Shown here in pieces: positions 1 to 64,000 of a stretch of DNA of 64,000 nt (the first letter of the stretch is position 1; the number at the start of each line of letters is the position of its first letter). The notes under the pieces are model-generated. The model saw only the letters and a program-made list of their open reading frames with translations, was not told where the DNA came from and ran no database searches. The translations under genes and the position numbers were made by a program. Source of the DNA: Kineococcus mangrovi (GTDB lineage: Bacteria; Actinomycetota; Actinomycetes; Actinomycetales; Kineococcaceae); the NCBI RefSeq assembly GCF_041320705.1, contig NZ_JBGGTQ010000003.1, positions 1-64,000 on the forward strand, written 5' to 3'.

Positions 1-132
1 CTGCCGCTGCCGCTGCCGCTGCCGCTGCCGCTGCCGCTGCCGCTGCCGCTGCCGCTGCCGCTGCCGCTGCCGCTGCCGCTGCCGCTGCCGCTGCCGCTGC
101 CGCTGCCGCTGCCGCTGCCGCTGCCGCTGCCG
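1..132. repeat. (CTGCCG)n hexanucleotide tandem repeat, at least 22 copies
   Basis: Perfect head-to-tail CTGCCG units run from the window edge to base 132 without interruption, so the true length is unknown. Plus-strand frame 1 would read Leu-Pro repeats and stays open to a TGA at 193-195; the other frames read Cys-Arg, Ala-Ala, or on the reverse strand Gly-Ser, Arg-Gln or Ala-Ala. It may be the low-complexity tail of a gene to the left or an intergenic microsatellite; the window cannot decide. Bases 133-210 hold no other recognisable feature. Confidence 0.95.
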
Positions 133-210
133 CGGCCGGTGATCGGAAGATCTCCTCGTGGTCGGCGGGTGGCTCTACACGCAGATTGCCTGTGACCCGT
201 TCTGAGGTAG

Positions 211-1596
211 TCAGGCCGGCGTCGTGGCGGAGTCGGACTGTGGCGGCGGCGGGGACCGGAAGATGCCGTCGGGGTCGTACCGCGTCTTCAGCTCCAGCAG
301 GCGCACGGCGTCGGTCCCGTGGACGTCGGTGACCCGGTCGGCCTCTCCCGGCCCCAGGGGGGTCGCGTCGCCGCCGAGCGCCGTCCAGGACAGGCGGGCG
401 GCGACGCGGTCGGCCCAGGCGCGGTGCAGGGCGCCGCGGCCGGCCTCGTCCCAGCCGGCGACGACCTCGGCCACGAGGTGGGGCCGGCGCAGCGGCAGCG
501 CGGCCGAGGCGGGGTCGACGCGGTCGGCGGCCCCGTGGAAGTGGTGCAGCCACACCCGTGAGCGCGGGGAGGTCATCGTCCGGCCGGCGTCCAGGAGGGC
601 CTGGGTGGCCGCCGGGTCGAGCCGTTCGAGCGTGCGGGTGCGGACCAGCTCGTGCCGGGTTGCGCCGCCGACCTGCCGGGCGCGGTCCTCGTCGCCGAGC
701 AGGCTGACGAGCGTGAGCGGGGCCACGTCCGTGCTGAGCGGGGTGCCGAGCGTCGCCAGGTGGGGGACGGGCCCCGGACGTCCCGTCCAGGCGGCCGGGT
801 CACCGGACCACACGGGCTGGACCACCACGACCGGCCGGCCGTCGGGGTCCCGGCGGACGCCGGAGCGCACCGTCAGCTCGTCCGGGGCCGAGCCCAGCAG
901 GTCCGCCAGCCCCGCCAGGACCGTGGGGGCCCGCGACCACGGGTACACGATCGTCCCGCCGACCAGCACCCGCGCCCGGTGCAGCGCGAGACGGGCCTGG
1001 ACGACCACGCCGACGTCGCCGCCGCCCCCGCGCAGCGCCCACAGCAGGTCGGGGTCGTCGTCGGTGTCGACCCGCGTGCCGTCGGCGAGCACCACCACCG
1101 CGCCGAGGAGGTTGTCGGCGGCCAGCCCGGCCCGGCCCGTCAGGGGCCCGCAGCCACCGCCGAGGCTGAGGCCGACGAGCCCGGCGTCCCCGCGCCAGCC
1201 GGTCACGGGGACCAGCCCGTGCGGGGCGCCCGCCACGGCGACGTCGAGGCTGCTGACCCCGCCGCCGACGTGGGCGGTGGCCGTCGCCGGGTCGACCGCG
1301 ACCGACCGCAGGTCCTGCACGTCGAGGACGACCCCGCCCGCGACGGGGGAGCGGCCGGCCCGGTCGTGCCCGCGGCCCAGCACGGACAGCGGCAGTCCCG
1401 CCTCGCGCGCGGCCCGGACCGCGAGCAGGACGTCGGCGGCGTGCCGGCAGCGGACGAGCGCGGCGGGACCGGTGCCGGCCGCGGCGTCGGGCGGGCGGCA
1501 GGCCAGCGCGAGGGCGTCCGGGCCGCAGACCACCCGCTCGCCGGGGATGCGTCCGCGCAGCTCGTGGACGAACGTCTCCGCGACCCCGACCCGCAC
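211..1596 (-). CDS. FAD-binding (PCMH-type) oxidoreductase
   Basis: Predicted 461-residue flavoprotein of the berberine-bridge/6-hydroxynicotine oxidase type. The N-terminal half has the PCMH FAD-binding fold: a VLGRGHDRAG segment, then a Gly-rich GLVGLSLGGGCGPLTGRAGL loop and LRGGGGDVGVV. The C-terminus carries a BBE-like tail with the RYDPDGIF motif seen in this family. The GTG at 1596 was chosen because GGGGAGAGGG sits 7 bases upstream; a further in-frame start at 1686 would run into the divergent promoter region. It is transcribed away from the TetR gene at 1744, which could regulate it. The usual FAD-attachment His/Cys pair was not confirmed, so the mode of flavin binding is open, and the substrate cannot be predicted. 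Confidence 0.85.
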   Translation of the reverse strand: MRVGVAETFVHELRGRIPGERVVCGPDALALACRPPDAAAGTGPAALVRCRHAADVLLAVRAAREAGLPLSVLGRGHDRAGRSPVAGGVVLDVQDLRSVAVDPATATAHVGGGVSSLDVAVAGAPHGLVPVTGWRGDAGLVGLSLGGGCGPLTGRAGLAADNLLGAVVVLADGTRVDTDDDPDLLWALRGGGGDVGVVVQARLALHRARVLVGGTIVYPWSRAPTVLAGLADLLGSAPDELTVRSGVRRDPDGRPVVVVQPVWSGDPAAWTGRPGPVPHLATLGTPLSTDVAPLTLVSLLGDEDRARQVGGATRHELVRTRTLERLDPAATQALLDAGRTMTSPRSRVWLHHFHGAADRVDPASAALPLRRPHLVAEVVAGWDEAGRGALHRAWADRVAARLSWTALGGDATPLGPGEADRVTDVHGTDAVRLLELKTRYDPDGIFRSPPPPQSDSATTPA

Positions 1597-1743
1597 GCGC
1601 CCGCCCTCTCCCCGGCGGTTGTGTCTCAACCGTGGGTCGATCCTCCCGACCGCTTCACCGGAGTGCAACTCCGGCGAAACCTTCACTCGACGTCACGTTC
1701 CGGTGTCCCGCAACGGATCGGTGCGCCGGGTAACCTTCCTGTC

Positions 1744-2430
1744 GTGCCCCTGCCGCCCGACGGTCGCCGCGCCGAGGTCGCCCGCGCGAACCGCAGCGCC
1801 GTCGTGCACGCCGCTCGCCGCCTCTTCGCCGCGCAGGGCTACTTCCAGACCACGGTCGAGCAGATCGCCCGGGCGGCCGGTGTCGCCCCCGCGACGGTCT
1901 ACGCGACCACCGGGGGGAAGCAGGGGCTGCTGCTCGAGCTCGTCGAGGCGTGGGCGACCACCCCGGCGGTCCGCGAGTCCCTCGAGGGCGTCGCGCGCTG
2001 CCGCCGCGTCGAGGACGCCGTCTCCGAGCTGGCCTCGGGGGTGCGTCGCGTGCGCGACGAGTGGGGCGACGTCATCGAGGTCGTCCTGGCGACGGCGCCG
2101 CACGAACCCTCCGTCGCGGCCCTCCTCGTCGACGTCCGGCACCGGTACGAGGCCGACGTGGGGGCCTGCGTCACCCGGATCGTCGACCTGACGGCCAGGC
2201 CGCAGGCCCACCGCCAGGTCATGGACGTCCTGTGGTTCTACTTCGGCTTCCACGGGTACGCGCTGCTCGTGGACGACCGGGGCTGGGACAGCGGGCAGGC
2301 CGAGCTGTGGCTCGTCCGGCAGGCGTCGCGGGCCGTCGAGGACGCCCTCGCCGACCCGGCGCCCGACCCGGGCCGGGCGACACCGCCGGCGGGCGCGGCA
2401 CCTGCGCGGCTGCGACAGTGGCCGACGTGA
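1744..2430 (+). CDS. TetR family transcriptional regulator
   Basis: 228-residue regulator. The N-terminal helix-turn-helix is clear: AARRLFAAQGYFQTTVEQIA followed by GVAPATVYATTGGKQGLL. The remainder is a helical ligand-binding domain. GTG at 1744 is chosen because the HTH begins about 20 residues in, as is usual for the family; the frame is open further upstream but that part overlaps the divergent oxidoreductase. The stop (2428-2430) overlaps the GTG of the amidohydrolase at 2427, indicating translational coupling. Likely targets are its own operon and the divergent FAD oxidase; this is inferred from position only. Confidence 0.88.
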   Translation: MPLPPDGRRAEVARANRSAVVHAARRLFAAQGYFQTTVEQIARAAGVAPATVYATTGGKQGLLLELVEAWATTPAVRESLEGVARCRRVEDAVSELASGVRRVRDEWGDVIEVVLATAPHEPSVAALLVDVRHRYEADVGACVTRIVDLTARPQAHRQVMDVLWFYFGFHGYALLVDDRGWDSGQAELWLVRQASRAVEDALADPAPDPGRATPPAGAAPARLRQWPT

Positions 2431-3689
2431 TCGAGGTGACCGAGCGAGGCAGCGGCTCCCCGGGACGTGACGTCGCCGTCGTCGGGGGCGACGTCCTCAC
2501 CCTGACCCCGCAGTGGCGCGGCGGTTCCGTCCCCGCGACCGTCCTCGTCCGCGACGGGCGCATCGCCGCCGTGGGTCCCGACGTCCCCGTGCCCGCGGGC
2601 GTCCCCGTCGTCGACGCCACCGGCCGCTGGGTCCTGCCCGGTCTCGTCGACCCCCACACCCACCTCGGCGTCCACGCCGAGGGTGAGGGCTGGCACGGCG
2701 CGGACGTCAACGAGAAGGGCGAACCCCGCGGGGCCCGCCTGCGCACGTGGGACGGCGTCGACCCCGCCGACCGGGGTTTCGTCGACGCCCTCGCCACCGG
2801 TGTCACGACCGTCGCCGTCCTGCCCGGCTCGGCGAACGTCGTCGGGGGTCAGACGAGCGCCCTGAAGACCTGGGGAGCCACCGTCGACGCCATGCTGCTG
2901 CGCGCGCCGCTGGGGGTGAAGAGCGCGCTGGGGGAGAACCCCAAGAAGAACTCCTCGGGTGGGCGGGGCCCCGGCACCCGGATGGGGGTGGCCGCGGCCC
3001 TACGCGACGCCTTCGCCACCGCGCGGCGGTTCGCGGACGACCGCGACCGTGCCGCCGCGGCCGGGGGACGGCCCGGCCCGGTGACGGGGGCCGACCGCGA
3101 CGCGGAGGTGCTCGCCCGCGTCCTGGACGGGGAACTGCTGTGGCACCAGCACGCCCACCGCGCCGACGACATCGCGACCGCGGTGCGGCTCGCCGACGAG
3201 TTCGGCTACCGGCTCGTCCTCAACCACGTCACCGAGGGCCACCGCGTCCTGGACCTGCTGCGCGGGCGCGGACTGCCGGCCGTCGTCGGGCCGCTGCTGA
3301 CCTCCCGGTCCAAACCCGAGTTGCGGCACCGCTCCCTCGCGGTCCCCGGGCTGCTCGCCGGGGCGGGCCTGCAGGTGGCGCTGACGACCGACCACCCCGT
3401 CGTCCCGATCCAGTTCCTGCCCGTCTCGGCCGCGTTCGCGGTCAAGGAGGGCATGGACCCCGACGAGGCGCTGCGCGCCCTCACGCTCAACCCCGCCGTC
3501 ATCCTCGGTCTCGACGACCGCGTCGGCTCCCTCGCCCCCGGCCTCGACGGCGACGTCGTCGTGTGGTCCGGGAACCCCCTGGACGTGATGTCCCGCGCGG
3601 TCCACGTCGTCCTGGGCGGTCGGTCGGTCTACCGGTGGGACGGGCGGGGCGAGGTCCTCGGGCACGACGGCGCGTGGAGCCCGGTGTGA
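2427..3689 (+). CDS. Amidohydrolase (imidazolonepropionase-like family)
   Basis: 420-residue metal-dependent hydrolase. It has the small beta-sandwich start (VLVRDGRIAAVGPDV), the first metal motif DPHTHLG, the later HQHAH and NHVTEGH histidines, and TTDHP with the metal Asp near the C-terminus. The C-terminal stretch LTLNPAVILGLDDRVGSLAPG...GDVVVWSGNPL is typical of secondary amidohydrolases close to imidazolonepropionase and related deacetylases. GTG at 2427 overlaps the TetR stop as GTGA; an in-frame GTG at 2418 is an alternative. The substrate is unknown. It forms an operon with the TetR regulator and possibly the lipid kinase 37 bases downstream. Confidence 0.85.
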   Translation: MIEVTERGSGSPGRDVAVVGGDVLTLTPQWRGGSVPATVLVRDGRIAAVGPDVPVPAGVPVVDATGRWVLPGLVDPHTHLGVHAEGEGWHGADVNEKGEPRGARLRTWDGVDPADRGFVDALATGVTTVAVLPGSANVVGGQTSALKTWGATVDAMLLRAPLGVKSALGENPKKNSSGGRGPGTRMGVAAALRDAFATARRFADDRDRAAAAGGRPGPVTGADRDAEVLARVLDGELLWHQHAHRADDIATAVRLADEFGYRLVLNHVTEGHRVLDLLRGRGLPAVVGPLLTSRSKPELRHRSLAVPGLLAGAGLQVALTTDHPVVPIQFLPVSAAFAVKEGMDPDEALRALTLNPAVILGLDDRVGSLAPGLDGDVVVWSGNPLDVMSRAVHVVLGGRSVYRWDGRGEVLGHDGAWSPV

Positions 3690-3726
3690 GCGGCGCCCGG
3701 GGGCGCGCGGGGACGGCGGCCCCCGC

Positions 3727-4653
3727 GTGAGCGACCAGGAGAACCGGGACGGGCAGCACGGCCGGAGCTACCTCGCCCTCGTCAACGCCGCGGCCGGGTC
3801 GGCGCGCCCCGACGCCGTGGACGCCGTGGTCGGTGAGCTCGGCCGTGCCGGGGACGTCGAGCTGCGCCGCACCGGCAGCCTCGACGAGCTGCGCGAGTCG
3901 CTGCTGGGCGCCGAGGGCCGCCGCGTCGTCCTCCTGGGCGGTGACGGTTCCCTGCACGCCGCGCTGCAGCTGCTCTGGGACGCGCACCGGACGTGGGACG
4001 TGGGCCCGCTGGGGGTCGTGCCGCTCGGCACCGGCAACGACCTCGCCCGGTCGCTGCGGCTGCCGCTGGACCCGGTCGCCGCGGCCCGAGTCGTCACGAC
4101 GGGACGCCCGCGTGAGCTCGAACTGCTCGTCGACTCCCAGGACCGGATCACCGTCAACACCGTCCACGCCGGGATCGGGGCGTCCGCGACGGCGACCGCG
4201 CAGCGGCTCAAGAAAGGGCTGAAGGCGCTGGCCTACCCCGTCGGTGCCGCCTGGGCCGGGGTCAGCGCGGGCCGGGGGTTCCGGTTGCGCGTGCAGGTCG
4301 ACGGGCAGGTCGTCGCCCCGGGACCCGAGCCCGTCCTCCTGGTCGGCATCGGCATCGGCGGCACCATCGGCGGCGGAGCCCCGCTCGTGCCGGGCGCCGA
4401 CCCGCACGACGGGGTGGCCGACGTCGTGCTGAGCACGTCCACGGGTCCGCTCGCCCGGCTCGGGTTCGCGGCCGGCCTGCGCCGCGGGGTCCACGTCGAG
4501 CGCCAGGACGTCACCACGGCGACGGGGAAGGTCGTGGAGATCACCGCCGAGTCGGGGTCTTTCCGGCTGAACTCCGACGGGGAGGTCACCGGCCCCCAGA
4601 CGTCGGAGCGCTTCGAGATGCACGCCGACGTCTGGCGGGTGGTGTGCCCCTGA
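3727..4653 (+). CDS. Diacylglycerol/lipid kinase family protein
   Basis: 308-residue protein of the DAGK catalytic family (YegS/BmrU type), which phosphorylates diacylglycerol or related lipids with ATP. Diagnostic motifs are LVNAAAGSARPD at the N-terminus, LLGGDGSLHAAL (the GGDG nucleotide-binding loop) and PLGTGNDLARSL. The C-terminal beta-sandwich carries GIGIGGTIGGGAPLVPGADP and HDGVADVVL, the family's usual second domain. No transmembrane segment is seen, as expected for a soluble, membrane-associated enzyme. The start is GTG. It lies 37 bases after the amidohydrolase and converges on metI. Confidence 0.88.
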   Translation: MSDQENRDGQHGRSYLALVNAAAGSARPDAVDAVVGELGRAGDVELRRTGSLDELRESLLGAEGRRVVLLGGDGSLHAALQLLWDAHRTWDVGPLGVVPLGTGNDLARSLRLPLDPVAAARVVTTGRPRELELLVDSQDRITVNTVHAGIGASATATAQRLKKGLKALAYPVGAAWAGVSAGRGFRLRVQVDGQVVAPGPEPVLLVGIGIGGTIGGGAPLVPGADPHDGVADVVLSTSTGPLARLGFAAGLRRGVHVERQDVTTATGKVVEITAESGSFRLNSDGEVTGPQTSERFEMHADVWRVVCP

Positions 4654-4677
4654 CGGGCCCGGGCGGTCCGGGGGTCA
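4651..4677. terminator. Possible bidirectional terminator, lipid kinase / metI
   Basis: An imperfect hairpin: TGAC...CCCGG pairs with CCGGG...GTCA, with a small internal loop. It overlaps the kinase stop and the last bases before metI. There is no T-run, which is normal in such GC-rich DNA. Confidence 0.35.
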
Positions 4678-5340
4678 GCGGCGCATGACGCTGCGCGCGA
4701 GGCGGTTGCCCACGACCTGCCCCACCTGCACGATGACGACGATCGCCGCGACGGCGACGTAGATGATCCCGTAGTCGTAGCGCTGCTTGCCGTACGTGAT
4801 GGCGTAGTCGCCCAGCCCACCGCCGCCGACGAGACCGGCCTGCGCCGTCATGTCGACGATGCCGATGAAGATGAACGTGTAGCCCAGGATGAGCGGGCCG
4901 AGGCCCTCGGGGATGACGACGCCGACGAGGATCGACAGCCGCGAGGCCCCCACGGCGCGGGCCGCCTCGACGACGCCCGGGTCGACGTTCACCAGGCTCT
5001 GCTCGACGATGCGGGCCACCGCGAACGCCGCGGCCAACGAGATCGCGAACGTCACCGCCGTCGTGCCGATCGTCGTCCCGACGGCCGCGATCTGCAGCGG
5101 GGTGATCGCGGCGAGGAAGATGATGAACGGGATGGGGCGCACCAGGTTCACGACGAACCCGATGAGCCCGAAGACGAACCGGTTGCCGAACAGGTTGCCC
5201 GGCCGCGTCGCGTACAGCGCCGTCCCGAGGACGAGCCCGATGACGCCGGAGGCGACGAGCGAGACGACCGCCATGAACAGCGTCTGCCAGATCGCGGTCC
5301 TGAACACGCCGAGGGTGTCGACGAACCCGCTGAAGTCCAC
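4675..5340 (-). CDS. metI: Methionine ABC transporter permease MetI
   Basis: 221-residue inner-membrane permease with five to six hydrophobic segments. It shows the MetI signatures NLVRPIPFIIFLAAITPLQ and, in the coupling region, VEAARAVGASRLSILVGVVIPE followed by the second half of the EAA loop. GTG at 5340 lies two bases after the metN stop, so translation is almost certainly coupled. It is the last gene of metQ-metN-metI and forms the membrane channel for D/L-methionine import driven by MetN. Confidence 0.93.
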   Translation of the reverse strand: MDFSGFVDTLGVFRTAIWQTLFMAVVSLVASGVIGLVLGTALYATRPGNLFGNRFVFGLIGFVVNLVRPIPFIIFLAAITPLQIAAVGTTIGTTAVTFAISLAAAFAVARIVEQSLVNVDPGVVEAARAVGASRLSILVGVVIPEGLGPLILGYTFIFIGIVDMTAQAGLVGGGGLGDYAITYGKQRYDYGIIYVAVAAIVVIVQVGQVVGNRLARSVMRR

Positions 5341-5342
5341 GG

Positions 5343-6371
5343 TCAGACCTCCTCGACCACGTGGACCCCGGCGGACCGCAGCGCGGCCGAGGCCGCGTCG
5401 ACCGCATCGGGGGTACCGGTCAGTTCGTAGGTGAGGGAACCGGCCCGCCGCTCGCGGACCTCCGAGACCCCGCCGTACACCAGTTCGGCGGTGGTCCCGT
5501 GGTCCCGGAAGACGGCGTCGATCCGTTGCTGAAGTCCCGGTTCGTCGGTGATGCGGACGCTCACGAGCCGGCCGGGGTGGTGGGTGCGCAGGCGCGCCAG
5601 CGTGTCCGCCGACGGGCGGTCGTGCGTGGCGCTGCGCACGAAACGCTGCGCCGCAGGGGTCTTCGGGTCCGAGAAGACGTCGTAGACGTCCCCGACCTCG
5701 ACGACCCGGCCCTGTTCCATCACGACGACGCGGTCGGCGATCTGCCGCACGGCCTCCATCTCGTGGGTGATGACGACGATGGTGACGCCGAGTTCGGTGT
5801 TCACCCGGCGCAGCAGCGAGAGCACCTCGGTCGTCGTCTCGGGGTCCAGCGCGCTCGTCGCCTCGTCGCACAGCAGCAGCGGCGGGTTCGTCGCCAGCGC
5901 GCGGGCGATCCCGACGCGCTGCTTCTGCCCGCCCGACAACTGCTCGGGGTAGGCGTGGGCGCGGTCGAGCAACCCCACGAAGTCGAGGAGTTCGGCGGTG
6001 CGCCGGTCGCGCTCGTCCTTCGCGACCCCCGCGACCTTCAACGGGTAGCCGACGTTCCCGGCGACGGTCCGGGACCGGAACAGGTTGAACTGCTGGAAGA
6101 TCATCCCGATGCGGGACCGGGCCGCGCGCAGTTCCCCCTCGGACAACCTCGTGAGGTCCTGCCCGGCGACGCGGACGCTGCCCGACGTGGGTCTCTCCAG
6201 CGCGTTGATGAGCCGGACCAGGGTGGACTTGCCCGCTCCCGAGTACCCGATGACGGCGAGGACCTCGCCCTCGGCGACCTCGAGGGAGACGCCGTCGACC
6301 GCCGTGACGGTCTTGCCGCCACGACGGTCGAAGGTCTTGCTGACGTCCGTCAGCGAGATGAGCGCGCTCAC
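5343..6371 (-). CDS. metN: Methionine ABC transporter ATP-binding protein MetN
   Basis: 342 residues. ABC ATPase domain: Walker A GYSGAGKS, Q-loop FQQFNLF, signature LSGGQKQRVGIARAL, Walker B LLLCDEATSALD and switch ITHEM. The last ~80 residues form the NIL regulatory domain that binds methionine and gives trans-inhibition in MetN. The GTG start at 6371 overlaps the metQ stop as GTGA. Together with MetI and MetQ it makes a complete MUT-family methionine importer. Confidence 0.95.
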   Translation of the reverse strand: MSALISLTDVSKTFDRRGGKTVTAVDGVSLEVAEGEVLAVIGYSGAGKSTLVRLINALERPTSGSVRVAGQDLTRLSEGELRAARSRIGMIFQQFNLFRSRTVAGNVGYPLKVAGVAKDERDRRTAELLDFVGLLDRAHAYPEQLSGGQKQRVGIARALATNPPLLLCDEATSALDPETTTEVLSLLRRVNTELGVTIVVITHEMEAVRQIADRVVVMEQGRVVEVGDVYDVFSDPKTPAAQRFVRSATHDRPSADTLARLRTHHPGRLVSVRITDEPGLQQRIDAVFRDHGTTAELVYGGVSEVRERRAGSLTYELTGTPDAVDAASAALRSAGVHVVEEV

Positions 6372-7318
6372 TTGCCCTTGGCGGCCTTCGCGTCGGCCTC
6401 GACCTCGGTCAGTTCCGCCTGCAGGTCGGCGGCCGGGGTGTCCTCGACGATCGCGGTCGGGTTGTCCTGCAGGAACACCTCCTGCACGGCCGGGTCGTGC
6501 CACAGCTGGGCCAGCTGCAGGTACGTCTCGTTCGTGGCGTCGGCCTTGCGGGCCGTGAAGATGTTGACGTACGGCGCCGCGGCGGCCGACTTCGCGTCGT
6601 CCTGGACGATGATGTCGTCGGTCGGCAGCTTCGCGGCCGTGGCGTAGTTGTTGTTGACGATCGCGGCGGCGACCGAACCGCTCTGCAGCGCGCTCGCGGT
6701 CTGGTCCGCGGACACGGGGACGACCTCGACCTTGCCGGACTCGATGTCGTTCGTCGTGGAGAACGCCGTGCCGCCGTCCTTCAGCGTCACCAGACCGGCC
6801 TCCTGCAGCACGAGCAGGCCACGGGCCTCGTTGATGGCGTCGTTGGGGATCGCGACCTTCGCGTCGGCGGGCAGTTCCGAGGCGGACTTCGCGGTGAGGG
6901 AGTACAGCGGCAGCGGGTAGACGGCGGTGGCCCCGATGGGTTGCAGGTCGTCACCGGCCTCGACGTTGTAGTTCGCCAGGTACTGGATGTGCTGGAACTG
7001 GTTGAGATCCAGCTCGCCCTGCTCCAGCGCCGGGTTCGGCAGGGTGTAGTCGGAGAAGTTGACGAGCTCGACGTCGACGTTCAGCTTCGACTTCGCGAGC
7101 TCGGTGTAGGTGCTCCAGTACGGCAGCGACTTGTCCGCGACACCGATCGTGACGGTCTGCGCCTCACCGCCGCCGCTCGCCGCGGTGGTGGCGGTGTCGT
7201 CCCGGGTGCTCAGGACGACGGCGACGACCACGACGATCACGACGGCGATCGCGGCGATGACGCCGACGAGGAGGCCGCGGCGCTTGGGCTTGTCGGGCAG
7301 GACGGGGGCGTTGGACAC
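6368..7318 (-). CDS. metQ: Methionine ABC transporter substrate-binding protein MetQ
   Basis: 316-residue NlpA/MetQ-family binding protein. An N-terminal hydrophobic helix (about residues 16-36, rich in Ile/Val) serves as signal or anchor; no lipobox cysteine is present, so it looks membrane-anchored rather than a lipoprotein, unlike many MetQ proteins. The mature part begins with TVTIGVADKSLPYW and has the family segments LDLNQFQHIQYL and AVYPLPLYS. GTG at 7318 follows GGAG by 7 bases. First gene of metQNI, downstream of a SAM-IV riboswitch, so expression should fall when S-adenosylmethionine is plentiful. Confidence 0.93.
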   Translation of the reverse strand: MSNAPVLPDKPKRRGLLVGVIAAIAVVIVVVVAVVLSTRDDTATTAASGGGEAQTVTIGVADKSLPYWSTYTELAKSKLNVDVELVNFSDYTLPNPALEQGELDLNQFQHIQYLANYNVEAGDDLQPIGATAVYPLPLYSLTAKSASELPADAKVAIPNDAINEARGLLVLQEAGLVTLKDGGTAFSTTNDIESGKVEVVPVSADQTASALQSGSVAAAIVNNNYATAAKLPTDDIIVQDDAKSAAAAPYVNIFTARKADATNETYLQLAQLWHDPAVQEVFLQDNPTAIVEDTPAADLQAELTEVEADAKAAKGK

Positions 7319-7384
7319 GCGATCACTCCGGGAGTCGTTCGGCGGGCGCGCGGCTCGCAGCACTCCGTGATCGACGGCGTCCGT

Positions 7385-7496
7385 TGATCCGCGCTTGCCG
7401 GACGGGGTCGTCCGGCCAGGTCCTCACCTGGGGCACCCCACCGCGGAGGAGGGTTGCCGGACAGCGAGCCAGGGCTTGTCGCTGTCACTCATGACC
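7385..7496 (-). promoter_or_regulatory. SAM-IV riboswitch upstream of metQNI
   Basis: Reading the minus strand from 7496 there is GGTCATGAGTGACAGCGAC, AAGCCCTGGCTCGCTGTCC, GGCAACCCTCCTCCGCGG, then TGGGGTGCCCCAGGTGAGGA. This matches, from memory, the conserved core of the actinobacterial SAM-IV class (GUCAYGAG..., ...AAGCCCC, GGCAACCCUCC, GCGGUGGGGUGCCCC). A downstream CCGGACGACCCCGTCCGG hairpin could be the expression-platform or pseudoknot region. It lies 67 bases before the metQ start. Boundaries are approximate. SAM-IV elements generally repress sulfur-amino-acid genes when SAM binds. Confidence 0.9.
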
Positions 7497-7537
7497 TGGG
7501 GGAACCCTAGCACCGGTGGTGCGGTGGCCGGCCGCCC

Positions 7538-7720
7538 TCAGGACCGGTGCACGTGGGGGAGCACGACGGCCTGCGCGGCGACCGTCCGCCCGTCGGTCGT
7601 GGTGAGCGAGGGGCCGCCGAACAGGACGTACCCGTCGGCGAGGGCGGCGCTGACCTTCTCGCAGAACGAGCGGTCGTCGGGGCCGGTCAGCAGGCGGTAG
7701 CTCAGCTTCTCCTCGCTCAC
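7538..7720 (-). CDS. DUF1737 domain protein
   Basis: 60-residue protein: LSYRLLTGPDDRSFCEKVS, ALADGYVLFGGP and VAAQAVVLP are the DUF1737 pattern, a small domain of unknown function. The start GTG at 7720 overlaps the stop of the 208-residue gene upstream as GTGA, so the two are translationally coupled. Too small to be an enzyme alone; probably a binding or accessory module. Confidence 0.75.
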   Translation of the reverse strand: MSEEKLSYRLLTGPDDRSFCEKVSAALADGYVLFGGPSLTTTDGRTVAAQAVVLPHVHRS

Positions 7721-8343
7721 CCGGGCAGGGTAGCCCGGGCCCGCTCCAGCGCGTCCTCGACCGCGAGCAGCCCCAGGGCCGCGTCGGCGAGGGCGTCGCC
7801 CCGCTTCTTCGGCGACCCCGGTGCCCAGCGCTTCTCGTCGTACTCGGTCGCGGTGCGGCGCAACGCCCCGCGGCTCACCCGCAGTTCGCGCTCCAGGCGC
7901 TCGACGAGCTCGGCGGGGGAGGGGGCCGGCGGGCGCAGCGACTCCCCGTCGCCCGCGCGCAGCTGCACGAGGACGTCGTGGTCCGGACCCTCCTCGGCCG
8001 TCCAGAACCGCACCGGGCGGTCGACGACGTGGTTCCACACGGGGGCCTGCGCGGACCGGAACCGCAGGACGACCGGTTTCGTCCCCAGCCCCGACGCCGC
8101 GAGCCAGTGCCCGGCCACGGGCGGCCGGGTGCCGGCCGCGCAGTCCTCCTCGGCCGCGCTCGTCACGAGCGCGACCCGCACGGCGTCGGCGTCCGGCAGC
8201 TCCTCGCGGCGGGGGCCGAGCAGGGGGCCGTGCACCCACGCCTCGGTGACCCGGAGCGTCACGATCCCGGCGGGCTGGCGGTGCACGTGCGCGCAGCGCT
8301 CGGCGACGTCCTCGAGGGTGCGCAGGGCGGTCGTCCACTTCAC
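7717..8343 (-). CDS. Conserved hypothetical protein (possibly DUF7711 family)
   Basis: 208 residues, soluble, no signal peptide. The N-terminus reads KWTTALRTLEDVAERC; a central APVWNHVVDRPVRFW block and the C-terminal TEYDEKRWAPG look family-specific and recall actinobacterial proteins named DUF7711, though that assignment is from memory and uncertain. GTG at 8343 is chosen because the protein similarity begins there; the frame is open far upstream but overlaps the OsmC gene. Coupled to the DUF1737 gene by a 4-base overlap, and divergent from osmC. Confidence 0.6.
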   Translation of the reverse strand: MKWTTALRTLEDVAERCAHVHRQPAGIVTLRVTEAWVHGPLLGPRREELPDADAVRVALVTSAAEEDCAAGTRPPVAGHWLAASGLGTKPVVLRFRSAQAPVWNHVVDRPVRFWTAEEGPDHDVLVQLRAGDGESLRPPAPSPAELVERLERELRVSRGALRRTATEYDEKRWAPGSPKKRGDALADAALGLLAVEDALERARATLPG

Positions 8344-8400
8344 CGGACCCAGTGTGGTCGAGGTTGCGGGCCCGCCCGCCCCCGGGCCTAAGCTTCGCCG

Positions 8401-8904
8401 GTGGATTCGACCGAACTGAGGGCCCTGCAGAAGCCGTTGAAGGACTCCTACCGGGAGGATCCGGCCAAGGCGCTGGTGCCGGCCAAGGCCGTCGCCGTGC
8501 TGGACGGGCAGTCCATCGGCGTCTCCGTCGACGGGTTCGCCGGGACGACCCGCGCGGGTCTGCACCCCGCCGCCGGGGGTGACGGCACCGAGGCCTGCTC
8601 GGCCGACATGCTCTGCGAGGCCGTCGCCGCGTGCGCCGGGGTGACGCTGCGCAGCGTCGCGACGGCGATGGGCGTGGAGCTGCGGAACGCGTCCGTGACC
8701 GCCGAGGCCCACTGGGACGCCCGCGGCACCCTCGGCGTGGCCAGGGAGGTGCCCGTCGGGATCACCGACGTGACCATCACCTTCGACTTCACCTCCGACG
8801 CCGACGAGGCGACCGAGCAGAAGATGATCACCCTGGCCGAGCGCTACTGCGTCATCGCCCAGACGCTGCAGACCCCGCCGAAGGTCACCGTCCAGCGCGC
8901 CTGA
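8401..8904 (+). CDS. OsmC family protein
   Basis: 167-residue OsmC/Ohr-superfamily protein, associated with thiol-dependent peroxide reduction. The block GTEACSADMLCEAVAACAGV contains cysteines at the expected helix (OsmC proteins use two reactive cysteines); the later ITDVTITFDFTSDAD strand and ERYCVIAQTL helix complete the fold. GTG start at 8401. Its spacing of Cys to Cys differs from classical Ohr, so a general OsmC-like label is safer than organic-hydroperoxide reductase. Divergent from the preceding pair, convergent with the permease. Confidence 0.85.
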   Translation: MDSTELRALQKPLKDSYREDPAKALVPAKAVAVLDGQSIGVSVDGFAGTTRAGLHPAAGGDGTEACSADMLCEAVAACAGVTLRSVATAMGVELRNASVTAEAHWDARGTLGVAREVPVGITDVTITFDFTSDADEATEQKMITLAERYCVIAQTLQTPPKVTVQRA

Positions 8905-8914
8905 CGGGTGCGCG

Positions 8915-10369
8915 TCAGCGGCGCTCCTGCCGCCGCACCTCGCCCCGCCCGAACACGGCGACGACGGCGAACCCGAGGACCAGGGCCAGCAGGACGCCGA
9001 TGTTGGCGTAGGCCCACTCGCCGTCGCGGCCGCCGATCGGCCCGAGCAGGTAGCCCTGCCACGTCAGCCAGCTCGCGCCGCCGTTGGTGACCAGGCCCCA
9101 GCCCACGACCGTCGCGACGACCATCGTCCCCAGCGCGAGGGGCCGCACGGCGCCGTACCGGCCGCGGGGGTCCAGCAGCTCGTCCTCGGCGTAACCGGCG
9201 CTCCGCGTCGCGAGGTCGGCGAGGAAGATCCCCGCCCACGCCGCGATCGGCACGCCCAGGGTGATGAGGAACCCCTGGAACGGGATGAGGAAGTCGGCGG
9301 AGAAGAAGGCGATGTAGACGGCGCCGGCGACCATGAGCGCGCCGTCGAGCAGGACGGCGACCGGCCGCGGCACGCGCAGCCCGACGTTCAGCAGCGCCAG
9401 GCCGGAGGAGTAGATGTCCATGACCGCGCCGCCGACGAGGCCGAGGACCGCGACGACGGCGAACGGGACGAGGAACCAGGTCGGCAGGATCCCCGTGAGC
9501 GCCCCGACGGGGTCCTGGGCGACGGTCTCGCTCAGGCCGGGCTGCGAGCCGACGACGAGCGCGCCGAAGACGAGGAGCACGGCCGGGCCCAGGGAGGACC
9601 CGAGCGTCGTCCAGAGCACGACGCCTCCGCTGGAGGCGTCCCGCGGCAGGTACCGGGAGTAGTCGGCCGCGGCGTTGGCCCAGCCGAGCCCGAACCCGGT
9701 CATGACCATCGTGAAGGCGCCGACGACGGCGGCGGTGTCCCCGGCGGGCAGGGCGAGCACGGTGCCGAGGTCGATGGACCCGGCGGCGAAGACGATGTAC
9801 GCCACCGTCAGCACCGCGGTGACGACGGTGATCCAGCGCTGCACCCGCATGATGACGCGGAAGCCGAGCGTCCCGGCGAGCACGACGAGCCCGACCACGA
9901 CGACGAGCGCGACGAGCTTGGTGCCCGTCCCGCCGCCGGCGCCGAGGCGGTCCAGCACCGTCGCGGTCGCGAGGACGGCGACGGCGGCCAGCGACGTCTC
10001 CCACCCCAGCGTCAGCAACCACGACACGAGCGAGGGCAGCCGGTTGCCGTGGACGCCGAAGGCCGCGCGGGACAACGTCATCGTGGGCGCCGACCCGCGC
10101 TTGCCGGCGATGGCGACGAGGCCGACGACGACGTAGGACAGGAACACCCCGGCCACCGAGACCCCGGTCGCCTGCCAGAACGAGATGCCGAAGCCGAGGA
10201 CGAAGGACCCGTAGCTGACGGCCAGCACCGACACGTTCGCGGCGAACCAGGGCCAGAACAGGTCGCGGGGCCGGCCGTGCCGCTCGTCCTGGCCGACGGC
10301 GTTGACGCCGTTGAGCTCGACCTCCACCCCGCCCACGCGGGCCTGCGGGGTCGCGGGCACCTCGCTCAC
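8915..10369 (-). CDS. NCS1 family purine/cytosine permease
   Basis: 484-residue integral membrane transporter with about 12 hydrophobic segments. NCS1 features are FWPWFAANVSVLAVSYGSFV in the first helix, SRAAFGVHGNRLPS, and FGLGWANAAADYSRYLP, the conserved helix of cytosine/purine permeases. GTG at 10369 is preceded by a G-rich Shine-Dalgarno (GGGGGGAC). The adenosine-deaminase-like gene lies 88 bases upstream on the same strand, which suggests uptake and deamination of a nucleobase or nucleoside. The exact substrate is not determined by the sequence. Confidence 0.9.
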   Translation of the reverse strand: MSEVPATPQARVGGVEVELNGVNAVGQDERHGRPRDLFWPWFAANVSVLAVSYGSFVLGFGISFWQATGVSVAGVFLSYVVVGLVAIAGKRGSAPTMTLSRAAFGVHGNRLPSLVSWLLTLGWETSLAAVAVLATATVLDRLGAGGGTGTKLVALVVVVGLVVLAGTLGFRVIMRVQRWITVVTAVLTVAYIVFAAGSIDLGTVLALPAGDTAAVVGAFTMVMTGFGLGWANAAADYSRYLPRDASSGGVVLWTTLGSSLGPAVLLVFGALVVGSQPGLSETVAQDPVGALTGILPTWFLVPFAVVAVLGLVGGAVMDIYSSGLALLNVGLRVPRPVAVLLDGALMVAGAVYIAFFSADFLIPFQGFLITLGVPIAAWAGIFLADLATRSAGYAEDELLDPRGRYGAVRPLALGTMVVATVVGWGLVTNGGASWLTWQGYLLGPIGGRDGEWAYANIGVLLALVLGFAVVAVFGRGEVRRQERR

Positions 10370-10457
10370 CGTCGTCCCCCCGCCTCGTCCGGCCCGTCGC
10401 GGTCCGCGTCGATGATCACCCGAGGCAGCGTAGGGCGCCGGCGCGGCCGTCCCCGGC

Positions 10458-11474
10458 TCACGCGCCGTCCAGCCAGGCCGCCAGACCGGCACCGAGGACC
10501 CGCCGCGTGCGCGCGCTCATCCCCGTCACGCGCGACCCGTGCCCGGCGAGCGCGGCGAGGTCGGTGTCGGAGAACCCCCACACGTCGCGGGCGACGGCGT
10601 ACTGCTCGCTCACCCCGCGGCCGAACCACAGCTGGTCGTCGGCGTTGAGGGTGAGGCCCACCCCCGCGCGGTGCAGGACCGGGGCCGGGTGGGAGGCGAG
10701 GTCGGGGACGACGCCCAGCGCGACGTTGGAGACGGGGGCCACGTCCAGGACGACGCCCGCCTCGACGAGCCGCCGCACGAAGGCGGGGTTCTCCACCGAC
10801 CGCACGCCGTGCGAGATCCGCGACGCGCCGAGGACGTCGACGGCCTCGGCGACGCACTCCCAGCCGCCGGTCTGCCCGGCGTGCGCGACGACCGGCAACC
10901 CGGCGGCGCGGGCCCGCGCGGCGTGGTCGGCGAACCGGTGCAGCCCGGACGGCTCCTCGAAACCCGCCGTCCCGAACGCCGTGACGCCCGCTCCGGCGAA
11001 CTCGACGGCGACGTCCGTCAGGTCCGCGGCGACCGGTTCGTCCTGGTCGGTGTTCACGGTCACGAGCGCCCCGACCTCGATCCCGTGCCGCGCCGCCGCG
11101 TCCGCGAGCGCCGCCAGGACGACGCGCGTCACGTCGCGCAGGCTGCCCAGCCGGGGCGCGTACAGCTGCGGCTCGACGGCGGGCTCGAAGTAGACGACGC
11201 CCTGCGCGGCCTCCTGGGCGACCAGGGCCTCGCACAGCTCGGCGAGGTCGTCGAGGTCGGCCACGAGCGCCGGGACGCGGCCGTACGCCTCGAAGAACTC
11301 CCACACGTCCCGCCAGCCACCGGGTCCGCCGGGGGTGCCGACCCGTTCGGGCAGGTCGACCTCGACGCCGCGCCGGCGCGCCAGGGCGAGCACGGCGTCC
11401 CGGGGGTAGGACCCGTCGAGGTGGGCGTGGACGTGGACCTTCGGCAGCGCGGTCAGGGACCGGGGGGAGGGCAC
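10458..11474 (-). CDS. Adenosine/adenine deaminase family protein
   Basis: 338 residues. It has the ADA-family metal motif KVHVHAHLDGS at residues 12-22, the VVAHAGQTGG metal-His/Glu region, the SRISHGVRS motif with the catalytic His, and LTLNADD, the family Asp-Asp pair. The HAGQ replaces the usual HAGE, so a glutamine stands where the proton-shuttling glutamate normally is; this hints at an altered substrate or weak activity. The -TDDP- motif of true adenosine deaminases is also modified (NADDQ). Upstream of the NCS1 permease on the same strand and divergent from LysR. Confidence 0.8.
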   Translation of the reverse strand: MPSPRSLTALPKVHVHAHLDGSYPRDAVLALARRRGVEVDLPERVGTPGGPGGWRDVWEFFEAYGRVPALVADLDDLAELCEALVAQEAAQGVVYFEPAVEPQLYAPRLGSLRDVTRVVLAALADAAARHGIEVGALVTVNTDQDEPVAADLTDVAVEFAGAGVTAFGTAGFEEPSGLHRFADHAARARAAGLPVVAHAGQTGGWECVAEAVDVLGASRISHGVRSVENPAFVRRLVEAGVVLDVAPVSNVALGVVPDLASHPAPVLHRAGVGLTLNADDQLWFGRGVSEQYAVARDVWGFSDTDLAALAGHGSRVTGMSARTRRVLGAGLAAWLDGA

Positions 11475-11540
11475 CGGGCCAACCTAGGCAGAGCGGGACC
11501 ACCGTGTCGCACGAAGAGCTGTTCTGCGAGCATCCGGGGT

Positions 11541-12452
11541 GTGGGCGAGCGGACGGGGCGGGGTGGGGGTGAGCTCGACGTCCGGTCGTTGCGCTACCTC
11601 GTGGCCGTCGCGCGCGAACGCAGCTTCACGACCGCGGCGGCGTTGCTGCAGGTGTCCCAGCCGGCGCTGAGCCAGGCGATCGCGCGGATGGAGGCCCTCG
11701 TCGGGGGCCGGCTCGTCGTCCGCGACGCGCGGGGGGTGGCCCGCGAGGGGCCGGCGCTGACGCCCGCCGGTCAGGCCCTGCTCGCCGACGCGGCGCACGT
11801 CGGCGAGGTCCTGGACCGGGCCCTGGCCCGGGCCCGCCGCGCCGCCGCGGCGGGGGAGCGCGAACGCCTCACGGTGGGCATCGGCACCTCCACCCCGCGC
11901 CGGGTCTCGACCCGCCTGGTCGAGGCCACCCGGGAGAGCCCGCTGCTCGACGTCGTCCTGCGGCACGTCCCCTGGGGCCGGGAGCTGCAGGACCTGCGCG
12001 ACGGCAGCGTCGACGTCGTCTTCCTCCACCTGGCCCCGGGCCAGGGGGTGGACCCGCGGTTGCGGACCGCCCACGTCAGCGACGTGGAGCGGGTCGCGGT
12101 CTTCGCCGGTGGGCACCGGCTCGCGGGGGCGGGCTCGCTGTCCGTGGCCGAGCTGGACGACGAGCCCATCGTCGACGCGGGCAGCGACCGGGACGTCTGG
12201 CTCGTCGACCCCCGCCCGTCGGGGGTCTCACCGGTGGTCGTGGGACCGCCCGCCACGACCGTCGAGGAGATGCTGGCCGTCGTGGCGACGGGCCGGGCCA
12301 TGGCGATCACGTCCGCGACCGTGGCGGCGGCGCACCGGTCCGACGACATCGCCTTCGTCCCGCTGCGCGACCTCGCACCCCTCGCGCTGCACCTGGCTGC
12401 CCTCGCCGACGACGGGCGCCCGGTGGTGGCCGACCTGCTCGCCTCGTTCTGA
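11541..12452 (+). CDS. LysR family transcriptional regulator
   Basis: 303-residue LTTR. The winged HTH is clear: LRYLVAVARERSFTTAAALL, then SQPALSQAIARMEALVGGRL. A C-terminal effector-binding domain follows (VGIGTSTPRR...). GTG at 11541 is the start that leaves about 14 residues before the HTH. Divergent from the deaminase/permease pair, the usual LysR arrangement, so these are its most likely targets. Confidence 0.88.
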   Translation: MGERTGRGGGELDVRSLRYLVAVARERSFTTAAALLQVSQPALSQAIARMEALVGGRLVVRDARGVAREGPALTPAGQALLADAAHVGEVLDRALARARRAAAAGERERLTVGIGTSTPRRVSTRLVEATRESPLLDVVLRHVPWGRELQDLRDGSVDVVFLHLAPGQGVDPRLRTAHVSDVERVAVFAGGHRLAGAGSLSVAELDDEPIVDAGSDRDVWLVDPRPSGVSPVVVGPPATTVEEMLAVVATGRAMAITSATVAAAHRSDDIAFVPLRDLAPLALHLAALADDGRPVVADLLASF

Positions 12453-12490
12453 CCCCCGGGGCTGCGAGGGCGGCCCGTTACGATCCGGCG

Positions 12491-13201
12491 GTGACTCCCC
12501 GTGCCGTCCCACCGACCGTCCCTGCCCGGGAATCGCTGGCCGACTCGGTGCACTCCTCGCTGCTGGCCTGGCTCATGGACGGCAACGCGGGGCCGGGGGA
12601 GCCCTTGAGCATCGACGGTCTGGCCCGGACCCTGGGGGTGTCGCCGACCCCGGTGCGGGAGGCGATGGCGCGCATCGAGCGGACCGGCCTGGTCGAGCGG
12701 GTCGCCATGCGCGGGTACCGGGTGGCCGGGCTGCTCTCGCCGCAGGAGGTGCAGGAGCTGATGGACGCGCGTCTGCTCCTGGAGTGCCACAACGCCGCGG
12801 CGGCCGCCGCCCGCGTCGACGACGCCCTGCTCGACGTGCTGGAGGCCACGGTGCACCGCATGGAGGAGGCGCCCAAGGGGCCGTCGTTCGCCGACTACCA
12901 GGACTACCACCGGGCCGACAACGAGTTCCACCGGCTGGTGAACCGCGCGGGTGGCAACGTGTTCCTCGCCGACGCCTTCGAGGCGTTGAACGGGCAGGTC
13001 CAGCGGTTCCGGCTGCGGCTGGTGGGGGACGGCGTCACCGACGCCGAGATGGCGGTCGCGGAGCACGGCGCGCTCGTGCGGGCCCTGCGGTCGCGCGACG
13101 CGCGCGCGGCGGCCGGGCGCATGCGCGAGCACCTCGAGGCCGTGCGCGCGCGGGCGGTCGCGGACAGCGCCGCCGCCGGGTACGGCGCGCGCGAGGGCTG
13201 A
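12491..13201 (+). CDS. GntR family (FCD domain) transcriptional regulator
   Basis: 236 residues. The N-terminal winged HTH contains LSIDGLARTLGVSPTPVREA and IERTGLVERVAMRGYRVAGL; the C-terminal FCD all-helical domain has EVQELMDARLLLE, then DNEFHRLV and EHGALVRALRSRD, with His residues that bind metal in this class. GTG at 12491. The SDR gene follows after 148 bases that contain a palindrome suitable as its operator, so it probably controls that dehydrogenase. Confidence 0.88.
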   Translation: MTPRAVPPTVPARESLADSVHSSLLAWLMDGNAGPGEPLSIDGLARTLGVSPTPVREAMARIERTGLVERVAMRGYRVAGLLSPQEVQELMDARLLLECHNAAAAAARVDDALLDVLEATVHRMEEAPKGPSFADYQDYHRADNEFHRLVNRAGGNVFLADAFEALNGQVQRFRLRLVGDGVTDAEMAVAEHGALVRALRSRDARAAAGRMREHLEAVRARAVADSAAAGYGAREG

Positions 13202-13215
13202 GGTGCCGCACGGGG

Positions 13216-13241
13216 TTGACACCTAGATCCTATTGGATGTT
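13216..13241 (+). promoter_or_regulatory. Candidate promoter -35 and GntR operator before the SDR gene
   Basis: TTGACA at 13216-13221 matches a -35 box. Just downstream is ATCCTATTGGAT (13227-13238), an inverted repeat ATCC-N4-GGAT of the kind bound by FCD-type GntR regulators. It would sit in the spacer region of the promoter. No convincing -10 hexamer was found at the expected distance. Confidence 0.4.
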
Positions 13242-13349
13242 CCCTGGCCTCGACGGGTGCGCGCCCTCCCGGAGACGTGGACCCACGACGACCCGACGAT
13301 GACCCGACCGTCGATCCCGTCCGCTGACCCCCGACCCCAGGAGACCCCC

Positions 13350-14111
13350 ATGGAGTTCCCCACCCGCCGCACGGCCGTCGTCACCGGCGTCGGCGCACCC
13401 CGCGGCATCGGCCGCGTCGTGGCCCGTCGCCTCGCGGACGACGGCTGGAGCCTCGGCCTGGTCGACATCTCCGCGACCGGCGTCGAGGAGATCACCCGCG
13501 AACTGTCCGACGCGGGCGCGCAGGTCCACGGCGTCGTCGCCGACATCGCCTCGCCCGACTCCGTCGCGGACGCGTTCGCGCAGTTCGACGCCTCGCTGCC
13601 CCCGGTCGTCGGCCTGGTCAACCTCGCCGGCGTCGCCGACCCCACCCCGCTGATGGACCTCACCCTGGAGGGCTGGAACCGGACGATGGCCGTCAACGCC
13701 ACCGGCTCGCTGCTGATGGTCCAGGCCGCGGCCCGCCGGATGGTCGAGGTCGGGGTGGGGCGCATCGTCAACACCTCCTCGATCACCGCGGTCGACGGCG
13801 GCGGGACGTTCTCCAAGACCTCCTACGCCGCGGCCAAGGCGGCCGTGCTCGGGCTGACCCGCGGCGCGGCCCGCGAACTCGGCCCGCACGGCATCACCGC
13901 CAACGCGATCCTGCCCGGCCCCGTCGACACCGACATCATGGGCGGCACGCTGACCGACGAGCGCAAGGCCGCGATGTCCGCGGGGATCCCCGTCGGGCGC
14001 GTCGGGACCCCGGCCGACATCGCCGCCGTGGTCGCGTTCCTGCTGTCCGAGGAGGCCGGGTTCGTCACCGGCGCCAGCTACCAGGTCGACGGCGGCAAGC
14101 ACATCAACTGA
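13350..14111 (+). CDS. SDR family NAD(P)-dependent oxidoreductase
   Basis: 253-residue classical short-chain dehydrogenase. Cofactor loop VTGVGAPRGIGRVVARRLA, NLAGVAD (the NAG position), catalytic SSI..., and the active-site YAAAK with Ser and Lys in place. The C-terminal FLLSEEAGFVTGASYQVDGG is standard. ATG at 13350 follows CAGGAG by 6 bases; the open frame extends upstream but has no better start. Asp in VDIS after strand 2 favours NAD(H). It lies behind the GntR regulator; the substrate is unknown. Confidence 0.92.
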   Translation: MEFPTRRTAVVTGVGAPRGIGRVVARRLADDGWSLGLVDISATGVEEITRELSDAGAQVHGVVADIASPDSVADAFAQFDASLPPVVGLVNLAGVADPTPLMDLTLEGWNRTMAVNATGSLLMVQAAARRMVEVGVGRIVNTSSITAVDGGGTFSKTSYAAAKAAVLGLTRGAARELGPHGITANAILPGPVDTDIMGGTLTDERKAAMSAGIPVGRVGTPADIAAVVAFLLSEEAGFVTGASYQVDGGKHIN

Positions 14112-14123
14112 CCCCGCGGACGC

Positions 14124-14159
14124 GGGAGCGCCCGCCCCGGACCCGGGGCGGGCGTTCCC
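14124..14159. terminator. Bidirectional terminator between SDR gene and galM
   Basis: A 17-bp stem (14124-14140 with 14143-14159), pairing GGGAGCGCCCGCCCCGG with CCGGGGCGGGCGTTCCC through one G-U pair, lies between the two convergent stops. Confidence 0.8.
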
Positions 14160-14172
14160 GTTCGCGGGGGGA

Positions 14173-15246
14173 TCAGGTGTGGAACACGTACTCCGTCGTC
14201 GTGGCGAACTCCGCACCCGGGCGCAGCACCGGGTCCCCCAGCGCCGCGAGCGCCGGCTGGTTCACCGCGTCGGGCAGCAGCTGCGTCTCCAGGCACAGCG
14301 CGTCGCCCTGCCGGACGGGCCGGCCCTCCGGCGTGCGCCACGCGCCGGTCAGGAAGTTGCCCGTGTAGAACTGCAGGCCCGGCAGGTCGGTGCGGACGCG
14401 CACCGTGCGGCCCGACAGCGGGCCCGAGACCGACCCCACCTCGCGGAACGTCCCCGGGTCGTCCAGGACGAGGCAGTGGTCGTACCCGCCGGCGCGCAGC
14501 AGCTGCTCGTCGGCGTCGCGCAGGCGGTCCCCGATGCGGGTGGGGGAGGAGAGGTCGAAGGGCGTGCCCGCGGTCGGTGCGAGTTCCCCGGTCGGGATCA
14601 GGTCCTCGTCGACGGGCAGGTAGCGGGAGGCCGCCACGTGCGCGACGTGGTCCTCGACGGACCCGGCGCCGTCGAGCGCGAAGTAGGCGTGGTTCGTGAG
14701 GTTCACCGGGGTCGGGGCGTCGGTGCTCGCTCGGTGGTCCAGCCGCAGCACGACCTGCTCGCCGTCCTGGCGCAGCGAGTACGTGCAGGAGACCTCGACC
14801 GTGCCGGGGAACCCCATGTCGCCGTCCGGGCTGGTCAGGCAGAACCGGACCGCCGGGACACCGTCGGCCTCGGTCTCCTCCGCCGTCCACACCCGCTGGT
14901 CGAAACCTTCCGCCCCGCCGTGCAGGGCGTTGGGGCCGTCGTTGCGGGGCACGGTGTGCTGGACGCCGTCGAGGGTGAACCGCCCGCCCGCCAGCCGGTT
15001 CGCCACCCGGCCCACGCTCGCGCCGGGGTAGCCGTCGGCGGCCTCGTACGCCGCGACGTCGCCGAGCGCGACGACGACGTCGCCGAGCTCGCCCCGGGCG
15101 TCGGGGACGCGGACCCGGTGCAGGGTGGCGCCGCGGGTGAGGACGGCCGCGGAGGCCCCGGAGGGCAGGCGGAGCTCCCACCGCTCGACCGGCTCACCGC
15201 GCCGGGTCCGGCCGAAGGGGCTGCGCTGCACCGTGGGGGACGTCAT
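14173..15246 (-). CDS. galM: Aldose 1-epimerase (galactose mutarotase)
   Basis: 357 residues, cytoplasmic. It interconverts alpha and beta anomers of hexoses. Motifs: NRLAGGRFTLDG, NDGPNALHGG, NLTNHAYFALDG with the catalytic His, and CLETQLLPDAVNQP with the catalytic Glu. Full length for the family. ATG start at 15246. It appears monocistronic, with the hairpin at 14124-14159 downstream and a strong 20-bp hairpin upstream that separates it from ung. Confidence 0.92.
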   Translation of the reverse strand: MTSPTVQRSPFGRTRRGEPVERWELRLPSGASAAVLTRGATLHRVRVPDARGELGDVVVALGDVAAYEAADGYPGASVGRVANRLAGGRFTLDGVQHTVPRNDGPNALHGGAEGFDQRVWTAEETEADGVPAVRFCLTSPDGDMGFPGTVEVSCTYSLRQDGEQVVLRLDHRASTDAPTPVNLTNHAYFALDGAGSVEDHVAHVAASRYLPVDEDLIPTGELAPTAGTPFDLSSPTRIGDRLRDADEQLLRAGGYDHCLVLDDPGTFREVGSVSGPLSGRTVRVRTDLPGLQFYTGNFLTGAWRTPEGRPVRQGDALCLETQLLPDAVNQPALAALGDPVLRPGAEFATTTEYVFHT

Positions 15247-15310
15247 GGGGTGATCGTGCCCTAGGTCGGGTGACGCGCCTGCCCCACCCCGGTCCAGCGG
15301 CGCCGGGGGT

Positions 15311-15363
15311 CGGACCGTTGGCCCCTCGCTTTCGATGAACGAGAGCGAGGGGCCAACGGTCCG
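15311..15363. terminator. Perfect 20-bp inverted repeat (terminator of ung, or a repeat element)
   Basis: Arms 15311-15330 and 15344-15363 are exact reverse complements (CGGACCGTTGGCCCCTCGCT / AGCGAGGGGCCAACGGTCCG) around a 13-base loop. It lies 24 bases beyond the ung stop and upstream of galM. The length, perfect pairing and mixed composition are more than a terminator needs, so it may be a dispersed palindromic element used as a terminator. Confidence 0.7.
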
Positions 15364-15387
15364 AACCCCGCCGGAGGCGCGACGGGG

Positions 15388-16113
15388 TCAGCTCAGGCGC
15401 CAGTCGATCCCCGTGCCCCCCGCCTCGCGCAGCAGCGCGTCGACGCGGCTGAAGGGGCGCGAGCCGAAGAACCCGCGCGAGGCGGACAGGGGGCTGGGGT
15501 GCACGCCCGCGACGACGGGGACGCCGTCGAGCAGGGGCTGGACCTGCTGGGCGTCCTTGCCCCACAGCAGCGCGACGAGCGGACCGCCACGCGCGGCGAG
15601 GGCGCGCACCGCGGCGTCGGTGACGGCCTGCCAGCCCAGGCGCCGGTGCGAGCCGGAGCTGCCGGCGCGGACGGTGAGGACGCGGTTGAGCAGCAGGACG
15701 CCGGCCCCCGTCCACGACGACAGGTCGCCGTGCGCGGGCGGTTCGACGCCCACGTCCTCGCGCAGCTCGCGGCCGATGTTGACGAGGCTGCGCGGCAGCG
15801 GTCGCACGTGCGGCTCCACGGCGAAGCTCAGCCCGACCGGGTGCCCCGCGGTGGGGTAGGGGTCCTGGCCGACCAGCAGCACCCGCACCCCGTCGAAGGG
15901 CTGGCGGAACGCGCGCAGGACGTCCCCGGCCGCGGGCAGCCAGTCACCCGGCTCGGCCGCCAGCGCCGCGGAGACCCGCTCGAGGTCGGCGCGCACCGGG
16001 GCCAGCGCCCGCGCCCAGCCGGGGTCGAGGTCGTCGAGGCCCAGACCGGCCGGGTCGGCGGCCGTGGCCGGGAAGGCCGGGGGGAGGCGTGAGGCGGCCG
16101 GGTCGGTGGTCAC
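15388..16113 (-). CDS. ung: Uracil-DNA glycosylase
   Basis: 241-residue family-1 UDG that removes uracil from DNA in base excision repair. Catalytic water-activating loop GQDPYP at residues 82-87, the GLSFAV strand, LLLNRVLTV, and the DNA-intercalating [13 protein letters not shown] loop with the catalytic His. GTG at 16113 gives the usual family length; an upstream in-frame ATG at 16179 has less typical sequence before the conserved part. Single gene with a hairpin after it. Confidence 0.95.
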
Positions 16114-16270
16114 CCGGGGGACGGTACCCACGCCCGGGCGGTGCCGCGCCTGCTGCGCCTGCCACGCCTGCCGCGCCACGCGGGCCGAGGTGGACGTCGA
16201 TGTCGGGGTGCGCTCCTAGACTTGCCGCTCGAGCTGCTGGCCGGGGGCTCGGTCGAGAGGGGTGGGGCAC

Positions 16271-16621
16271 GTGGACAGCTGGGACGCGACGGCACGCATC
16301 GAGTCCGAGGCGCCCGCGGGGGGGTCGGTGGGCGAGGCCGGGGGCGGGTCCGAGGCCGGCCGGCTGCCCGAGGGGTTGACCCGCCGGGACGCCGAGATCC
16401 TCGCCTTCGAGCGCCAGTGGTGGAAGTACGCCGGCGCCAAGGAGCAGGCCGTGCGCGAGTTGTTCGACCTGTCCCCGACGCGGTACTACCAGCTGCTCAA
16501 CGCGCTCATCGACACCCCGGCGGCCCTCGCGCACGACCCGATGCTGGTCAAGCGGCTGCGCCGGATGCGCTCGAGCCGCCAGCGCGCGCGGTCGGCCCGC
16601 CGTCTGGGCGTGCAGCCCTGA
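16271..16621 (+). CDS. DUF3263 protein
   Basis: 116 residues. The C-terminal two thirds match DUF3263: LTRRDAEILAFERQWWKYAGAKEQAVRELF, then SPTRYYQLLNALID, a small HTH-like helical domain found throughout actinobacteria. The first 35 residues are Gly/Glu-rich and probably disordered. GTG at 16271 is preferred over GTG 16262 because GAGAGG lies 10 bases upstream. In many actinobacteria this gene is followed by a LytR_C protein; here only a tiny hydrophobic frame follows. Confidence 0.85.
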   Translation: MDSWDATARIESEAPAGGSVGEAGGGSEAGRLPEGLTRRDAEILAFERQWWKYAGAKEQAVRELFDLSPTRYYQLLNALIDTPAALAHDPMLVKRLRRMRSSRQRARSARRLGVQP

Positions 16622-16812
16622 GCGCTCGGGGTCACCGCCCCCGCCAGCTCGCCGCGCGCCGCGGTGCGCACCGCACGCGCCGGGGCCCGACCGGGGTCGC
16701 GGTGCTCGTCCTCGTCTGGGTGCTCGTGCTCGTCGCCGTCGCCGTCGGGGTCGACGCGGCCCTGCGGGTGGTCCTGCAGCCGGTGCTCGGGGTCCTCGAC
16801 GGACTCCCGTGA
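16618..16812 (+). CDS. Possible small single-span membrane protein
   Basis: A 64-codon frame begins with CTG overlapping the DUF3263 stop (CTGA) and ends at 16812. It encodes a basic N-terminus, one very hydrophobic stretch (VAVLVLVWVLVLVAVAVGVD) and a short tail, the topology of the membrane-anchored LytR_C proteins that often follow DUF3263, but without the extracellular domain. There is no ATG/GTG/TTG start before the hydrophobic part, so it may be the remnant of such a gene. Confidence 0.3.
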   Translation: MSARGHRPRQLAARRGAHRTRRGPTGVAVLVLVWVLVLVAVAVGVDAALRVVLQPVLGVLDGLP

Positions 16813-17033
16813 CCCGGGCGTCGTGACCGTTCCGTGAAGACGAGGTTCACAGAACCTTGTCCCACGCGCCCCCGGCCCCACTAATCTGTGCCTCGGTCGA
16901 TCAGTTCGAGGAGCACGCCCTCCCCGGGAGCGCACATCGGACGTGCCCCACGGCCCCGTGGCCGCGGGCAGCGTGAGACCCGTGCCCGGCGCGCGCCGGG
17001 GGCGTCTTCCGCTCGCTGCACCAGGAGAAGGCA
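16813..17033 (+). promoter_or_regulatory. cspA promoter and long 5' leader
   Basis: No gene is seen here. CTAATCT near 16881-16887 is a reasonable -10 with TTGTCC about 19 bases upstream, giving a leader of roughly 145 bases. Long structured leaders are usual for cold-shock genes. AGGAG lies 7 bases before the cspA ATG. Confidence 0.4.
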
Positions 17034-17237
17034 ATGGCTCAGGGCACCGTGAAGTGGTTCAACGCCGAGAAGGGATACGGCTTCATCACCGTCGACGACG
17101 GTGGTGCCGACGTGTTCGTCCACTACTCCGCCATCGTGGCGGACGGCTACCGGTCCCTCGAGGAGGGACAGCGGGTCGAGTTCGAGGTCGGTCAGGGGCA
17201 GAAGGGCCCGCAGGCCGAGAGCGTGCGCGGGCTCTGA
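17034..17237 (+). CDS. Cold-shock protein CspA family
   Basis: 67-residue single OB-fold RNA chaperone. RNP1 KGYGFITV and RNP2 VFVHYSAI are intact, after the canonical [16 protein letters not shown] start. The central loop ([16 protein letters not shown]) matches actinobacterial CspA. ATG with a strong AGGAGAAGG ribosome site. Monocistronic, with a hairpin 8 bases after the stop. Confidence 0.96.
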
Positions 17238-17245
17238 GTCGGCTC

Positions 17246-17273
17246 GCGGGCGACCCGGTTGCGGGTCGCCCGC
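17246..17273 (+). terminator. Terminator of the cold-shock gene
   Basis: Perfect 11-bp stem: GCGGGCGACCC (17246-17256) with GGGTCGCCCGC (17263-17273) around GGTTGC. It may also serve the convergent ATPase gene, whose stop is at 17287. Confidence 0.8.
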
Positions 17274-17286
17274 GGTGCGGACCCCG

Positions 17287-18798
17287 TCACCTGACCAGGA
17301 GGAAATCGGCGAAGGAGACGGGGACGACGCGGCTGTCCTCCACCTCGACCTCATTCGCGTCCTGGCAGATCAGCACACCGGTCGAGGCCTCGTTGGCGGG
17401 CAGGTCCAGGAAGGCCGTGAGTCCGCGAATGTCTTCCTCGGGGTGGATGCGTCGTTGGTACTTCACCTCGATGGGCACTCTGCGCGTTCCGACCGTGACG
17501 ACGAAGTCCACCTCCGGTGTGCCTGGCCTCTCCGGGAGGTGGGCGACGTCGAGACCGGACAACGTCGTGAGGTAGTAGCCGACGACACTCTCGACGAGGT
17601 GACCGGCGAGCGAGGACAGGTGGGGGCTGCCCGCCAGGCGGACGGGGTCCAGCGGAACCTCTTCCTGGAGCCAGGCCGCACGCACACCGTGGTCGCACAA
17701 GCACAGTCGGGCGCTGCTGCGCTGCTTCTTGAGACGGATCTCCAGAGCAGGCACCTGCCGCACGAGGAGGCTGCTGTCGAGGAAGTCCAGGTAGTGCCGG
17801 ATCCGCTGGTCCCCCACGTTCGCCTGGAGCCTGGTGCGGGCCTCCGTCGCCAGCAGAGCCGGTCGAGGAGCCTGGCCCGCGTAGCGGCAGGCCAGGCGGA
17901 AGACCTCCTCCAGCAGTTGGGGGTCCCGCTTGCGGCCGCGGTCCCCCAGCCGGAGGTCGTGCTGGATGACGCGACGCACGACGGTCTCGTTGAGCTGGTC
18001 GGCGACCTCGTTCCACGGGACGTCGGCGTTCACGTGGGAGCGGGGGTAGGCGCCTCGCTCCGAGAAGGCGGCCATGGCGAGATCGCGCACGTCGCTCCGG
18101 GCGGCACCGTGCTTCCGGAGACCACTCCAGAAGTCGGCGGTCAGCCAGTCCGCCCAGCCGTTCTCCCGCTGGAACGGCGGGAGCTGTCCGTAGCCGCGGA
18201 CCTCGGCGATTTCGGACAAGCGCAGGGTGCCCAGGTCGAAGGACTGCAGGCGACCGGCGAGGCTGTCTCGTCCCAGTCCGATCCGGAGGGCTGAGCTGCC
18301 GGTGACGACGCAGACGACATCGGTGTTGTCGACCAACTGCTTCAGCTGAGCGTCCCAGTCGGTGAGGTTCTGCGCCTCGTCCAGGAAGAGCACCGCTTGT
18401 CGGCCGGCGTGGGCTGCCTCGTTGAAGGTCTCGCCCAGCACGTTCGTCTCGTACCACGCTGCCACGTCGAGCAGCGCGTGGGACGAGCGCCGGAGCGAGG
18501 GCACGTCCTCGAACTGGGCCCTCAGGATGGAGCGGGCAGGAAAGCCGCTGGACAACAGCCGTTGGATGAGCTGCTGCTGGAGGGTCGACTTGCCGACCTG
18601 TCGAGGACCCCGGACCAGCAGGACCGGTGCCAGGGGCTCGGCGATCCGGGCGAGGAGACGGTCGAACAGCCAGCGTTCCACCGGAGGCAGTCGCTGCTGC
18701 GGTCGACCCGTCCACCACGGGTTCTGGGTGGACAGGTCTGCCACGGTCAACCCGCCCCCGACGGGAGCTTGGCTGCTCAGGTCCAGGTCGGGTGCCAT
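17287..18798 (-). CDS. AAA ATPase with DUF4143 C-terminal domain
   Basis: 503-residue protein of the AAA_14/DUF4143 family. The ATPase part has Walker [10 protein letters not shown], Walker [12 protein letters not shown] and the sensor [10 protein letters not shown]. The C-terminal part has the VDFVVTVG...[10 protein letters not shown] block, a PD-(D/E)XK-like core typical of DUF4143. ATG at 18798 is taken as the start because the N-terminal conserved part (NPWWTGRP) begins soon after; the ribosome site is weak. Base composition is visibly less GC-biased than its neighbours and it separates cspA from groEL, which suggests gain by transfer. The biological role of this family is not well established. 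Confidence 0.85.
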
Positions 18799-18852
18799 GG
18801 CCCGAGTGAAGCACGGGGGTGGAGCGCGGGGGGCGGAGCCCGGGAAGGGTGA

Positions 18853-20715
<1,863 letters not shown>

Positions 20716-20756
20716 GTCCAGCCACCCCCGGCACCACGTAGCACCGGCACCACCCG

Positions 20757-20790
20757 CGAGGGCGGTCTCCCGTTCGGGGGGCCGCCCTCG
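20757..20790 (+). terminator. groEL terminator
   Basis: CGAGGGCGG (20757-20765) pairs with CCGCCCTCG (20782-20790); a shorter CTCCC/GGGGG pairing extends the hairpin inside. It lies 41 bases after the groEL stop and before the convergent SUFU gene. Confidence 0.75.
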
Positions 20791-20842
20791 TGGCGTTCCC
20801 GGGCACCCGCCCGCGCGGGGTCGAGCGGGGCGGCGGTGCGGT

Positions 20843-21448
20843 TCAGACGACGGCGTCGCGCGTCACGTCGTAGAACGCCACCTCGGCCGCCTCGAACCGC
20901 TCCTCCAGTGCGTCCAGCCCGTGCTCCAGGAGGAACCGGCGTTCGCTCTCGTGGACGGGGACGGCCTGCAGCCAGTGCACGTCGACCCCCGGTTCCAGCC
21001 GGTACCGCGACAGCCGCGGGAAGTTCCCCGGCGCGGTGAGCAGCAGGTGCTCGGTCCGGCCGCCGAGCAGGTCGGCGACGATCCCGGGGAACACCGTCGA
21101 GGGCGACAACGGCCAGGGTTCCCCGAGCGCGGCGAAGGCCGAGGCCACGAGCAGGCCCGTGGCGAGGCGCTCCTCCACGTCCTCCAGCACGGTGACGAGC
21201 TCGACGCGCACGTCGACGCCGGACCCGGGACCGCCCACCAGGTTGGGGGAGCGGTGCATCGTCAGCGTGGACACCGAGGTGAACCCCGGCCCGGGGGCGT
21301 CGGCCGCCGTCAGCACGTCGAGGGACAGCGTCTCGTCGCGGTTGAGGAACTCCTCGATCTGCGGACGCCCGTCGGGCACGAGCTGCTCGCCCACGAACCG
21401 CGCCATCCGCACCTCCGCGTCGCTGGGGGGCGGCGCCGGGACGCTCAC
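20843..21448 (-). CDS. Suppressor-of-fused (SUFU) domain protein
   Basis: 201 residues. The central and C-terminal parts fit the bacterial SUFU domain: DVRVELVTV near the centre, then [21 protein letters not shown], and the late [21 protein letters not shown] with its W-L-Q-x-V-P-x-x-E-x-E signature. The family is often met as an immunity or accessory protein of unknown biochemistry. The GTG start at 21448 overlaps the cofG stop as GTGA, so it is co-translated with an F420-biosynthesis gene. No signal peptide. Confidence 0.8.
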
Positions 21449-22761
21449 GCGGCCCTGCCCACGGGCCGGGCGGACTCGCGCGCGAGCCCGGTCGCCGGGT
21501 CGGCCAGGGCCGCCACCGCGGCGTGCAGCTCCGGCGCGATCCACGTGTCGCTCCCCGCGAGGGCGTCGAGGACGAACCGCGGGTGGGCGGTCAGCCGCTC
21601 GGCCAGCCGGAACCCGGCGGCGCGGGTCGTCGCGGCCAGGTCGTCGAGCTGGGGCCACGGCCGTTCGGGGTTGACGTGGTCGGGGGTCAACGGGGACACC
21701 CCGCCCCAGTCATCGACGCCCGCGGCCAGGAGCTGCTCGCGCTGACCGGGTTCGGACAGGTTCGGCGGGGCCTGCAGCGACACGTCGGCACCCAGCAGCA
21801 GCCGCGCGACGGCGATCGTCGCGACGTACTCGGGGTGCTCCAGGTCGGCCTCCCCGCGCATCGCGGTGTCGTCCTTGGCGCGGAAGTTCTGCACGATGAC
21901 CTCCTGGATCCCCCCGGTCTCGCGGGCGACGTCGCGCAGGGCCAGCAGGGAGTCGACGCGTTCGGCGGACGTCTCGCCGATCCCGAGCAGCACGCCGCTG
22001 GTGAAGGGCACGCGCGCCCGGCCCGCGTCGCGCAGCACCCGCACCCGCAGCTCGGGGTCCTTGTCCGGGGAGCCGTAGTGGACCTGGCCGGGTTCGGCCC
22101 ACAACCGCCGCGACGTCGTCTCCAGCATCATCCCCATCGACGGGGCCAGCGGCCGGGACGCCGCGAGCGCCTCGTAGGACATGACGCCGGGGTTCAGGTG
22201 CGGCAGCAGACCCGTCTCGTCCAGGACCCGGCGGGCCAGGTGCTGCACGTACTCCAGGGTCGAGGAGAAACCCCGGTCGGCGAGCCACGCGCGGGCGGCC
22301 GGCCAGCGGTCCTCGGGGGCGTCGCCGAGGGTGAACAGGGCCTCCTTGCAGCCCATCGCCGCGCCCTCGCGGGCGATCGCGAGGACGTCCTCTTCGGACA
22401 GGTACAGCACGGGCAGGCGCCCCGGCACGGTGGCGAACGTGCAGTAGTGGCAGCGGTCCCGGCACAACCGGGTGATGGGCACGAAGACCTTGCGCGAGTA
22501 AGTGATCGTGCCGGGACGACCGGCGCGGCGCATGGCCTCGTCCCGCACGGGGCGCGCCAGGGCGCACAGCCGGTCGAGGTCGTCGCCGCGGGCGTGCAGC
22601 AGGACGCGGGCGTGCTCGCGCTCGGCGCCGGCCCCGTCCCAGCCGTCGGCGCCGCCGCGGGCCGCGGACTCCAGCGCCGCGGCGAGCTCCGCCGCGCTCG
22701 GGGCGGGTTCGGGCGGGGCGGCGTGCCGGGTGCGGGCGGGATCGGGCAGGGGGGTGCTCAC
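21445..22761 (-). CDS. cofG: FO synthase subunit CofG (7,8-didemethyl-8-hydroxy-5-deazariboflavin synthase)
   Basis: 438-residue radical SAM enzyme. The cluster motif [11 protein letters not shown] places cysteines at 100, 104 and 107 (CX3CX2C). Conserved FbiC N-half blocks follow: [54 protein letters not shown] and [21 protein letters not shown]. In most actinobacteria CofG is fused to CofH as FbiC (about 850 residues); here the protein ends after the CofG half ([15 protein letters not shown]). GTG at 22761 has GGAGAG 6 bases upstream. Followed by SUFU with overlap and preceded by cofC after 17 bases. Confidence 0.93.
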
Positions 22762-22778
22762 GGGGTTCTCTCCGGGTC

Positions 22779-23444
22779 TCAGCAGCGGGGCCCGGCGCAG
22801 CCCGCCGGGAGGTCGAGCGCGGTGGGGGCCGGCACGTCGCGGGCCAGCGCCACCCGCGTGCGCGGGCCGACGCCCAGGGTCAGGGCCGAGCGCAGGTCCT
22901 CGACGGTGTCGACGTCGCGGCGCAGCGACGGCAGCGGGTCCGTCAGCGCCACCGCGCCGGCCTCGAGGTGGCGCCGGGCCGAGTCGGGTCCGAAGCGGTG
23001 CGGCACGTCGCCGTCGGGGTCGGTCAGCAGGACGCTGCCGGACCCGGCGGCGTCGGTGACCAGCGCCGGGCCGGGGACCGTCAGCGCCCGCGCGAGCGCG
23101 CGCCCCAGGTCCTCGACGCGCAGCGCGGGCAGGTCCCCCAGCAGGACGGCCGTCGGCCCGCGCTCCAGACTGGCCAGCCCGGCCGCCACGGCGACGGCGA
23201 GCCCCGGCCGGCCGGGGGAGACCGTCCCCACCCCCAGGCCCCGGACGGCGCGCAGCACCTCGGGGTCGTCGCTCACGCACACCAGGAGACCCACCCCGGG
23301 CGTGTCCCGGCACGCCGTCAGGCAGTCCAGGGCCATCGCCAGCGCCAGCTCCCGGCGCTGCCGGTGCGGCAGCGCCAGTCGCGTCTTCGCCTCGTCGCCG
23401 CCCTTGACGGGGACGAGGACCCGCCAGCCGCTCACGTGCGTCAC
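22779..23444 (-). CDS. cofC: 2-phospho-L-lactate / phosphoenolpyruvate guanylyltransferase CofC (FbiD)
   Basis: 221 residues. It makes the GDP-activated lactyl or PEP moiety later attached to FO in F420 synthesis. Motifs: [69 protein letters not shown] and [11 protein letters not shown], all as in the family. GTG at 23444 with GGAGAGG 8 bases upstream. First gene of a cofC-cofG-SUFU operon; divergent from moaE by 67 bases. Confidence 0.92.
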
Positions 23445-23511
23445 CGGGCGATCCTCTCCCACGGTCCGGACTTGCGGAACACCTGCCCCGACGGGCACCT
23501 ACCCTGTCGGC

Positions 23512-23964
23512 GTGCAGCCACTCGCCCGCCTGAGCGCACCCGCCCGCCGCGTCGCGCGGACGTCCGTGGGTCCCGAACCGCTCGACGTCGCCGAGCACGC
23601 CGCCCTCGTCGGGGACGCCGCGGCCGGGGCGGTCGTGACCTTCGGCGGGGTCGTGCGCGACCACGACCACGGCCGGTCGGTGCGCGAGCTGGAGTACGTG
23701 GGTCACCCCAGCGCCGCGGACGTGCTGCGCGAGGTCGTCGCCGAGGTCGTCGCCGGATGCGAGGTGGACGCGGTGGCCGTCGGTCACCGCGTCGGGCACC
23801 TGGCCGTCGGGGACGTCGCCTTCGCGGTCGCGGTCTCCGCGGCCCACCGCGCCGAGGCGTTCGCGGCGTGCGCGCGGCTCGTCGACGAGGTCAAGGACCG
23901 GCTGCCGGTGTGGAAGCACCAGCACTTCGCCGACGGCACCTCCGAGTGGGTCGCCTGCCCCTGA
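23512..23964 (+). CDS. moaE: Molybdopterin synthase catalytic subunit MoaE
   Basis: 150 residues. MoaE with MoaD converts cyclic pyranopterin monophosphate to molybdopterin. Family segments: [49 protein letters not shown], and the active-site [20 protein letters not shown] carrying the two conserved lysines. GTG start at 23512. The moaD and moaA partners are about 4.5 kb away at 28345-29751. It leads the plus-strand group with the CofH-like gene 16 bases downstream. Confidence 0.93.
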
Positions 23965-23980
23965 GGGTTAGCCTCGGGCG

Positions 23981-25009
23981 GTGCCAGCCCCGTCCGCCCT
24001 CCTCGCCGACGCCCTCGCCGCCGCGGCTCACGACCACCGCGCCCTGACCGACGAGCAGGCGGTGGTCCTCCTGGGCGCCGACGGCGACGACCTGGACCGC
24101 CTCGCCGCGCTCGCCGACGACGTGCGCCGCGCCCGGGTCGGGGACGCTGTGACGTTCGTCGTCAACCGCAACCTCGACGGCGAACGCGTCGGCGCCGACC
24201 TGCCCCACGTGCGTGAGCTCGTCGCCGAGGCGGTGGCGCTGGGGGCGACCGAGGTCTGCGTCCAGGGCCCCGTCCCGGACCGGGCCGGGCCGGAGGGCTC
24301 CCTCGCCCTCGTGCGCGCGGTCGCCGAGGGCGCCGGGGCGGCCGGGGTGCACCTGCACGCCTTCCGGGTCCCCGAGGTGCTGCGGGCCGCCGACCTGCGC
24401 GCGTCCACGCCCCGCGCGTTCCTCCGGGCCGCCCGCGACGCCGGGCTCGGGTCGGTGCCCGGCACCGCCGCCAAGGTCCTCGACGACGCCGTCCGCACCG
24501 AGCTCAACGGCGGGGTCCCCGACCTGCCGGTGTCGACCTGGGTGGACGTCCTGCGCACCGCCCACGAGACCGGGCTGACGTCGACGTCCACGCTCGTCCA
24601 CGGCGGCCCGGAGACGCCCGCGCAGCAGGTCGCGCACCTGCGGCTGCTGGCCGGGCTGGCCGCGAGCACGGGCGGCATCACGGAGTTCATCGCCATGCCC
24701 TCCCCGTCGCGGCCCCCGTCGGCCCGCGCGACCCGGGCGCTGCACGCGCTCGCCCGGCTGCTGCTGGACGGCAGCGTCGACCACGTCCAGGCCGCCTGGC
24801 CCAAGCACCCGGCCGGCCTCGTCGCGGACCTGCTGCGCGGGGGCGCGGACGACCTCGGCGGGCTGCTGCTGGACGGCGAGCTCGACCCGGGCGCGGGGCA
24901 GGAGGCCGGCACGACGCTGACCCGCGAGGACGCGCTGGCGCTCGCGGACCGGGTGGGCCGCCCGCTGCGGCAGCGCACCACCCGCTACGGCGAGCTCGCA
25001 CCCGCGTGA
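23981..25009 (+). CDS. CofH-like protein lacking the radical-SAM cysteine motif
   Basis: 342 residues that align by eye with CofH, the C-terminal half of FbiC: DDVRRARVGDAVTFVVNRN, then ATEVCVQG, VHLHAF, GLGSVPGTAAKVLDDAVR, ITEFIAMP, ALARLLLDGSVDHVQAAW and GGADDLGGLLLDG all have CofH counterparts. In CofH the VVNRN is followed at once by the 4Fe-4S motif (...CxxxCxxCAF) and about 20 more residues. Here residues 65-75 (LDGERVGADLP) bridge directly to the next helix, and the whole protein has one cysteine, C93. No other reading frame supplies the missing motif. It cannot bind the usual cluster, so CofH activity is not expected. GTG 16 bases after moaE; its stop overlaps the monooxygenase start. 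A true CofH must lie outside the window if F420 is made. Confidence 0.8.
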   Translation: MPAPSALLADALAAAAHDHRALTDEQAVVLLGADGDDLDRLAALADDVRRARVGDAVTFVVNRNLDGERVGADLPHVRELVAEAVALGATEVCVQGPVPDRAGPEGSLALVRAVAEGAGAAGVHLHAFRVPEVLRAADLRASTPRAFLRAARDAGLGSVPGTAAKVLDDAVRTELNGGVPDLPVSTWVDVLRTAHETGLTSTSTLVHGGPETPAQQVAHLRLLAGLAASTGGITEFIAMPSPSRPPSARATRALHALARLLLDGSVDHVQAAWPKHPAGLVADLLRGGADDLGGLLLDGELDPGAGQEAGTTLTREDALALADRVGRPLRQRTTRYGELAPA

Positions 25010-26472
25010 CGTCCGCGGCGGAGCCGGTCGGCGACCCCGTCCTCGACGTCGCGGTCGTCGGCGCCGGGTTCGCCGGTCTCGGGACGGCCATCCGGCTGGC
25101 GCGCCGGGGCCGGGAGAGCTTCGTCGTGCTCGAGCGGGCCGCCGACGTCGGCGGCACCTGGCGGGAGAACACCTACCCGGGCGTGGCGTGCGACGTGCCG
25201 TCGCACCTGTACTCGTTCTCCTTCGCCCCCGACCCGGGGTGGTCGCGCGTGTTCGCCCCCGGTGCGGAGGTGCAGCGGTACCTGCGCGAACGCTCCCGCG
25301 AGGTCGCCGACCGGATCCGCCTGGGGTGCGAGGTCCTGGCGGCGGTGTGGGACGCGGACGCGGCGCACTGGCGGTTGCGCACGTCGACCGGGCCCGTGCG
25401 CGCCCGCGTCCTCGTGCTGGCCGCCGGCCGGCTCACCGAACCCCGCGTCCCCGACGTGCCGGGGCTGGGGGAGTTCGGCGGGCCCGTCGTCCACACGGCC
25501 CGGTGGGACCACGACCTCGACCTCACCGGCCGCCGCGTCGGGGTGGTGGGCACGGGGGCCTCGGCCGTCCAGGTCGTGCCGCACCTCGCGGGCCGGGCCG
25601 CGCACGTGGAGGTGTTCCAGCGCAGCCCGGCCTGGATCGTCCCCCGCGGGGACCGGCCGTTCAGCCCCGCCGAGCGGGCGGGTTTCGCGCGGGCCCCGGA
25701 GACCGCGCGGGCGCTGCGGGAGGAGACGTTCGCCGACATGGAACGCGGGCTGGCCGCCCGCCGGCTCGACCCCGCCGCCCTGGAGGCGTTGCGCCGCAGG
25801 GCGTCGGACCACCTGCAGGCGCAGGTGCCGAACCCGGGGTTGCGCGCGGCGCTGACCCCGGACTACGAGATCGGCTGCAAGCGCGTCCTGCTGTCCGACG
25901 ACTTCTACCCCGCCCTCACCCGCCCCGACGTCCGGCTCGTGCCGTCGGCGGTGCGCTCGGCCGCGCCGGGGTCGGTGACGACGGCGGACGGGCGCCGGCA
26001 CGCGCTCGACGTGCTCGTGCTCGCCACGGGTTTCCACTCCACCGTCCAGCCGTACGCGGCCCGGGTCACGGGCCGGCAGGGGCAAACGCTGGCCCGGGCG
26101 TGGGGGGCCGGGATGGTCTCGCACGCCTCGACGGTGGTGCACGGGTTCCCGAACCTCTTCGTCCTCGACGGGCCGAACGCGAGCCTGGGGCACAACTCCG
26201 CGGTGCACGTCATCGAGAGCCAGATCGGGTACCTGCTCGGGGCGCTGGACCACCTCGCCGCGACGGCCCGCCCGCTGGAGGTGAGCCTGCCGGCGCAGCG
26301 GCGCTACACCGCGGAGGTCGACGCGATGGCCGCGGACTCGGTGTGGCTGCGCGGGGGGTGTTCGAGCTGGTACGTGGACTCCCGCAGCGGGCGCCTCACG
26401 CTGCTGTGGCCGGACACGGCGACGGAGTTCCGCCGGCGCAACGGGACGTTCCACCCCGCGCCCTTCTTGTAG
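25006..26472 (+). CDS. Flavin-containing monooxygenase (Baeyer-Villiger type)
   Basis: 488 residues. N-terminal FAD site VVGAGFAGLGTAIRLARRG, GGTWRENTYPGVACDVPSHLY, and the BVMO fingerprint FxGxxxHxxxW at residues 157-167 (F157, G159, H163, W167). A second Rossmann motif VGVVGTGASAVQVVPHLA binds NADPH. FQRSPAWIVPR and LATGFHST are family-typical. It converts ketones to esters or oxidises heteroatoms; the substrate is unknown. The GTG start overlaps the CofH-like stop as GTGA, a coupling with no obvious metabolic reason. Confidence 0.9.
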   Translation: MTSAAEPVGDPVLDVAVVGAGFAGLGTAIRLARRGRESFVVLERAADVGGTWRENTYPGVACDVPSHLYSFSFAPDPGWSRVFAPGAEVQRYLRERSREVADRIRLGCEVLAAVWDADAAHWRLRTSTGPVRARVLVLAAGRLTEPRVPDVPGLGEFGGPVVHTARWDHDLDLTGRRVGVVGTGASAVQVVPHLAGRAAHVEVFQRSPAWIVPRGDRPFSPAERAGFARAPETARALREETFADMERGLAARRLDPAALEALRRRASDHLQAQVPNPGLRAALTPDYEIGCKRVLLSDDFYPALTRPDVRLVPSAVRSAAPGSVTTADGRRHALDVLVLATGFHSTVQPYAARVTGRQGQTLARAWGAGMVSHASTVVHGFPNLFVLDGPNASLGHNSAVHVIESQIGYLLGALDHLAATARPLEVSLPAQRRYTAEVDAMAADSVWLRGGCSSWYVDSRSGRLTLLWPDTATEFRRRNGTFHPAPFL

Positions 26473-26498
26473 GACAAGAAACTCCACTTGTACGATGA
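26466..26498 (+). promoter_or_regulatory. Paired FadR-type GntR operators before the dehydratase gene
   Basis: TTGTAGGACAA at 26467-26477 (extended to CTTGTAGGACAAG) fits the FadR-subfamily operator TNGTNNNACNA. A second, weaker site TTGTACGATGA at 26488-26498 starts 21 bases later, two helical turns, and differs by one base. The first overlaps the stop of the monooxygenase. The regulator at 27665 is the likely ligand. Confidence 0.55.
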
Positions 26499-26532
26499 GT
26501 GGGTCCACCGTCGTCCCACCCCGGAGGTCCCG

Positions 26533-27657
26533 GTGCCCGACCGCATCCGGCACGTCGAGCTGTCCACGCTCAGGCTCCCGCTGGCGCAACCGATCAGCGA
26601 CGCCAAGGTCCTCACCGGCCGCCAGCGGCCCATGACCGAGGTCGTCGTCCTCGTCGCCGCGGTCCGCACGCAGGACGGTCACGAGGGCACGGGGTTCAGC
26701 TACTCCAAGCGCGCCGGCGGGCCCGCCCAGTACGCCCACGCGAAGGAGGTCGCCGCCGACCTGCTGGGGGAGGACCCCAGCGACGTCGCCAAGGTGACGA
26801 CGAAGCTCCTGTGGGCCGGGGCGTCCGTCGGCCGCAGCGGGGTGGCCACCCAGGCCATCGCCGCGCTCGACGTCGCGCTGCACGACCTCAAGGCCCGGCG
26901 CGCGGGGCTGCCGCTGTCCAAGCTGCTCGGGTCCCACCGCGACTCCGTCCGCACCTACAACACCTCCGGCGGGTTTCTGCACACCCCGCTGCCGGAGGTG
27001 CTCGAGCGCGCCGACGCCTCCCTGGCGGCCGGCATCGGCGGCATCAAGATCAAGGTGGGACAGCCGGACACCCGCGAGGACCTGCGCCGTGTGGCCGCCG
27101 TCCGCGAGCACCTCGGACCCGACGTGCCGCTCATGGTGGACGCCAACCAGCAGTGGGACCGGCGGACCGCGCTGCGCATGGGGCGGGCGCTGGAGGAGTT
27201 CGACCTCGTCTGGATCGAGGAACCCCTCGACGCCCACGACGCCGTCGGGCACGCCGACCTGGCCCGCGCCCTGGACACCCCCGTCGCGACGGGGGAGATG
27301 CTCGCGAGCGTCGCCGAGCACGTCCGGCTCCTCGAGCACCGTTCGGCCGACGTCCTGCAGCCCGACGCGCCCCGCATCGGCGGGATCACCCCGTTCCTGC
27401 GGCTGGCGACGCTCGCCGACCAGGCCGGTGTCGACCTCGCGCCGCACTTCGCCATGGAGATCCACCTGCACCTCGCGGCCACCTACCCGCGCGAGACGTG
27501 GGTGGAGCACTTCGAGTGGCTGGACCCGCTGTTCGAGGAGCGCCTGGAGACCGTCGGCGGGCGCATGGTCGTCCCGGACCGTCCCGGGCTGGGGTTCACG
27601 TTCAGCGAGCAGGCGCGCGCCTGGACGACCGAGCGCGTGGAGTTCGGCGTCCGGTGA
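26533..27657 (+). CDS. Enolase-superfamily dehydratase, L-talarate/galactarate dehydratase-like
   Basis: 374 residues of the mandelate racemase subgroup. Residues in place: Lys172/Lys174 in IKIK, metal ligands Asp203 (VDANQQW), Glu229 (WIEEPLDAHD) and Glu255 (ATGEM), and His305 (APHFAMEIHLHL). The spacings 29, 26, 26 and 50 equal those I recall for Salmonella talarate/galactarate dehydratase. It should abstract the C2 proton of an acid sugar and eliminate water with Mg2+. GTG at 26533 with GGAGG 5 bases upstream. Followed after 7 bases by its GntR regulator. Confidence 0.87.
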   Translation: MPDRIRHVELSTLRLPLAQPISDAKVLTGRQRPMTEVVVLVAAVRTQDGHEGTGFSYSKRAGGPAQYAHAKEVAADLLGEDPSDVAKVTTKLLWAGASVGRSGVATQAIAALDVALHDLKARRAGLPLSKLLGSHRDSVRTYNTSGGFLHTPLPEVLERADASLAAGIGGIKIKVGQPDTREDLRRVAAVREHLGPDVPLMVDANQQWDRRTALRMGRALEEFDLVWIEEPLDAHDAVGHADLARALDTPVATGEMLASVAEHVRLLEHRSADVLQPDAPRIGGITPFLRLATLADQAGVDLAPHFAMEIHLHLAATYPRETWVEHFEWLDPLFEERLETVGGRMVVPDRPGLGFTFSEQARAWTTERVEFGVR

Positions 27658-27664
27658 GGTCCGC

Positions 27665-28342
27665 GTGAGCGCGCGGACCACGCGCACGCAGTCGCTGGTG
27701 GACGCCCTGCGCGCGCGCATCGTCGAGGGCGATCTCGCCCCGGGCCGCGCCGTGCCCTCCGAGAACGAGCTGGTCGCCGAGTTCGGGGTCTCCCGCACCG
27801 TCGTGCGCGAGGCGATGTCCCGGCTGCAGGCCGCGGGCCTGGTCGAGACCCTGCGCGGTCGCGGGTCGTTCGTCCTGGCCCGGCCCAGCGGGGAGCCGTT
27901 CGGCGTCGACGTCGGCGGGCTGCGCTCGCTGGGCGAGCGGGTCGAGCTGCTGGAGTTCCGGGTGGCGGTGGAGACCGAGGCGGCGGCCCTGGCGGCGCTG
28001 CGCCGGGACGAGGAGGGGCTGGCCGCGCTGGGGCGGGCCGCCGACGCCTTCGCCCGGGTGGTCGACCGTCCCGCGGACGCCGTCGCGGCCGACTTCGCCT
28101 TCCACCTCGCCGTCGCCTCCGCCTCGGGGAACCGCTACCTGCGCGAACTGCTGGGCTCGCTCGGGGAACCGATGATCGCGATGCCCTCGGCGCGGTTGCG
28201 CGCCGGTGCGCCGCCGGCGGCGGACGTCGTCACCGAGCACGCGGCCGTGGTGCTGGCCGTGGGCCGCGGGGACGCCGAGACCGCCCGCGCGGCCATGCGC
28301 GTGCACCTCACCTCGACGATCGCGCGGCTCGCGGGACGCTGA
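27665..28342 (+). CDS. GntR family (FadR/FCD) transcriptional regulator
   Basis: 225 residues. Winged HTH: LRARIVEGDLAPGRAVPSE, then LVAEFGVSRTVVREAMSRLQ and GLVETLRGRGSFVL. FCD domain with ELLEFRVAVETEAAALAALR, DFAFHLAVASASGN and EHAAVVLAVGRGD, which include metal-ligand histidines. GTG at 27665, 7 bases after the dehydratase. It probably represses its own operon through the operator pair at 26467-26498 and responds to an acid sugar or a product. Confidence 0.9.
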   Translation: MSARTTRTQSLVDALRARIVEGDLAPGRAVPSENELVAEFGVSRTVVREAMSRLQAAGLVETLRGRGSFVLARPSGEPFGVDVGGLRSLGERVELLEFRVAVETEAAALAALRRDEEGLAALGRAADAFARVVDRPADAVAADFAFHLAVASASGNRYLRELLGSLGEPMIAMPSARLRAGAPPAADVVTEHAAVVLAVGRGDAETARAAMRVHLTSTIARLAGR

Positions 28343-28344
28343 GG

Positions 28345-28602
28345 TCAGCCGCCGGCGAAGGGCGGCAGGACGTCGAGGGTCGTCCCCGGTGCGAGCCGGT
28401 CCTCCGGGCGCGCGGCCACCCCCTCGACGAGGAAGCTGCTGGCGGCCAGGACGCGGGCCAGCGCCGGTCCCCGGGCGCCCAGGACCTGCACGAGGTCCCC
28501 GAGCGTCGCGCCGTCGGGCAGGGGGACCCGTTCCTCCTCCCGGCCCGCCGCGGCCGCTGCCCCCGCGAACCAGCGCACGTCCAGCGTGCCCGTCCCGTTC
28601 AC
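28345..28602 (-). CDS. moaD: MoaD/ThiS family sulfur carrier protein
   Basis: 85-residue ubiquitin-like protein ending in the PPFAGG diglycine tail that is adenylated and thiocarboxylated to donate sulfur in molybdopterin synthesis. LDVRWFAGAAAAAG, LPDGATLGDLVQVL and FLVEGVAARPEDRLAPGTTLDVLPP fit MoaD. GTG at 28602 is favoured by GGGAGG 10 bases upstream; a longer form from GTG 28629 is possible. It follows moaA on the same strand. Confidence 0.88.
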   Translation of the reverse strand: MNGTGTLDVRWFAGAAAAAGREEERVPLPDGATLGDLVQVLGARGPALARVLAASSFLVEGVAARPEDRLAPGTTLDVLPPFAGG

Positions 28603-28644
28603 CTGCCGTTCACCTCCCGTCGTGCTCACGCGTCGCCCACCGGT

Positions 28645-29751
28645 TCAGCCCCCGATCGCGCTCATCGGCCGGGTCGGGTGCAGGAACCCCGGGTCGTCGA
28701 TGTCGTGACCCGGCAGCTTGCCCCACATCGCCGTGCGCCAGCGGTCGGCGAGCGCCGCGTCGTCGGCGCCGGAGCGCAGGGCGTCGCGCAGGTCGGTCTC
28801 GGAGGTGGAGAACAGGCACGTGCGCACCTGGCCGTCGGCGGTCAGCCGGGTCCGGTCGCAGTCGCCGCAGAAGGGGCGGGTGACCGAGGCGATGACCCCC
28901 ACGTCCCCCAGGACCGTGCCGTCGCCGGCCACCACGTCCCACGTCTCGGCCGGCGCCGCCCCGCGGGCCGTCCCGGGGCGGGGGCGGAGGTGGAACTCCC
29001 GGTGCAGCGCGGCGAGGATCTCGTCGGCCGTCACCATCTGCGAGCGCTGCCACGAGCCGTGCGGGTCCAGCGGCATCTGCTCGATGAAGCGCAGCCGGTA
29101 CCCGGCGGCCAGGGCCCACCGCAGCAGGTCGGTCGCCTCGTCGTCGTTGGTGCCGCGCAGCAGGACGGCGTTGACCTTGACCGGGGCCAGGCCCGCGGCG
29201 GCGGCCGCTTCGAGGCCGGCGAGGACGTCGGTGTGCCGGTCCCGGCGGGTGATGGCGGCGAAGCGGTCCGGGTGCAGGGTGTCGAGGGAGACGTTGACCC
29301 GCGTCAGCCCGGCGCCGGCCAGTGCCGCGGCCCGCCGGGCCAGGCCGATCCCGTTCGTCGTCAGGGAGGCGCGGACGGGATCGCCGGCGGGTGTCCGCAA
29401 CCTGGTCGTCGCTGCGACGATGTCTTCGAGCCCCTTGCGCAGCAGCGGTTCACCGCCGGTGAAGCGCACCTCGTGGACGCCCAGGTCGCGCACGGCGAGC
29501 CGGACCAGCCGGACGACCTCGTCGTCGGTGAGGACGTCGGCGCGGTCCAGCCAGGGCAGGCCCTCCGGTGGCATGCAGTAGTGGCAGCGCAGGTTGCAGC
29601 GGTCGGTGAGGGAGACCCGCAGGTCGCGGGCCGTGCGGCCGTGCCGGTCGACGAGGTCGGGGGTGGCCGGGCGGTCGCCGGGAAGGCCGGCGGCAGCGCC
29701 GGCGGGACCGGGTCGCCGCAGCCGGGGGACACCGAGGTCGACAGCCGTCAC
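28645..29751 (-). CDS. moaA: GTP 3',8-cyclase MoaA
   Basis: 368-residue radical SAM enzyme of the first molybdenum-cofactor step. N-terminal cluster cysteines 52, 56 and 59 in TDRCNLRCHYCMP; FTGGEPLLRKG and LTTNG follow. The second cluster is in FCGDCDRTRLTADGQVRTCLF, and the protein ends with the GG of PMSAIGG needed by MoaA. GTG at 29751 has no ribosome site, so it may be leaderless or start at a further upstream codon (29817). moaD follows after 42 bases. Confidence 0.95.
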   Translation of the reverse strand: MTAVDLGVPRLRRPGPAGAAAGLPGDRPATPDLVDRHGRTARDLRVSLTDRCNLRCHYCMPPEGLPWLDRADVLTDDEVVRLVRLAVRDLGVHEVRFTGGEPLLRKGLEDIVAATTRLRTPAGDPVRASLTTNGIGLARRAAALAGAGLTRVNVSLDTLHPDRFAAITRRDRHTDVLAGLEAAAAAGLAPVKVNAVLLRGTNDDEATDLLRWALAAGYRLRFIEQMPLDPHGSWQRSQMVTADEILAALHREFHLRPRPGTARGAAPAETWDVVAGDGTVLGDVGVIASVTRPFCGDCDRTRLTADGQVRTCLFSTSETDLRDALRSGADDAALADRWRTAMWGKLPGHDIDDPGFLHPTRPMSAIGG

Positions 29752-29839
29752 GCACCCAGCGTAGGTCGGGTGCGGGGCGCGGTCCGCGCGGGCGGGGGGG
29801 CGTGTGTCCTCGGTCACGTCGCCTCAAGCGCGTCAGGAG

Positions 29840-29874
29840 TTGCTCCGAGGTGGTTCACGTCGGCTAAAGTGAAC
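29840..29874 (+). promoter_or_regulatory. Candidate promoter with inverted-repeat operator before the 49-residue gene
   Basis: GTTCAC (29853-29858) and GTGAAC (29869-29874) form a perfect inverted repeat with 10 bases between. A TAAAGT box (29865-29870) inside it resembles a -10, with TTGCTC at 29840 as a poor -35 at 19-base spacing. A repressor bound here would cover the -10. Confidence 0.4.
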
Positions 29875-29897
29875 GGTAGATGAACAGGAGGTGGCAC

Positions 29898-30047
29898 ATG
29901 TTCGACATCAAGACGAAGGCCGCGGGACAGGTCTCGACCAACCCCGTCATGCACTGGGTGACGGTGCGTGACGCGTCGGGCCGCCCGCACCTGGAGATGC
30001 GCTGGAGCGTCCCCGGGTCGCACGCCCCGCTGTCGCGGGCCGCCTGA
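29898..30047 (+). CDS. Small orphan protein, 49 residues
   Basis: ATG at 29898 follows the excellent ribosome site CAGGAGGTG by 5 bases. The protein starts MFDIKTKAAGQVSTNPVMHW and reads on through VTVRDASGRPHLEMRWSV to a TGA at 30047. Codons have the normal GC-rich third positions. No family is recognised; there is no signal peptide or membrane segment. A good ribosome site, a promoter-like inverted repeat and a 36-bp palindromic terminator make it a convincing independent gene. Confidence 0.7.
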   Translation: MFDIKTKAAGQVSTNPVMHWVTVRDASGRPHLEMRWSVPGSHAPLSRAA

Positions 30048-30069
30048 GCGCGGGCAGAGCTCGGACTCG

Positions 30070-30105
30070 ACGTGGGCACCGCGCCGGCCGGCGCGGTGCC
30101 CACGT
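30070..30105. terminator. Perfect 36-bp palindromic bidirectional terminator
   Basis: 18-bp arms ACGTGGGCACCGCGCCGG and CCGGCGCGGTGCCCACGT abut without a spacer at 30087/30088. It sits between the convergent 49-residue gene and the WXG100 gene. Confidence 0.85.
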
Positions 30106-30138
30106 GCGTCCGGTGGACTCACCGCGGGACGGCGAGCC

Positions 30139-30429
30139 TCACGAGGCGAACATCCGCGCGTTGGCCGATTCCACGTCGGCGTACTGCCGACCGGCCTGGG
30201 CGAGAGCCCGCTGGATTTCCTCCAGCGACGTCCGGACGCGGTCCTGGGTCACCCGCCACTGCGCCGACAGGGCCTGGAAACCGCTGGCGGCCTGACCCTT
30301 CCAGCACGACTCCAGGTCGAGCAGGTGCCGCATCATGCCGTCGACCTCGGCGGCGAGGTTGCCCGCCGACGTGGCCACGGCACTGCTCGCCTGCTCCACA
30401 CGAGCGCTGTCGACCTCGAACCGGGACAT
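30139..30429 (-). CDS. WXG100 family (ESAT-6-like) protein
   Basis: 96 residues, predicted helical hairpin with the W-x-G turn at SCWKGQAASGF in the middle. The C-terminal helix has the QYADVESANARMF segment, with a Y-x-x-x-D/E-like signal (Y-ADVE). Such proteins are exported dimers of type VII secretion. No EccC, PPE/LXG toxin or partner is adjacent. ATG at 30429 with GGGAGGAG upstream. Confidence 0.88.
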   Translation of the reverse strand: MSRFEVDSARVEQASSAVATSAGNLAAEVDGMMRHLLDLESCWKGQAASGFQALSAQWRVTQDRVRTSLEEIQRALAQAGRQYADVESANARMFAS

Positions 30430-30595
30430 GCGAAACTCCTCCCTCGCGCCGGGGACCCCGGTGCGCACGCCTGGACCGGGCTCCCCGGTCCTCGACGAAA
30501 CGTAGGACGGTGACGAACGCGCACGAGGCGGCCGTCCACAGGAGCCGCCCCCGCCGCGACGGTCGAGCCCCTGTGGAGACCGGGACGACCCGTCC

Positions 30596-31174
30596 GTGAC
30601 CGTCCTCGTCGACGCGGCGCGCGTCCCCGCGCACGGGACGTGGTGGTCACACCTGGCCAGCGACGCGTCCCCGGAGGAGCTGCACGCCTTCGCCCGCCGC
30701 CTCGGCGTCCCCCGCCGCGCCTTCGAGGGCGACCACTACGACGTCCCGGCCGAGCGGGTCCCGCAGGCCGTGGCCCTCGGCGCCGAGCTCGTCACCACCA
30801 GGGAGCTGCTGGCGCGGGTGCGCACCGCCGGGCTGCGCACGCCCAAGCGCCGCGGCGAGAAGGTCGTGCACACCGGGGTCGTCGCGGGGCAGCGCGTCGA
30901 CGTCGTGCGCGCCCGGCACGTGCCCGCCCCGCACGGCACCCACCGCGTCGTCCGGTCGGCCGCGGGCCGGCTCGTGCTCGCCGACGACGGCGACCTGCCG
31001 GTCCTCGACGACCTCACCCGGGCCCCCGCCGGGACCGTCGTGGGGTTCCGCCGCCGCTGGACCCGGTCGACCGGCGGGGTGCGCGTCGAGCACGACGGCC
31101 TCGTCGTCCTCAGCGACCCGCCGGTCGTCGTCGCGGGCGCCGGGTGGTGGCGGCACCTGCTGTCCCCGGCGTGA
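30596..31174 (+). CDS. DUF4031 domain protein
   Basis: 192 residues. The N-terminal ~90 residues are DUF4031: VLVDAARVPAHGTWWSHLASD, ELHAFARRLGVPRRAFEGDHYDVP and LRTPKRRGEKVV. The C-terminal part (after HVPAPHGTHRVV) is a beta-rich region I do not recognise. Function unknown. GTG at 30596 without a strong ribosome site. Divergent from the WXG100 gene. Confidence 0.75.
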   Translation: MTVLVDAARVPAHGTWWSHLASDASPEELHAFARRLGVPRRAFEGDHYDVPAERVPQAVALGAELVTTRELLARVRTAGLRTPKRRGEKVVHTGVVAGQRVDVVRARHVPAPHGTHRVVRSAAGRLVLADDGDLPVLDDLTRAPAGTVVGFRRRWTRSTGGVRVEHDGLVVLSDPPVVVAGAGWWRHLLSPA

Positions 31175-31605
31175 GATGGGCCGCCGCGCCCGTGGTGGGG
31201 GGCGTGATGGTGATGGTCGTGGTGGCCACGCGGCGGGCGAACGCTGCTGCGGCCGGTGCACAGGACGGTTCAGCGCTTTCGGGCTGAGGTGGTGACGTCA
31301 GCAGGCGTCGACCACGTCCGCTGCGATGTGCTGGTAACTCCACTCAACTCGCCACGACCGCGACGTTGCTGGCCGTCGCCGGCAGCACGAACCACGCGGG
31401 ATGACCGGAAGGTCGTCGGCACGTCGCGCGAGAACGTACCGCACCCCGGACTGGTGCATTGCAACCCGTCCAAAGCAGATGAGTGGGTTGGGACGTACCA
31501 CTCCAGCGGCGCCCCGCCGCCCCGCTCGTCGACATGTCCGGACGGTCGATGACGTGCTGGTCAGCGGGATGACCGTGCGACTCCCCGGATCGCGCATGGT
31601 GATCG
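31175..31605. other. 431-base intergenic region with one copy of a repeated 59-nt element
   Basis: No gene with normal codon use is seen; third-position GC falls well below that of neighbouring genes. Bases 31478-31536 are 80% identical to 55070-55128, another intergenic region (see the separate repeat entries). The rest holds nothing recognisable. Confidence 0.6.
31478..31536. repeat. 59-nt intergenic element, copy 1
   Basis: Aligned without gaps to 55070-55128, 47 of 59 bases match and 11 of 12 differences are transitions. Read on the minus strand both copies encode D-x-RGGGAPLE-x-YVP; read on the plus strand both encode GTY-x-SSGAPPPR. Differences fall mainly in wobble positions, which suggests selection on a peptide, or on an RNA that tolerates G-U pairs. 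Confidence 0.65.
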
Positions 31606-32265
31606 CTACGAGCCATCACCAGGATGAGTCCGTAGGGCTGGGTCCATCCAGCCGTGGGTGGCGTTGTAGGAGATCCAGCGCCAACCGGAGTCGCGCAGCG
31701 CCTGGGCACGTCGCTGGAAGTCCGCCTCGTCGATGGCTTCCAGGTTGCCAGGGTCCATGACGCCCTCGTGCTCGAAGATCCCCTCGGCGTCCACCCAGTG
31801 CACGATGGCGTGCTTCTCTCCGCTGCTCAGAACGGTGCCCGGGTGCTCGGGCTGAAGACCTAGGTGAGCGGTGGCCTGCTGATCGCCGATCCACTTCACC
31901 CGGGTGTCGGGCAGGAAGGGGTCATCAGCACTGATCCAGCGGTTCTGGGTCCAGGCGGCTCGCACGTCGCGATCGCTGAGGTCGAAGCCGGACCATCGAC
32001 TGCGCAACCGGCGCGCCGCCTGCTCGTGCTCCTGTTCGGAGATGCGTTCGAGCCAGTGGGGGTCGAAGCGGCCGTCGTAGCGGCCGATGCCGGGGACGCT
32101 GACCCAGTCGATAATGGCATGGGTCTCATCGGCGCACAGGAGCTGACCCGGGTGGTCTGGTCGCAGGCCGAGCCGGCGGGCGAAGTCATCGGGACCGCGC
32201 CAGCGGACGTGGTCGAAGACGTCGAGGTAGTCGAGGCGGTGGTAGTCGTAGACCGAGTCGCCCAC
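31606..32265 (-). CDS. Orphan protein with two tandem ~65-residue repeats
   Basis: 219 residues. Repeat 1 (about 30-97): RRLGLRPDHPGQLL, HAIIDWV, GIGRYDGRFDPHWLE, EQAARRLRSRWSGF. Repeat 2 (about 134-201): AHLGLQPEHPGTVL, HAIVHWV, GIFEHEGVMDPGNLE, RRAQALRDSGWRWI. The shared pattern is LGL-x-P-(D/E)-HPG, HAI(I/V)-x-WV, DP-x-x-LE. No known family is recognised; no signal or membrane segment. GTG at 32265 has AAAGGAG 4 bases upstream. Codon bias is weaker than in flanking genes, consistent with transferred DNA. Confidence 0.72.
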   Translation of the reverse strand: MGDSVYDYHRLDYLDVFDHVRWRGPDDFARRLGLRPDHPGQLLCADETHAIIDWVSVPGIGRYDGRFDPHWLERISEQEHEQAARRLRSRWSGFDLSDRDVRAAWTQNRWISADDPFLPDTRVKWIGDQQATAHLGLQPEHPGTVLSSGEKHAIVHWVDAEGIFEHEGVMDPGNLEAIDEADFQRRAQALRDSGWRWISYNATHGWMDPALRTHPGDGS

Positions 32266-32657
32266 GATGCTCCTTTGCCGTCTCGCCGTGGTCGGGCAGC
32301 GGGCGCTGCCGCTCACCAAGTGGACGACCTGATCACCGTAGCTGCGGTGGGTCGTGAGGTGCCAGGGTGACCTCGGTCATCGAGATGAGAGCGAGGGCGG
32401 TGCCGCCCGCTGCGTCGCGCCTGTCGGGCGATGAGCGTGAGATCGAAACGGCCGTCAGAACGGCGCCGCTGTTCGCTGTGGACCGCGAGTCGTGGAGCGA
32501 TTCGTGGATGTCCCCTGGACGTCGCCGGCGCGACTGCGGGGGAACACCCACGGTTCGCTCCACGTGGTGACACCGGTGAGTGCGACACCGCGGCCGTCAG
32601 GGTGACCGCGATGTCCCCGACCGACGTCCCGAGGTGGGGAACCCCCGGACGCGACGA
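32266..32657. other. About 390 bases without a supported gene
   Basis: Open frames of 60-80 codons occur on both strands but none has a ribosome site with good codon bias, and the two best overlap each other. It contains the promoter area of the orphan repeat gene. Nothing else is recognised. Confidence 0.5.
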
Positions 32658-32688
32658 CCCCCGCCCCCTCGCGAGGAGGGGGCGGGGG
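32658..32688 (-). terminator. htrA terminator
   Basis: CCCCCGCCCCCTC (32658-32670) pairs perfectly with GAGGGGGCGGGGG (32676-32688), 5-base loop, 33 bases past the protease stop. Confidence 0.8.
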
Positions 32689-32721
32689 CCTGCGGCGGGA
32701 GGACCCGGCGGGGGGACCGGG

Positions 32722-34209
32722 TCAGTTCTCCGCGCGCGCCGTGAGCGTCGCCGACAACGTCTGCTCGGCTCCGTCCCGGACGACGGTGAGCTGCACCGCG
32801 CTGCCCACGGCCTTGCCGCGGATCGTCGCGGTGAGCGACTGGAAGCCGTCGATGTCCACACCGTCGACGGCCGTGATGATGTCCCCGGCCCGCAGCCCGG
32901 CCTGCGCGGCGGGCGAACCGCTCGTCACGTCGGCGACCTGGGCGCCCTGGCGGGAGACGTCCCCGACGGTGGCCGTGGCGGACTGCTCGGACATGCTGAC
33001 CCCGAGCCACGCGTGCTGGGCCGACCCCGTCCTGATGAGCTGGTCGGCGATCATCTTCACCTCGTTCGAGGGGATCGCGAACCCCAGGCCGATGCTGCCG
33101 GACTGGCCCGAGGACGACCCCGAGCTCAGCGAGGCGATCGAGGAGTTGATCCCGATGACCTGCCCCGAGGAGTCCAGCAGCGCGCCGCCGGAGTTGCCCG
33201 GGTTGATCGCCGCGTCCGTCTGGATGGCGTTGGTCGCGGCGGTCTCGGCGGTCGTCTGCTGCTGCTGGCCACCGCCGAACCGGCCGAACGGGTCCTGCGG
33301 CTGCGGCTGCTGCTCGGTCTGGGTGATGACCGGACGGTCCAGCGCGGAGACGATCCCCGTGGTGGCGCTGCCGGAGAGCCCCAGCGGGTTGCCCAGGGCC
33401 ATGACGGCCTGGCCGGCGACGACGTCGGCGGAGTCGGCGAACGTCGCGGCCTCCAGGTCGCTCGGCGGGTCCGTGAGCTGGATGACGGCCAGGTCGGTCG
33501 CCGGGTCGGTGCCCTTGATCGTGGCCTGGTACTCCCGGCCGTCGGACAGCGTCACCGTGATCCTCGCGCCCTGGCCCAGACCGGAGACGACGTGGTTGTT
33601 GGTGACGACGTAGCCCTGGGAGTCGTAGACGATGCCCGACCCCTCGGCCTCGCCGGCCTGCCCGGTGACGGTCACCGAGACCACGCTCGGGGCGACCGCG
33701 CTCACGACGGCCTGCCAGTTCACCGTCGTCTCGCTGACACCCCCGACCGGGGCGCCCGCGGAGCTGCCGGAGGTGGTCCCGCCGCCGGAGCCGCCGGAGG
33801 AGTCCTGGCCGAAGGCGCCCACGGCCCCGACGGTCACGACGCTGGCCACGAGGGCGCTGGCGATCGCGACCCCGGCGACCCCGAGCCAGCCGGGGGAGCG
33901 GCGCGGTCCGCGGCGTCCGCCGCCCCCGCCCCCGCCGTGGTCGTCACCGCCGCCACCGGGAGGGGTGGGGCCGCCGGGCGTGGCCCACGGGTCCTGCTGG
34001 CCGTAACCGCCGTAGGAGCGGTCGGTCTGGCGCCCGTAGGGGCCCTGGTTCCAGTCCCACGGCTGCTGCGGCCGGGTGGCGCCGGTGGCGTCGGGACGGC
34101 CGGATCCGTCCCCGTACCCCTGGCCGTCGCCGCCACGGGCCTGGGTGGACACCGCCCCGGACGAGGGGTGTCCGCTGCCGTCGGTGGTGGGGCGCTGGGG
34201 GCCGTTCAT
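32722..34209 (-). CDS. HtrA/DegP-type serine protease with PDZ domain
   Basis: 495 residues. About 100 cytoplasmic residues rich in Gly/Pro/Gln, one transmembrane helix near 107-133, then an extracytoplasmic trypsin-like domain with triad His206 (TNNHVV), Asp239 (DPATDLAV) and Ser340 (NPGNSGGAL). A C-terminal PDZ domain contains LGVSMSEQS, GSPAAQAGLRAGDIITAVDG. It degrades misfolded envelope proteins, like PepD of mycobacteria. ATG at 34209. It lies 94 bases downstream of the sensor kinase on the same strand, a pairing like MprAB-PepD, so it may be under that system's control. Confidence 0.93.
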   Translation of the reverse strand: MNGPQRPTTDGSGHPSSGAVSTQARGGDGQGYGDGSGRPDATGATRPQQPWDWNQGPYGRQTDRSYGGYGQQDPWATPGGPTPPGGGGDDHGGGGGGGRRGPRRSPGWLGVAGVAIASALVASVVTVGAVGAFGQDSSGGSGGGTTSGSSAGAPVGGVSETTVNWQAVVSAVAPSVVSVTVTGQAGEAEGSGIVYDSQGYVVTNNHVVSGLGQGARITVTLSDGREYQATIKGTDPATDLAVIQLTDPPSDLEAATFADSADVVAGQAVMALGNPLGLSGSATTGIVSALDRPVITQTEQQPQPQDPFGRFGGGQQQQTTAETAATNAIQTDAAINPGNSGGALLDSSGQVIGINSSIASLSSGSSSGQSGSIGLGFAIPSNEVKMIADQLIRTGSAQHAWLGVSMSEQSATATVGDVSRQGAQVADVTSGSPAAQAGLRAGDIITAVDGVDIDGFQSLTATIRGKAVGSAVQLTVVRDGAEQTLSATLTARAEN

Positions 34210-34303
34210 CCGTTGCTCACCTCTGCGATCGCGTCTGGAGTGTTCCGACTACTCCTCGAGGTTCGGGCACCGCGCTGCAGGTGGGCCCGGAGGCGGCTGG
34301 AAC

Positions 34304-35866
34304 CTAGCTGTGAATCGGGTCGGCCGGTTCGTCGGGGTCCTGCGACGCGGACTCGGGGCCGGCCGCGCGGAAGCGCAGCCGGAAGGTGGCGCCACCGCCC
34401 GCGGTGGGCAGCACGGCGACGGTCCCGGCGTGCAGGTCGACGATGGTGGCCACGATGGCCAGCCCCAGCCCCGAGCCGCCGCCGGCACCGCGCCGGCGGG
34501 AGGAGTCCACGCGGTAGAACCGCTCGAAGACCTTGTCCGCCTGGTCCGGCGTCAGGCCCGGCCCGTGGTCGCGCACCTCGACGACGGACTCCGGGCCCGA
34601 GGGGCCCGCCGCCCGGCCCACGGCCACCTCCACCGGCGTCCCGGCGGGGGTGTGGTGGACGGCGTTCGCCAGCAGGTTCGTCAGGACCTGGCGCATGCCC
34701 GCCTCGTCGGCGACGACCACCGCCGGCCCCGGTCCCTCCCCCTCGCGCAGACCCGTCAGGCGGACCGTGCGGTCGGGGGCGATCGCCCGGGCGTCGTGGA
34801 CGGCGTCGGCGGCCACCACCACCAGGTCCACCGGTTCGCGGCGGACCGTGCGGGCGCGCTGGGCCTCGTCGAGGCGCGCCAGCGCCAGCAGGTCCTCCAC
34901 CAGCCGGCCCAGCCGGGTCGACTCGCCCTCGATGCGACCCATGACGTGAGCGACGTCGTCGGCCTCGCGCACCGCGCCCTGGCGGTGCAGCTCGGCGAAA
35001 CCGCGGATGGCGGCCAGCGGGGTCCGCAGCTCGTGGCTGGCGTCGGCGACGAACCGGCGCATCTGCTCCTCCGAGCGCTCCTGCGCGCGGAAGGACGTCT
35101 CGATCCGCCCGAGCATGGTGTTCAGCGCCGTCGAGAGCCGGCCGATCTCCGTGCCCGGCGGGGCGTCGGGGACGCGGCGGGACAGGTCGCCACCGGCGAT
35201 GGCCGAGGCGGTGCGCTCGATGGCGTCCAGGGGGCGCAGGCTGCGCCGGATGGCCAGGACCGCGAAGAAGGCACCCAGGACGAGCACCCCCGCGGACACC
35301 GCCAGGGCGATCGTGCGGAAGTCCGACACCGTGCGGGTGGCGCCCGTGAGCGGCAGGGCGACCGCGATGTTCAGGCCCTGGTCGGTCCCGGCCAGGCGGG
35401 CGGGGAAGACGAGCACGCGCCACGGGTCGCCCCCGTCGGAGTCGGCCACGGTGAACGGCCGCCCCCCGTGCTCCCGCACGTAGGCCCCGGTCAGCGTCGG
35501 CAGCGCGGGGGCCTTCGGGCACTCGACGGCGTCCTGGGCGCGGGCGCAGACCGGGTAGGCGTCGGAGCCGTCCACGTCGGCGTACACGACGTAGTAGTCC
35601 GACAACCACAGGTTGCGCCCGGTCGGCTGGTTGAACGTCGGGAACGCCTGCTGGGCCGTCGCCTGGCCGCGGTCGCGCAGCTCCGTGTCGACCTGGTCGC
35701 GCAGGTTCTCCTGCAGCAGCTTCACCGACACCAGGCTCGTCAACGTCATCGCCATGAACAGCAGCACCACGACGATGACGAGCAGGCGCGCCTGCAGGGG
35801 GAGGCGGGCCTCGGCCGCCAGCAGCCGCGACCTGGTCTCCTGCAGCCGGGACCGGGTACGGCTCAT
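34304..35866 (-). CDS. Sensor histidine kinase (MprB/PrrB-like)
   Basis: 520 residues. Transmembrane helix 1 (about 26-47, LLVIVVVLLFMAMTLTSLV), an extracytoplasmic sensor region, transmembrane helix 2 (around FRTIALAVSAGVLVLGAFFAVLA), HAMP linker, HisKA with DASHELRTPLAAIRGF, and HATPase with NLLANAVHHTP, RDHGPGLTPDQ, and GSGLGLAIV. ATG at 35866 overlaps the regulator's stop as ATGA. It phosphorylates the adjacent OmpR-type regulator. Confidence 0.93.
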   Translation of the reverse strand: MSRTRSRLQETRSRLLAAEARLPLQARLLVIVVVLLFMAMTLTSLVSVKLLQENLRDQVDTELRDRGQATAQQAFPTFNQPTGRNLWLSDYYVVYADVDGSDAYPVCARAQDAVECPKAPALPTLTGAYVREHGGRPFTVADSDGGDPWRVLVFPARLAGTDQGLNIAVALPLTGATRTVSDFRTIALAVSAGVLVLGAFFAVLAIRRSLRPLDAIERTASAIAGGDLSRRVPDAPPGTEIGRLSTALNTMLGRIETSFRAQERSEEQMRRFVADASHELRTPLAAIRGFAELHRQGAVREADDVAHVMGRIEGESTRLGRLVEDLLALARLDEAQRARTVRREPVDLVVVAADAVHDARAIAPDRTVRLTGLREGEGPGPAVVVADEAGMRQVLTNLLANAVHHTPAGTPVEVAVGRAAGPSGPESVVEVRDHGPGLTPDQADKVFERFYRVDSSRRRGAGGGSGLGLAIVATIVDLHAGTVAVLPTAGGGATFRLRFRAAGPESASQDPDEPADPIHS

Positions 35867-36603
35867 CCCGCCGTCTGCGGCACCCGCAGCACGTAGCCGA
35901 CACCCCGCTTGGTGTGGATCAGCGGCTCCAGGCCCTCGGTGTCGAGCTTGCGCCGCAGGTAGGAGATGTAGGACTCCACGATGCCGGCCTCGCCGTTGAA
36001 GTCGTAGTCCCACACGTGGTCCAGGATCTGCGCCTTCGACAGCACCCGGTTCGGGTTCAGCATGAGGTAGCGCAGGAGCTTGAACTCGGTGGGGGACAGC
36101 TCGACCTCGCGGCCGCCGCGGCGGACCTCGTGGGAGTCCTCCTCCAGCTCCAGGTCGTGGAAGACCAGCCGCCCCGTGTCGGGGCCCGCCGCCGCACCGG
36201 TGCGCCGCAGCACCGCGCGGATGCGGGCCACGACCTCCTCCAGGCTGAACGGCTTGGTGACGTAGTCGTCGCCGCCGACGGTGAGCCCGGCCACCTTGTC
36301 CGCGGTGTCGTCGCGCGCGGTGAGGAACAGGACCGGCACGACGCGACCGCGTTCGCGCAGCTTGCGCGTCACCGTGAAGCCGTCCAGGTCCGGGAGCATG
36401 ACGTCGAGCACGACGAGGTCCGGGCGGAAGTCCTCGGCCAGCTTCAGGGCCTCGGCGCCGTCGGCGGCCGAGGCGACCTCGAACCCGGCGAAGCGCAGGC
36501 TCGTGGCCAGCAGCTCGCGGATGCTCGGTTCGTCGTCCACGACGAGGAGACGGGCTTCCGGTGCGGCACCAGCGGATCTCACCCGCCCAGTCTGCGCCCG
36601 CAC
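35863..36603 (-). CDS. OmpR/PhoB family response regulator
   Basis: 246 residues. Receiver domain: acidic pair VVDDEPS, phospho-acceptor Asp67 in LVVLDVMLPDLDG, LTARD, and VTKPFSLEE. Winged-helix output domain: VELSPTEFKLLRYLMLNPNRVLSKAQIL, VWDYDF, VESYISYLRRKLD, and KRGVGYVLR. GTG at 36603 or a second GTG eight codons later could be the start. Coupled to the kinase by ATGA. Confidence 0.95.
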   Translation of the reverse strand: MRAQTGRVRSAGAAPEARLLVVDDEPSIRELLATSLRFAGFEVASAADGAEALKLAEDFRPDLVVLDVMLPDLDGFTVTRKLRERGRVVPVLFLTARDDTADKVAGLTVGGDDYVTKPFSLEEVVARIRAVLRRTGAAAGPDTGRLVFHDLELEEDSHEVRRGGREVELSPTEFKLLRYLMLNPNRVLSKAQILDHVWDYDFNGEAGIVESYISYLRRKLDTEGLEPLIHTKRGVGYVLRVPQTAG

Positions 36604-36686
36604 CCTGGGAGAGTCCTGAGGACCGGCCCGGAGGCGTGGGGGGGAACTGCGAAGATCGGCGGTGCCGCCGGTGGCAGGATGCGACC

Positions 36687-37469
36687 GTGCTCCGCCGCGT
36701 GACCGCCACCCGCTACGTGACCCCCCTGCGCGAGGGCGGGAGCATGCCGGGGCTGTGCGAGGCCGACGACGACGGCACCTACGTCGTGAAGTTCCACGGT
36801 GCCGGGCAGGGACGCCGCGTGCTCGTGGCGGAGGTGCTCGTCGCGGCGCTCGCGGGCGCCCTCGACCTCGACGTCCCCGACCTGGTGGTGGCCGACGTGG
36901 ACCCGGTCATCGGGCGCGGGGAACCGGACGAGGAGGTCCAGGACCTCCTGCTGCGCTCCCCGGGCGCCAACCTCGGCATGGACTTCCTGCCCGGGGCCCT
37001 GTCCTTCGACCCGGCCGTGGACCCGGTCGAGCCCCGGTGGGCGGCCCGGGTCCTGTGGCTGGACGCCTTCGTCCTCAACGTCGACCGGACCTGGCGCAAC
37101 CCCAACGCGCTGTGGTGGGGCGGGCGGCCCTGGCTCATCGACCACGGGGCGGCCCTGTACTTCCACCACGACTGGTCGCGCGCGGCCGCGAGCGCGGACC
37201 GGCCGCTGCGGCACGCCGAGCACCACCTCCTGCTGCCCTCGGCCGCCCCGCTGGCGGAGGTGGGCGGGGAGTGCGCGGCCGCCCTGACCCCCGACGTGCT
37301 CGGCGCCGCGGTCGCGGCGCTGCCACCGGAGTGGGTGCAGGACGAGCCCGGGTTCGACGACGGTGACGCCGTGCGCCGGGCCTACCTCGACTGGTTCACC
37401 GCCCGGCTCGCCGCGACCGGCTGGCGCGCCGACCTCGACCGCGCCCAGCGGGAGGTCCCCCGTGCCTGA
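36687..37469 (+). CDS. HipA-like kinase domain protein
   Basis: 260 residues. A compact HipA-type kinase: phosphate-binding/lysine segment YVVKFHGAGQGRR, catalytic LDAFVLNVDRTWRNPN (Asp and Asn), and LIDHGAALYFHHDW for metal binding. It lacks the N-terminal dimer domain of toxin HipA, so it belongs to the short HipA-like family. GTG at 36687. Its last eight bases overlap the DUF3037 gene; the two families are commonly adjacent, and the pair may act together, but no function is established here. Confidence 0.85.
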   Translation: MLRRVTATRYVTPLREGGSMPGLCEADDDGTYVVKFHGAGQGRRVLVAEVLVAALAGALDLDVPDLVVADVDPVIGRGEPDEEVQDLLLRSPGANLGMDFLPGALSFDPAVDPVEPRWAARVLWLDAFVLNVDRTWRNPNALWWGGRPWLIDHGAALYFHHDWSRAAASADRPLRHAEHHLLLPSAAPLAEVGGECAAALTPDVLGAAVAALPPEWVQDEPGFDDGDAVRRAYLDWFTARLAATGWRADLDRAQREVPRA

Positions 37470-37872
37470 GCCGACCCTGGACGTGTTCGAGTACGCCGTC
37501 GTCCGCGTGGTGCCGCGGGTGGACCGCGGGGAGTTCCTCAACGCTGGCGTCGTGCTGTGGTGCCGGGCCCGCGAGCACCTCGCGGCCCGCACCCACCTCG
37601 ACGAGGACCGGCTGCGGGCCCTGCCCGGGGCCCCGGGCGCGGGCCTGGACCTGCCGGCGCTGCGGCGCCACCTCGCGGCGTTCGAGGCCGTCTGCGCGGG
37701 GGACCCGCGGGCCGGCGCGGCGACGACGGAGGCCGCGGGCGCCCGCTTCCGCTGGCTCGTGGCGCCCCGCTCGACCGTCCTGCAGACCTCGCCGGTGCAC
37801 TGCGGGCTGACCGCCGACCCGGCCGCCGAGCTGGACCGGCTGCTGACGCGGCTGGTCCGGCCCGGCGGCTGA
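37462..37872 (+). CDS. DUF3037 protein
   Basis: 136 residues. The N-terminal FEYAVVRVVPRVDRGEFLNAGVVLWCR is the DUF3037 hallmark; the later APRSTVLQTSPVHCGLT and LTRLVRP are also typical. GTG at 37462 lies inside the end of the HipA-like gene with GGAGG 7 bases upstream. Probably an accessory of that kinase. Confidence 0.85.
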   Translation: MPEPTLDVFEYAVVRVVPRVDRGEFLNAGVVLWCRAREHLAARTHLDEDRLRALPGAPGAGLDLPALRRHLAAFEAVCAGDPRAGAATTEAAGARFRWLVAPRSTVLQTSPVHCGLTADPAAELDRLLTRLVRPGG

Positions 37873-37898
37873 GGGGTTCCCGGCGGGTCGGCGACGGG

Positions 37899-39905
37899 TC
37901 AGGCCCGGCGGACCTGGACGACCGAGGGCCGCGGCTGACCGGTGCCGTCGTACGGGAACGTCGAGCCCGGTTCGTCGATCGTCGCCCCGTCCACCTCACC
38001 CGGGTGCTGGACGGCGACGAACACCGTCCGGCCGTCGTCGGCGATGAGCGGGCCGCACGTCTCCGCGCCCGTGGGCACCGACAGGAACTGCCGCACCCGG
38101 CCGCGGTCCGGGCCGTCCACGACCACCTCGTACAACCCGTCGTTGGACCCCAGCGTGTTGCCGTCGGTGGCGATCCACAGGTTCCCCGTGGTGTCGAACG
38201 CCACGTTGTCGGGGCAGGAGATCGGCGAGACCAGCGACGGGTCGAAACCGCCGAAGTACGTGCTCTGGTCCTCCGGGTCGCCGCAGACGAGCACGAGGTT
38301 CCAGGAGAACTCCGTGGCCGCGGCGTCGTCGCGCGCCTCGACGATCTCGACGACGTGCCCGTCCTTGTTCAGCGGCCGGGGGTTGGCCTCGTCCACGCCC
38401 GGCCTGCCCAGCGTCCCGCGGCGGGTGTTGTTCGTGCAGGCCACGTACACGCGGCCGTTGACGGGGTTGCGCTCGACGTCCTCGGGGCGGTCCATCTTCG
38501 TGGCGCCCACCACGTCGGCGGCCGCACGGGTGTTGACGAGCACTTCCTCGATCGACATCCCCGCCACGACCGAGCGGCCACCCCGCGTCAGCGCCACCCA
38601 GCGCCCGCGGCCGTCGTAGCGCTCGTCCTCGGTGCCGTCACCCTCGAACACGGCGACGTACAGGTCACCGTCCTCGAGCAGGCGCAGGTTGTGCTCGCGG
38701 TCGCCCTCGCGGTACGAGCGCTCGGAGACGAACTTGTAGAGGTACTCGAACCGCTCGTCGTCGCCCATGTACGTCACGGCGCGGCCGTCGGCGGCCAGCG
38801 ACACCGTCGCACCCTCGTGCTTCATGCGCCCCAGGGCGGTGTGCTTGCGCGGGGTGGACGTCGGGTCCGACGGGTCCACCTCGACGACCCAGCCGAAGCG
38901 GTTGGACTCGTTCGGTTCCCGCTCGGCGCTGAAGCGCGGGTCGACCCGCTCCCAGGAACGACCGCGGCTGCCGTAGACGCTGTAGCGGTCGCTCCGGCCG
39001 GTCTCGGTCTCGGGGGAGGAGAAGTAGCCGTTGAAGTTCTCCTCCCCCGAGAGCACCGTGCCCCACGGGGTGGTGCCGCCGGAGCAGTTGCCGAACGTGC
39101 CGACCGGGGTGCGGCCCTGCGGGTCCGCGCTGGTGCGCAGCGCCGCGGCGCCCGCGGCCGGGCCGCTGAACCGCATCGGCGTCCACGGGGTGATGCGGCG
39201 GTTGAAGTCGGACCCCCGGACGTAGCCCCACGGGGAGTTCCCGTCGGCCCGGCGCAGTTCCACGACGGACATGCCGTGCGCGGCGATCGAGATGCGCAGC
39301 TGCTCGTCGGTGGCGCCCTCGGCGTCGGCCCAGTCGCGGAACATGAGTTCCTCGTTGGTGTACTCGTTGTTGCACACCAGCAGCGCGCGGTCTGGGTCCT
39401 GCAGCGGGACGATCGTCGTGTAGTCGTTGTTGTAGCCGAACTGCCCGAGCTGGGCCGCCTCGGTCTGGTTCTCGAAGTCGAAGTCGGGCGCCCCGGGCAG
39501 GAGGGGGTCGCCCCAGGAGACGAGCGGTGCCCAAGTCCAGCCCGCCGGGACGTCGAGCGAGTCGACCTCGGCCGGGACGGGGGCGATGACGTCGAACTCG
39601 ACGACGTGACCGGGGTCGAACGGGTCCGCGAGCAGGTTCACGTCACCGTCGCCGGGGGCCGCCGCGGCGGGCCGGGCACCGCCCACGGCGGCACCGGCGA
39701 CGCCGAGGCCGACCAGACCGGCCAGGACGCCGCGGCGCGAGACCGCCGAGCGCACGACGTCGCCGAAGTAGGCGTTGGCGGACCGGTTCTGGACGGGCGC
39801 GGCGCAGGACGTCGCGCAGCGGTAGTGGCAGGTCATCGGGCTCCGCCGCCCGGCGGGGGCGTAGGGGAGCAGGGTGAGCGTGGGCTGACAGGCGTCCGTG
39901 GTCAC
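37899..39905 (-). CDS. PhoX family phosphatase (DUF839), Tat-exported
   Basis: 668 residues. PhoX enzymes are calcium/iron-dependent secreted phosphatases. The Tat signal SRRGVLAGLVGLGVAG is at 56-71, ending in ARPAAAAPG. Body motifs: GYNNDYTTIVPL, NEYTNEELMF, FGNCSGGTTPWGTVLSGEENFNGYF, GRMKHEG, TYMGDDERFEYLYKF, DRPEDVERNPVNGRVYVACTNN and SCPDNVAFDTTGNLWIATDG, the last typical of the beta-propeller. Before the Tat motif is a conserved Cys-containing segment TCHYRCATSCAAPVQNRS. GTG at 39905 with GAGAGGA upstream. Monocistronic and divergent from the M3 peptidase. Confidence 0.9.
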   Translation of the reverse strand: MTTDACQPTLTLLPYAPAGRRSPMTCHYRCATSCAAPVQNRSANAYFGDVVRSAVSRRGVLAGLVGLGVAGAAVGGARPAAAAPGDGDVNLLADPFDPGHVVEFDVIAPVPAEVDSLDVPAGWTWAPLVSWGDPLLPGAPDFDFENQTEAAQLGQFGYNNDYTTIVPLQDPDRALLVCNNEYTNEELMFRDWADAEGATDEQLRISIAAHGMSVVELRRADGNSPWGYVRGSDFNRRITPWTPMRFSGPAAGAAALRTSADPQGRTPVGTFGNCSGGTTPWGTVLSGEENFNGYFSSPETETGRSDRYSVYGSRGRSWERVDPRFSAEREPNESNRFGWVVEVDPSDPTSTPRKHTALGRMKHEGATVSLAADGRAVTYMGDDERFEYLYKFVSERSYREGDREHNLRLLEDGDLYVAVFEGDGTEDERYDGRGRWVALTRGGRSVVAGMSIEEVLVNTRAAADVVGATKMDRPEDVERNPVNGRVYVACTNNTRRGTLGRPGVDEANPRPLNKDGHVVEIVEARDDAAATEFSWNLVLVCGDPEDQSTYFGGFDPSLVSPISCPDNVAFDTTGNLWIATDGNTLGSNDGLYEVVVDGPDRGRVRQFLSVPTGAETCGPLIADDGRTVFVAVQHPGEVDGATIDEPGSTFPYDGTGQPRPSVVQVRRA

Positions 39906-40118
39906 GGGGGGTCCTCTCGGGGTGTCCTGGGGGGAGCGGGAGGGGGGGCCCGTCCGGGGCAGGCCCTGCACGCCGGACGCTACGAAGGCTGTGCGGTGCC
40001 TGAGTCGACCGTCCGGCGGCGGGACGGTGAACGCGACGTGATCTCTTGCGAGCACGGTGAGCCTCACCTACCCCGGGGTGGGACACTCCCTGGCCCGGTG
40101 GTGGGGCAGGATCGGTCC

Positions 40119-42164
40119 ATGGACCTGCCGGAGTCGAACCCCTTCGCCGCCCCGAGCGACCTGCCGTTCGCGGTGCCGCCCTTCGACCGGATCCGTGCCG
40201 AGCACTTCGCCCCGGCCTTCGAGGCGGGCGCGGCCGCGCACCGCGCCGAGCTCGACGAGCTGTTCTCCCGGGACGCGCCGGCCGCGGAGTTCCTCGACGC
40301 CCTGGAGTCCACCGGCCGCCTCCTCGGCCGGGCCGAGGCCGTCTTCTTCAACCTCGTCGGCACCGACGCCGACGACGCCCTGCGGGCGGTGCAGGAGCAG
40401 TGGAGCCCCCGGCTGGCCGCGCACCACGACGCGGTGCGGCTCGACCCGCGCCTGGTGGAGCGGGTGCGCGTCCTGCACGAGGACCCGCCGGCCGACCTCA
40501 CCGACGAGCAGCGGCGCCTGCTGGAGCGGCTGCACCGCGACGCGGCCCGTTCCGGGGCCCTGCTCGACGCGGCGGGGCAGGACCGGCTGCGCGAGCTCAA
40601 CGAGGAGCTGTCGCGGCTCACGACGGCCTTCGACGTCGAACTGCTCGCCGACACCAACGACCTCGCCGTCCACGTCACCGAGGCGGTCGAGCTCGACGGG
40701 CTGGGCCCGGCCGAACTCGCCCGGGCCGCCGCGGCCGCCGGGGACCGCGGCGGGTACCTGCTGCCGCTCGTCCTGCCGTCCGGCCAGCCCGTGCTGGAGT
40801 CGCTGCGCGACAGGGCGACCCGCCGTCGCGTGCACGAGGCCTCGGTGCGCCGCGGCGGCCGGGGCGGCGCGCACGACACGCGGGCGATCCTCCTGCGGAT
40901 CGCCGACCTGCGCGCGCAGCGGGCGGCCCTGCTCGGGTTCGCCGACCACGCCTCGTGGGTCGTGGCCGACGAGACGGCCGGCGACGTCGAGGCGGCGGTG
41001 GGGATGCTGCGCCGCCTCGCCCCGGCCGCCGTCGCCAACGCGCGGGCCGAGGAGGTCGAGCTCACCGAGCTGCTGCACGCCGACGGGTTCGAGGGGCCCC
41101 TGGAACCCTGGGACTGGGCCCACTACGCCGAACGCCTGCGCCGGGAGCGCTTCGCCGTCGACACCGAGGCCCTGCGGCCCTGGTTCGAGCTCGAACGGGT
41201 CCTCGTCGACGGCGTGTTCGCGACGGCCACGGCGCTGTACGGCCTGACGTTCTCCGAGCGCACCGACGTCCCGGTGTACGCCGCCGACGTGCGCGCCTTC
41301 GAGGTGGCCGACGCCGGTGGCCCGCTCGGGCTGTACCTGTTCGACCCCTACGCCCGGCCGTCCAAGCGCGGCGGTGCGTGGATGAGCTCGTTCGTCGAGC
41401 AGTCCCGCCTCCTGGGTGAGCGCCCCGTCGTCGTCAACTGCCTCAACGTCCCGAAGCCGGCCGCGGGCGACCCGGCCCTGCTGACGGTCGACGAGGTCGA
41501 GACGCTGTTCCACGAGTTCGGGCACACGTTGCACGGGTTGCTCTCGGACGTGCGCTACCCGCGGTTCTCCGGGACCAGCGTCCCGCGCGACTTCGTCGAG
41601 TTCCCCTCCCAGGTCAACGAGTTCTGGGGTTTCGAGCCCGAGGTGCTCGCGCGCTACGCCCGGCACGTGAGCACGGGCGAACCGCTGCCCGCGGGGGCCG
41701 CCGAGGGGCTGCGCGCCGCCCGCGCGTACGGCCAGGGCTTCGGCACGACGGAGTACCTCGCCGCGGCCCTGCTCGACATGGCCTGGCACCGGGTGGCCCC
41801 CGGCGCCTTCGAGGGCGCCGGACCCGAGGACGTCGACCGCTTCGAGGCCGCGGCGCTGGCCGAGGCAGGGGTCGCCCTGCACGCCGTCCCGCCGCGCTAC
41901 CGCAGCACGTACTTCCACCACGTCTTCGGCGGCGGGTACGCGGCCGGGTACTACTCCTACGTGTGGAGCGAGGTGCTCGACGCCGACACCGTGGAGTGGT
42001 TCGCCGAGAACGGCGGCCTGCGACGGGAGAACGGGGACCGGTTCCGCGCGGCCGTGCTCTCGCGGGGCGGCAGCGTCGACCCGCTCGCGGCCTACCGGGA
42101 GTTCCGCGGACGCGACGCGCGCATCGAGCCGCTGCTGCGGCGCCGGCAGCTCACCGAGGTCTGA
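40119..42164 (+). CDS. M3 family metallopeptidase (peptidyl-dipeptidase Dcp-like)
   Basis: 681-residue cytoplasmic zinc peptidase. The active site is FHEFGHTLHGLLS with His465, Glu466 and His469; the third ligand Glu lies in FVEFPSQVNEFW. DPYARPSKRGGAWM and VFGGGYAAGYYSYVWSEVLDAD are M3 signatures, the latter with the substrate-binding tyrosines. ATG at 40119. It trims dipeptides from oligopeptides. Full length for the family. Confidence 0.93.
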   Translation: MDLPESNPFAAPSDLPFAVPPFDRIRAEHFAPAFEAGAAAHRAELDELFSRDAPAAEFLDALESTGRLLGRAEAVFFNLVGTDADDALRAVQEQWSPRLAAHHDAVRLDPRLVERVRVLHEDPPADLTDEQRRLLERLHRDAARSGALLDAAGQDRLRELNEELSRLTTAFDVELLADTNDLAVHVTEAVELDGLGPAELARAAAAAGDRGGYLLPLVLPSGQPVLESLRDRATRRRVHEASVRRGGRGGAHDTRAILLRIADLRAQRAALLGFADHASWVVADETAGDVEAAVGMLRRLAPAAVANARAEEVELTELLHADGFEGPLEPWDWAHYAERLRRERFAVDTEALRPWFELERVLVDGVFATATALYGLTFSERTDVPVYAADVRAFEVADAGGPLGLYLFDPYARPSKRGGAWMSSFVEQSRLLGERPVVVNCLNVPKPAAGDPALLTVDEVETLFHEFGHTLHGLLSDVRYPRFSGTSVPRDFVEFPSQVNEFWGFEPEVLARYARHVSTGEPLPAGAAEGLRAARAYGQGFGTTEYLAAALLDMAWHRVAPGAFEGAGPEDVDRFEAAALAEAGVALHAVPPRYRSTYFHHVFGGGYAAGYYSYVWSEVLDADTVEWFAENGGLRRENGDRFRAAVLSRGGSVDPLAAYREFRGRDARIEPLLRRRQLTEV

Positions 42165-42232
42165 CCCCGCCGGCGGGCACCCGGGGGAACGATCGGTGGA
42201 ACAGGACGGCCGAGCGCGGGGTTCGCCCCCAC

Positions 42233-43249
42233 GTGAGAGCTGTCGTGTACTCCGAGACCGGCCCGTCCTCCGTCCTGCACCTGGCCGAGCGCCCCGTGCC
42301 CGAACCCGACGCCGGGGAGGTGCGTCTGCGCGTCGTCGTGTCGGGGGTCAACCCCACCGACTGGAAGTCCCGCAGCGGGGGGACGGCCTCGTTGGCCTTC
42401 CCCGAGGCCACGCCCAACCAGGACGGGGCGGGGGTCGTCGACGCCGTCGGCCCCGGCGTCGACGGCCTCGCGGTCGGGGACCGGGTGTGGACGTGCATGG
42501 CCGCCCAGGACCGGCCCACCGGCACCGCGCAGGAGTTCACCGTCCTGCCCGCCGACCGCGTCACCCGGCTGCCCGAGGGGGCCTCCTTCGACGTCGGCGC
42601 CTCCCTCGGTGTCCCGGCGGTCACCGCCCACCGCGCCCTGACCGTCGCCGAGGACGGCCCGAGCCGCCTGGCCCCCGGTGCGCTCACCGGGCGCACGGTC
42701 CTCGTCGCCGGGGGAGCGGGCGCCGTCGGCAACGCGGCGGTCCAGCTCGCCCGCTGGGCCGGGGCCACGGTCGTGACCACCGTCAGCAGCCCGGAGAAGG
42801 GCGAGCTCGCGCGCGCCGCCGGTGCCCACCACGTCGTGAACTACCGCGAGGGCGACCCGGTCGCCGCGATCCGCGAGGTCGCCCCCGACGGGGTGGACCT
42901 CGTCGTCGAGGTCGCCCCGGCCCAGAACGCCGACCTCGACGCGCAGGTGGTCCGCCCGCGCGCCTCGATCGCCGTCTACGCCAACAACGGCGGCGACGAG
43001 GTGCGCCTGGACGTCCGCCCCAACATGGTGACCAACGCCCGCTGGCAGTTCATCCTCATGTACACGATGGGTGCCGACGCCCTGGCGGCGGCAGCCGAGG
43101 ACGTCACCGCCGCGGTGCGCGACGGCGCGTTCGGGGTCGGGGACGAGCACGGGCTGCCGCTGACCCGGTTCGCCCTGGCGGACACCGCGAAGGCTCACGA
43201 CGCGGTCGAGTCCGGGGCCGTCGGCAAGGTGCTCATCGACGTCGGCTGA
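42233..43249 (+). CDS. Zinc-independent MDR alcohol dehydrogenase/quinone reductase
   Basis: 338 residues. GroES-like N-domain (RAVVYSETGPSSVLHLAERP, VVVSGVNPTDWKSRSG) and a Rossmann C-domain with VLVAGGAGAVGNAAVQLARWAG. The catalytic-zinc Cys/His pattern of alcohol dehydrogenases is absent, as in quinone oxidoreductases. NADPH is the likely cofactor. GTG at 42233. A perfect hairpin follows. Confidence 0.9.
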   Translation: MRAVVYSETGPSSVLHLAERPVPEPDAGEVRLRVVVSGVNPTDWKSRSGGTASLAFPEATPNQDGAGVVDAVGPGVDGLAVGDRVWTCMAAQDRPTGTAQEFTVLPADRVTRLPEGASFDVGASLGVPAVTAHRALTVAEDGPSRLAPGALTGRTVLVAGGAGAVGNAAVQLARWAGATVVTTVSSPEKGELARAAGAHHVVNYREGDPVAAIREVAPDGVDLVVEVAPAQNADLDAQVVRPRASIAVYANNGGDEVRLDVRPNMVTNARWQFILMYTMGADALAAAAEDVTAAVRDGAFGVGDEHGLPLTRFALADTAKAHDAVESGAVGKVLIDVG

Positions 43250-43262
43250 GCGGTCGAACGAC

Positions 43263-43296
43263 GGGACGCCCCGGACCGTGCGGTCCGGGGCGTCCC
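43263..43296. terminator. Bidirectional terminator between quinone reductase and XPB helicase
   Basis: Perfect 15-bp stem: GGGACGCCCCGGACC (43263-43277) with GGTCCGGGGCGTCCC (43282-43296), loop GTGC, between convergent stops. Confidence 0.88.
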
Positions 43297-43313
43297 CGTC
43301 GGGTGGGGCGGGG

Positions 43314-44987
43314 TCACTCCGGCAGCACGCCGTTCGCGTCCGGGACCCCGCCGTCGATGTCGTCGGCGTCCACGATCCGGTAGGCGTACCCCTGCTCGGC
43401 CAGGAACCGTTGCCGGTGCGCGGCGAAGTCCTGGTCCTTGGTGTCCCGAGAGACGACCGTGTAGAAGCGCGCCGACCCGTGGTCGCCCTTGGGGCGCAGC
43501 ACGCGGCCCAGGCGCTGGGCCTCCTCCTGGCGCGACCCGAAGGAGCCCGACACCTGGATGGCGACCTTGGCCTCGGGCAGGTCGATGGAGAAGTTCGCCA
43601 CCTTGCTGACCACCAGCGTCGAGATCTCACCGTGGCGGAAGGCGTCGAACAGGCGCTGGCGCTCCCTGACCGTCGTGTCGCCCTTGATGACGGGCGCGTC
43701 CAGGCGGTCCCCGAGGTCGTCGAGCTGGTCGATGTACTGCCCGATGACCAGCGTCGGCTCACCCCGGTGCTGGGCGACGAGCTTCTCCACCACGCGCGAC
43801 TTGGCCGGTGATGTCGAGCACAGCCGGTACTTCTCGTCGTCCTCGGCCGTCGCGTACGCCAGCCGCTCGGAGTCCGGCAGCGTGACCCGGACCTCGACGC
43901 AGTCGGCGGGGGCGATGTAGCCCTGCGCCTCGATGTCCTTCCACGGGGCGTCGTACCGCTTGGGCCCGATGAGGGAGAACACGTCGCCCTCGCGGCCGTC
44001 CTCGCGCACGAGCGTCGCCGTCAGGCCGAGGCGGCGGCGGGCCTGCAGGTCGGCCGTCATGCGGAAGATGGGCGCGGGCAGCAGGTGGACCTCGTCGTAG
44101 ACGATGAGGCCCCAGTCGCGGGCGTCGAACAGCTCCAGGTGCGGGTAGACGCCCTTCCGCTTCGTCGTCACGACCTGGTACGTCGCGATCGTCACGGGGC
44201 GGATCTCCTTGCGCGCCCCGGAGTACTCGCCGATCTCGTCCTCGGTGAGCGACGTGCGCTTGACGAGCTCGTCGCGCCACTGCCGCGCCGAGACGGTGTT
44301 CGTCACGAGGATGAGCGTCGTCGCCCGCGCCCGCGCCATCGCGCCCGCGCCCACGATCGTCTTCCCCGCCCCGCAGGGCAGGACGACGACGCCGGACCCG
44401 CCGTGCCAGAAGCCCTCCACGGCCTCGTCCTGGTACGGCCGCAGCGTCCAGCCGTCCTGGGCGAGGTCGATGGGGTGGGCCTCGCCGTCGACGTAGCCGG
44501 CGAGGTCCTCGGCGGGCCAGCCCAGCTTGAGCAGCACCTGCTTGAGGTTGCCGCGCTCGCTGGGGTGGACGCGCACCGTGTCCGGGGCGAGGCGCTCGCC
44601 GAGCAGGGGCGCGGCCTTCTTGCTGCGCAGCACCTCCTCCAGGACGGGCGCGTCGAGGGCGCGCAGCAGCAGCCCCTCGGTCTCGTCCTTGACGAGCTGC
44701 AGGCGCCCGTAGCGGGCCATCGTCTCGGCGACGTCGACGAGCAGCGCGTGCGGGACGGAGTAGCGGGAGAACTCCAGCAGGGTGTCCACGACCTGCTCGG
44801 CGTCGTGGCCGGCCGCGCGCGCGTTCCACAGGCCCAGCGGGGTCAGCCGGTAGGTGTGGACGTGCTCGGGGGCGCGTTCGAGCTCGGCGAACGGGGCGAT
44901 CGCCGCCCGGCAGGCCGAGGCCCGCGGGTGGTCGACCTCCAGGAGCAGCGTCTTGTCGCTCTGGACGATGAGGGGGCCGTCGGTCAC
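43314..44987 (-). CDS. XPB/Ssl2-type DNA repair helicase
   Basis: 557-residue SF2 helicase. N-terminal damage-recognition-like region, then LRPYQDEAVEGFW, Walker A LPCGAGKT (203-210), DEVH box (298-301), the RED motif in LVREDGR, and a second RecA domain with QVSGSFGSRQEEAQRLGRVLRPK. Bacterial XPB unwinds 3'-5'. GTG start. On the same strand, upstream, are the DUF4190 gene and then the helicase-associated gene, so these three may share regulation. Confidence 0.93.
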   Translation of the reverse strand: MTDGPLIVQSDKTLLLEVDHPRASACRAAIAPFAELERAPEHVHTYRLTPLGLWNARAAGHDAEQVVDTLLEFSRYSVPHALLVDVAETMARYGRLQLVKDETEGLLLRALDAPVLEEVLRSKKAAPLLGERLAPDTVRVHPSERGNLKQVLLKLGWPAEDLAGYVDGEAHPIDLAQDGWTLRPYQDEAVEGFWHGGSGVVVLPCGAGKTIVGAGAMARARATTLILVTNTVSARQWRDELVKRTSLTEDEIGEYSGARKEIRPVTIATYQVVTTKRKGVYPHLELFDARDWGLIVYDEVHLLPAPIFRMTADLQARRRLGLTATLVREDGREGDVFSLIGPKRYDAPWKDIEAQGYIAPADCVEVRVTLPDSERLAYATAEDDEKYRLCSTSPAKSRVVEKLVAQHRGEPTLVIGQYIDQLDDLGDRLDAPVIKGDTTVRERQRLFDAFRHGEISTLVVSKVANFSIDLPEAKVAIQVSGSFGSRQEEAQRLGRVLRPKGDHGSARFYTVVSRDTKDQDFAAHRQRFLAEQGYAYRIVDADDIDGGVPDANGVLPE

Positions 44988-45024
44988 CTGGTGCTCAACT
45001 CCGCGTGGGCTCGGGAACTTCCGG

Positions 45025-45753
45025 TCATCGGTGGAGCAGCACGCTCACGGTGTCGGTGTTGCCGTCGAACGAGGACCCGCTGTCGAAGCCGCTCCCGGCC
45101 AGCACCGCGAAGAAGATGATGGCCCCTACCACCGCCAGGACCGTCAGCCCGATGTTCACCCAGGCGCAGATCTTGCCCGCCAGCAGGTACCCCAGGCCCC
45201 GCTTCGTGCCGCCCGACTCCAGGATCTCCCGGCGCGCACCCGGGGTGAGCGCCAGCGCCACGATCGCCGCGATCCAGCCCAGACCGGTGCCCATGAGGAC
45301 CAGACCGCCGACGGCCGTCCAGCACACGGCGTGGGCCGTGCCGGTGACCCGCGGGCCGTCGTACCCGGGGTACTGCTGGTTGTACTGCGGCTGGTACCCG
45401 CCGTACGACCCGGCCGCCGGGTACTGCTCGTTCTGCTGCGGGGCGTAGGACTGCGGCCGGCTGTACTGCGGCTGCCCGTACGGCGACTGCTGCCCGTACG
45501 GCGACTGCTGCCCGTGCGGCTGCTGGTCGGAGGAGGACCCGCCGTAGCGCGGCAGCCCCTCGGTCGGGGCCGCCCCGCCCGTGGGCTGGGCCTGCGTGGG
45601 GGCCTCACCCGACGAGCCCGTGCGGTACGGGTCGTGCGCGTCGGTCCCGCCGCCCGGCTGCCCACCGGAGCGGTAGGGGTCCTGCGGTGCCGGGTCCGCG
45701 TCCGGCTTCTCCCACCAGGAGCGCTGTCCCTCGCCCTGCCCGTTGTCGCTCAT
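45025..45753 (-). CDS. DUF4190 membrane protein with Gln/Pro/Tyr-rich N-terminus
   Basis: 242 residues. The first ~135 are disordered, with SPYGQQSPYGQPQYSRPQSY-like repeats. The C-terminal part has two transmembrane helices (VCWTAVGGLVLMGTGLGWIAAIVALAL and INIGLTVLAVV...AIIFF) around LESGGTKRGLGYLLAGKICAW, the DUF4190 arrangement. ATG at 45753. Function unknown; the N-terminus probably lies in the cytoplasm. Confidence 0.8.
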   Translation of the reverse strand: MSDNGQGEGQRSWWEKPDADPAPQDPYRSGGQPGGGTDAHDPYRTGSSGEAPTQAQPTGGAAPTEGLPRYGGSSSDQQPHGQQSPYGQQSPYGQPQYSRPQSYAPQQNEQYPAAGSYGGYQPQYNQQYPGYDGPRVTGTAHAVCWTAVGGLVLMGTGLGWIAAIVALALTPGARREILESGGTKRGLGYLLAGKICAWVNIGLTVLAVVGAIIFFAVLAGSGFDSGSSFDGNTDTVSVLLHR

Positions 45754-45837
45754 GGTCGTCCGCACTCCGAGTCTGTCCGCTGGTCCTCACCGTTGCAGGC
45801 TCGACGCTAGCCGACGGCTCCGACGCGCACCTCCTCC

Positions 45838-48225
45838 TCACGGCTCGGCGTGGACCACTCCGGTGATCCGGTGGACGGAGAAGGACCGCACCGTCCGTTC
45901 GGTGCGGTCGAAGGCCGTGATCCGACCTCCGTCGACCCCGAGGGCGTCGACGAGGTGACGCCCGGCAGCTCCCGCGGTGTCCACGTAGCCGATCCACACG
46001 GGCCGGCGCCGCGCGACGGCCTCGCGCAGCACCGACAGCGACGTCGTCGGGTCCATCGTCGGCAGGGCGGGGGCGTGCTCGTACTTCTCCCGCTTCCGCT
46101 CCAGCTCGGCGACGTCCTCGTCGCCGCCGCGCAGCGTCTGCACCGCGGCGCTCACGAGGGAGGGCCCCGGTGCCGGGGGCTCGCCGGTGACGGGCCGCGG
46201 CGGCGGTGTCGGACCCGAGCGCGCGGCCGTGGGCCGGCGGACGACGAGCTCGCCGGAGGGACCCTCGGCGGCCGGGGCCGCACCGACCTCGCGCAGCACC
46301 GCGAGCACCTCGTCCGGTTCGGCGGCGGCTGCGAGCACCGTGGGGGCCAGCAGGCGCAGACGCAGTGCGGCGCAGCGTTTGTCGGCGACGAGCTCGGCCA
46401 GCAGGGACGGGTCTTCCGCACGCACGTACGCCGCCGCGCGCCCGACCCGCACGCGTCCGTGCCGGCGGGCGACGTCCCGCACGAGGTACTCCAGCGGCTG
46501 CGGGACACCGGTGGAGGACAGCTCGGAGAGGAAGGCCAGCGCCTCGTCGGCGGTGGCCCCCTCGTCGAGCCCGCGCCGCACCGACGCCGGGTCGAACCGG
46601 TAGACGGTCGCCCCGCCCCGGCTCTCCACCCGGGCCAGCGACTCCAGCCGCCGGGCCAGCGGCGGGTCGAGGGGGCCGGGTGCCACGGCCGTCAGGTCTG
46701 CCTGCAGCAGCACCTCGCGCACCGGCGCCGGCGACGCGGCCTCCAGCTCCCGCCGCGCCCCGTCCTCGTCCCCGGCCAGCAGGGACCGCCCGGCGGGGCT
46801 CAGCGCACCCGCCCCCAGCACCCCCAGCCAGTTCGCGTCCCGCAGCGTCCACGTCACGAGGTCCTCGCGCAGCCGGCTGGCGCGGCGCGGGGCCGCCCAG
46901 CGCAGCCGGGTGGCGAGACCGGCCCCGTCGGCCACACCCCCCTCCGGCAGCGCCGCGAGCTCGGCCAGCACGGCCCGGCGCACCGCCGGGGCCGAGGCCC
47001 GGTCCAGGTCGGCGCCGAGGGCGTTGCGCGGGGAGTCCTTCGCGTCCCGCGTGCCGACCATCGCCGGGACGCGCGTGGAGGGCAGCCACGCCGAGACGAG
47101 CGTCAGCCACTGCTCGCCGGGCCCTTCCTCCAGCCAGGCGTCGAACGCCGGCGTCGGCAGCCAGCGGGGCTCGACCTCGCGGTCGTCGGCGACGAGCCCG
47201 GCGACCCAGGCCGTCTCGACGACGAGCGCGGCCGTCGCCTCGTCGACCTCCAGGGCGGTGGCCGTGCGTCGCAGGTCCCGCACGCCCAGGCCACCGGCCC
47301 GCAGCACGGGCGGACCCGCGGCACCCCACCGGCGCCCCAGCTCGGCGACGAGCCGGCAGGCCTCGCCGGCGGCTCCCGCCGAGGCCGCGCGCACCTGCGG
47401 CGCGGGCCGTTCCGTCGTCGTCAGCTCCGGTGGCGTCCGCTCCGCCGTGCGGTGCACGCGACCGCCGCGCAGCGCCAGGCCCACCTCCCGCGGCAGCACG
47501 ACCGTCCCCGGGCCGGACACCGCGAGCAGCCCGTGCGAGAGCAGCCACTCGACCGGACCGGCCGCCGAGGCCGTCCGCACCTGCCGGTCGGCCCGTTCCA
47601 CGGCCCCCGTCGGTGGACCCCAGGTGAGCTTGTCGAGGACGACGCGCACCCCGTCGGGCGCGTCCTGCAGCAGCCCCTCGACCGTTCCCGGCGCGCCCAG
47701 GTGCCCGGCGAGGCGGGCCAGCGCGACCTCCGGGTCGTGGCTCACCTCCAGGTCCAGGTCCTCCAGCAGCTCGGCCAGGCGCTGCGGCGAGCGCCGGCCC
47801 AGCGCGTCGGCCAGGGACGGGCCCAGGCCGGCCGGGTGCGGCCCGAGCAGCTCGCGGACGGCGGAGACGAGGTGCAGGCGGCGGTCCGGGCCCCACACGA
47901 GCGCCCGGCGGCGCAGCTCGGCGACGACGTCGCCGGCCTTGGCCCCCCACACCTTCGACGCGGCGCTCACGCTCGTCGGGTCGGGCAGGACGCTGAGGAC
48001 CTCGGCGACCTGCAGCAGGGGGGTGTCCAGGCGTTCGAGCGCGCGCTGCGTGCTGGCCCGGGTCGTGGCCCGGGTCGCCAGGGCCGAGGACGACGTGGGC
48101 AGGGGGGCGGCGAGGTCGGGGCGCGCGGCGAACAGGACCCGCAGGTCGTCGTCGTCGCGGGCGCGCAGGTCCTCGGCGAGGGTGCGCGGGATCGACTTCG
48201 GGGCGCGAGCTGGGGCCGTGGGCAT
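45838..48225 (-). CDS. Helicase-associated domain protein (Helicase_C_3 family)
   Basis: 795 residues. The actinobacterial helicase-associated family: LAEDLRARDDDDLRVLFAARPDLAAP at the N-terminus, many winged-helix-like segments, and LLQADLTAVAPGPL / LEYLVRDVARRHGRVRVG in the conserved C-terminal domain. The final ~55 residues (RRPVWIGYVDTAGAAGRHLVDALGV...ITAFDRTERTVRSF) look like a WYL-type ligand domain. No helicase motor motifs are present. Often encoded beside XPB, as here, so it probably works with that helicase. ATG at 48225. Confidence 0.88.
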   Translation of the reverse strand: MPTAPARAPKSIPRTLAEDLRARDDDDLRVLFAARPDLAAPLPTSSSALATRATTRASTQRALERLDTPLLQVAEVLSVLPDPTSVSAASKVWGAKAGDVVAELRRRALVWGPDRRLHLVSAVRELLGPHPAGLGPSLADALGRRSPQRLAELLEDLDLEVSHDPEVALARLAGHLGAPGTVEGLLQDAPDGVRVVLDKLTWGPPTGAVERADRQVRTASAAGPVEWLLSHGLLAVSGPGTVVLPREVGLALRGGRVHRTAERTPPELTTTERPAPQVRAASAGAAGEACRLVAELGRRWGAAGPPVLRAGGLGVRDLRRTATALEVDEATAALVVETAWVAGLVADDREVEPRWLPTPAFDAWLEEGPGEQWLTLVSAWLPSTRVPAMVGTRDAKDSPRNALGADLDRASAPAVRRAVLAELAALPEGGVADGAGLATRLRWAAPRRASRLREDLVTWTLRDANWLGVLGAGALSPAGRSLLAGDEDGARRELEAASPAPVREVLLQADLTAVAPGPLDPPLARRLESLARVESRGGATVYRFDPASVRRGLDEGATADEALAFLSELSSTGVPQPLEYLVRDVARRHGRVRVGRAAAYVRAEDPSLLAELVADKRCAALRLRLLAPTVLAAAAEPDEVLAVLREVGAAPAAEGPSGELVVRRPTAARSGPTPPPRPVTGEPPAPGPSLVSAAVQTLRGGDEDVAELERKREKYEHAPALPTMDPTTSLSVLREAVARRRPVWIGYVDTAGAAGRHLVDALGVDGGRITAFDRTERTVRSFSVHRITGVVHAEP

Positions 48226-48429
48226 CGGGGGGAGTTTAGGGCGACCGGCGGCGGGTGCGCCGTCGGAGCCGGCCCGTGGCGGGGCGACCGGCCCGGCGGT
48301 ACCGGTCGCGGGCCCCGCCGACGAGCCGGCGCAGCCCGCCGGACCCGTTCGGCCGGGCGGGGGCCCGTCCCGCCGGCGACCTCCGGAAGACCCGCCGCTG
48401 CACGCCTCCGGCGCCGACGCGAGCTGTGG

Positions 48430-48906
48430 TCAGGACAGGTCGGCCAGCAGTTCGGCCACGCCGTTCACCACGAGGTCGTGGTCCTCCTGCGACGTCAGGC
48501 CCGACGCGGTGACCGCTGCGACCACACCGGCCCCCTCGACGCGCACCGGGAACGACCCCCCGGTGACGGCGTACCCGTGGTCGAGCCACCCCATCGCCAC
48601 GGGATCGACCCCGGCCTGGTCCATCCGCGCGGCGAACAACGCGCTGCTGCACTCGAAACGTCGCACCACCGCGGCTTTGCGGGCCACCCAGGTCTGCTGG
48701 TCGACGGTCGCTCCGCTCAACGAGGCCCGGAACACGACGAAGTCGCCGCGGCGGACGTCGATCATCACGCCCGCTCCCGCGGCCCGTGCGGACTCGGTGA
48801 TGCGTCGCCCGAGTTCCCAGGCGTCCTCGGGGGTGAAGCGCGGCAGGACGAGGCGTTGCTCCTGCGCGGTGAGCTCGGCGATGAGATCGGTCGTCTGGGG
48901 GGTCAT
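48430..48906 (-). CDS. UPF0303 / heme-degrading-domain (GlcG/HbpS-like) protein
   Basis: 158 residues. LPRFTPEDAWELGRRITESA, VMIDVRRGDFVVFRASLSG, FECSSALFAARM and YAVTGGSFPVRVEGAGVVAAVTASGLTSQEDHDLVV match UPF0303. The family fold resembles GlcG/HbpS; catalytic function is unproven. ATG at 48906 overlaps the LacI stop as ATGA, so it is in the LacI-MFS operon. Confidence 0.85.
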   Translation of the reverse strand: MTPQTTDLIAELTAQEQRLVLPRFTPEDAWELGRRITESARAAGAGVMIDVRRGDFVVFRASLSGATVDQQTWVARKAAVVRRFECSSALFAARMDQAGVDPVAMGWLDHGYAVTGGSFPVRVEGAGVVAAVTASGLTSQEDHDLVVNGVAELLADLS

Positions 48907-49934
48907 CGTCTCGTCCTCCTGGTGGGTGCCCGCGCGGGGCCGGTCGAGGACCGGACCACGAGCGTGGCGGGGGTGGGGTCGGCCGAAGGATCGGCCGTGG
49001 GGTTCTGGAGCCGGCGCACGATCGCGCCCAGGGTGGCCGCGACCGTCAGGTCGACGTCCTGCCGGACGGAGGTGAGGTCGTTGAACGACAGGCCGGCCAC
49101 GGGGGAGTCGTCGTACCCCACGAGGGAGACCTGTGCGGGGACGGCGACCCCCGCGTCGCGCAGCACCGCCCGGACGGCGGCCGCGCACTGGTCGCTGCAG
49201 CAGACCACGGCGCTGGGCAGGACCCTGCGTCGCAGGAGTTCGCGGGCGGCCTGCGCGGCCGACTCCTCCTCGAAGTCGGAGTCGACCACGTCGATCTCGC
49301 CGGTCAGACCCGTGGCGGTCATCGCGTCGCGGTAGGCCTGCGCCCGATCCGGCCCGACCGCCCCACCGTGGCCCCCGACGTAGGTGATGCGGCGGTGGCC
49401 GAGGCCGTGGAGGTGCTCGACGGCGGCCAGCAGTCCGGCGCCGTCGTCCGAGCGGACCTCGTCGGCCCGGGGGTCCGCCCGGCGCTCACCGAGCCAGACC
49501 ACGGGAACCAGGCCCAGGGCGCGGTCGAGGGCGGGTGAGCCCGGCGCGGGGTTGAAGCAGGCCAGCGCTTCGACCCGGTGGCCCAGCAGTTCGTTCACCA
49601 CGACGTCGGTGGAGCGGACGCTGGTGGCGGGAGCCAGCACCACGCCGAAACCCTCGGCCTCGGCCCGTTCCAGGAAGCGTTCGACGAACCGGGACTCGAA
49701 GACGTTGCCCGCGGCGAACGCGACCCCGATCAACCGGGTGCGGGACTGCCGCAGCAACCGGGCCGAGGTGTTGACCGCGAACCCGAGGTCCTGCGCCGCG
49801 GACAGGACCTTCTCCCTCGACGCCTCGCTGGGGCCGGGAACCCCGCGCATCACCATCGAGACCAGCTGGCGCGAGACGCCCGCCCGCAGTGCGACGTCCT
49901 TCATCGTCGGCACGTGCGGACCGCTGGGGCTCAT
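48903..49934 (-). CDS. LacI family transcriptional regulator
   Basis: 343 residues. HTH: TMKDVALRAGVSRQLVSMVMRG, hinge NTSARLLRQSRTRLIGV, then a periplasmic-binding-like sensor domain with DRAQAYRDAMTATGL, SAVVCCSDQCAAAVRAVL and VSLVGYDDSPVAGL. ATG at 49934 is chosen as 15 residues upstream lack conservation. Operon: MFS - LacI - UPF0303. Its probable operators are at 51294-51311 and 53339-53352. Confidence 0.92.
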   Translation of the reverse strand: MSPSGPHVPTMKDVALRAGVSRQLVSMVMRGVPGPSEASREKVLSAAQDLGFAVNTSARLLRQSRTRLIGVAFAAGNVFESRFVERFLERAEAEGFGVVLAPATSVRSTDVVVNELLGHRVEALACFNPAPGSPALDRALGLVPVVWLGERRADPRADEVRSDDGAGLLAAVEHLHGLGHRRITYVGGHGGAVGPDRAQAYRDAMTATGLTGEIDVVDSDFEEESAAQAARELLRRRVLPSAVVCCSDQCAAAVRAVLRDAGVAVPAQVSLVGYDDSPVAGLSFNDLTSVRQDVDLTVAATLGAIVRRLQNPTADPSADPTPATLVVRSSTGPARAPTRRTRR

Positions 49935-49985
49935 GCGTCGCAGTGTTCCAGGGAGCGTGGTGGGAGACGGGACCGGCACGCCGGG

Positions 49986-51254
49986 TCAGCGCACCTTGCG
50001 GATGGGCAGGATGACCAGCACCCCGACGAGGGCGACGATCCCCGCGCCCCACAGCAGCAACGGGTAGTTGTCCGCGCGGGCCCCGGAGGCTCCGACGCCC
50101 AGGAGCAGGAGGCCCAGACCGGGAGCCACGGACTGCGGCAGGGCCTGGGCCATGTTGATGACGCCGAGGTCCTTGCCGGGTTGCTCGGGGTCGGGCAGCA
50201 CGGCGATGGTCAGTGCGTTGTCGACGGATCCGTACACCCCGTAGGCGAACCCCATGAGGATCTCGGCGGCGTAGAACACCGCGACGCTGTCGGCGTGCGC
50301 CAGGATGACGAGACCCACCGCGAACAGCGCGGTGGCGGCCATCACGAACACCTTGCGCCGGCCCAGCTTGTCCGAGAGCCAGCCGCCGAGGTACGCGCTG
50401 ACCAGCAGGGCGAGGGTGTAGTAGAGGACCCCCTGCGCCTGGGCAGCCACCGCGGCCGACCGCTCCAGGCCGAGGTGGTCCTGCATGTAGATGAGCCGGT
50501 ACGTGGTGAACATGTACGTGGCCAGCGTGATGAGGAACCGGGACCACCAGGCCAGGCCGAAGTCGGGGAACTTCAGCGGGTTGGTCCAGAATGTGTGGGC
50601 CATCTCCAGCAGGTTCATCCGCGGCAGCGGGGTCTCGGGGACCCGGTCGCGGGTGACGGCGACGTAGACGACGACGCTGACGACGCCGATGACGCCGGGC
50701 ACCAGGAAGAGCAGCGCCAGGTCGGTCTGCAGGTACACGGCGAGGTAGAGCCCGGCCAGGATCGAGACGTTCTGGGCCACGGCCAGGACGCCGGAGGCGC
50801 GACCGCGCTGGGCCTCGGGGACGTTGTCCGCGAAACTCGCCAGCAGCGCGGCCGAGGCGGCGTTGGAGGCCACCTGGCAGAACAGCCAGGAGGCGATGAG
50901 TTCCCCGACGGTCTCGGCCGTCCCCATCCAGGCGAGGCCGGCGAGCAGGCCGACGATCCCGCCGAGCAGCCACGGCCGGCGCCGGCCCCAGCGGGTCCGC
51001 GTGCGGTCCGAGAGCGCTCCGAAGATCGGGTTCGAGACGAGCGCACCCAGGGCACCGACGGGCAGGACGCTGCCGACGACGGCTGCGGGGTTCTCGGGGT
51101 TGATCTGCTCGGCCTTGATGGCCATGCTGACGAAGATCGGGGCCAGGATCGCGGCGAAGATCCCGAACTGCGCGAAACCCAGGGTGAACAGGTAGGACCG
51201 GGAGACCCGGGTCTGCGCGGCACCGGGCAGGACAGGCGTCACCTGTGACGACAT
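49986..51254 (-). CDS. MFS transporter (SLC45/GPH-like sugar transporter)
   Basis: 422 residues, about 12 hydrophobic segments. GALSDRTRTRWGRRRPWLLGG is the loop 2-3 motif of the SLC45/sucrose and GPH transporters; YLGGWLSDKLGRRKVFVMA is its C-half repeat. ATG at 51254 with GAGGAGGAG 3 bases upstream. A LacI-type palindrome precedes it. With the oxidoreductase operon next door it suggests import and oxidation of a saccharide or polyol. Confidence 0.88.
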   Translation of the reverse strand: MSSQVTPVLPGAAQTRVSRSYLFTLGFAQFGIFAAILAPIFVSMAIKAEQINPENPAAVVGSVLPVGALGALVSNPIFGALSDRTRTRWGRRRPWLLGGIVGLLAGLAWMGTAETVGELIASWLFCQVASNAASAALLASFADNVPEAQRGRASGVLAVAQNVSILAGLYLAVYLQTDLALLFLVPGVIGVVSVVVYVAVTRDRVPETPLPRMNLLEMAHTFWTNPLKFPDFGLAWWSRFLITLATYMFTTYRLIYMQDHLGLERSAAVAAQAQGVLYYTLALLVSAYLGGWLSDKLGRRKVFVMAATALFAVGLVILAHADSVAVFYAAEILMGFAYGVYGSVDNALTIAVLPDPEQPGKDLGVINMAQALPQSVAPGLGLLLLGVGASGARADNYPLLLWGAGIVALVGVLVILPIRKVR

Positions 51255-51293
51255 CGACTCCTCCTCGAGACGAACCTCTGCGGGCACGTGCGC

Positions 51294-51311
51294 TGTTGGC
51301 ACGTGCTAACA
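51294..51311. promoter_or_regulatory. LacI-family operator before the MFS gene
   Basis: TGTTGGCACGTGCTAACA is an 18-bp palindrome with one mismatch, centred on the CG typical of LacI operators. It shares GTTNGCACGNGCTAA with the site at 53339-53352. It lies 40 bases before the MFS start. Confidence 0.75.
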
Positions 51312-51378
51312 ACCTGGCGCCAACGTACCTCCCGGGCTTCGTCCGGGACAAGGGCCCCGGGCCGGTCGCCACGAAGAA

Positions 51379-51413
51379 CACCCGATCAGCCCGTCCGGGC
51401 GGGTGATCGGGTG
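51379..51413 (-). terminator. Terminator of the oxidoreductase operon
   Basis: CACCCGATCA (51379-51388) pairs with TGATCGGGTG (51404-51413), extended by GCCCG/CGGGC. 16 bases after the oxidoreductase stop. Confidence 0.75.
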
Positions 51414-51428
51414 CTCCTGCAGCGGGTT

Positions 51429-52454
51429 TCAGAACTGGGCGAGGGCGGCGTCCATGGTCGCGGCGATCTCCACGGTCTCGGCCAGCGTGTGCAGCGGCGA
51501 CTCGCGGCGCCCCTCGCCCACGTACCGGGCCAGCGCCGTGGCCTCCCAGGACAGCCCGTCGAAGAGCTCCAGGCCGCTCGGATCGGTGAACTCCAGGCCG
51601 GCGCCGCCGTGGGAGTTGTCCAGGAGCCGGAACGCGGACGGGGTGTAGAAGAACTCGGACATCTCGATCCGGGCCTGGTCGCCGAAGATCGTCGCCCGGT
51701 TGGGGGTGCGGGCGAGCAGGGTGGTGGTCAGCGTGGACTGGACGCCGTCACCGTGTCCGAGGACCACCGTCGCGAACGCGTCGACCCCGGTGGAGCTGCG
51801 CCCACCGGTGGCCGTGACGACCTGCGGCGCACCGAGCACCATCGAGTCGAGCTGGACCGGGTAGATGCCCAGGTCCAGCATCGCGCCGCCGCCGAGCTCG
51901 GGGCGGTACAACCGGTGTGCGGGGTCGAACGGGATGGGTTGACCGTGCTCGGCGTGCACCCCGTGGATCGTGCCGAGGACTCCGTCGGCGAGCAGCGTGC
52001 GGATCACCGAGGCCTGCGGCAGGTACCGGAACCACATGGCCTCCATGAGCAACCTGTCGGCCGCGTGGGCGGCGTCGACGAGTTCACGAGTCTCGGTGGC
52101 GTTCATGGCCAGCGGTTTCTCGATCATCACGTGCTTGCCCGCCGCCAGGGCGAGCAGCCCGAGCTTCAGGTGCTCGCTCTGGGGGGTGGCGATGTAGACG
52201 ACGTCGACCTCGGGGTCGGCGACCAGCGCCTCGTAGGAACCGTGGGAGCGGTCCATCCCGTGCTGGGCGGCGAACGCGCCGGCCCGTTCGGCCGAGCGGG
52301 AACCGACGGCGACGGGCAGCTGCGCCGTGTGCTTGCGCATCGCGGTGACGAACTCCCCGGCGATCCAGCCGGGACCCAGGACGCCCCAGCGCAGGGCGGG
52401 TTCACCGGAGCCGCTGGTGAAGAGCTCGGGGTCGGGAAGCGTGGTGGGGAGCAT
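51429..52454 (-). CDS. Gfo/Idh/MocA family oxidoreductase
   Basis: 341 residues. NAD(P) site WGVLGPGWIAGEFV, YIATPQSEHL, the HVMIEKPLAMN motif with the catalytic-region EKP, and GGGAMLDLGIYPVQL for the C-domain. It oxidises sugars, inositols or related diols. ATG at 52454, 11 bases after the propeller protein. Likely induced through the LacI operator upstream of that gene. Confidence 0.92.
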   Translation of the reverse strand: MLPTTLPDPELFTSGSGEPALRWGVLGPGWIAGEFVTAMRKHTAQLPVAVGSRSAERAGAFAAQHGMDRSHGSYEALVADPEVDVVYIATPQSEHLKLGLLALAAGKHVMIEKPLAMNATETRELVDAAHAADRLLMEAMWFRYLPQASVIRTLLADGVLGTIHGVHAEHGQPIPFDPAHRLYRPELGGGAMLDLGIYPVQLDSMVLGAPQVVTATGGRSSTGVDAFATVVLGHGDGVQSTLTTTLLARTPNRATIFGDQARIEMSEFFYTPSAFRLLDNSHGGAGLEFTDPSGLELFDGLSWEATALARYVGEGRRESPLHTLAETVEIAATMDAALAQF

Positions 52455-52465
52455 CTGGGATCCGT

Positions 52466-53329
52466 TCAGTGGAGCGGGTAGGAGACGAAGGCGAACCGGT
52501 CGCCGTCAGGGGCCCAGCCGTTGACGTTGAGCGTGCCCTGGCCGCCGAACAGCGGGTAGGTCTGCAGGTCCTGCGTCCAGTCCCCGGCGTCCACGACGTG
52601 CACCACGACGTCGAGGTCGGCCGGGTGCCCGAGGGTCCCGGCGGGGAACGAGAGGTAGCTCCCGTACCGGGCGTCGGGGGACAGGTGGGGGAACCAGTCG
52701 ACGGTGTCGCTGGTCACGAGCCGTTCGAGGTCGCCGCCCCCGTCGGGGATCCGTGCGAGCTGCGCGTGCCCGGGGGTCGACGTGAACGACTCGGTGTTCA
52801 GCAGGATCGACCTGCCGTCCGGGGTCCACTCCGGCCCGTCGAGGTGGCCGTCACCGGCGGGGACCCGCTGCGGTGCGCCGCCGAGGGGCAGGACCACGAG
52901 CCGGCCGGGTTCGTCGAACGTCGTGAGCTCGACGTAGGCCAGCCGCTCGCCGTCCGGGGAGACCCCGTGCAGGAAGTGCCAGTGCCCGTCGTCCGGGGTG
53001 ACCCGCACGACCGCGCCACCGGTCAGCGCACCCCGGTAGACGTGCCCGTCGTTGGCCGACATGAACACGTGGTCACCGTCGGGGGCCAGGACGTGGTCGT
53101 TGTTGATGTCGGGCAGCCCCTCGAAGGGGACCTCGGTGAGCCCGGGCGCGGAGAGGGGCAGCCGCCACAGCTTCCCGGCCCCGTTGAGGTAGAGGGCTGA
53201 ACCGTCCAGGGACCAGTTCGGGGCCTCGATCAGCATCCCGGTGGTCTCGAAGAGGGGCTCGGGAGTCGTGAGTCCCGGCCCGCCGAGCAGGACGCGCGAC
53301 CGCTGCGCCGCGGCGAGAGTACGAAGCAC
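52466..53329 (-). CDS. TolB-like/WD40-like beta-propeller protein
   Basis: 287 residues, no signal peptide. Repeating blades: APNWSLDGSALYLNGAGKLW, VLAPDGDHVFMSANDGHVYR, HGVSPDGERLAYVEL, PEWTPDGRSILLNTE, PHLSPDARYGSYLSFP and GWAPDGDRFAFVSYP, each with the PDG turn of TolB/DPP-type propellers. ATG at 53329. Possibly a cytoplasmic lyase or binding protein for an oligosaccharide, such as oligogalacturonate-lyase-like propellers; that is conjecture. Confidence 0.8.
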   Translation of the reverse strand: MLRTLAAAQRSRVLLGGPGLTTPEPLFETTGMLIEAPNWSLDGSALYLNGAGKLWRLPLSAPGLTEVPFEGLPDINNDHVLAPDGDHVFMSANDGHVYRGALTGGAVVRVTPDDGHWHFLHGVSPDGERLAYVELTTFDEPGRLVVLPLGGAPQRVPAGDGHLDGPEWTPDGRSILLNTESFTSTPGHAQLARIPDGGGDLERLVTSDTVDWFPHLSPDARYGSYLSFPAGTLGHPADLDVVVHVVDAGDWTQDLQTYPLFGGQGTLNVNGWAPDGDRFAFVSYPLH

Positions 53330-53338
53330 CCCGTCAAG

Positions 53339-53352
53339 TTAGCACGAGCTAA
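53339..53352. promoter_or_regulatory. LacI-family operator before the propeller/oxidoreductase operon
   Basis: TTAGCACGAGCTAA, a palindrome broken only at the centre, matches the MFS operator core. It begins 10 bases upstream of the ATG at 53329, so binding would block transcription start or elongation. Confidence 0.75.
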
Positions 53353-53500
53353 AGCGACCGGGAGGAGGTGGATCCAGGCGGCCCGGTCGTGCGCCCGCAC
53401 GTGGCCGAGCGCGGTGGGCGGCACGCCTGCGGGCACCGGGTCTCCCCGCGCGCCGGGCACGCCGGGGCCCAGGGGCCCCGACGTGCGCCCGCGGTCGGCG

Positions 53501-54505
53501 TCAGCGGTGGACGGTGGACATGTCCGGGTAGCGGTCCCCGGCGCTCGCGCCGACCGGCAGGACCGCGTCGAGGCGGGCGAGGTCGTCGGCGCCGAGCCGC
53601 ACCTGGACGGCGGCGAGGTTCTCCTCGAGGTAGGTCCGCCGCTTCGTCCCCGGGATGGGGACGACGTCCCCGCCCTGCGCGAGCAGCCACGCCAGCGCCA
53701 CCTGCCCCGCGCTCACCCCGCGGTCCGCGGCCAGGGCGCGCACCTCGTCGACGAGTTCGAGGTTGCGCTGGAAGTTCTCGCCCTGGAAGCGGGGGTTGGC
53801 GCGGCGGAAGTCGTCGTCGGCGAGGTCGTCGACGCTGCGGATCGCGCCGGAGAGGAACCCGCGACCCAGCGGCGAGTAGGGCACGAACCCGATCCCGAGT
53901 TCGCGCACGGTGGCGAGGACGCCGTTCTCCTCGACGTCGCGCGTCCACAACGACCACTCCGTCTGCACCGCCGTGACCGGGTGGGTGCCGTGGGCGCGGC
54001 GGATGGTGTCGGGGGCGGCCTCGCTGATGCCGAGGTGGCGGACCTTGCCGGCGGTGACGAGCTCGGCCATCGCGCCCCACGTCTCCTCGACGGGCACGCT
54101 CGGGTCCACGCGGTGCTGGTAGTAGAGGTCGACGTGGTCCACGCCGAGGCGCTGCAGGCTCGCGTCGCAGGCGGAGCGGACGTAGTCGGGGGTGCCGTTG
54201 ACGCGGCGGGTCCCGTCGGCGCGGCGCTCGTTGCCGAACTTCGTGGCGAGGACGACGTCGTCGCGGCGGGAGGCGATGGCGCGGCCCACGAGCTGCTCGT
54301 TCGTGAACGGGCCGTACATGTCGGCGGTGTCGAGGAAGGTCCCCCCGGCGTCGAGGAACGCGGCGATCGTCGCCAGCGACTCCTGCTCGTCGCCGGTGCC
54401 GTAGAACTCGCTCATGCCCATGCAGCCGAGGCCGAGGGCGGAGACGGTGAGGGCGGTGCCGTGTTCGGTGCTGCCCAGGACGCGGGTCGGCAGGTGTTCG
54501 GTCAT
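53501..54505 (-). CDS. Aldo/keto reductase
   Basis: 334 residues. NADPH-dependent TIM-barrel reductase: [12 protein letters not shown], catalytic Asp/Tyr in [10 protein letters not shown], Lys in VLATKFGNE, and His in [22 protein letters not shown] and PIPGTKR bind the cofactor. ATG at 54505. The MerR regulator lies 33 bases upstream on the same strand, so the pair is probably an operon controlled by that regulator. Confidence 0.92.
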
Positions 54506-54538
54506 GCCCCGAGCCTCCGCCTTCGAGCGCGCTCGAAG

Positions 54539-54937
54539 TCAAGCGGGGACGGACGCCCCCGCCACCGACCCCTCGTAGAGCGAGATCTTCGCCTCGATCG
54601 CCTCCAGGTGGTCCGCGACCTCCGCGAGCTGGGCGCGCACCTGGTCGCGGTGGGCGTGCAGGAGGGTCAGGCGGGCGGCCTCGTTGCCCGCCCCCGCCCG
54701 GCACAGGTCCGCGTAGGCGCGCACCCCCCGCACCGGCATCCCGGTCGCGCGCAGCCGCTGCACCACCTCGATCCAGCGCAGGTGGGCACCGGTGTAGGAA
54801 CGGTGCCCGTGCTCGTCCCGCCCGGGCGGGTCCACCAGCAGCCCCGCGGTCTCGTAGTAGCGCAGGGTGTGCGCGCTGATCCCCAGCCGCTCCACCACGT
54901 CGGCGATGCGCATCCCCGTCACCCGTTGCTCGTCCAC
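54539..54937 (-). CDS. MerR family transcriptional regulator
   Basis: 132 residues. HTH RIADVVERLGISAHTLRYYETAGLL, then RSYTGAHLRWIEVVQRLRATGMPV, and a C-terminal coiled coil HAHRDQVRAQLAEVADHLEAIEAKISLYE. No cysteine cluster for metals, so a small-molecule or redox class is likely. GTG at 54937 with GGAGGAG 9 bases upstream. It probably regulates the aldo/keto reductase. Confidence 0.88.
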   Translation of the reverse strand: MDEQRVTGMRIADVVERLGISAHTLRYYETAGLLVDPPGRDEHGHRSYTGAHLRWIEVVQRLRATGMPVRGVRAYADLCRAGAGNEAARLTLLHAHRDQVRAQLAEVADHLEAIEAKISLYEGSVAGASVPA

Positions 54938-55260
54938 CCCGCCAGTCTCCTCCGGCGACGACCCCGACCCGCCCGTGCCGGTGCATCCGCTGCGCAGGAC
55001 GGTTCTGCGTCCCCCGGCTCCGCTGGACCACGGGCACCTGCTCCCCGGGACGGCCGCGAGCCCGCCGCGGAGGAGCGGGCTGGAACGTACCGCTCCAGCG
55101 GTGCTCCGCCGCCTCGTCCGTCGGCGTGAGGGCGGCGGTGCGGTCATCGGCGAGACCACGCGGTCGATGGGCTCGCGGTCGCAGGACGACCGTGCGCTCC
55201 CCGCGCCGTGGAACGGCCGGTCGGGCGCAGGCAGCGTGACCCGGGTGCGACGATCACGCG
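54938..55260. other. 323-base intergenic region with the second 59-nt element
   Basis: It lies between the divergent MerR gene and a small membrane protein. Apart from the element at 55070-55128 nothing is recognised. Near 55079-55099 GCTGGA...TCCAGC forms a short inverted repeat within the element. Confidence 0.55.
55070..55128. repeat. 59-nt intergenic element, copy 2
   Basis: See copy 1 at 31478-31536: 80% identity over 59 ungapped bases with 11 transitions and one transversion. Both copies are outside recognised genes and are about 23.6 kb apart. Confidence 0.65.
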
Positions 55261-55491
55261 ATGACCGACATCACAGGCATCGTCAACCTGGTCCTGTTCG
55301 TGTGCCTGGTCGTCTACCTGGCACGGCTGCGGGCGACCTTGACGCGCTCAGCCGAGGCGCAGGAACGCATCGCCCGGGCCGTGGAGCGGCAGGCGGCCGA
55401 GAAGGACGGAGTCGGCGCCGAGTTCCCCGGTGGAACGGGTTCCGGCCGTCGAGCGCAGGACGACCCAGCGCCGTCGCGGCCGGCACCGTGA
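55261..55491 (+). CDS. Small single-span membrane protein
   Basis: 76 residues. An N-terminal helix (VNLVLFVCLVVYLARL, about 8-23), then an amphipathic charged helix (SAEAQERIARAVERQAAEKDG) and a Gly/Pro-rich tail. Normal codon bias. ATG start at 55261. No family recognised. The topology (anchor plus coiled coil) is seen in small scaffold or stress proteins, but no role can be assigned. Confidence 0.6.
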   Translation: MTDITGIVNLVLFVCLVVYLARLRATLTRSAEAQERIARAVERQAAEKDGVGAEFPGGTGSGRRAQDDPAPSRPAP

Positions 55492-55524
55492 CCGCCCGGC
55501 AGCGGCGCAGGGGAGCACGGACCA

Positions 55525-55713
55525 GTGGGACCGGAGACCGTCGCCGTCCTCGCTCCGGTCCTGCCCGACCTGACGTCCAGTGGTGGGACGGCCGGCGGTT
55601 GGGGTGCCGGGGTCCTCGTCGGGGAGTCGGGTGCGCCCGTGGACGTCGAAGCCCCGCACCTCGCCGGTGATGTCGTGACCGAGTGCGTGGACAGCCGCCG
55701 ACCGCCACGATGA
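55525..55713 (+). CDS. Doubtful small hypothetical protein
   Basis: 62 codons from GTG 55525 with GGGGAG 9 bases upstream. It lies between two small membrane genes and ends 4 bases before the next start, which would fit an operon. Third-position GC is lower than in sure genes and the product (GPETVAVLAPVLPDLTSS...) matches nothing known. Confidence 0.3.
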   Translation: MGPETVAVLAPVLPDLTSSGGTAGGWGAGVLVGESGAPVDVEAPHLAGDVVTECVDSRRPPR

Positions 55714-55717
55714 GCCG

Positions 55718-55987
55718 GTGGATCGTCGACCGGCCAGTGATCGGGGCAGAGCGCAGTCAGCTCGTTTCACCACCGTCGTCGGTGCTGTCGTGTTCGTGCT
55801 GGCCGTGGTGCTCCTGTTCTTCGCCGACGACCGGCGATCCCTCGTCACGAGCCTCATGCTCGTGTTCGTCAGCGTCGGGGTCGGGCTGGTCGGCCTCGCG
55901 GGAGATCGCCGTCGGGTGAAGATCATCAGCGTGGTGTCGTCGGTGGTGGCGGTCGTGCTCGGGGTCTACGGGTTCATCGCGACCTGA
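55718..55987 (+). CDS. Small three-span membrane protein
   Basis: 89 residues with hydrophobic helices around FTTVVGAVVFVLAVVLLFFA, LVTSLMLVFVSVGVGLVGLAG and IISVVSSVVAVVLGVYGFIA. Short basic loops (DDRRS, DRRR) connect them. GTG start; no clear ribosome site. No family recognised. Confidence 0.6.
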   Translation: MDRRPASDRGRAQSARFTTVVGAVVFVLAVVLLFFADDRRSLVTSLMLVFVSVGVGLVGLAGDRRRVKIISVVSSVVAVVLGVYGFIAT

Positions 55988-56333
55988 CGTCGACCGGAGG
56001 GCCACCTCCCGCCGGCGTCATGACGGCGATGTCGCCCCGGGAACGGGATGACCGTGGCCTCGCTCCGTCACCTCCAGGTGAGCTGACGGGGGTGGTGGAC
56101 GGACGGGGACGCAGAGGTGGGCATCCCCGCGGGGAAGACCTCTTCGCCACTTCGCAGGTGCGAGGTGATCCCGCCGGAGCCGACGAGAGGAAGGGGTCGT
56201 GCGAGTTCCGACAGGGGCACGTCGCGCACCACCGAGACCGGCGCCGCCCGTGACGCCAGGAGTGCCAGGTCAGCGGCCTCCCGGTGTCCGCGTCGTCGCC
56301 AGCGCTGGGTGGGCCGTGCCGAGCCGTTCGCGA
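55988..56333. other. 346 bases without a supported gene
   Basis: Frames of 70-150 codons exist on the plus strand but have poor composition (many Arg/Gly codons) and overlap the orphan gene on the minus strand. I see no promoter, repeat or RNA. Confidence 0.45.
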
Positions 56334-56795
56334 TCAGCGTCGGTGGGGGAGTCCCGGAGCAGGTCCTCGTCGCAGCTCATCGGCCGGCAGCGGCGGATGG
56401 CCCCACCACCGCACCCCTTCCTCGTCGGGGGCCATCGACTCCAGCACCGAGCCGGAGGACTCCTCGATGTCACCGGTCACGATGTGCTCGGCGAGGTCGA
56501 CTGCGGCATCGACGCCCGGGACGGGCAGGTTCAGGGGGTGGTCCTCGACGTCGTCGAGGTGACGGCGCAGGCCGGTGGTGAAGCCCCACCAGGGGTGGCG
56601 GTACACCACGTGCAGTACCGGGTGCCCGTCGTGGACGTCGGTCCAGGACCGCACCACGTGGACCTGGCCGCCGGTGACGGGCAGGTGGCGGGTGGGGTCG
56701 GTGAGCTGGCGCAGGACGGCGGTGTGGACGTCGTCGGCCCACCGTCGGGGATCGTCCTGGATCCGGGTCGCGGTCTGCGTGGTGGCGTCCACGAC
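56334..56795 (-). CDS. Hypothetical protein, 153 residues
   Basis: Soluble, acidic, no signal peptide. It starts VDATTQTATRIQDDPRRWADDVHT and has HPVLHVVYRHPWWGFTTGLRR and HIVTGDIEESSGSVLESM; the sequence reads like a globular protein with good codon bias. GTG at 56795 chosen after GGACGGGG; the upstream part of the frame is Arg-rich and unlikely to be coding. No family recognised. Confidence 0.6.
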   Translation of the reverse strand, partial: VVDATTQTATRIQDDPRRWADDVHTAVLRQLTDPTRHLPVTGGQVHVVRSWTDVHDGHPVLHVVYRHPWWGFTTGLRRHLDDVEDHPLNLPVPGVDAAVDLAEHIVTGDIEESSGSVLESMAPDEEGVRWWGHPPLPADELRRGPAPGLPHRR

Positions 56796-56881
56796 CCCGT
56801 CCTGCCGGCTGAGTGACCGGGCTCCGATCCTGCTGACGCGGTGGCCAGGGCCGGAGGTCCGTGCCGGAGGTCGGTGCCGGC

Positions 56882-57199
56882 TCAGCGCTGCCCCAACGCG
56901 CTGAGCAGCAGCAGCGGTGTGCACAGCACCGCTTGCGGGACAGCCACCAGCAGCACGGTGACGCGCACGGCGGCGTGCTGCCGCGCGGCGATGACCGCGG
57001 TCACCGCTACCGGGACGCAGGCGGCTGCAGCGGCCGTCGCCACCAGGACGGCGGCAGGGACTGCGCCGGGATCGAAGACCGGCCACATCACCGCGGAGAA
57101 GAAGACGGGCACGGCGATCACCAGCAGGCCGCCGCCGGTACCAGCGGCCGACAACGAAGCTCGGGCGCCGTCGGCCGGGCCCGGGCGGTGATCGGTCAC
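56882..57199 (-). CDS. Hypothetical membrane protein, 105 residues
   Basis: Three hydrophobic segments: GGLLVIAVPVFFSAVMWPVF, AVLVATAAAAACVPVAVTAVIAA and VTVLLVAVPQAVLCTPLLLL. GTG at 57199. No recognised domain; 104 bases downstream of the sigma-factor gene on the same strand, so it may be co-transcribed. Confidence 0.55.
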   Translation of the reverse strand: MTDHRPGPADGARASLSAAGTGGGLLVIAVPVFFSAVMWPVFDPGAVPAAVLVATAAAAACVPVAVTAVIAARQHAAVRVTVLLVAVPQAVLCTPLLLLSALGQR

Positions 57200-57302
57200 C
57201 CGGTCAGGATGCCGTCACCGCGGCCACTCGCGCACCGCGACGGCATCGTGTGCGTGGACCCCACGTCGACCCACGACGGCCGGGCGCGCCGCGGGAGGCC
57301 CC

Positions 57303-58298
57303 TCACGCCGGTGGCTGCCGCGGGAACCCGAAGAGGTCGAAGAGCCGGGTGTCGAGGAACGAGGTGATGCGGGCGATCTTCCCGTCCGCCAGTTCCAGCG
57401 CCTGCACGGCGAACGGCACGAGTTCCCCGGCGGCCCCGATCGGCTTGTAGTGCACGAAGGCCGGTGAACCGTTCATCGTCACCGGCACGAGCTTGGACCC
57501 GCGGCAGCGGTGCCCCGGGCCGAGCATCCACGCCGCGATGTCGTCGGCACCGGCCAGCCACAGCTCGAACGGTGGCATGTTCTGCGTGACGTCGGCGGCC
57601 AGCAGCTCGACGAGGGCGTCGATGTCGTACGCCTCGAAGGCGCGCACGTACCGTTCCAGGAGCTCCCGGTGGCCCTCGCCGAGGGGTTCGGTGCGTGCGA
57701 CGTCGGGACGTTCGGCGAGGGTGGCGCGCGCCCGTTGCAGAGCGCTGTTCACCGACGCCGTCGAGGTGCCCAGCAGCGCGGCGACCTCGTCGGCCTTCCA
57801 GCGCAGCACGTCCCGCAGGACGAGCACGGCGCGCTGGCGCGGGGGCAGGTGCTGCAGCGCGGCGACGAAGGCCAGGCGCACCGACTCCCGGGCCACCGCG
57901 ATCTCGGCCGGGTCCCCGGCTTCGGGCAGCACGCGCTCGTCGACCATCGGCTCCAGCCAGGTGTCCTCCCCGCGCGTGCGGACCAGGGACGCCTCGACCG
58001 GCTCCCACGCCGTGGCCGACAGGTCCATCGGGCGGGCACGCCGCCCCCGCGTCTCGATGGCGGTCAGGCACACGTTCGTCGCGATCCGGTACAGCCACGA
58101 CCGCACGCCCGAGCGGCCCTCGAACCCCTCGACCGACCTCCACGCGCGCACCATCGTGTCCTGCACCGCGTCCTCGGCGTCGAACGCCGAACCCAGCATC
58201 CGGTAGCAGTAGCCGCGCAGCTCGGTCCGGCGTGCGGCGAGTTCGCGCTCCAGCTCGTCGCGGGTCAGAGCAGGCGTGCCCGGTGTGGTCGTCGTCAC
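57303..58298 (-). CDS. ECF sigma factor with SnoaL-like C-terminal domain (SigX5/TIGR02960-like)
   Basis: 331 residues. Region 2: LRGYCYRMLGSAFDAEDAVQDTMVRAWR and WLYRIATNVCLT. Region 4: LPPRQRAVLVLRDVLRWKADEVAALLGTSTASVNSALQRAR. The last ~125 residues (ELLERYVRAFEAYDIDALVELLAADV...) form a SnoaL/NTF2-like domain that in such ECF sigmas takes over regulation in place of an anti-sigma factor. No anti-sigma gene is adjacent. GTG at 58298. Divergent from tauE/safE. Confidence 0.92.
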   Translation of the reverse strand: MTTTTPGTPALTRDELERELAARRTELRGYCYRMLGSAFDAEDAVQDTMVRAWRSVEGFEGRSGVRSWLYRIATNVCLTAIETRGRRARPMDLSATAWEPVEASLVRTRGEDTWLEPMVDERVLPEAGDPAEIAVARESVRLAFVAALQHLPPRQRAVLVLRDVLRWKADEVAALLGTSTASVNSALQRARATLAERPDVARTEPLGEGHRELLERYVRAFEAYDIDALVELLAADVTQNMPPFELWLAGADDIAAWMLGPGHRCRGSKLVPVTMNGSPAFVHYKPIGAAGELVPFAVQALELADGKIARITSFLDTRLFDLFGFPRQPPA

Positions 58299-58390
58299 AG
58301 GTTCAGCACAGCACAGACCTCCGACACGACGGGAGATCCCGGGGGGACCGGTGCGCGACCGGTCCCGGGCGGGCGGTTGACTGACGTCCC

Positions 58391-59131
58391 GTGCCCGAGG
58401 TCCTCCTGCTGCTGCTCGCCGGGGTCGGAGCCGGGCTCGTGGGCAGCACCGCGGGGCTGGCCTCGCTCGTCTCCTACCCCGCGCTCCTGCTGACCGGGCT
58501 GGCGCCGCTGGCCGCCAACGTCACGAACACCGTCGCCCTGCTCGGGGTGACGGCCGGGACGGCGGTCGGCTCCCGTCCCGAGCTCACCGGTCAGGGCGCC
58601 CGGCTGCGCCGGCTGCTGCCGATCGCCGCCGCGGGCGGGGCGCTGGGGTGCGTCCTGCTGCTGGCGCTGCCGTCGGCCACGTTCGAGGTCGTCGTGCCCT
58701 TCCTCGTCGCCGCCGCCGCGGTGCTGCTCCTCGTCCAGCCGCGCGTCCAGCACCTGCAGCCGGGCCGGTTCTCGGCCCGCAACCCCCTCGTCCTGGTGGC
58801 CGTGTTCCTCGTGGGGGTCTACGGCGGGTACTTCGGGGCCGCCGCGGGCGTGCTCATGCTGGCGCTGACCGAGTTGCTGCACGCGCAGTCCCTGGCCCGC
58901 AACAACGCGCTGAAGAACATGCTCACCGGTGCGGCGAACACGGTCGCGGCCCTCGGCTTCGCCGTCCTGGGCCCCGTGGACTGGTGGGCGGCGCTCGCCC
59001 TCGGCGTCGGCTGCGTGGTCGGTGGGCGCCTCGGCCCGGCCGTCGTGCGGCGCGTGGACCCCCGGTACCTGCGCGTCGTGGTCGCGCTCGCCGGGCTGGC
59101 GCTCGCGACACGGCTGTTCCTCACCCGCTGA
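58391..59131 (+). CDS. TauE/SafE family sulfite exporter-like membrane protein
   Basis: 246 residues, seven or eight transmembrane helices. LLAGVGAGLVGSTAGLASLVSYP and GVYGGYFGAAAGVLMLALTEL are the two TauE/SafE repeat signatures, the second followed by NALKNMLTGAANTVAA. The family exports sulfite, sulfoacetate or similar anions. GTG at 58391. Followed by the amidase after 41 bases. Confidence 0.9.
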   Translation: MPEVLLLLLAGVGAGLVGSTAGLASLVSYPALLLTGLAPLAANVTNTVALLGVTAGTAVGSRPELTGQGARLRRLLPIAAAGGALGCVLLLALPSATFEVVVPFLVAAAAVLLLVQPRVQHLQPGRFSARNPLVLVAVFLVGVYGGYFGAAAGVLMLALTELLHAQSLARNNALKNMLTGAANTVAALGFAVLGPVDWWAALALGVGCVVGGRLGPAVVRRVDPRYLRVVVALAGLALATRLFLTR

Positions 59132-59172
59132 CCGGCGCGGACCGGCGTGGATCGGCGTGGTAGGCAGGCCCG

Positions 59173-59952
59173 GTGCGCATCGCCCTGTCGCAGGTCACCA
59201 GCGGGACCGACCCGGCCGCCAACCTCGACCTCGTCCGCGCCGAGGTCGCCGCGGCCGCCGAGGCGGGGGCGCGGCTGCTCGTGCTGCCCGAGGCGACGTC
59301 GTGCTGCTTCGGGGTGCCGCTGGGACCCGTGGCCGAACCCGTCGACGGCCCGTGGGCGCGGGAGCTGGAACGCGTCGCCGACGACGCCGGTCTGACCGTC
59401 GTCGCGGGCACCTTCAGCCCCGGCACGGGCGGCCGCGTGCGCAACACCCTCCTGGCCCGCGGCGCCGGGGTGCACCAGCACTACGACAAGGTCCACCTGT
59501 TCGACGCCTACGGGTACGCCGAGTCCGACACCGTCGAGGCGGGGGAGCGGCCCGTCGTCCTGGACGTCGACGGGGTCGGGGTGGGTCTGAGCACCTGCTA
59601 CGACGTCCGGTTCCCCGGGCTGGCCGCCGCCCTCGCCGACGCCGGCGCGCAGGTGGTCGTCGTCGCGGCGTCGTGGGGGGACGGGCCCGGCAAGGCCGAG
59701 CAGTGGGACCTGCTGACCCGCGCCCGCGCCCTGGACTCCACGAGCTGGGTGCTGGCCTGCGGGCAGGCGCGCCCGGTCGCCCCCTCCGGCGACGCCCCGA
59801 CGGGCATCGGCCGCAGCCGCGTCGTCGACCCCCTCGGCGTCGTCGTGGCCGAGCTGGGGGAGGGGCCGGGTCGCCTCGTCGTCGACCTCGACCTCGACCG
59901 GGTGCGGACGGTCCGCGCGACCCTGCCGGTGCTGCGCAACCGCCGGTTCTGA
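59173..59952 (+). CDS. Carbon-nitrogen hydrolase (nitrilase superfamily amidase)
   Basis: 259 residues with the catalytic triad Glu40 (VLPEATS), Lys106 (YDKVHLFDAYGY) and Cys142 (STCYDVRFPGL). The YDKVHLFDAYGYAESD pattern places it near Nit1-type deaminated-glutathione amidases rather than true nitrilases. GTG at 59173. Soluble, full length. Confidence 0.92.
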   Translation: MRIALSQVTSGTDPAANLDLVRAEVAAAAEAGARLLVLPEATSCCFGVPLGPVAEPVDGPWARELERVADDAGLTVVAGTFSPGTGGRVRNTLLARGAGVHQHYDKVHLFDAYGYAESDTVEAGERPVVLDVDGVGVGLSTCYDVRFPGLAAALADAGAQVVVVAASWGDGPGKAEQWDLLTRARALDSTSWVLACGQARPVAPSGDAPTGIGRSRVVDPLGVVVAELGEGPGRLVVDLDLDRVRTVRATLPVLRNRRF

Positions 59953-60099
59953 CCCCGGCCGTCCGGGCGGCACCGGGTCCCGGATGTCGGTGATCCGGTG
60001 AACCGCCCCCCGGCCGGGTGAGGGCTGTGGGAACGTTCGCCCGGCGTCCGTGATCGACGGGTGCGGGAGGGCGCTCGCCCCCGGACGAGGGAGTCGCAC

Positions 60100-62541
60100 G
60101 TGGTCAGGTCCCCCAGCAGGCGGCGGACGGCGCAGGCGTTCACCGGCTCCGCCCTGGCCGTCGCCGCGGCGCTCGCGCTCGCCCCGGCCGCCGGTGCGGC
60201 GCCCGCCGTCCCGGCTCCCGTCGCGAGCGGCACGACGGCCTCGGCGCCGTGGACGGTCACCCCGGCCGGTGCCGGGTCGTGGGACGTCGACCTCACGCTG
60301 CCGGGTGGTGTCCCCGTGCGCGCCGCCCAGCCCCAGCTCGCCGTCGACGGCGTCGTGCTCGGCGTCGCGCGCGAGGAACCCGACCGCCGCACCCTCACCG
60401 TCCAGACCTCCGACCCGCGGGTCGTCCGCGCGGGGAGCGTCCAGCTGGCGTGGAACGGCGTCGTGGCCGGCCAGGAGGCGCGGGTGCTCAAGCACGCCCG
60501 CGCCGCCGGGGTCCCTGTCGCGGCGGACCCCGGCGCCCGCACCCTCGCCGACGACCCCGGCGCGAGGGGGCGCTACGCGGTCACCCGCGCCGACTACGAC
60601 CTCGGCGACACCGCCGTCCGCCTGCCCGGGCTGGGCGGGCAGGCCGTGGAGGAGCGGGCCGCCGTCTACCTGCCGGAGGCGGCCACCGGTCGCCGGCCCG
60701 TCGTCGTCTTCCTGCACGGGCGCCACCAGGCCTGCTACGGCGGCGGCGAGGACCAGTTCGGCGAGGGCTGGCCGTGCTCGGGCGGGGCGAAGCCCGTCCC
60801 CAGCCACCTCGGCTACGGCCAGGCGGCGCAGGCGCTGGCCTCCCAGGGGTACGTCGTCGTCTCGATCAGCGCCGACGGGATCAACGCCCTCGACTGGCAG
60901 GCCGAGGACGGCGGTGCCCAGGCGCGCGGCGAGCTCGTCCTGGCCCACCTCGACCTGCTGCGGGCCTTCGACGCCGGCCGGGGCGGTCAGGCCGGGGCCG
61001 CCCTGGCCGGCCGTCTCGACCTGTCCGACGTCGGCCTCATGGGGCACTCCCGCGGTGGGGAGGGCGTCGTGCGCGCCGCCCTCCTCAACGCCGAGCGCCC
61101 CGACCCGTACGGCGTCCGCGCCGTCATGCCCCTGGCCCCCGTCGACTTCGCGCGGCAGACCCTGCCGGACGCGGCGATGGCCGTCGTCCTGCCCTACTGC
61201 GACGGCGACGTCTCCGACCAGCAGGGCCAGCACTTCTACGACGACACCCGCTACGCCGCCCGGGACGACGTCCTGCGCACGTCGCTGCTCGTCATGGGCG
61301 CGAACCACAACTTCTTCAACTCCGAGTGGACGCCCGGGCTCTCGAAGGCGCCCTCGGACGACGACTGGGGACTGGACGACGACCCGGTGTGCGGACCGGC
61401 TGCGCCGCAACGGCTGACGGCGACCGAGCAGCGCGCCGTCGGCGCCGCCTACGTCGCGGGGTTCTTCCGCCTGCACCTGGGCGGCGAGCAGCAGTTCCGC
61501 CCGCTGTTCGACGGCACCGGCGGACGGGCCGCCTCGGCCGGGCGCGCCCAGGTCTTCACGCAGGCCCAGCAGCCGTCCTCGGCGCGCACCGACCTGGCCG
61601 CGCTGGAGGGTCCCTCGGCGTCGGTCGCGCTGGCCTCGAAGTCGGCGTTCTGCGTCGGCGCGGGGGAGCCGGTGCCGGGCCAGGCCCCCCGCTGCACGTC
61701 GCAGGACCCGTGGTCGGGGTCCCTGCCGCACTGGACGCCCGCCGCCTTCGCCCCCACCGTGCCGGCGACCCCGCTGCTGCACGCCCGCTGGACCGTCGGG
61801 CAGCGCAAACCCGTCACCGTGCGCCTGGCCCCCGGCGCGGCGTCCGGGGTGCACCAGGCCCTGACCTTCCGCGCCGCACCCGCGCGCACGCTGAGCACAG
61901 ACCTCCAGGTCACGCTCACCGACGCGCGGGGCCGCACCGCGAGCGTCCCCGTGTCCCGGTTCTCCACCGCCCTGACCGCGCTGCCGGTGCTGGCCGACCC
62001 GTGGTCCGGTGACGGGAAGGGGGCCGCGAAGACGTGGCTGCGCACGGTCCGCGTCCCGCTCGACGCGTTCCCCGGCGTGGACCTCGCGACGCTCGCCTCG
62101 GTCTCCTTCACCCCGCTCAAGCCCACGGCGAACGTGTTCCTGTCCGACGTCGCCCTCGACTCGCCCGCGGCCGGGACGGGGGCCGTCACGACCCTGCCGG
62201 CCGTGAGCGTCGGGGACGTGCAGGCGGTGGAGGCCGACGGCACCCAGCAGGTCCGGATGCCGCTGACGCTCTCGCACCGCTCGAAGGTCCCCGTCACGGT
62301 GGACGTCGACACCACCGGCGCCGCCTTCGACGGCCGGGTCCCCGCCGCCTCGACGCGGGTCACCATCCCCGCCGGCAGGCTCACGGGCTCCGTCACCGTC
62401 CCGCTCACCGGGGACGACGTGCCCGAGGAACCGCAGGCCCGGTTCACCGTCACGATCGCGACGCCGCGCGAGGCCGTCGTCGGTGACGGGTTCGGCCTGC
62501 TGACGGTCTTCGACGACGACGCGGGGGCCGGGCAGGGCTGA
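60100..62541 (+). CDS. Secreted alpha/beta hydrolase with Calx-beta-like C-terminus
   Basis: 813 residues. Signal peptide: basic SPSRRRTAQAF, hydrophobic ALAVAAALALAPAAGAA, cleavage near APA. The hydrolase core has VVVFLHGRHQACYGG, the nucleophile elbow LMGHSRGGEG, PLAPVDF with PYCDGDVSDQQG (acid residue region), and NHNFFNSEW with the likely catalytic His. About 300 residues of beta-rich sequence follow, and the tail ends with ATPREAVVGDGFGLLTVFDDD, a Calx-beta-type calcium-binding repeat. GTG at 60100 after GAGGGAG by 6 bases. Substrate unknown: an ester of an extracellular polymer or lipid is possible. Confidence 0.87.
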   Translation: MVRSPSRRRTAQAFTGSALAVAAALALAPAAGAAPAVPAPVASGTTASAPWTVTPAGAGSWDVDLTLPGGVPVRAAQPQLAVDGVVLGVAREEPDRRTLTVQTSDPRVVRAGSVQLAWNGVVAGQEARVLKHARAAGVPVAADPGARTLADDPGARGRYAVTRADYDLGDTAVRLPGLGGQAVEERAAVYLPEAATGRRPVVVFLHGRHQACYGGGEDQFGEGWPCSGGAKPVPSHLGYGQAAQALASQGYVVVSISADGINALDWQAEDGGAQARGELVLAHLDLLRAFDAGRGGQAGAALAGRLDLSDVGLMGHSRGGEGVVRAALLNAERPDPYGVRAVMPLAPVDFARQTLPDAAMAVVLPYCDGDVSDQQGQHFYDDTRYAARDDVLRTSLLVMGANHNFFNSEWTPGLSKAPSDDDWGLDDDPVCGPAAPQRLTATEQRAVGAAYVAGFFRLHLGGEQQFRPLFDGTGGRAASAGRAQVFTQAQQPSSARTDLAALEGPSASVALASKSAFCVGAGEPVPGQAPRCTSQDPWSGSLPHWTPAAFAPTVPATPLLHARWTVGQRKPVTVRLAPGAASGVHQALTFRAAPARTLSTDLQVTLTDARGRTASVPVSRFSTALTALPVLADPWSGDGKGAAKTWLRTVRVPLDAFPGVDLATLASVSFTPLKPTANVFLSDVALDSPAAGTGAVTTLPAVSVGDVQAVEADGTQQVRMPLTLSHRSKVPVTVDVDTTGAAFDGRVPAASTRVTIPAGRLTGSVTVPLTGDDVPEEPQARFTVTIATPREAVVGDGFGLLTVFDDDAGAGQG

Positions 62542-62590
62542 CCCGCGCCGGGCCCACGTCCGCCGGGGCCGGGAGGGGCCCGGTGAGCGC

Positions 62591-64000
62591 TCAGGTCAGC
62601 GAGTCCATGCCCGTCGGCAGCGGTTCGGCGTGCAGGACGTGCAGCTCCTGCGTCGCGCGGGTCAGCGCGACGTACAGGTCGTTCGCCCCGCGCGGGCGGC
62701 GCAGCACCGCCGCGGGTTCGACGAGCACGACGACGTCGAACTCCAGGCCCTTGGCGCGGTGCACGTCGAGGACGGACACGGTGGCGTCCAGGTCGTCGGG
62801 GGAGGCCGCGACCGACCCCGCGGGCAGGGCCGCGGTCACCGCGGCCCGCACCGCGTCCGACCCGACGGGGCCGTCCTCGTGCGCCGTCAGCACCGCGATG
62901 CGGCCCTCCTCGAGGACGTCGAACCGCGACCGCACGAGGTCCACGACGGACTGCGCGCCCGCCAGCGGGACGGCGACCGGTTCGTGCTCGCCCTCGCGGA
63001 CGGGGGTCGGCGGGTTCGCGGCGATGCCCGCGGCGCGCAGCACGTCCGCGGCGACGCGGGAGATCTTGGCCGGGGTGCGGTAGTTGACGGTGAGCTCCTC
63101 CAGCCGCCACCGGTCGTCGACGACGGGTCGGAGCGCCTGCGCCCAGCTGCGCGCCCCGGCGGGGTTCGAGGTCTGCGCGACGTCCCCGACGAGCGTCATG
63201 GAGCGCGAGGGGCAGCGCCGCTCCACGAGGCGCCAGGCCATGGCCGACAGTTCCTGGGCCTCGTCGACGACGACGTGCCCGTAGGCCCAGGTGCGGTCCG
63301 CCGCAGCGCGTTCGGCGACCGTCCCGCTGGGGCCGCCGGTGGCGAACCGGTCGGCGAGCAGTTCGGGGGAGACGAGCGGGTTCCCCACCCCGGAGGCCTC
63401 GAAGTCCTCCAGGACCTTGCGCGCGTGGGCGACCTGCTCCTCGCGCTCGGCGGCCGCGCGCGCGTCCGACGACGTCTCCTCGAGCGGCCCCAGGAGTTCG
63501 GCCAGCTCGTCGAGCAGCGGGACGTCGGCCTCGCTCCACGCGGTCGGGTCCTCGCGGTGCAGGGCGTCGCGGTCGCGCTCGGACAGGCCGGGGGCGACCT
63601 CGGCCAGCAGCGCCGGGTTCCGGTAGAGGGCGGCGAGGACCTTCTGCGGGGTGAGCGGCATCCAGCACAGGTTCACCTCGCGGCGCACGTCGACGTTCTC
63701 CCGCAGCTCGGCGACGAGGTCGTCGCGCTCCTCGCCCAGGTCGACGCCGCGGGCGCGGGCCAGGGAGTTCACCAGGGAGTTCAGCACCTCGCGCACGAAG
63801 GTCACGCGCGCCAGGTTGTGGGGTTTGCGGCTGCGCCGGGCCCGCGTGCGCGCCGACGCGATCGCCTCGGGCCGCAGCTGGACGCGGGTGCCGTCCAGGT
63901 CGAAGCGGATCGGCCGGGCCGGCACGCGCTGGCGGGCCGCCACCGCCGCCTCGAGGACGTCGACCATCCGCAGCGACCCCTTGACGCGGGCGGCCGCGGG
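62591..64000 (-). CDS. HelD/UvrD-like ATP-dependent helicase (5' part outside window)
   Basis: The last 469 codons are present; the frame runs off the right edge. It shows Walker B VVVDEAQELSAMAWRLVERR, the SMTLVGDVAQT motif III, NYRTPAKIS motif IV, and DVHRAKGLEFDVVVLVEP with YVALTRATQELHVL (UvrD_C_2, motifs V/VI). RVKGSLRM near the edge and the long helical region before Walker B resemble HelD/HelR, the helicase-like factor that removes stalled RNA polymerase and can give rifampicin tolerance. Walker A is outside the window. Convergent with the secreted hydrolase. Confidence 0.85.
   Translation of the reverse strand, partial: PAAARVKGSLRMVDVLEAAVAARQRVPARPIRFDLDGTRVQLRPEAIASARTRARRSRKPHNLARVTFVREVLNSLVNSLARARGVDLGEERDDLVAELRENVDVRREVNLCWMPLTPQKVLAALYRNPALLAEVAPGLSERDRDALHREDPTAWSEADVPLLDELAELLGPLEETSSDARAAAEREEQVAHARKVLEDFEASGVGNPLVSPELLADRFATGGPSGTVAERAAADRTWAYGHVVVDEAQELSAMAWRLVERRCPSRSMTLVGDVAQTSNPAGARSWAQALRPVVDDRWRLEELTVNYRTPAKISRVAADVLRAAGIAANPPTPVREGEHEPVAVPLAGAQSVVDLVRSRFDVLEEGRIAVLTAHEDGPVGSDAVRAAVTAALPAGSVAASPDDLDATVSVLDVHRAKGLEFDVVVLVEPAAVLRRPRGANDLYVALTRATQELHVLHAEPLPTGMDSLT

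What the first reader, a model, noticed from the sequence alone, without database searches (positions are those of the whole stretch)
23981..25009. CofH homologue that has lost its radical-SAM iron-sulfur motif
Seen: full-length CofH similarity on both sides of the normal cluster site, but residues 65-75 bridge directly over the CX3CX2C region, and the protein contains one cysteine (C93). The frame is intact, codon bias is normal, and both ends are coupled or close to good genes (moaE 16 bases before, monooxygenase overlapping GTGA), so this is not an ordinary decayed pseudogene. Known: CofH needs the cluster to make FO from tyrosine and the CofG partner. Inference: a repurposed pseudo-enzyme, perhaps a regulator or substrate-binding subunit of FO synthase, or a flavin/deazaflavin-binding partner of the adjacent monooxygenase.
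Basis: partly seen in the sequence, partly recalled or inferred. Interest (0 to 1): 0.88.

Follow-up and report, generated by a model that had tools for sequence, protein, structure and literature searches.

The report
Cluster-less CofH paired with Baeyer-Villiger monooxygenase
Many actinobacteria, including this one, appear to make the redox cofactor F420 with a CofH enzyme that has lost its iron-sulfur (radical SAM) site and is always encoded next to an oxygen-using flavin enzyme, which suggests that an oxygen-based reaction has replaced a step so far known only as oxygen-sensitive radical chemistry.

Summary
ORF 23981-25009 is a CofH homologue whose CX3CX2C loop is cleanly excised. It is the only CofH in a 99.9%-complete genome that keeps CofG, CofC, CofD and CofE. 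The same excision defines one clade (SH-aLRT 100) in all 11 genomes of the genus and in other Actinobacteria, mostly fused to an intact CofG. In an Actinomycetales survey, 29 genomes carry it, 32 carry intact FbiC, none both. All 51 cluster-less loci, plus 6 found later, have the same flavoprotein next door on the same strand; 0 of 89 intact-CofH loci do. It is a type I Baeyer-Villiger monooxygenase (fold, fingerprints, catalytic Arg), nearest to steroid and phenylacetone monooxygenases. CofG trees place the partners in four lineages, so CofH* plus BVMO moved together and displaced the radical CofH. Best explanation: an O2-dependent substitute for CofH, in which the BVMO turns a tyrosine-derived ketone into a 4-hydroxybenzyl ester/quinone methide and the SAM-free barrel adds it to C5 of 5-amino-6-ribitylaminouracil, giving CofG its usual substrate. 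The genetics are strong; the chemistry is inferred; nothing is tested biochemically.

The parts
23981..25009 (+). Cluster-less CofH homologue (CofH*), 342 aa, SAM- and cluster-free TIM barrel
24164..24205 (+). Excision point: NRN (residues 62-64) followed directly by a short loop (residues 65-75) in place of the CX3CX2C cluster loop
   Evidence: alignments
25006..26472 (+). Type I Baeyer-Villiger-like FAD/NADPH monooxygenase, 488 aa, start overlaps the CofH* stop (GTGA)
21445..22761 (-). CofG, intact radical SAM enzyme (CRDRCHYC), 71% identical to the CofG half of the same-family intact FbiC
22779..23498 (-). CofC/FbiD guanylyltransferase of F420 tail assembly
   Evidence: Pfam CofC 32.6 bits

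Best explanation
CofH* and the adjacent Baeyer-Villiger monooxygenase (BVMO) form a two-gene module that replaces the radical-SAM enzyme CofH in FO (F420 precursor) synthesis. Shown: shared single-origin loss of the cluster loop, obligate linkage to one BVMO clade, joint transfer, retention of CofG/CofC/CofD/CofE, absence of any intact CofH. Inferred: (1) the BVMO uses NADPH and O2 to insert oxygen between Cbeta and the carbonyl (Calpha) carbon of a tyrosine-derived ketone, most simply 4-hydroxyphenylpyruvate, making a 4-hydroxybenzyl ester as phenylacetone monooxygenase makes benzyl acetate; (2) the ester, by itself or through a hydrolase, yields p-quinone methide (or a 4-hydroxybenzyl equivalent); (3) the SAM-free CofH barrel, which keeps the conserved core of the CofH pocket, holds 5-amino-6-ribitylaminouracil and adds that electrophile to its C5, giving the product that CofH makes by radical chemistry; (4) CofG closes the ring to FO as usual. 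Thus the tyrosine Calpha-Cbeta bond is cut by oxygen chemistry instead of a 5'-deoxyadenosyl radical. My probability is 0.75 that the module replaces CofH in FO/F420 synthesis and about 0.45 for this specific chemistry.
For: No intact CofH in 31 cluster-less genomes (the Actinoplanes second hit is MqnC), yet CofD in 30 of those 31 and CofE in 30 of 31. Order survey: 29 cluster-less, 32 intact, none both. BVMO adjacent and co-oriented in 51/51 cluster-less loci, 0/89 intact loci, and in 6/6 new cluster-less loci versus 0/3 new intact ones. Among 396 genomes BVMO hits of at least 54% identity are exactly the 29 cluster-less genomes. Linked BVMOs form one clade (97*), and CofH*-BVMO distances correlate at 0.93 against 0.82 for CofH*-CofG. 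Partner CofGs fall in four places near their own relatives with no common new residue, so CofG chemistry looks unchanged. In CofH* the SAM/cluster site is dismantled: three Cys, two Asn, second Gly of QGG, Glu to Lys/Arg166, Ser to Arg130, Glu to Gly300 (alignment numbering, one more than in the protein counted from its GTG start), while the barrel is intact (pLDDT 93.5; MqnE Z 33.6). The BVMO has the fold (Z 39), both fingerprints, and D63/R293 at PAMO D66/R337. A homologous alpha/beta hydrolase lies between CofH* and BVMO in four diverged loci and beside the sister BVMOs. Precedents: phenylacetone to benzyl acetate (PMC3404926); O2 sensitivity of FO synthase (PMC11917521).
Against: No biochemical test exists, and I found no report of measured FO or F420 in a cluster-less species. 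The BVMO substrate is inferred from fold, fingerprints and neighbours only; class B flavoproteins also N-hydroxylate. The hydrolase is missing next to most members. CofH* evolves faster than CofG (dN/dS 0.33 against 0.09), which would also suit a non-catalytic scaffold. The association has one origin on the CofH tree; independence comes from the four CofG lineages.
Confidence: 0.6

Rival explanations
1. CofH* first condenses 5-amino-6-ribitylaminouracil with 4-hydroxyphenylpyruvate or 4-hydroxyphenylacetaldehyde, and the BVMO then acts on the bound adduct (Baeyer-Villiger or N-oxidation). Same module and same outcome, different order of steps.
For: Perfect linkage and co-transfer of the two genes fit a shared intermediate; the new positive residues R130 and K/R166 in the CofH* barrel could bind a carboxylate such as that of 4-hydroxyphenylpyruvate.
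Against: PAMO-like BVMOs act on small free ketones, and the sister BVMOs sit in catabolic-looking clusters with a hydrolase; no sign that this BVMO takes a bulky nucleoside-like substrate.
Confidence: 0.2
2. CofH* is a non-catalytic scaffold or substrate-binding subunit, and CofG supplies both radical steps; the BVMO has a separate role.
For: Most members are fused to an intact CofG; CofH* is under weaker constraint than CofG.
Against: CofGs of four separate lineages, close to those of intact FbiC relatives, pair with CofH* and show no common change; the BVMO is linked without exception and is more tightly coupled to CofH* than CofG is, also where CofG lies elsewhere (Actinoplanes L007).
Confidence: 0.1
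3. The organisms no longer make FO; they scavenge it, and CofH*-BVMO belongs to another pathway such as degradation of an aromatic ketone.
For: FO is reported to diffuse through membranes (PMC8498797); relatives of the BVMO occur in clusters without CofH.
Against: CofG, useful only for FO, is kept under strong selection (dN/dS 0.09; 125 of 168 invariant columns kept in all four lineages) and is usually fused to CofH*; among the genomes examined a cluster-less CofH of this clade never occurs without the BVMO.
Confidence: 0.08
4. The module makes a different deazaflavin, with a different aryl part, that is then processed by the normal tail enzymes.
For: Substrate switches are known in F420 assembly (3PG-F420; PMC8498797); the BVMO substrate is unknown.
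Against: CofG, CofD and CofE are canonical, and the genome carries F420H2-dependent reductase homologues; a para-hydroxyl is needed for quinone-methide formation and is the 8-OH of FO.
Confidence: 0.07

Closest known systems
CofH / C-terminal half of FbiC (FO synthase; TIGR03551)
   Same: Homologous over the length outside the loop, same barrel, often same fusion with CofG, same genomic company (CofG, CofC), mutually exclusive distribution
   Different: No CX3CX2C, no cluster Asn/Phe residues, SAM-site residues replaced, obligate BVMO partner
MqnE (6xi9) and other radical-SAM aromatic lyases/BioB-like barrels (HydE, ThiH, NosL, BioB)
   Same: Closest solved fold (MqnE Z 33.6, rmsd 2.6, 318 residues)
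   Different: All need SAM and a [4Fe-4S] cluster; CofH* has neither site by sequence
Phenylacetone monooxygenase and steroid monooxygenase (type I BVMOs)
   Same: Fold (Z 36-39), both sequence fingerprints, catalytic Asp and Arg; PAMO oxidises a benzyl ketone to a benzyl ester
   Different: About 31-33% identity, shorter protein, genetically tied to a cofactor-biosynthesis protein, substrate unknown
Oxygen-dependent replacements of radical-SAM steps in other cofactor pathways (HemF/CgoX for HemN, AcsF for BchE; from general knowledge)
   Same: Works like these: an O2-using enzyme stands in for an O2-sensitive radical-SAM enzyme in aerobes
   Different: Here the old radical-SAM barrel is kept without its cluster and teams up with the new oxygenase

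Membership tests
CofH (radical SAM, TIGR03551) | Full-length sequence similarity to CofH | tested here: met
   222.7 bits, E 5.6e-66 in two stretches, but below the curated cut-off of 374.1
CofH (radical SAM, TIGR03551) | CX3CX2C [4Fe-4S] motif | tested here: not met
   Absent here and in all 49 aligned clade members; invariant in 50 intact CofH
CofH (radical SAM, TIGR03551) | SAM-site residues (second Gly of QGG, beta-4 Glu) | tested here: not met
   Gly kept in 0%, Glu kept in 0% (Lys/Arg in 47/49) of the clade; their role in SAM binding is inferred from family conservation including MqnE
CofH (radical SAM, TIGR03551) | TIM-barrel fold of the MqnE/CofH type | tested here: met
   AlphaFold pLDDT 93.5, pTM 0.91; MqnE Z 33.6
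CofH (radical SAM, TIGR03551) | Transfer of 4-hydroxybenzyl from tyrosine to 5-amino-6-ribitylaminouracil | not testable with these tools
   Needs enzyme assays
Type I Baeyer-Villiger monooxygenase | Fingerprint FxGxxxHxxxW[P/D] | tested here: met
   FGGPVVHTARWD in the window; strict pattern in 42 of 51 linked homologues
Type I Baeyer-Villiger monooxygenase | Fingerprint [A/G]GxWxxxx[F/Y]P[G/M]xxxD | tested here: met
   GGTWRENTYPGVACD in the window and the pattern in 50 of 51 homologues
Type I Baeyer-Villiger monooxygenase | Active-site Arg (PAMO R337) and Asp (D66) | tested here: met
   R293 and D63 align with them and are invariant in 34 homologues
Type I Baeyer-Villiger monooxygenase | BVMO fold | tested here: met
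   Top 48 of 50 structural matches are BVMOs, Z 34-39
Type I Baeyer-Villiger monooxygenase | Baeyer-Villiger activity | not testable with these tools
   Needs assay with candidate ketones, NADPH and O2
F420-producing organism | CofG, CofC, CofD, CofE present | tested here: met
   CofG and CofC in the window; CofD and CofE over cut-off in the same genome
F420-producing organism | FO/F420 detected in cells | not testable with these tools
   No report found in the searched library

The most novel reading that the evidence does not exclude
A previously unreported, oxygen-dependent FO synthase: a Baeyer-Villiger monooxygenase cuts the Calpha-Cbeta bond of a tyrosine-derived ketone and a cluster-free, SAM-free CofH barrel couples the resulting 4-hydroxybenzyl electrophile to 5-amino-6-ribitylaminouracil, so that only CofG remains a radical enzyme. 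In the genomes surveyed here it is about as common as classical FbiC in Actinomycetales.
Probability: 0.45. Interest if true: 0.95.

Novelty: new variant of a known kind. Interest (0 to 1): 0.9.

Why it matters
The main review states that FO is made in all studied organisms by a universal mechanism with two SAM-radical domains (PMC8498797). Here nearly half of the CofH-bearing Actinomycetales genomes in one survey lack one of those domains and carry an oxygenase instead (11 of these 29 are the window's own genus). If confirmed, it is a new entry to a central redox cofactor, a further case of an oxygen-using enzyme taking over a radical-SAM step (as in heme and chlorophyll synthesis), and a possible way to make F420 in aerobic hosts, where FO synthase is reported as oxygen-sensitive (PMC11917521). 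It also means that annotation that calls these proteins FbiC/CofH assigns the wrong chemistry, and it shows a radical-SAM barrel kept in use after losing its cluster.

Tried and rejected
Second intact CofH elsewhere: none; the full-length hit in Actinoplanes lutulentus is MqnC beside a UbiE-type methyltransferase, and another weak hit is BioB. Frameshift, sequencing error or decaying pseudogene: excluded by the shared deletion and by dN/dS. Replacement cysteines or another metal motif in the loop: none conserved; loops vary in length and hold no conserved Cys. CofG having changed to do both reactions: no common change in the four partner lineages. All-against-all BLAST of unfiltered ORFs timed out and was replaced by GC-frame-filtered genes, which first showed the monooxygenase as a shared neighbour. 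A wrong CofG coordinate stopped one family scan. Literature: no paper found that joins FbiC/CofH with a Baeyer-Villiger enzyme in F420 synthesis or describes a cluster-less CofH; subscription journals and preprints are mostly not in that library, so an unseen report is possible. SAM-contact residues could not be read from MqnE coordinates; the SAM-site assignment rests on conservation. The identity of the window's genus was not tested (notes call it Kineococcus, which is a guess).

Full report
What is there. The ORF at 23981-25009 (+) is intact, 342 aa, with a single cysteine, and is CofH-like on both sides of the missing loop. It lies between moaE (16 bases upstream) and a flavin monooxygenase that starts inside its stop codon (GTGA). 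On the other strand just upstream lie cofC (22779-23498) and cofG (21445-22761), the latter with an intact CRDRCHYC motif. CofD and CofE are on another contig of the same genome, which also holds two F420H2-dependent quinone-reductase homologues. No other CofH exists in this 99.9%-complete genome.

The deletion is a clade character. All 11 available genomes of the genus carry the same cluster-less protein. A search of 84,980 species genomes returned close relatives in Actinoplanes lutulentus, Actinomycetospora, Humibacter, Amnibacterium, Agromyces, Cryobacterium, Arthrobacter, Oerskovia and many Microbacterium, all without CX3CX2C in the CofH part, and most fused to a CofG with a normal motif. 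With the loop columns removed, 49 cluster-less sequences form one branch with SH-aLRT 100, separate from 50 intact ones; the only other cluster-less sequence is a lone Methylomirabilota MAG with its own deletion.

F420 synthesis is otherwise complete. In 31 genomes of the clade no intact CofH was found (one full-length hit in Actinoplanes is MqnC), while CofD was present in 30 of 31 and CofE in 30 of 31 (the Methylomirabilota genome is not counted). In 396 Actinomycetales genomes, 32 had an intact CofH, 29 the cluster-less one, none both.

The partner. The monooxygenase next door (window 25006-26472) was found beside the cluster-less CofH, on the same strand and mostly overlapping or within a few tens of bases, in 51 of 51 loci; in none of 89 loci with intact CofH. 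In a later survey, 6 newly found cluster-less loci had it and 3 intact ones did not. In the order survey the genomes with a homologue of at least 54% identity were exactly the 29 cluster-less ones; the next hit was 53% and lies in a genome without CofH, so the identity margin is thin and adjacency is the real discriminator.

Transfer as a unit. The CofGs that accompany cluster-less CofH fall in four places of the CofG tree, near intact FbiC proteins of their own relatives. The window's CofG is 71% identical to that of a same-family genome with intact FbiC and about 60% to the CofGs of the fused cluster-less group. CofH* and monooxygenase distances correlate at 0.93, CofH* and CofG at 0.82, and the linked monooxygenases form one clade (97*). 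In Actinoplanes lutulentus the pair lies on a different contig from cofG. Inference: the two genes moved together and displaced the radical CofH. Across the four lineages 125 of 168 invariant CofG columns are kept and none changed to a shared new residue, which suggests that CofG still receives its usual substrate.

What was lost and kept in CofH*. Lost in all or nearly all of the clade: the three Cys, two Asn and the Phe residues of the loop, the second Gly of QGG, the Glu of GTAAEIL (Lys/Arg in 47 of 49), Ser to Arg130 (49 of 49) and Glu to Gly300 (49 of 49; numbers as, one more than from the GTG start). Kept in both groups: 51 columns, among them NRN, GATE-C-Q, H-x-H and PGT. The AlphaFold model is a complete barrel (pLDDT 93.5, pTM 0.91), closest to MqnE (Z 33.6, rmsd 2.6 over 318 residues). 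The protein is under purifying selection, but less than CofG (dN/dS about 0.33 and 0.09).

What the partner is. By sequence the nearest solved proteins are steroid monooxygenase and phenylacetone monooxygenase. The model's best 48 matches are Baeyer-Villiger monooxygenases (Z 34-39). Both BVMO fingerprints are present, and D63 and R293 align with PAMO D66 and R337. Phenylacetone monooxygenase converts phenylacetone to benzyl acetate (PMC3404926). In four diverged cluster-less loci an alpha/beta hydrolase sits between CofH* and the BVMO, and homologous hydrolases sit beside the three sister BVMOs that have no CofH. A BVMO-plus-hydrolase pair is the expected set for a ketone-to-ester reaction, so the linked BVMO probably came from such a pair.

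Mechanism (inferred). Radical CofH cuts the Calpha-Cbeta bond of tyrosine and adds the 4-hydroxybenzyl fragment to 5-amino-6-ribitylaminouracil (PMC8498797). A Baeyer-Villiger insertion between Cbeta and the carbonyl carbon of 4-hydroxyphenylpyruvate or a related ketone would cut the same bond; the 4-hydroxybenzyl ester can lose its carboxylate to give p-quinone methide, and attack by C5 of the uracil gives, without further redox chemistry, the product that CofG accepts (from general chemical knowledge). CofH* would hold the uracil and guide that addition. FO was once thought to need 4-hydroxyphenylpyruvate before tyrosine was shown (PMC12855090). FO synthase is reported as oxygen-sensitive (PMC11917521), so an oxygen-using route would suit strict aerobes.

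Status. Shown by sequence: the clade, the excision, the exclusive distribution, the obligate partner, the joint transfer, the retained pathway. Inferred: that the module makes FO, and how. Not shown: any activity, or FO/F420 in these species. No report of a cluster-less CofH or of a Baeyer-Villiger enzyme in F420 synthesis was found in the searched papers.

Noticed in passing
L048 8001-8978 (Methylomirabilota MAG) = L102 238-1443: An independent in-frame loss of the CofH cluster loop (NFTNVC followed almost directly by ITLEEI) with the SAM-site residues kept and no BVMO seen, although the contig ends soon after; recent decay or an assembly artefact.
   Followed up: partly
L060 and L036: 'Planococcus sp. 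APC 4015' carries a Microbacterium-type CofG-CofH* plus BVMO, and an 'Acidobacteria' MAG of 2.9 Mb branches next to the Microbacterium group; both records are probably mislabelled or contaminated.
   Followed up: no
L155 (G053) 5026-7458: A very diverged fused CofG-CofH with an unusual cluster motif CTFKCRFC on a long branch.
   Followed up: no
L016 9756-11598: The BVMO of Arthrobacter sp. MYb23 is split over two overlapping frames, so it has a frameshift or a sequencing error.
   Followed up: no
L156, L157, L158: Sister BVMOs in genomes without CofH sit with an alpha/beta hydrolase and, in two of them, TetR-type regulators and alcohol-dehydrogenase-like genes: probable catabolic ketone clusters.
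   Followed up: partly
window 21445-22761 (CofG positions 394 and 398 in the numbering): Two residues conserved in at least 96% of CofG halves of intact FbiC are lost in all four CofG lineages that pair with CofH*, to differing residues; possibly a domain contact in FbiC.
   Followed up: no
window 20843-21658 (-): A Suppressor-of-fused (SUFU) domain protein lies next to cofG.
   Followed up: no
window 23512-29817: Molybdenum-cofactor genes (moaE, a ThiS/MoaD-like gene, moaA) are interleaved with the FO genes.
   Followed up: no
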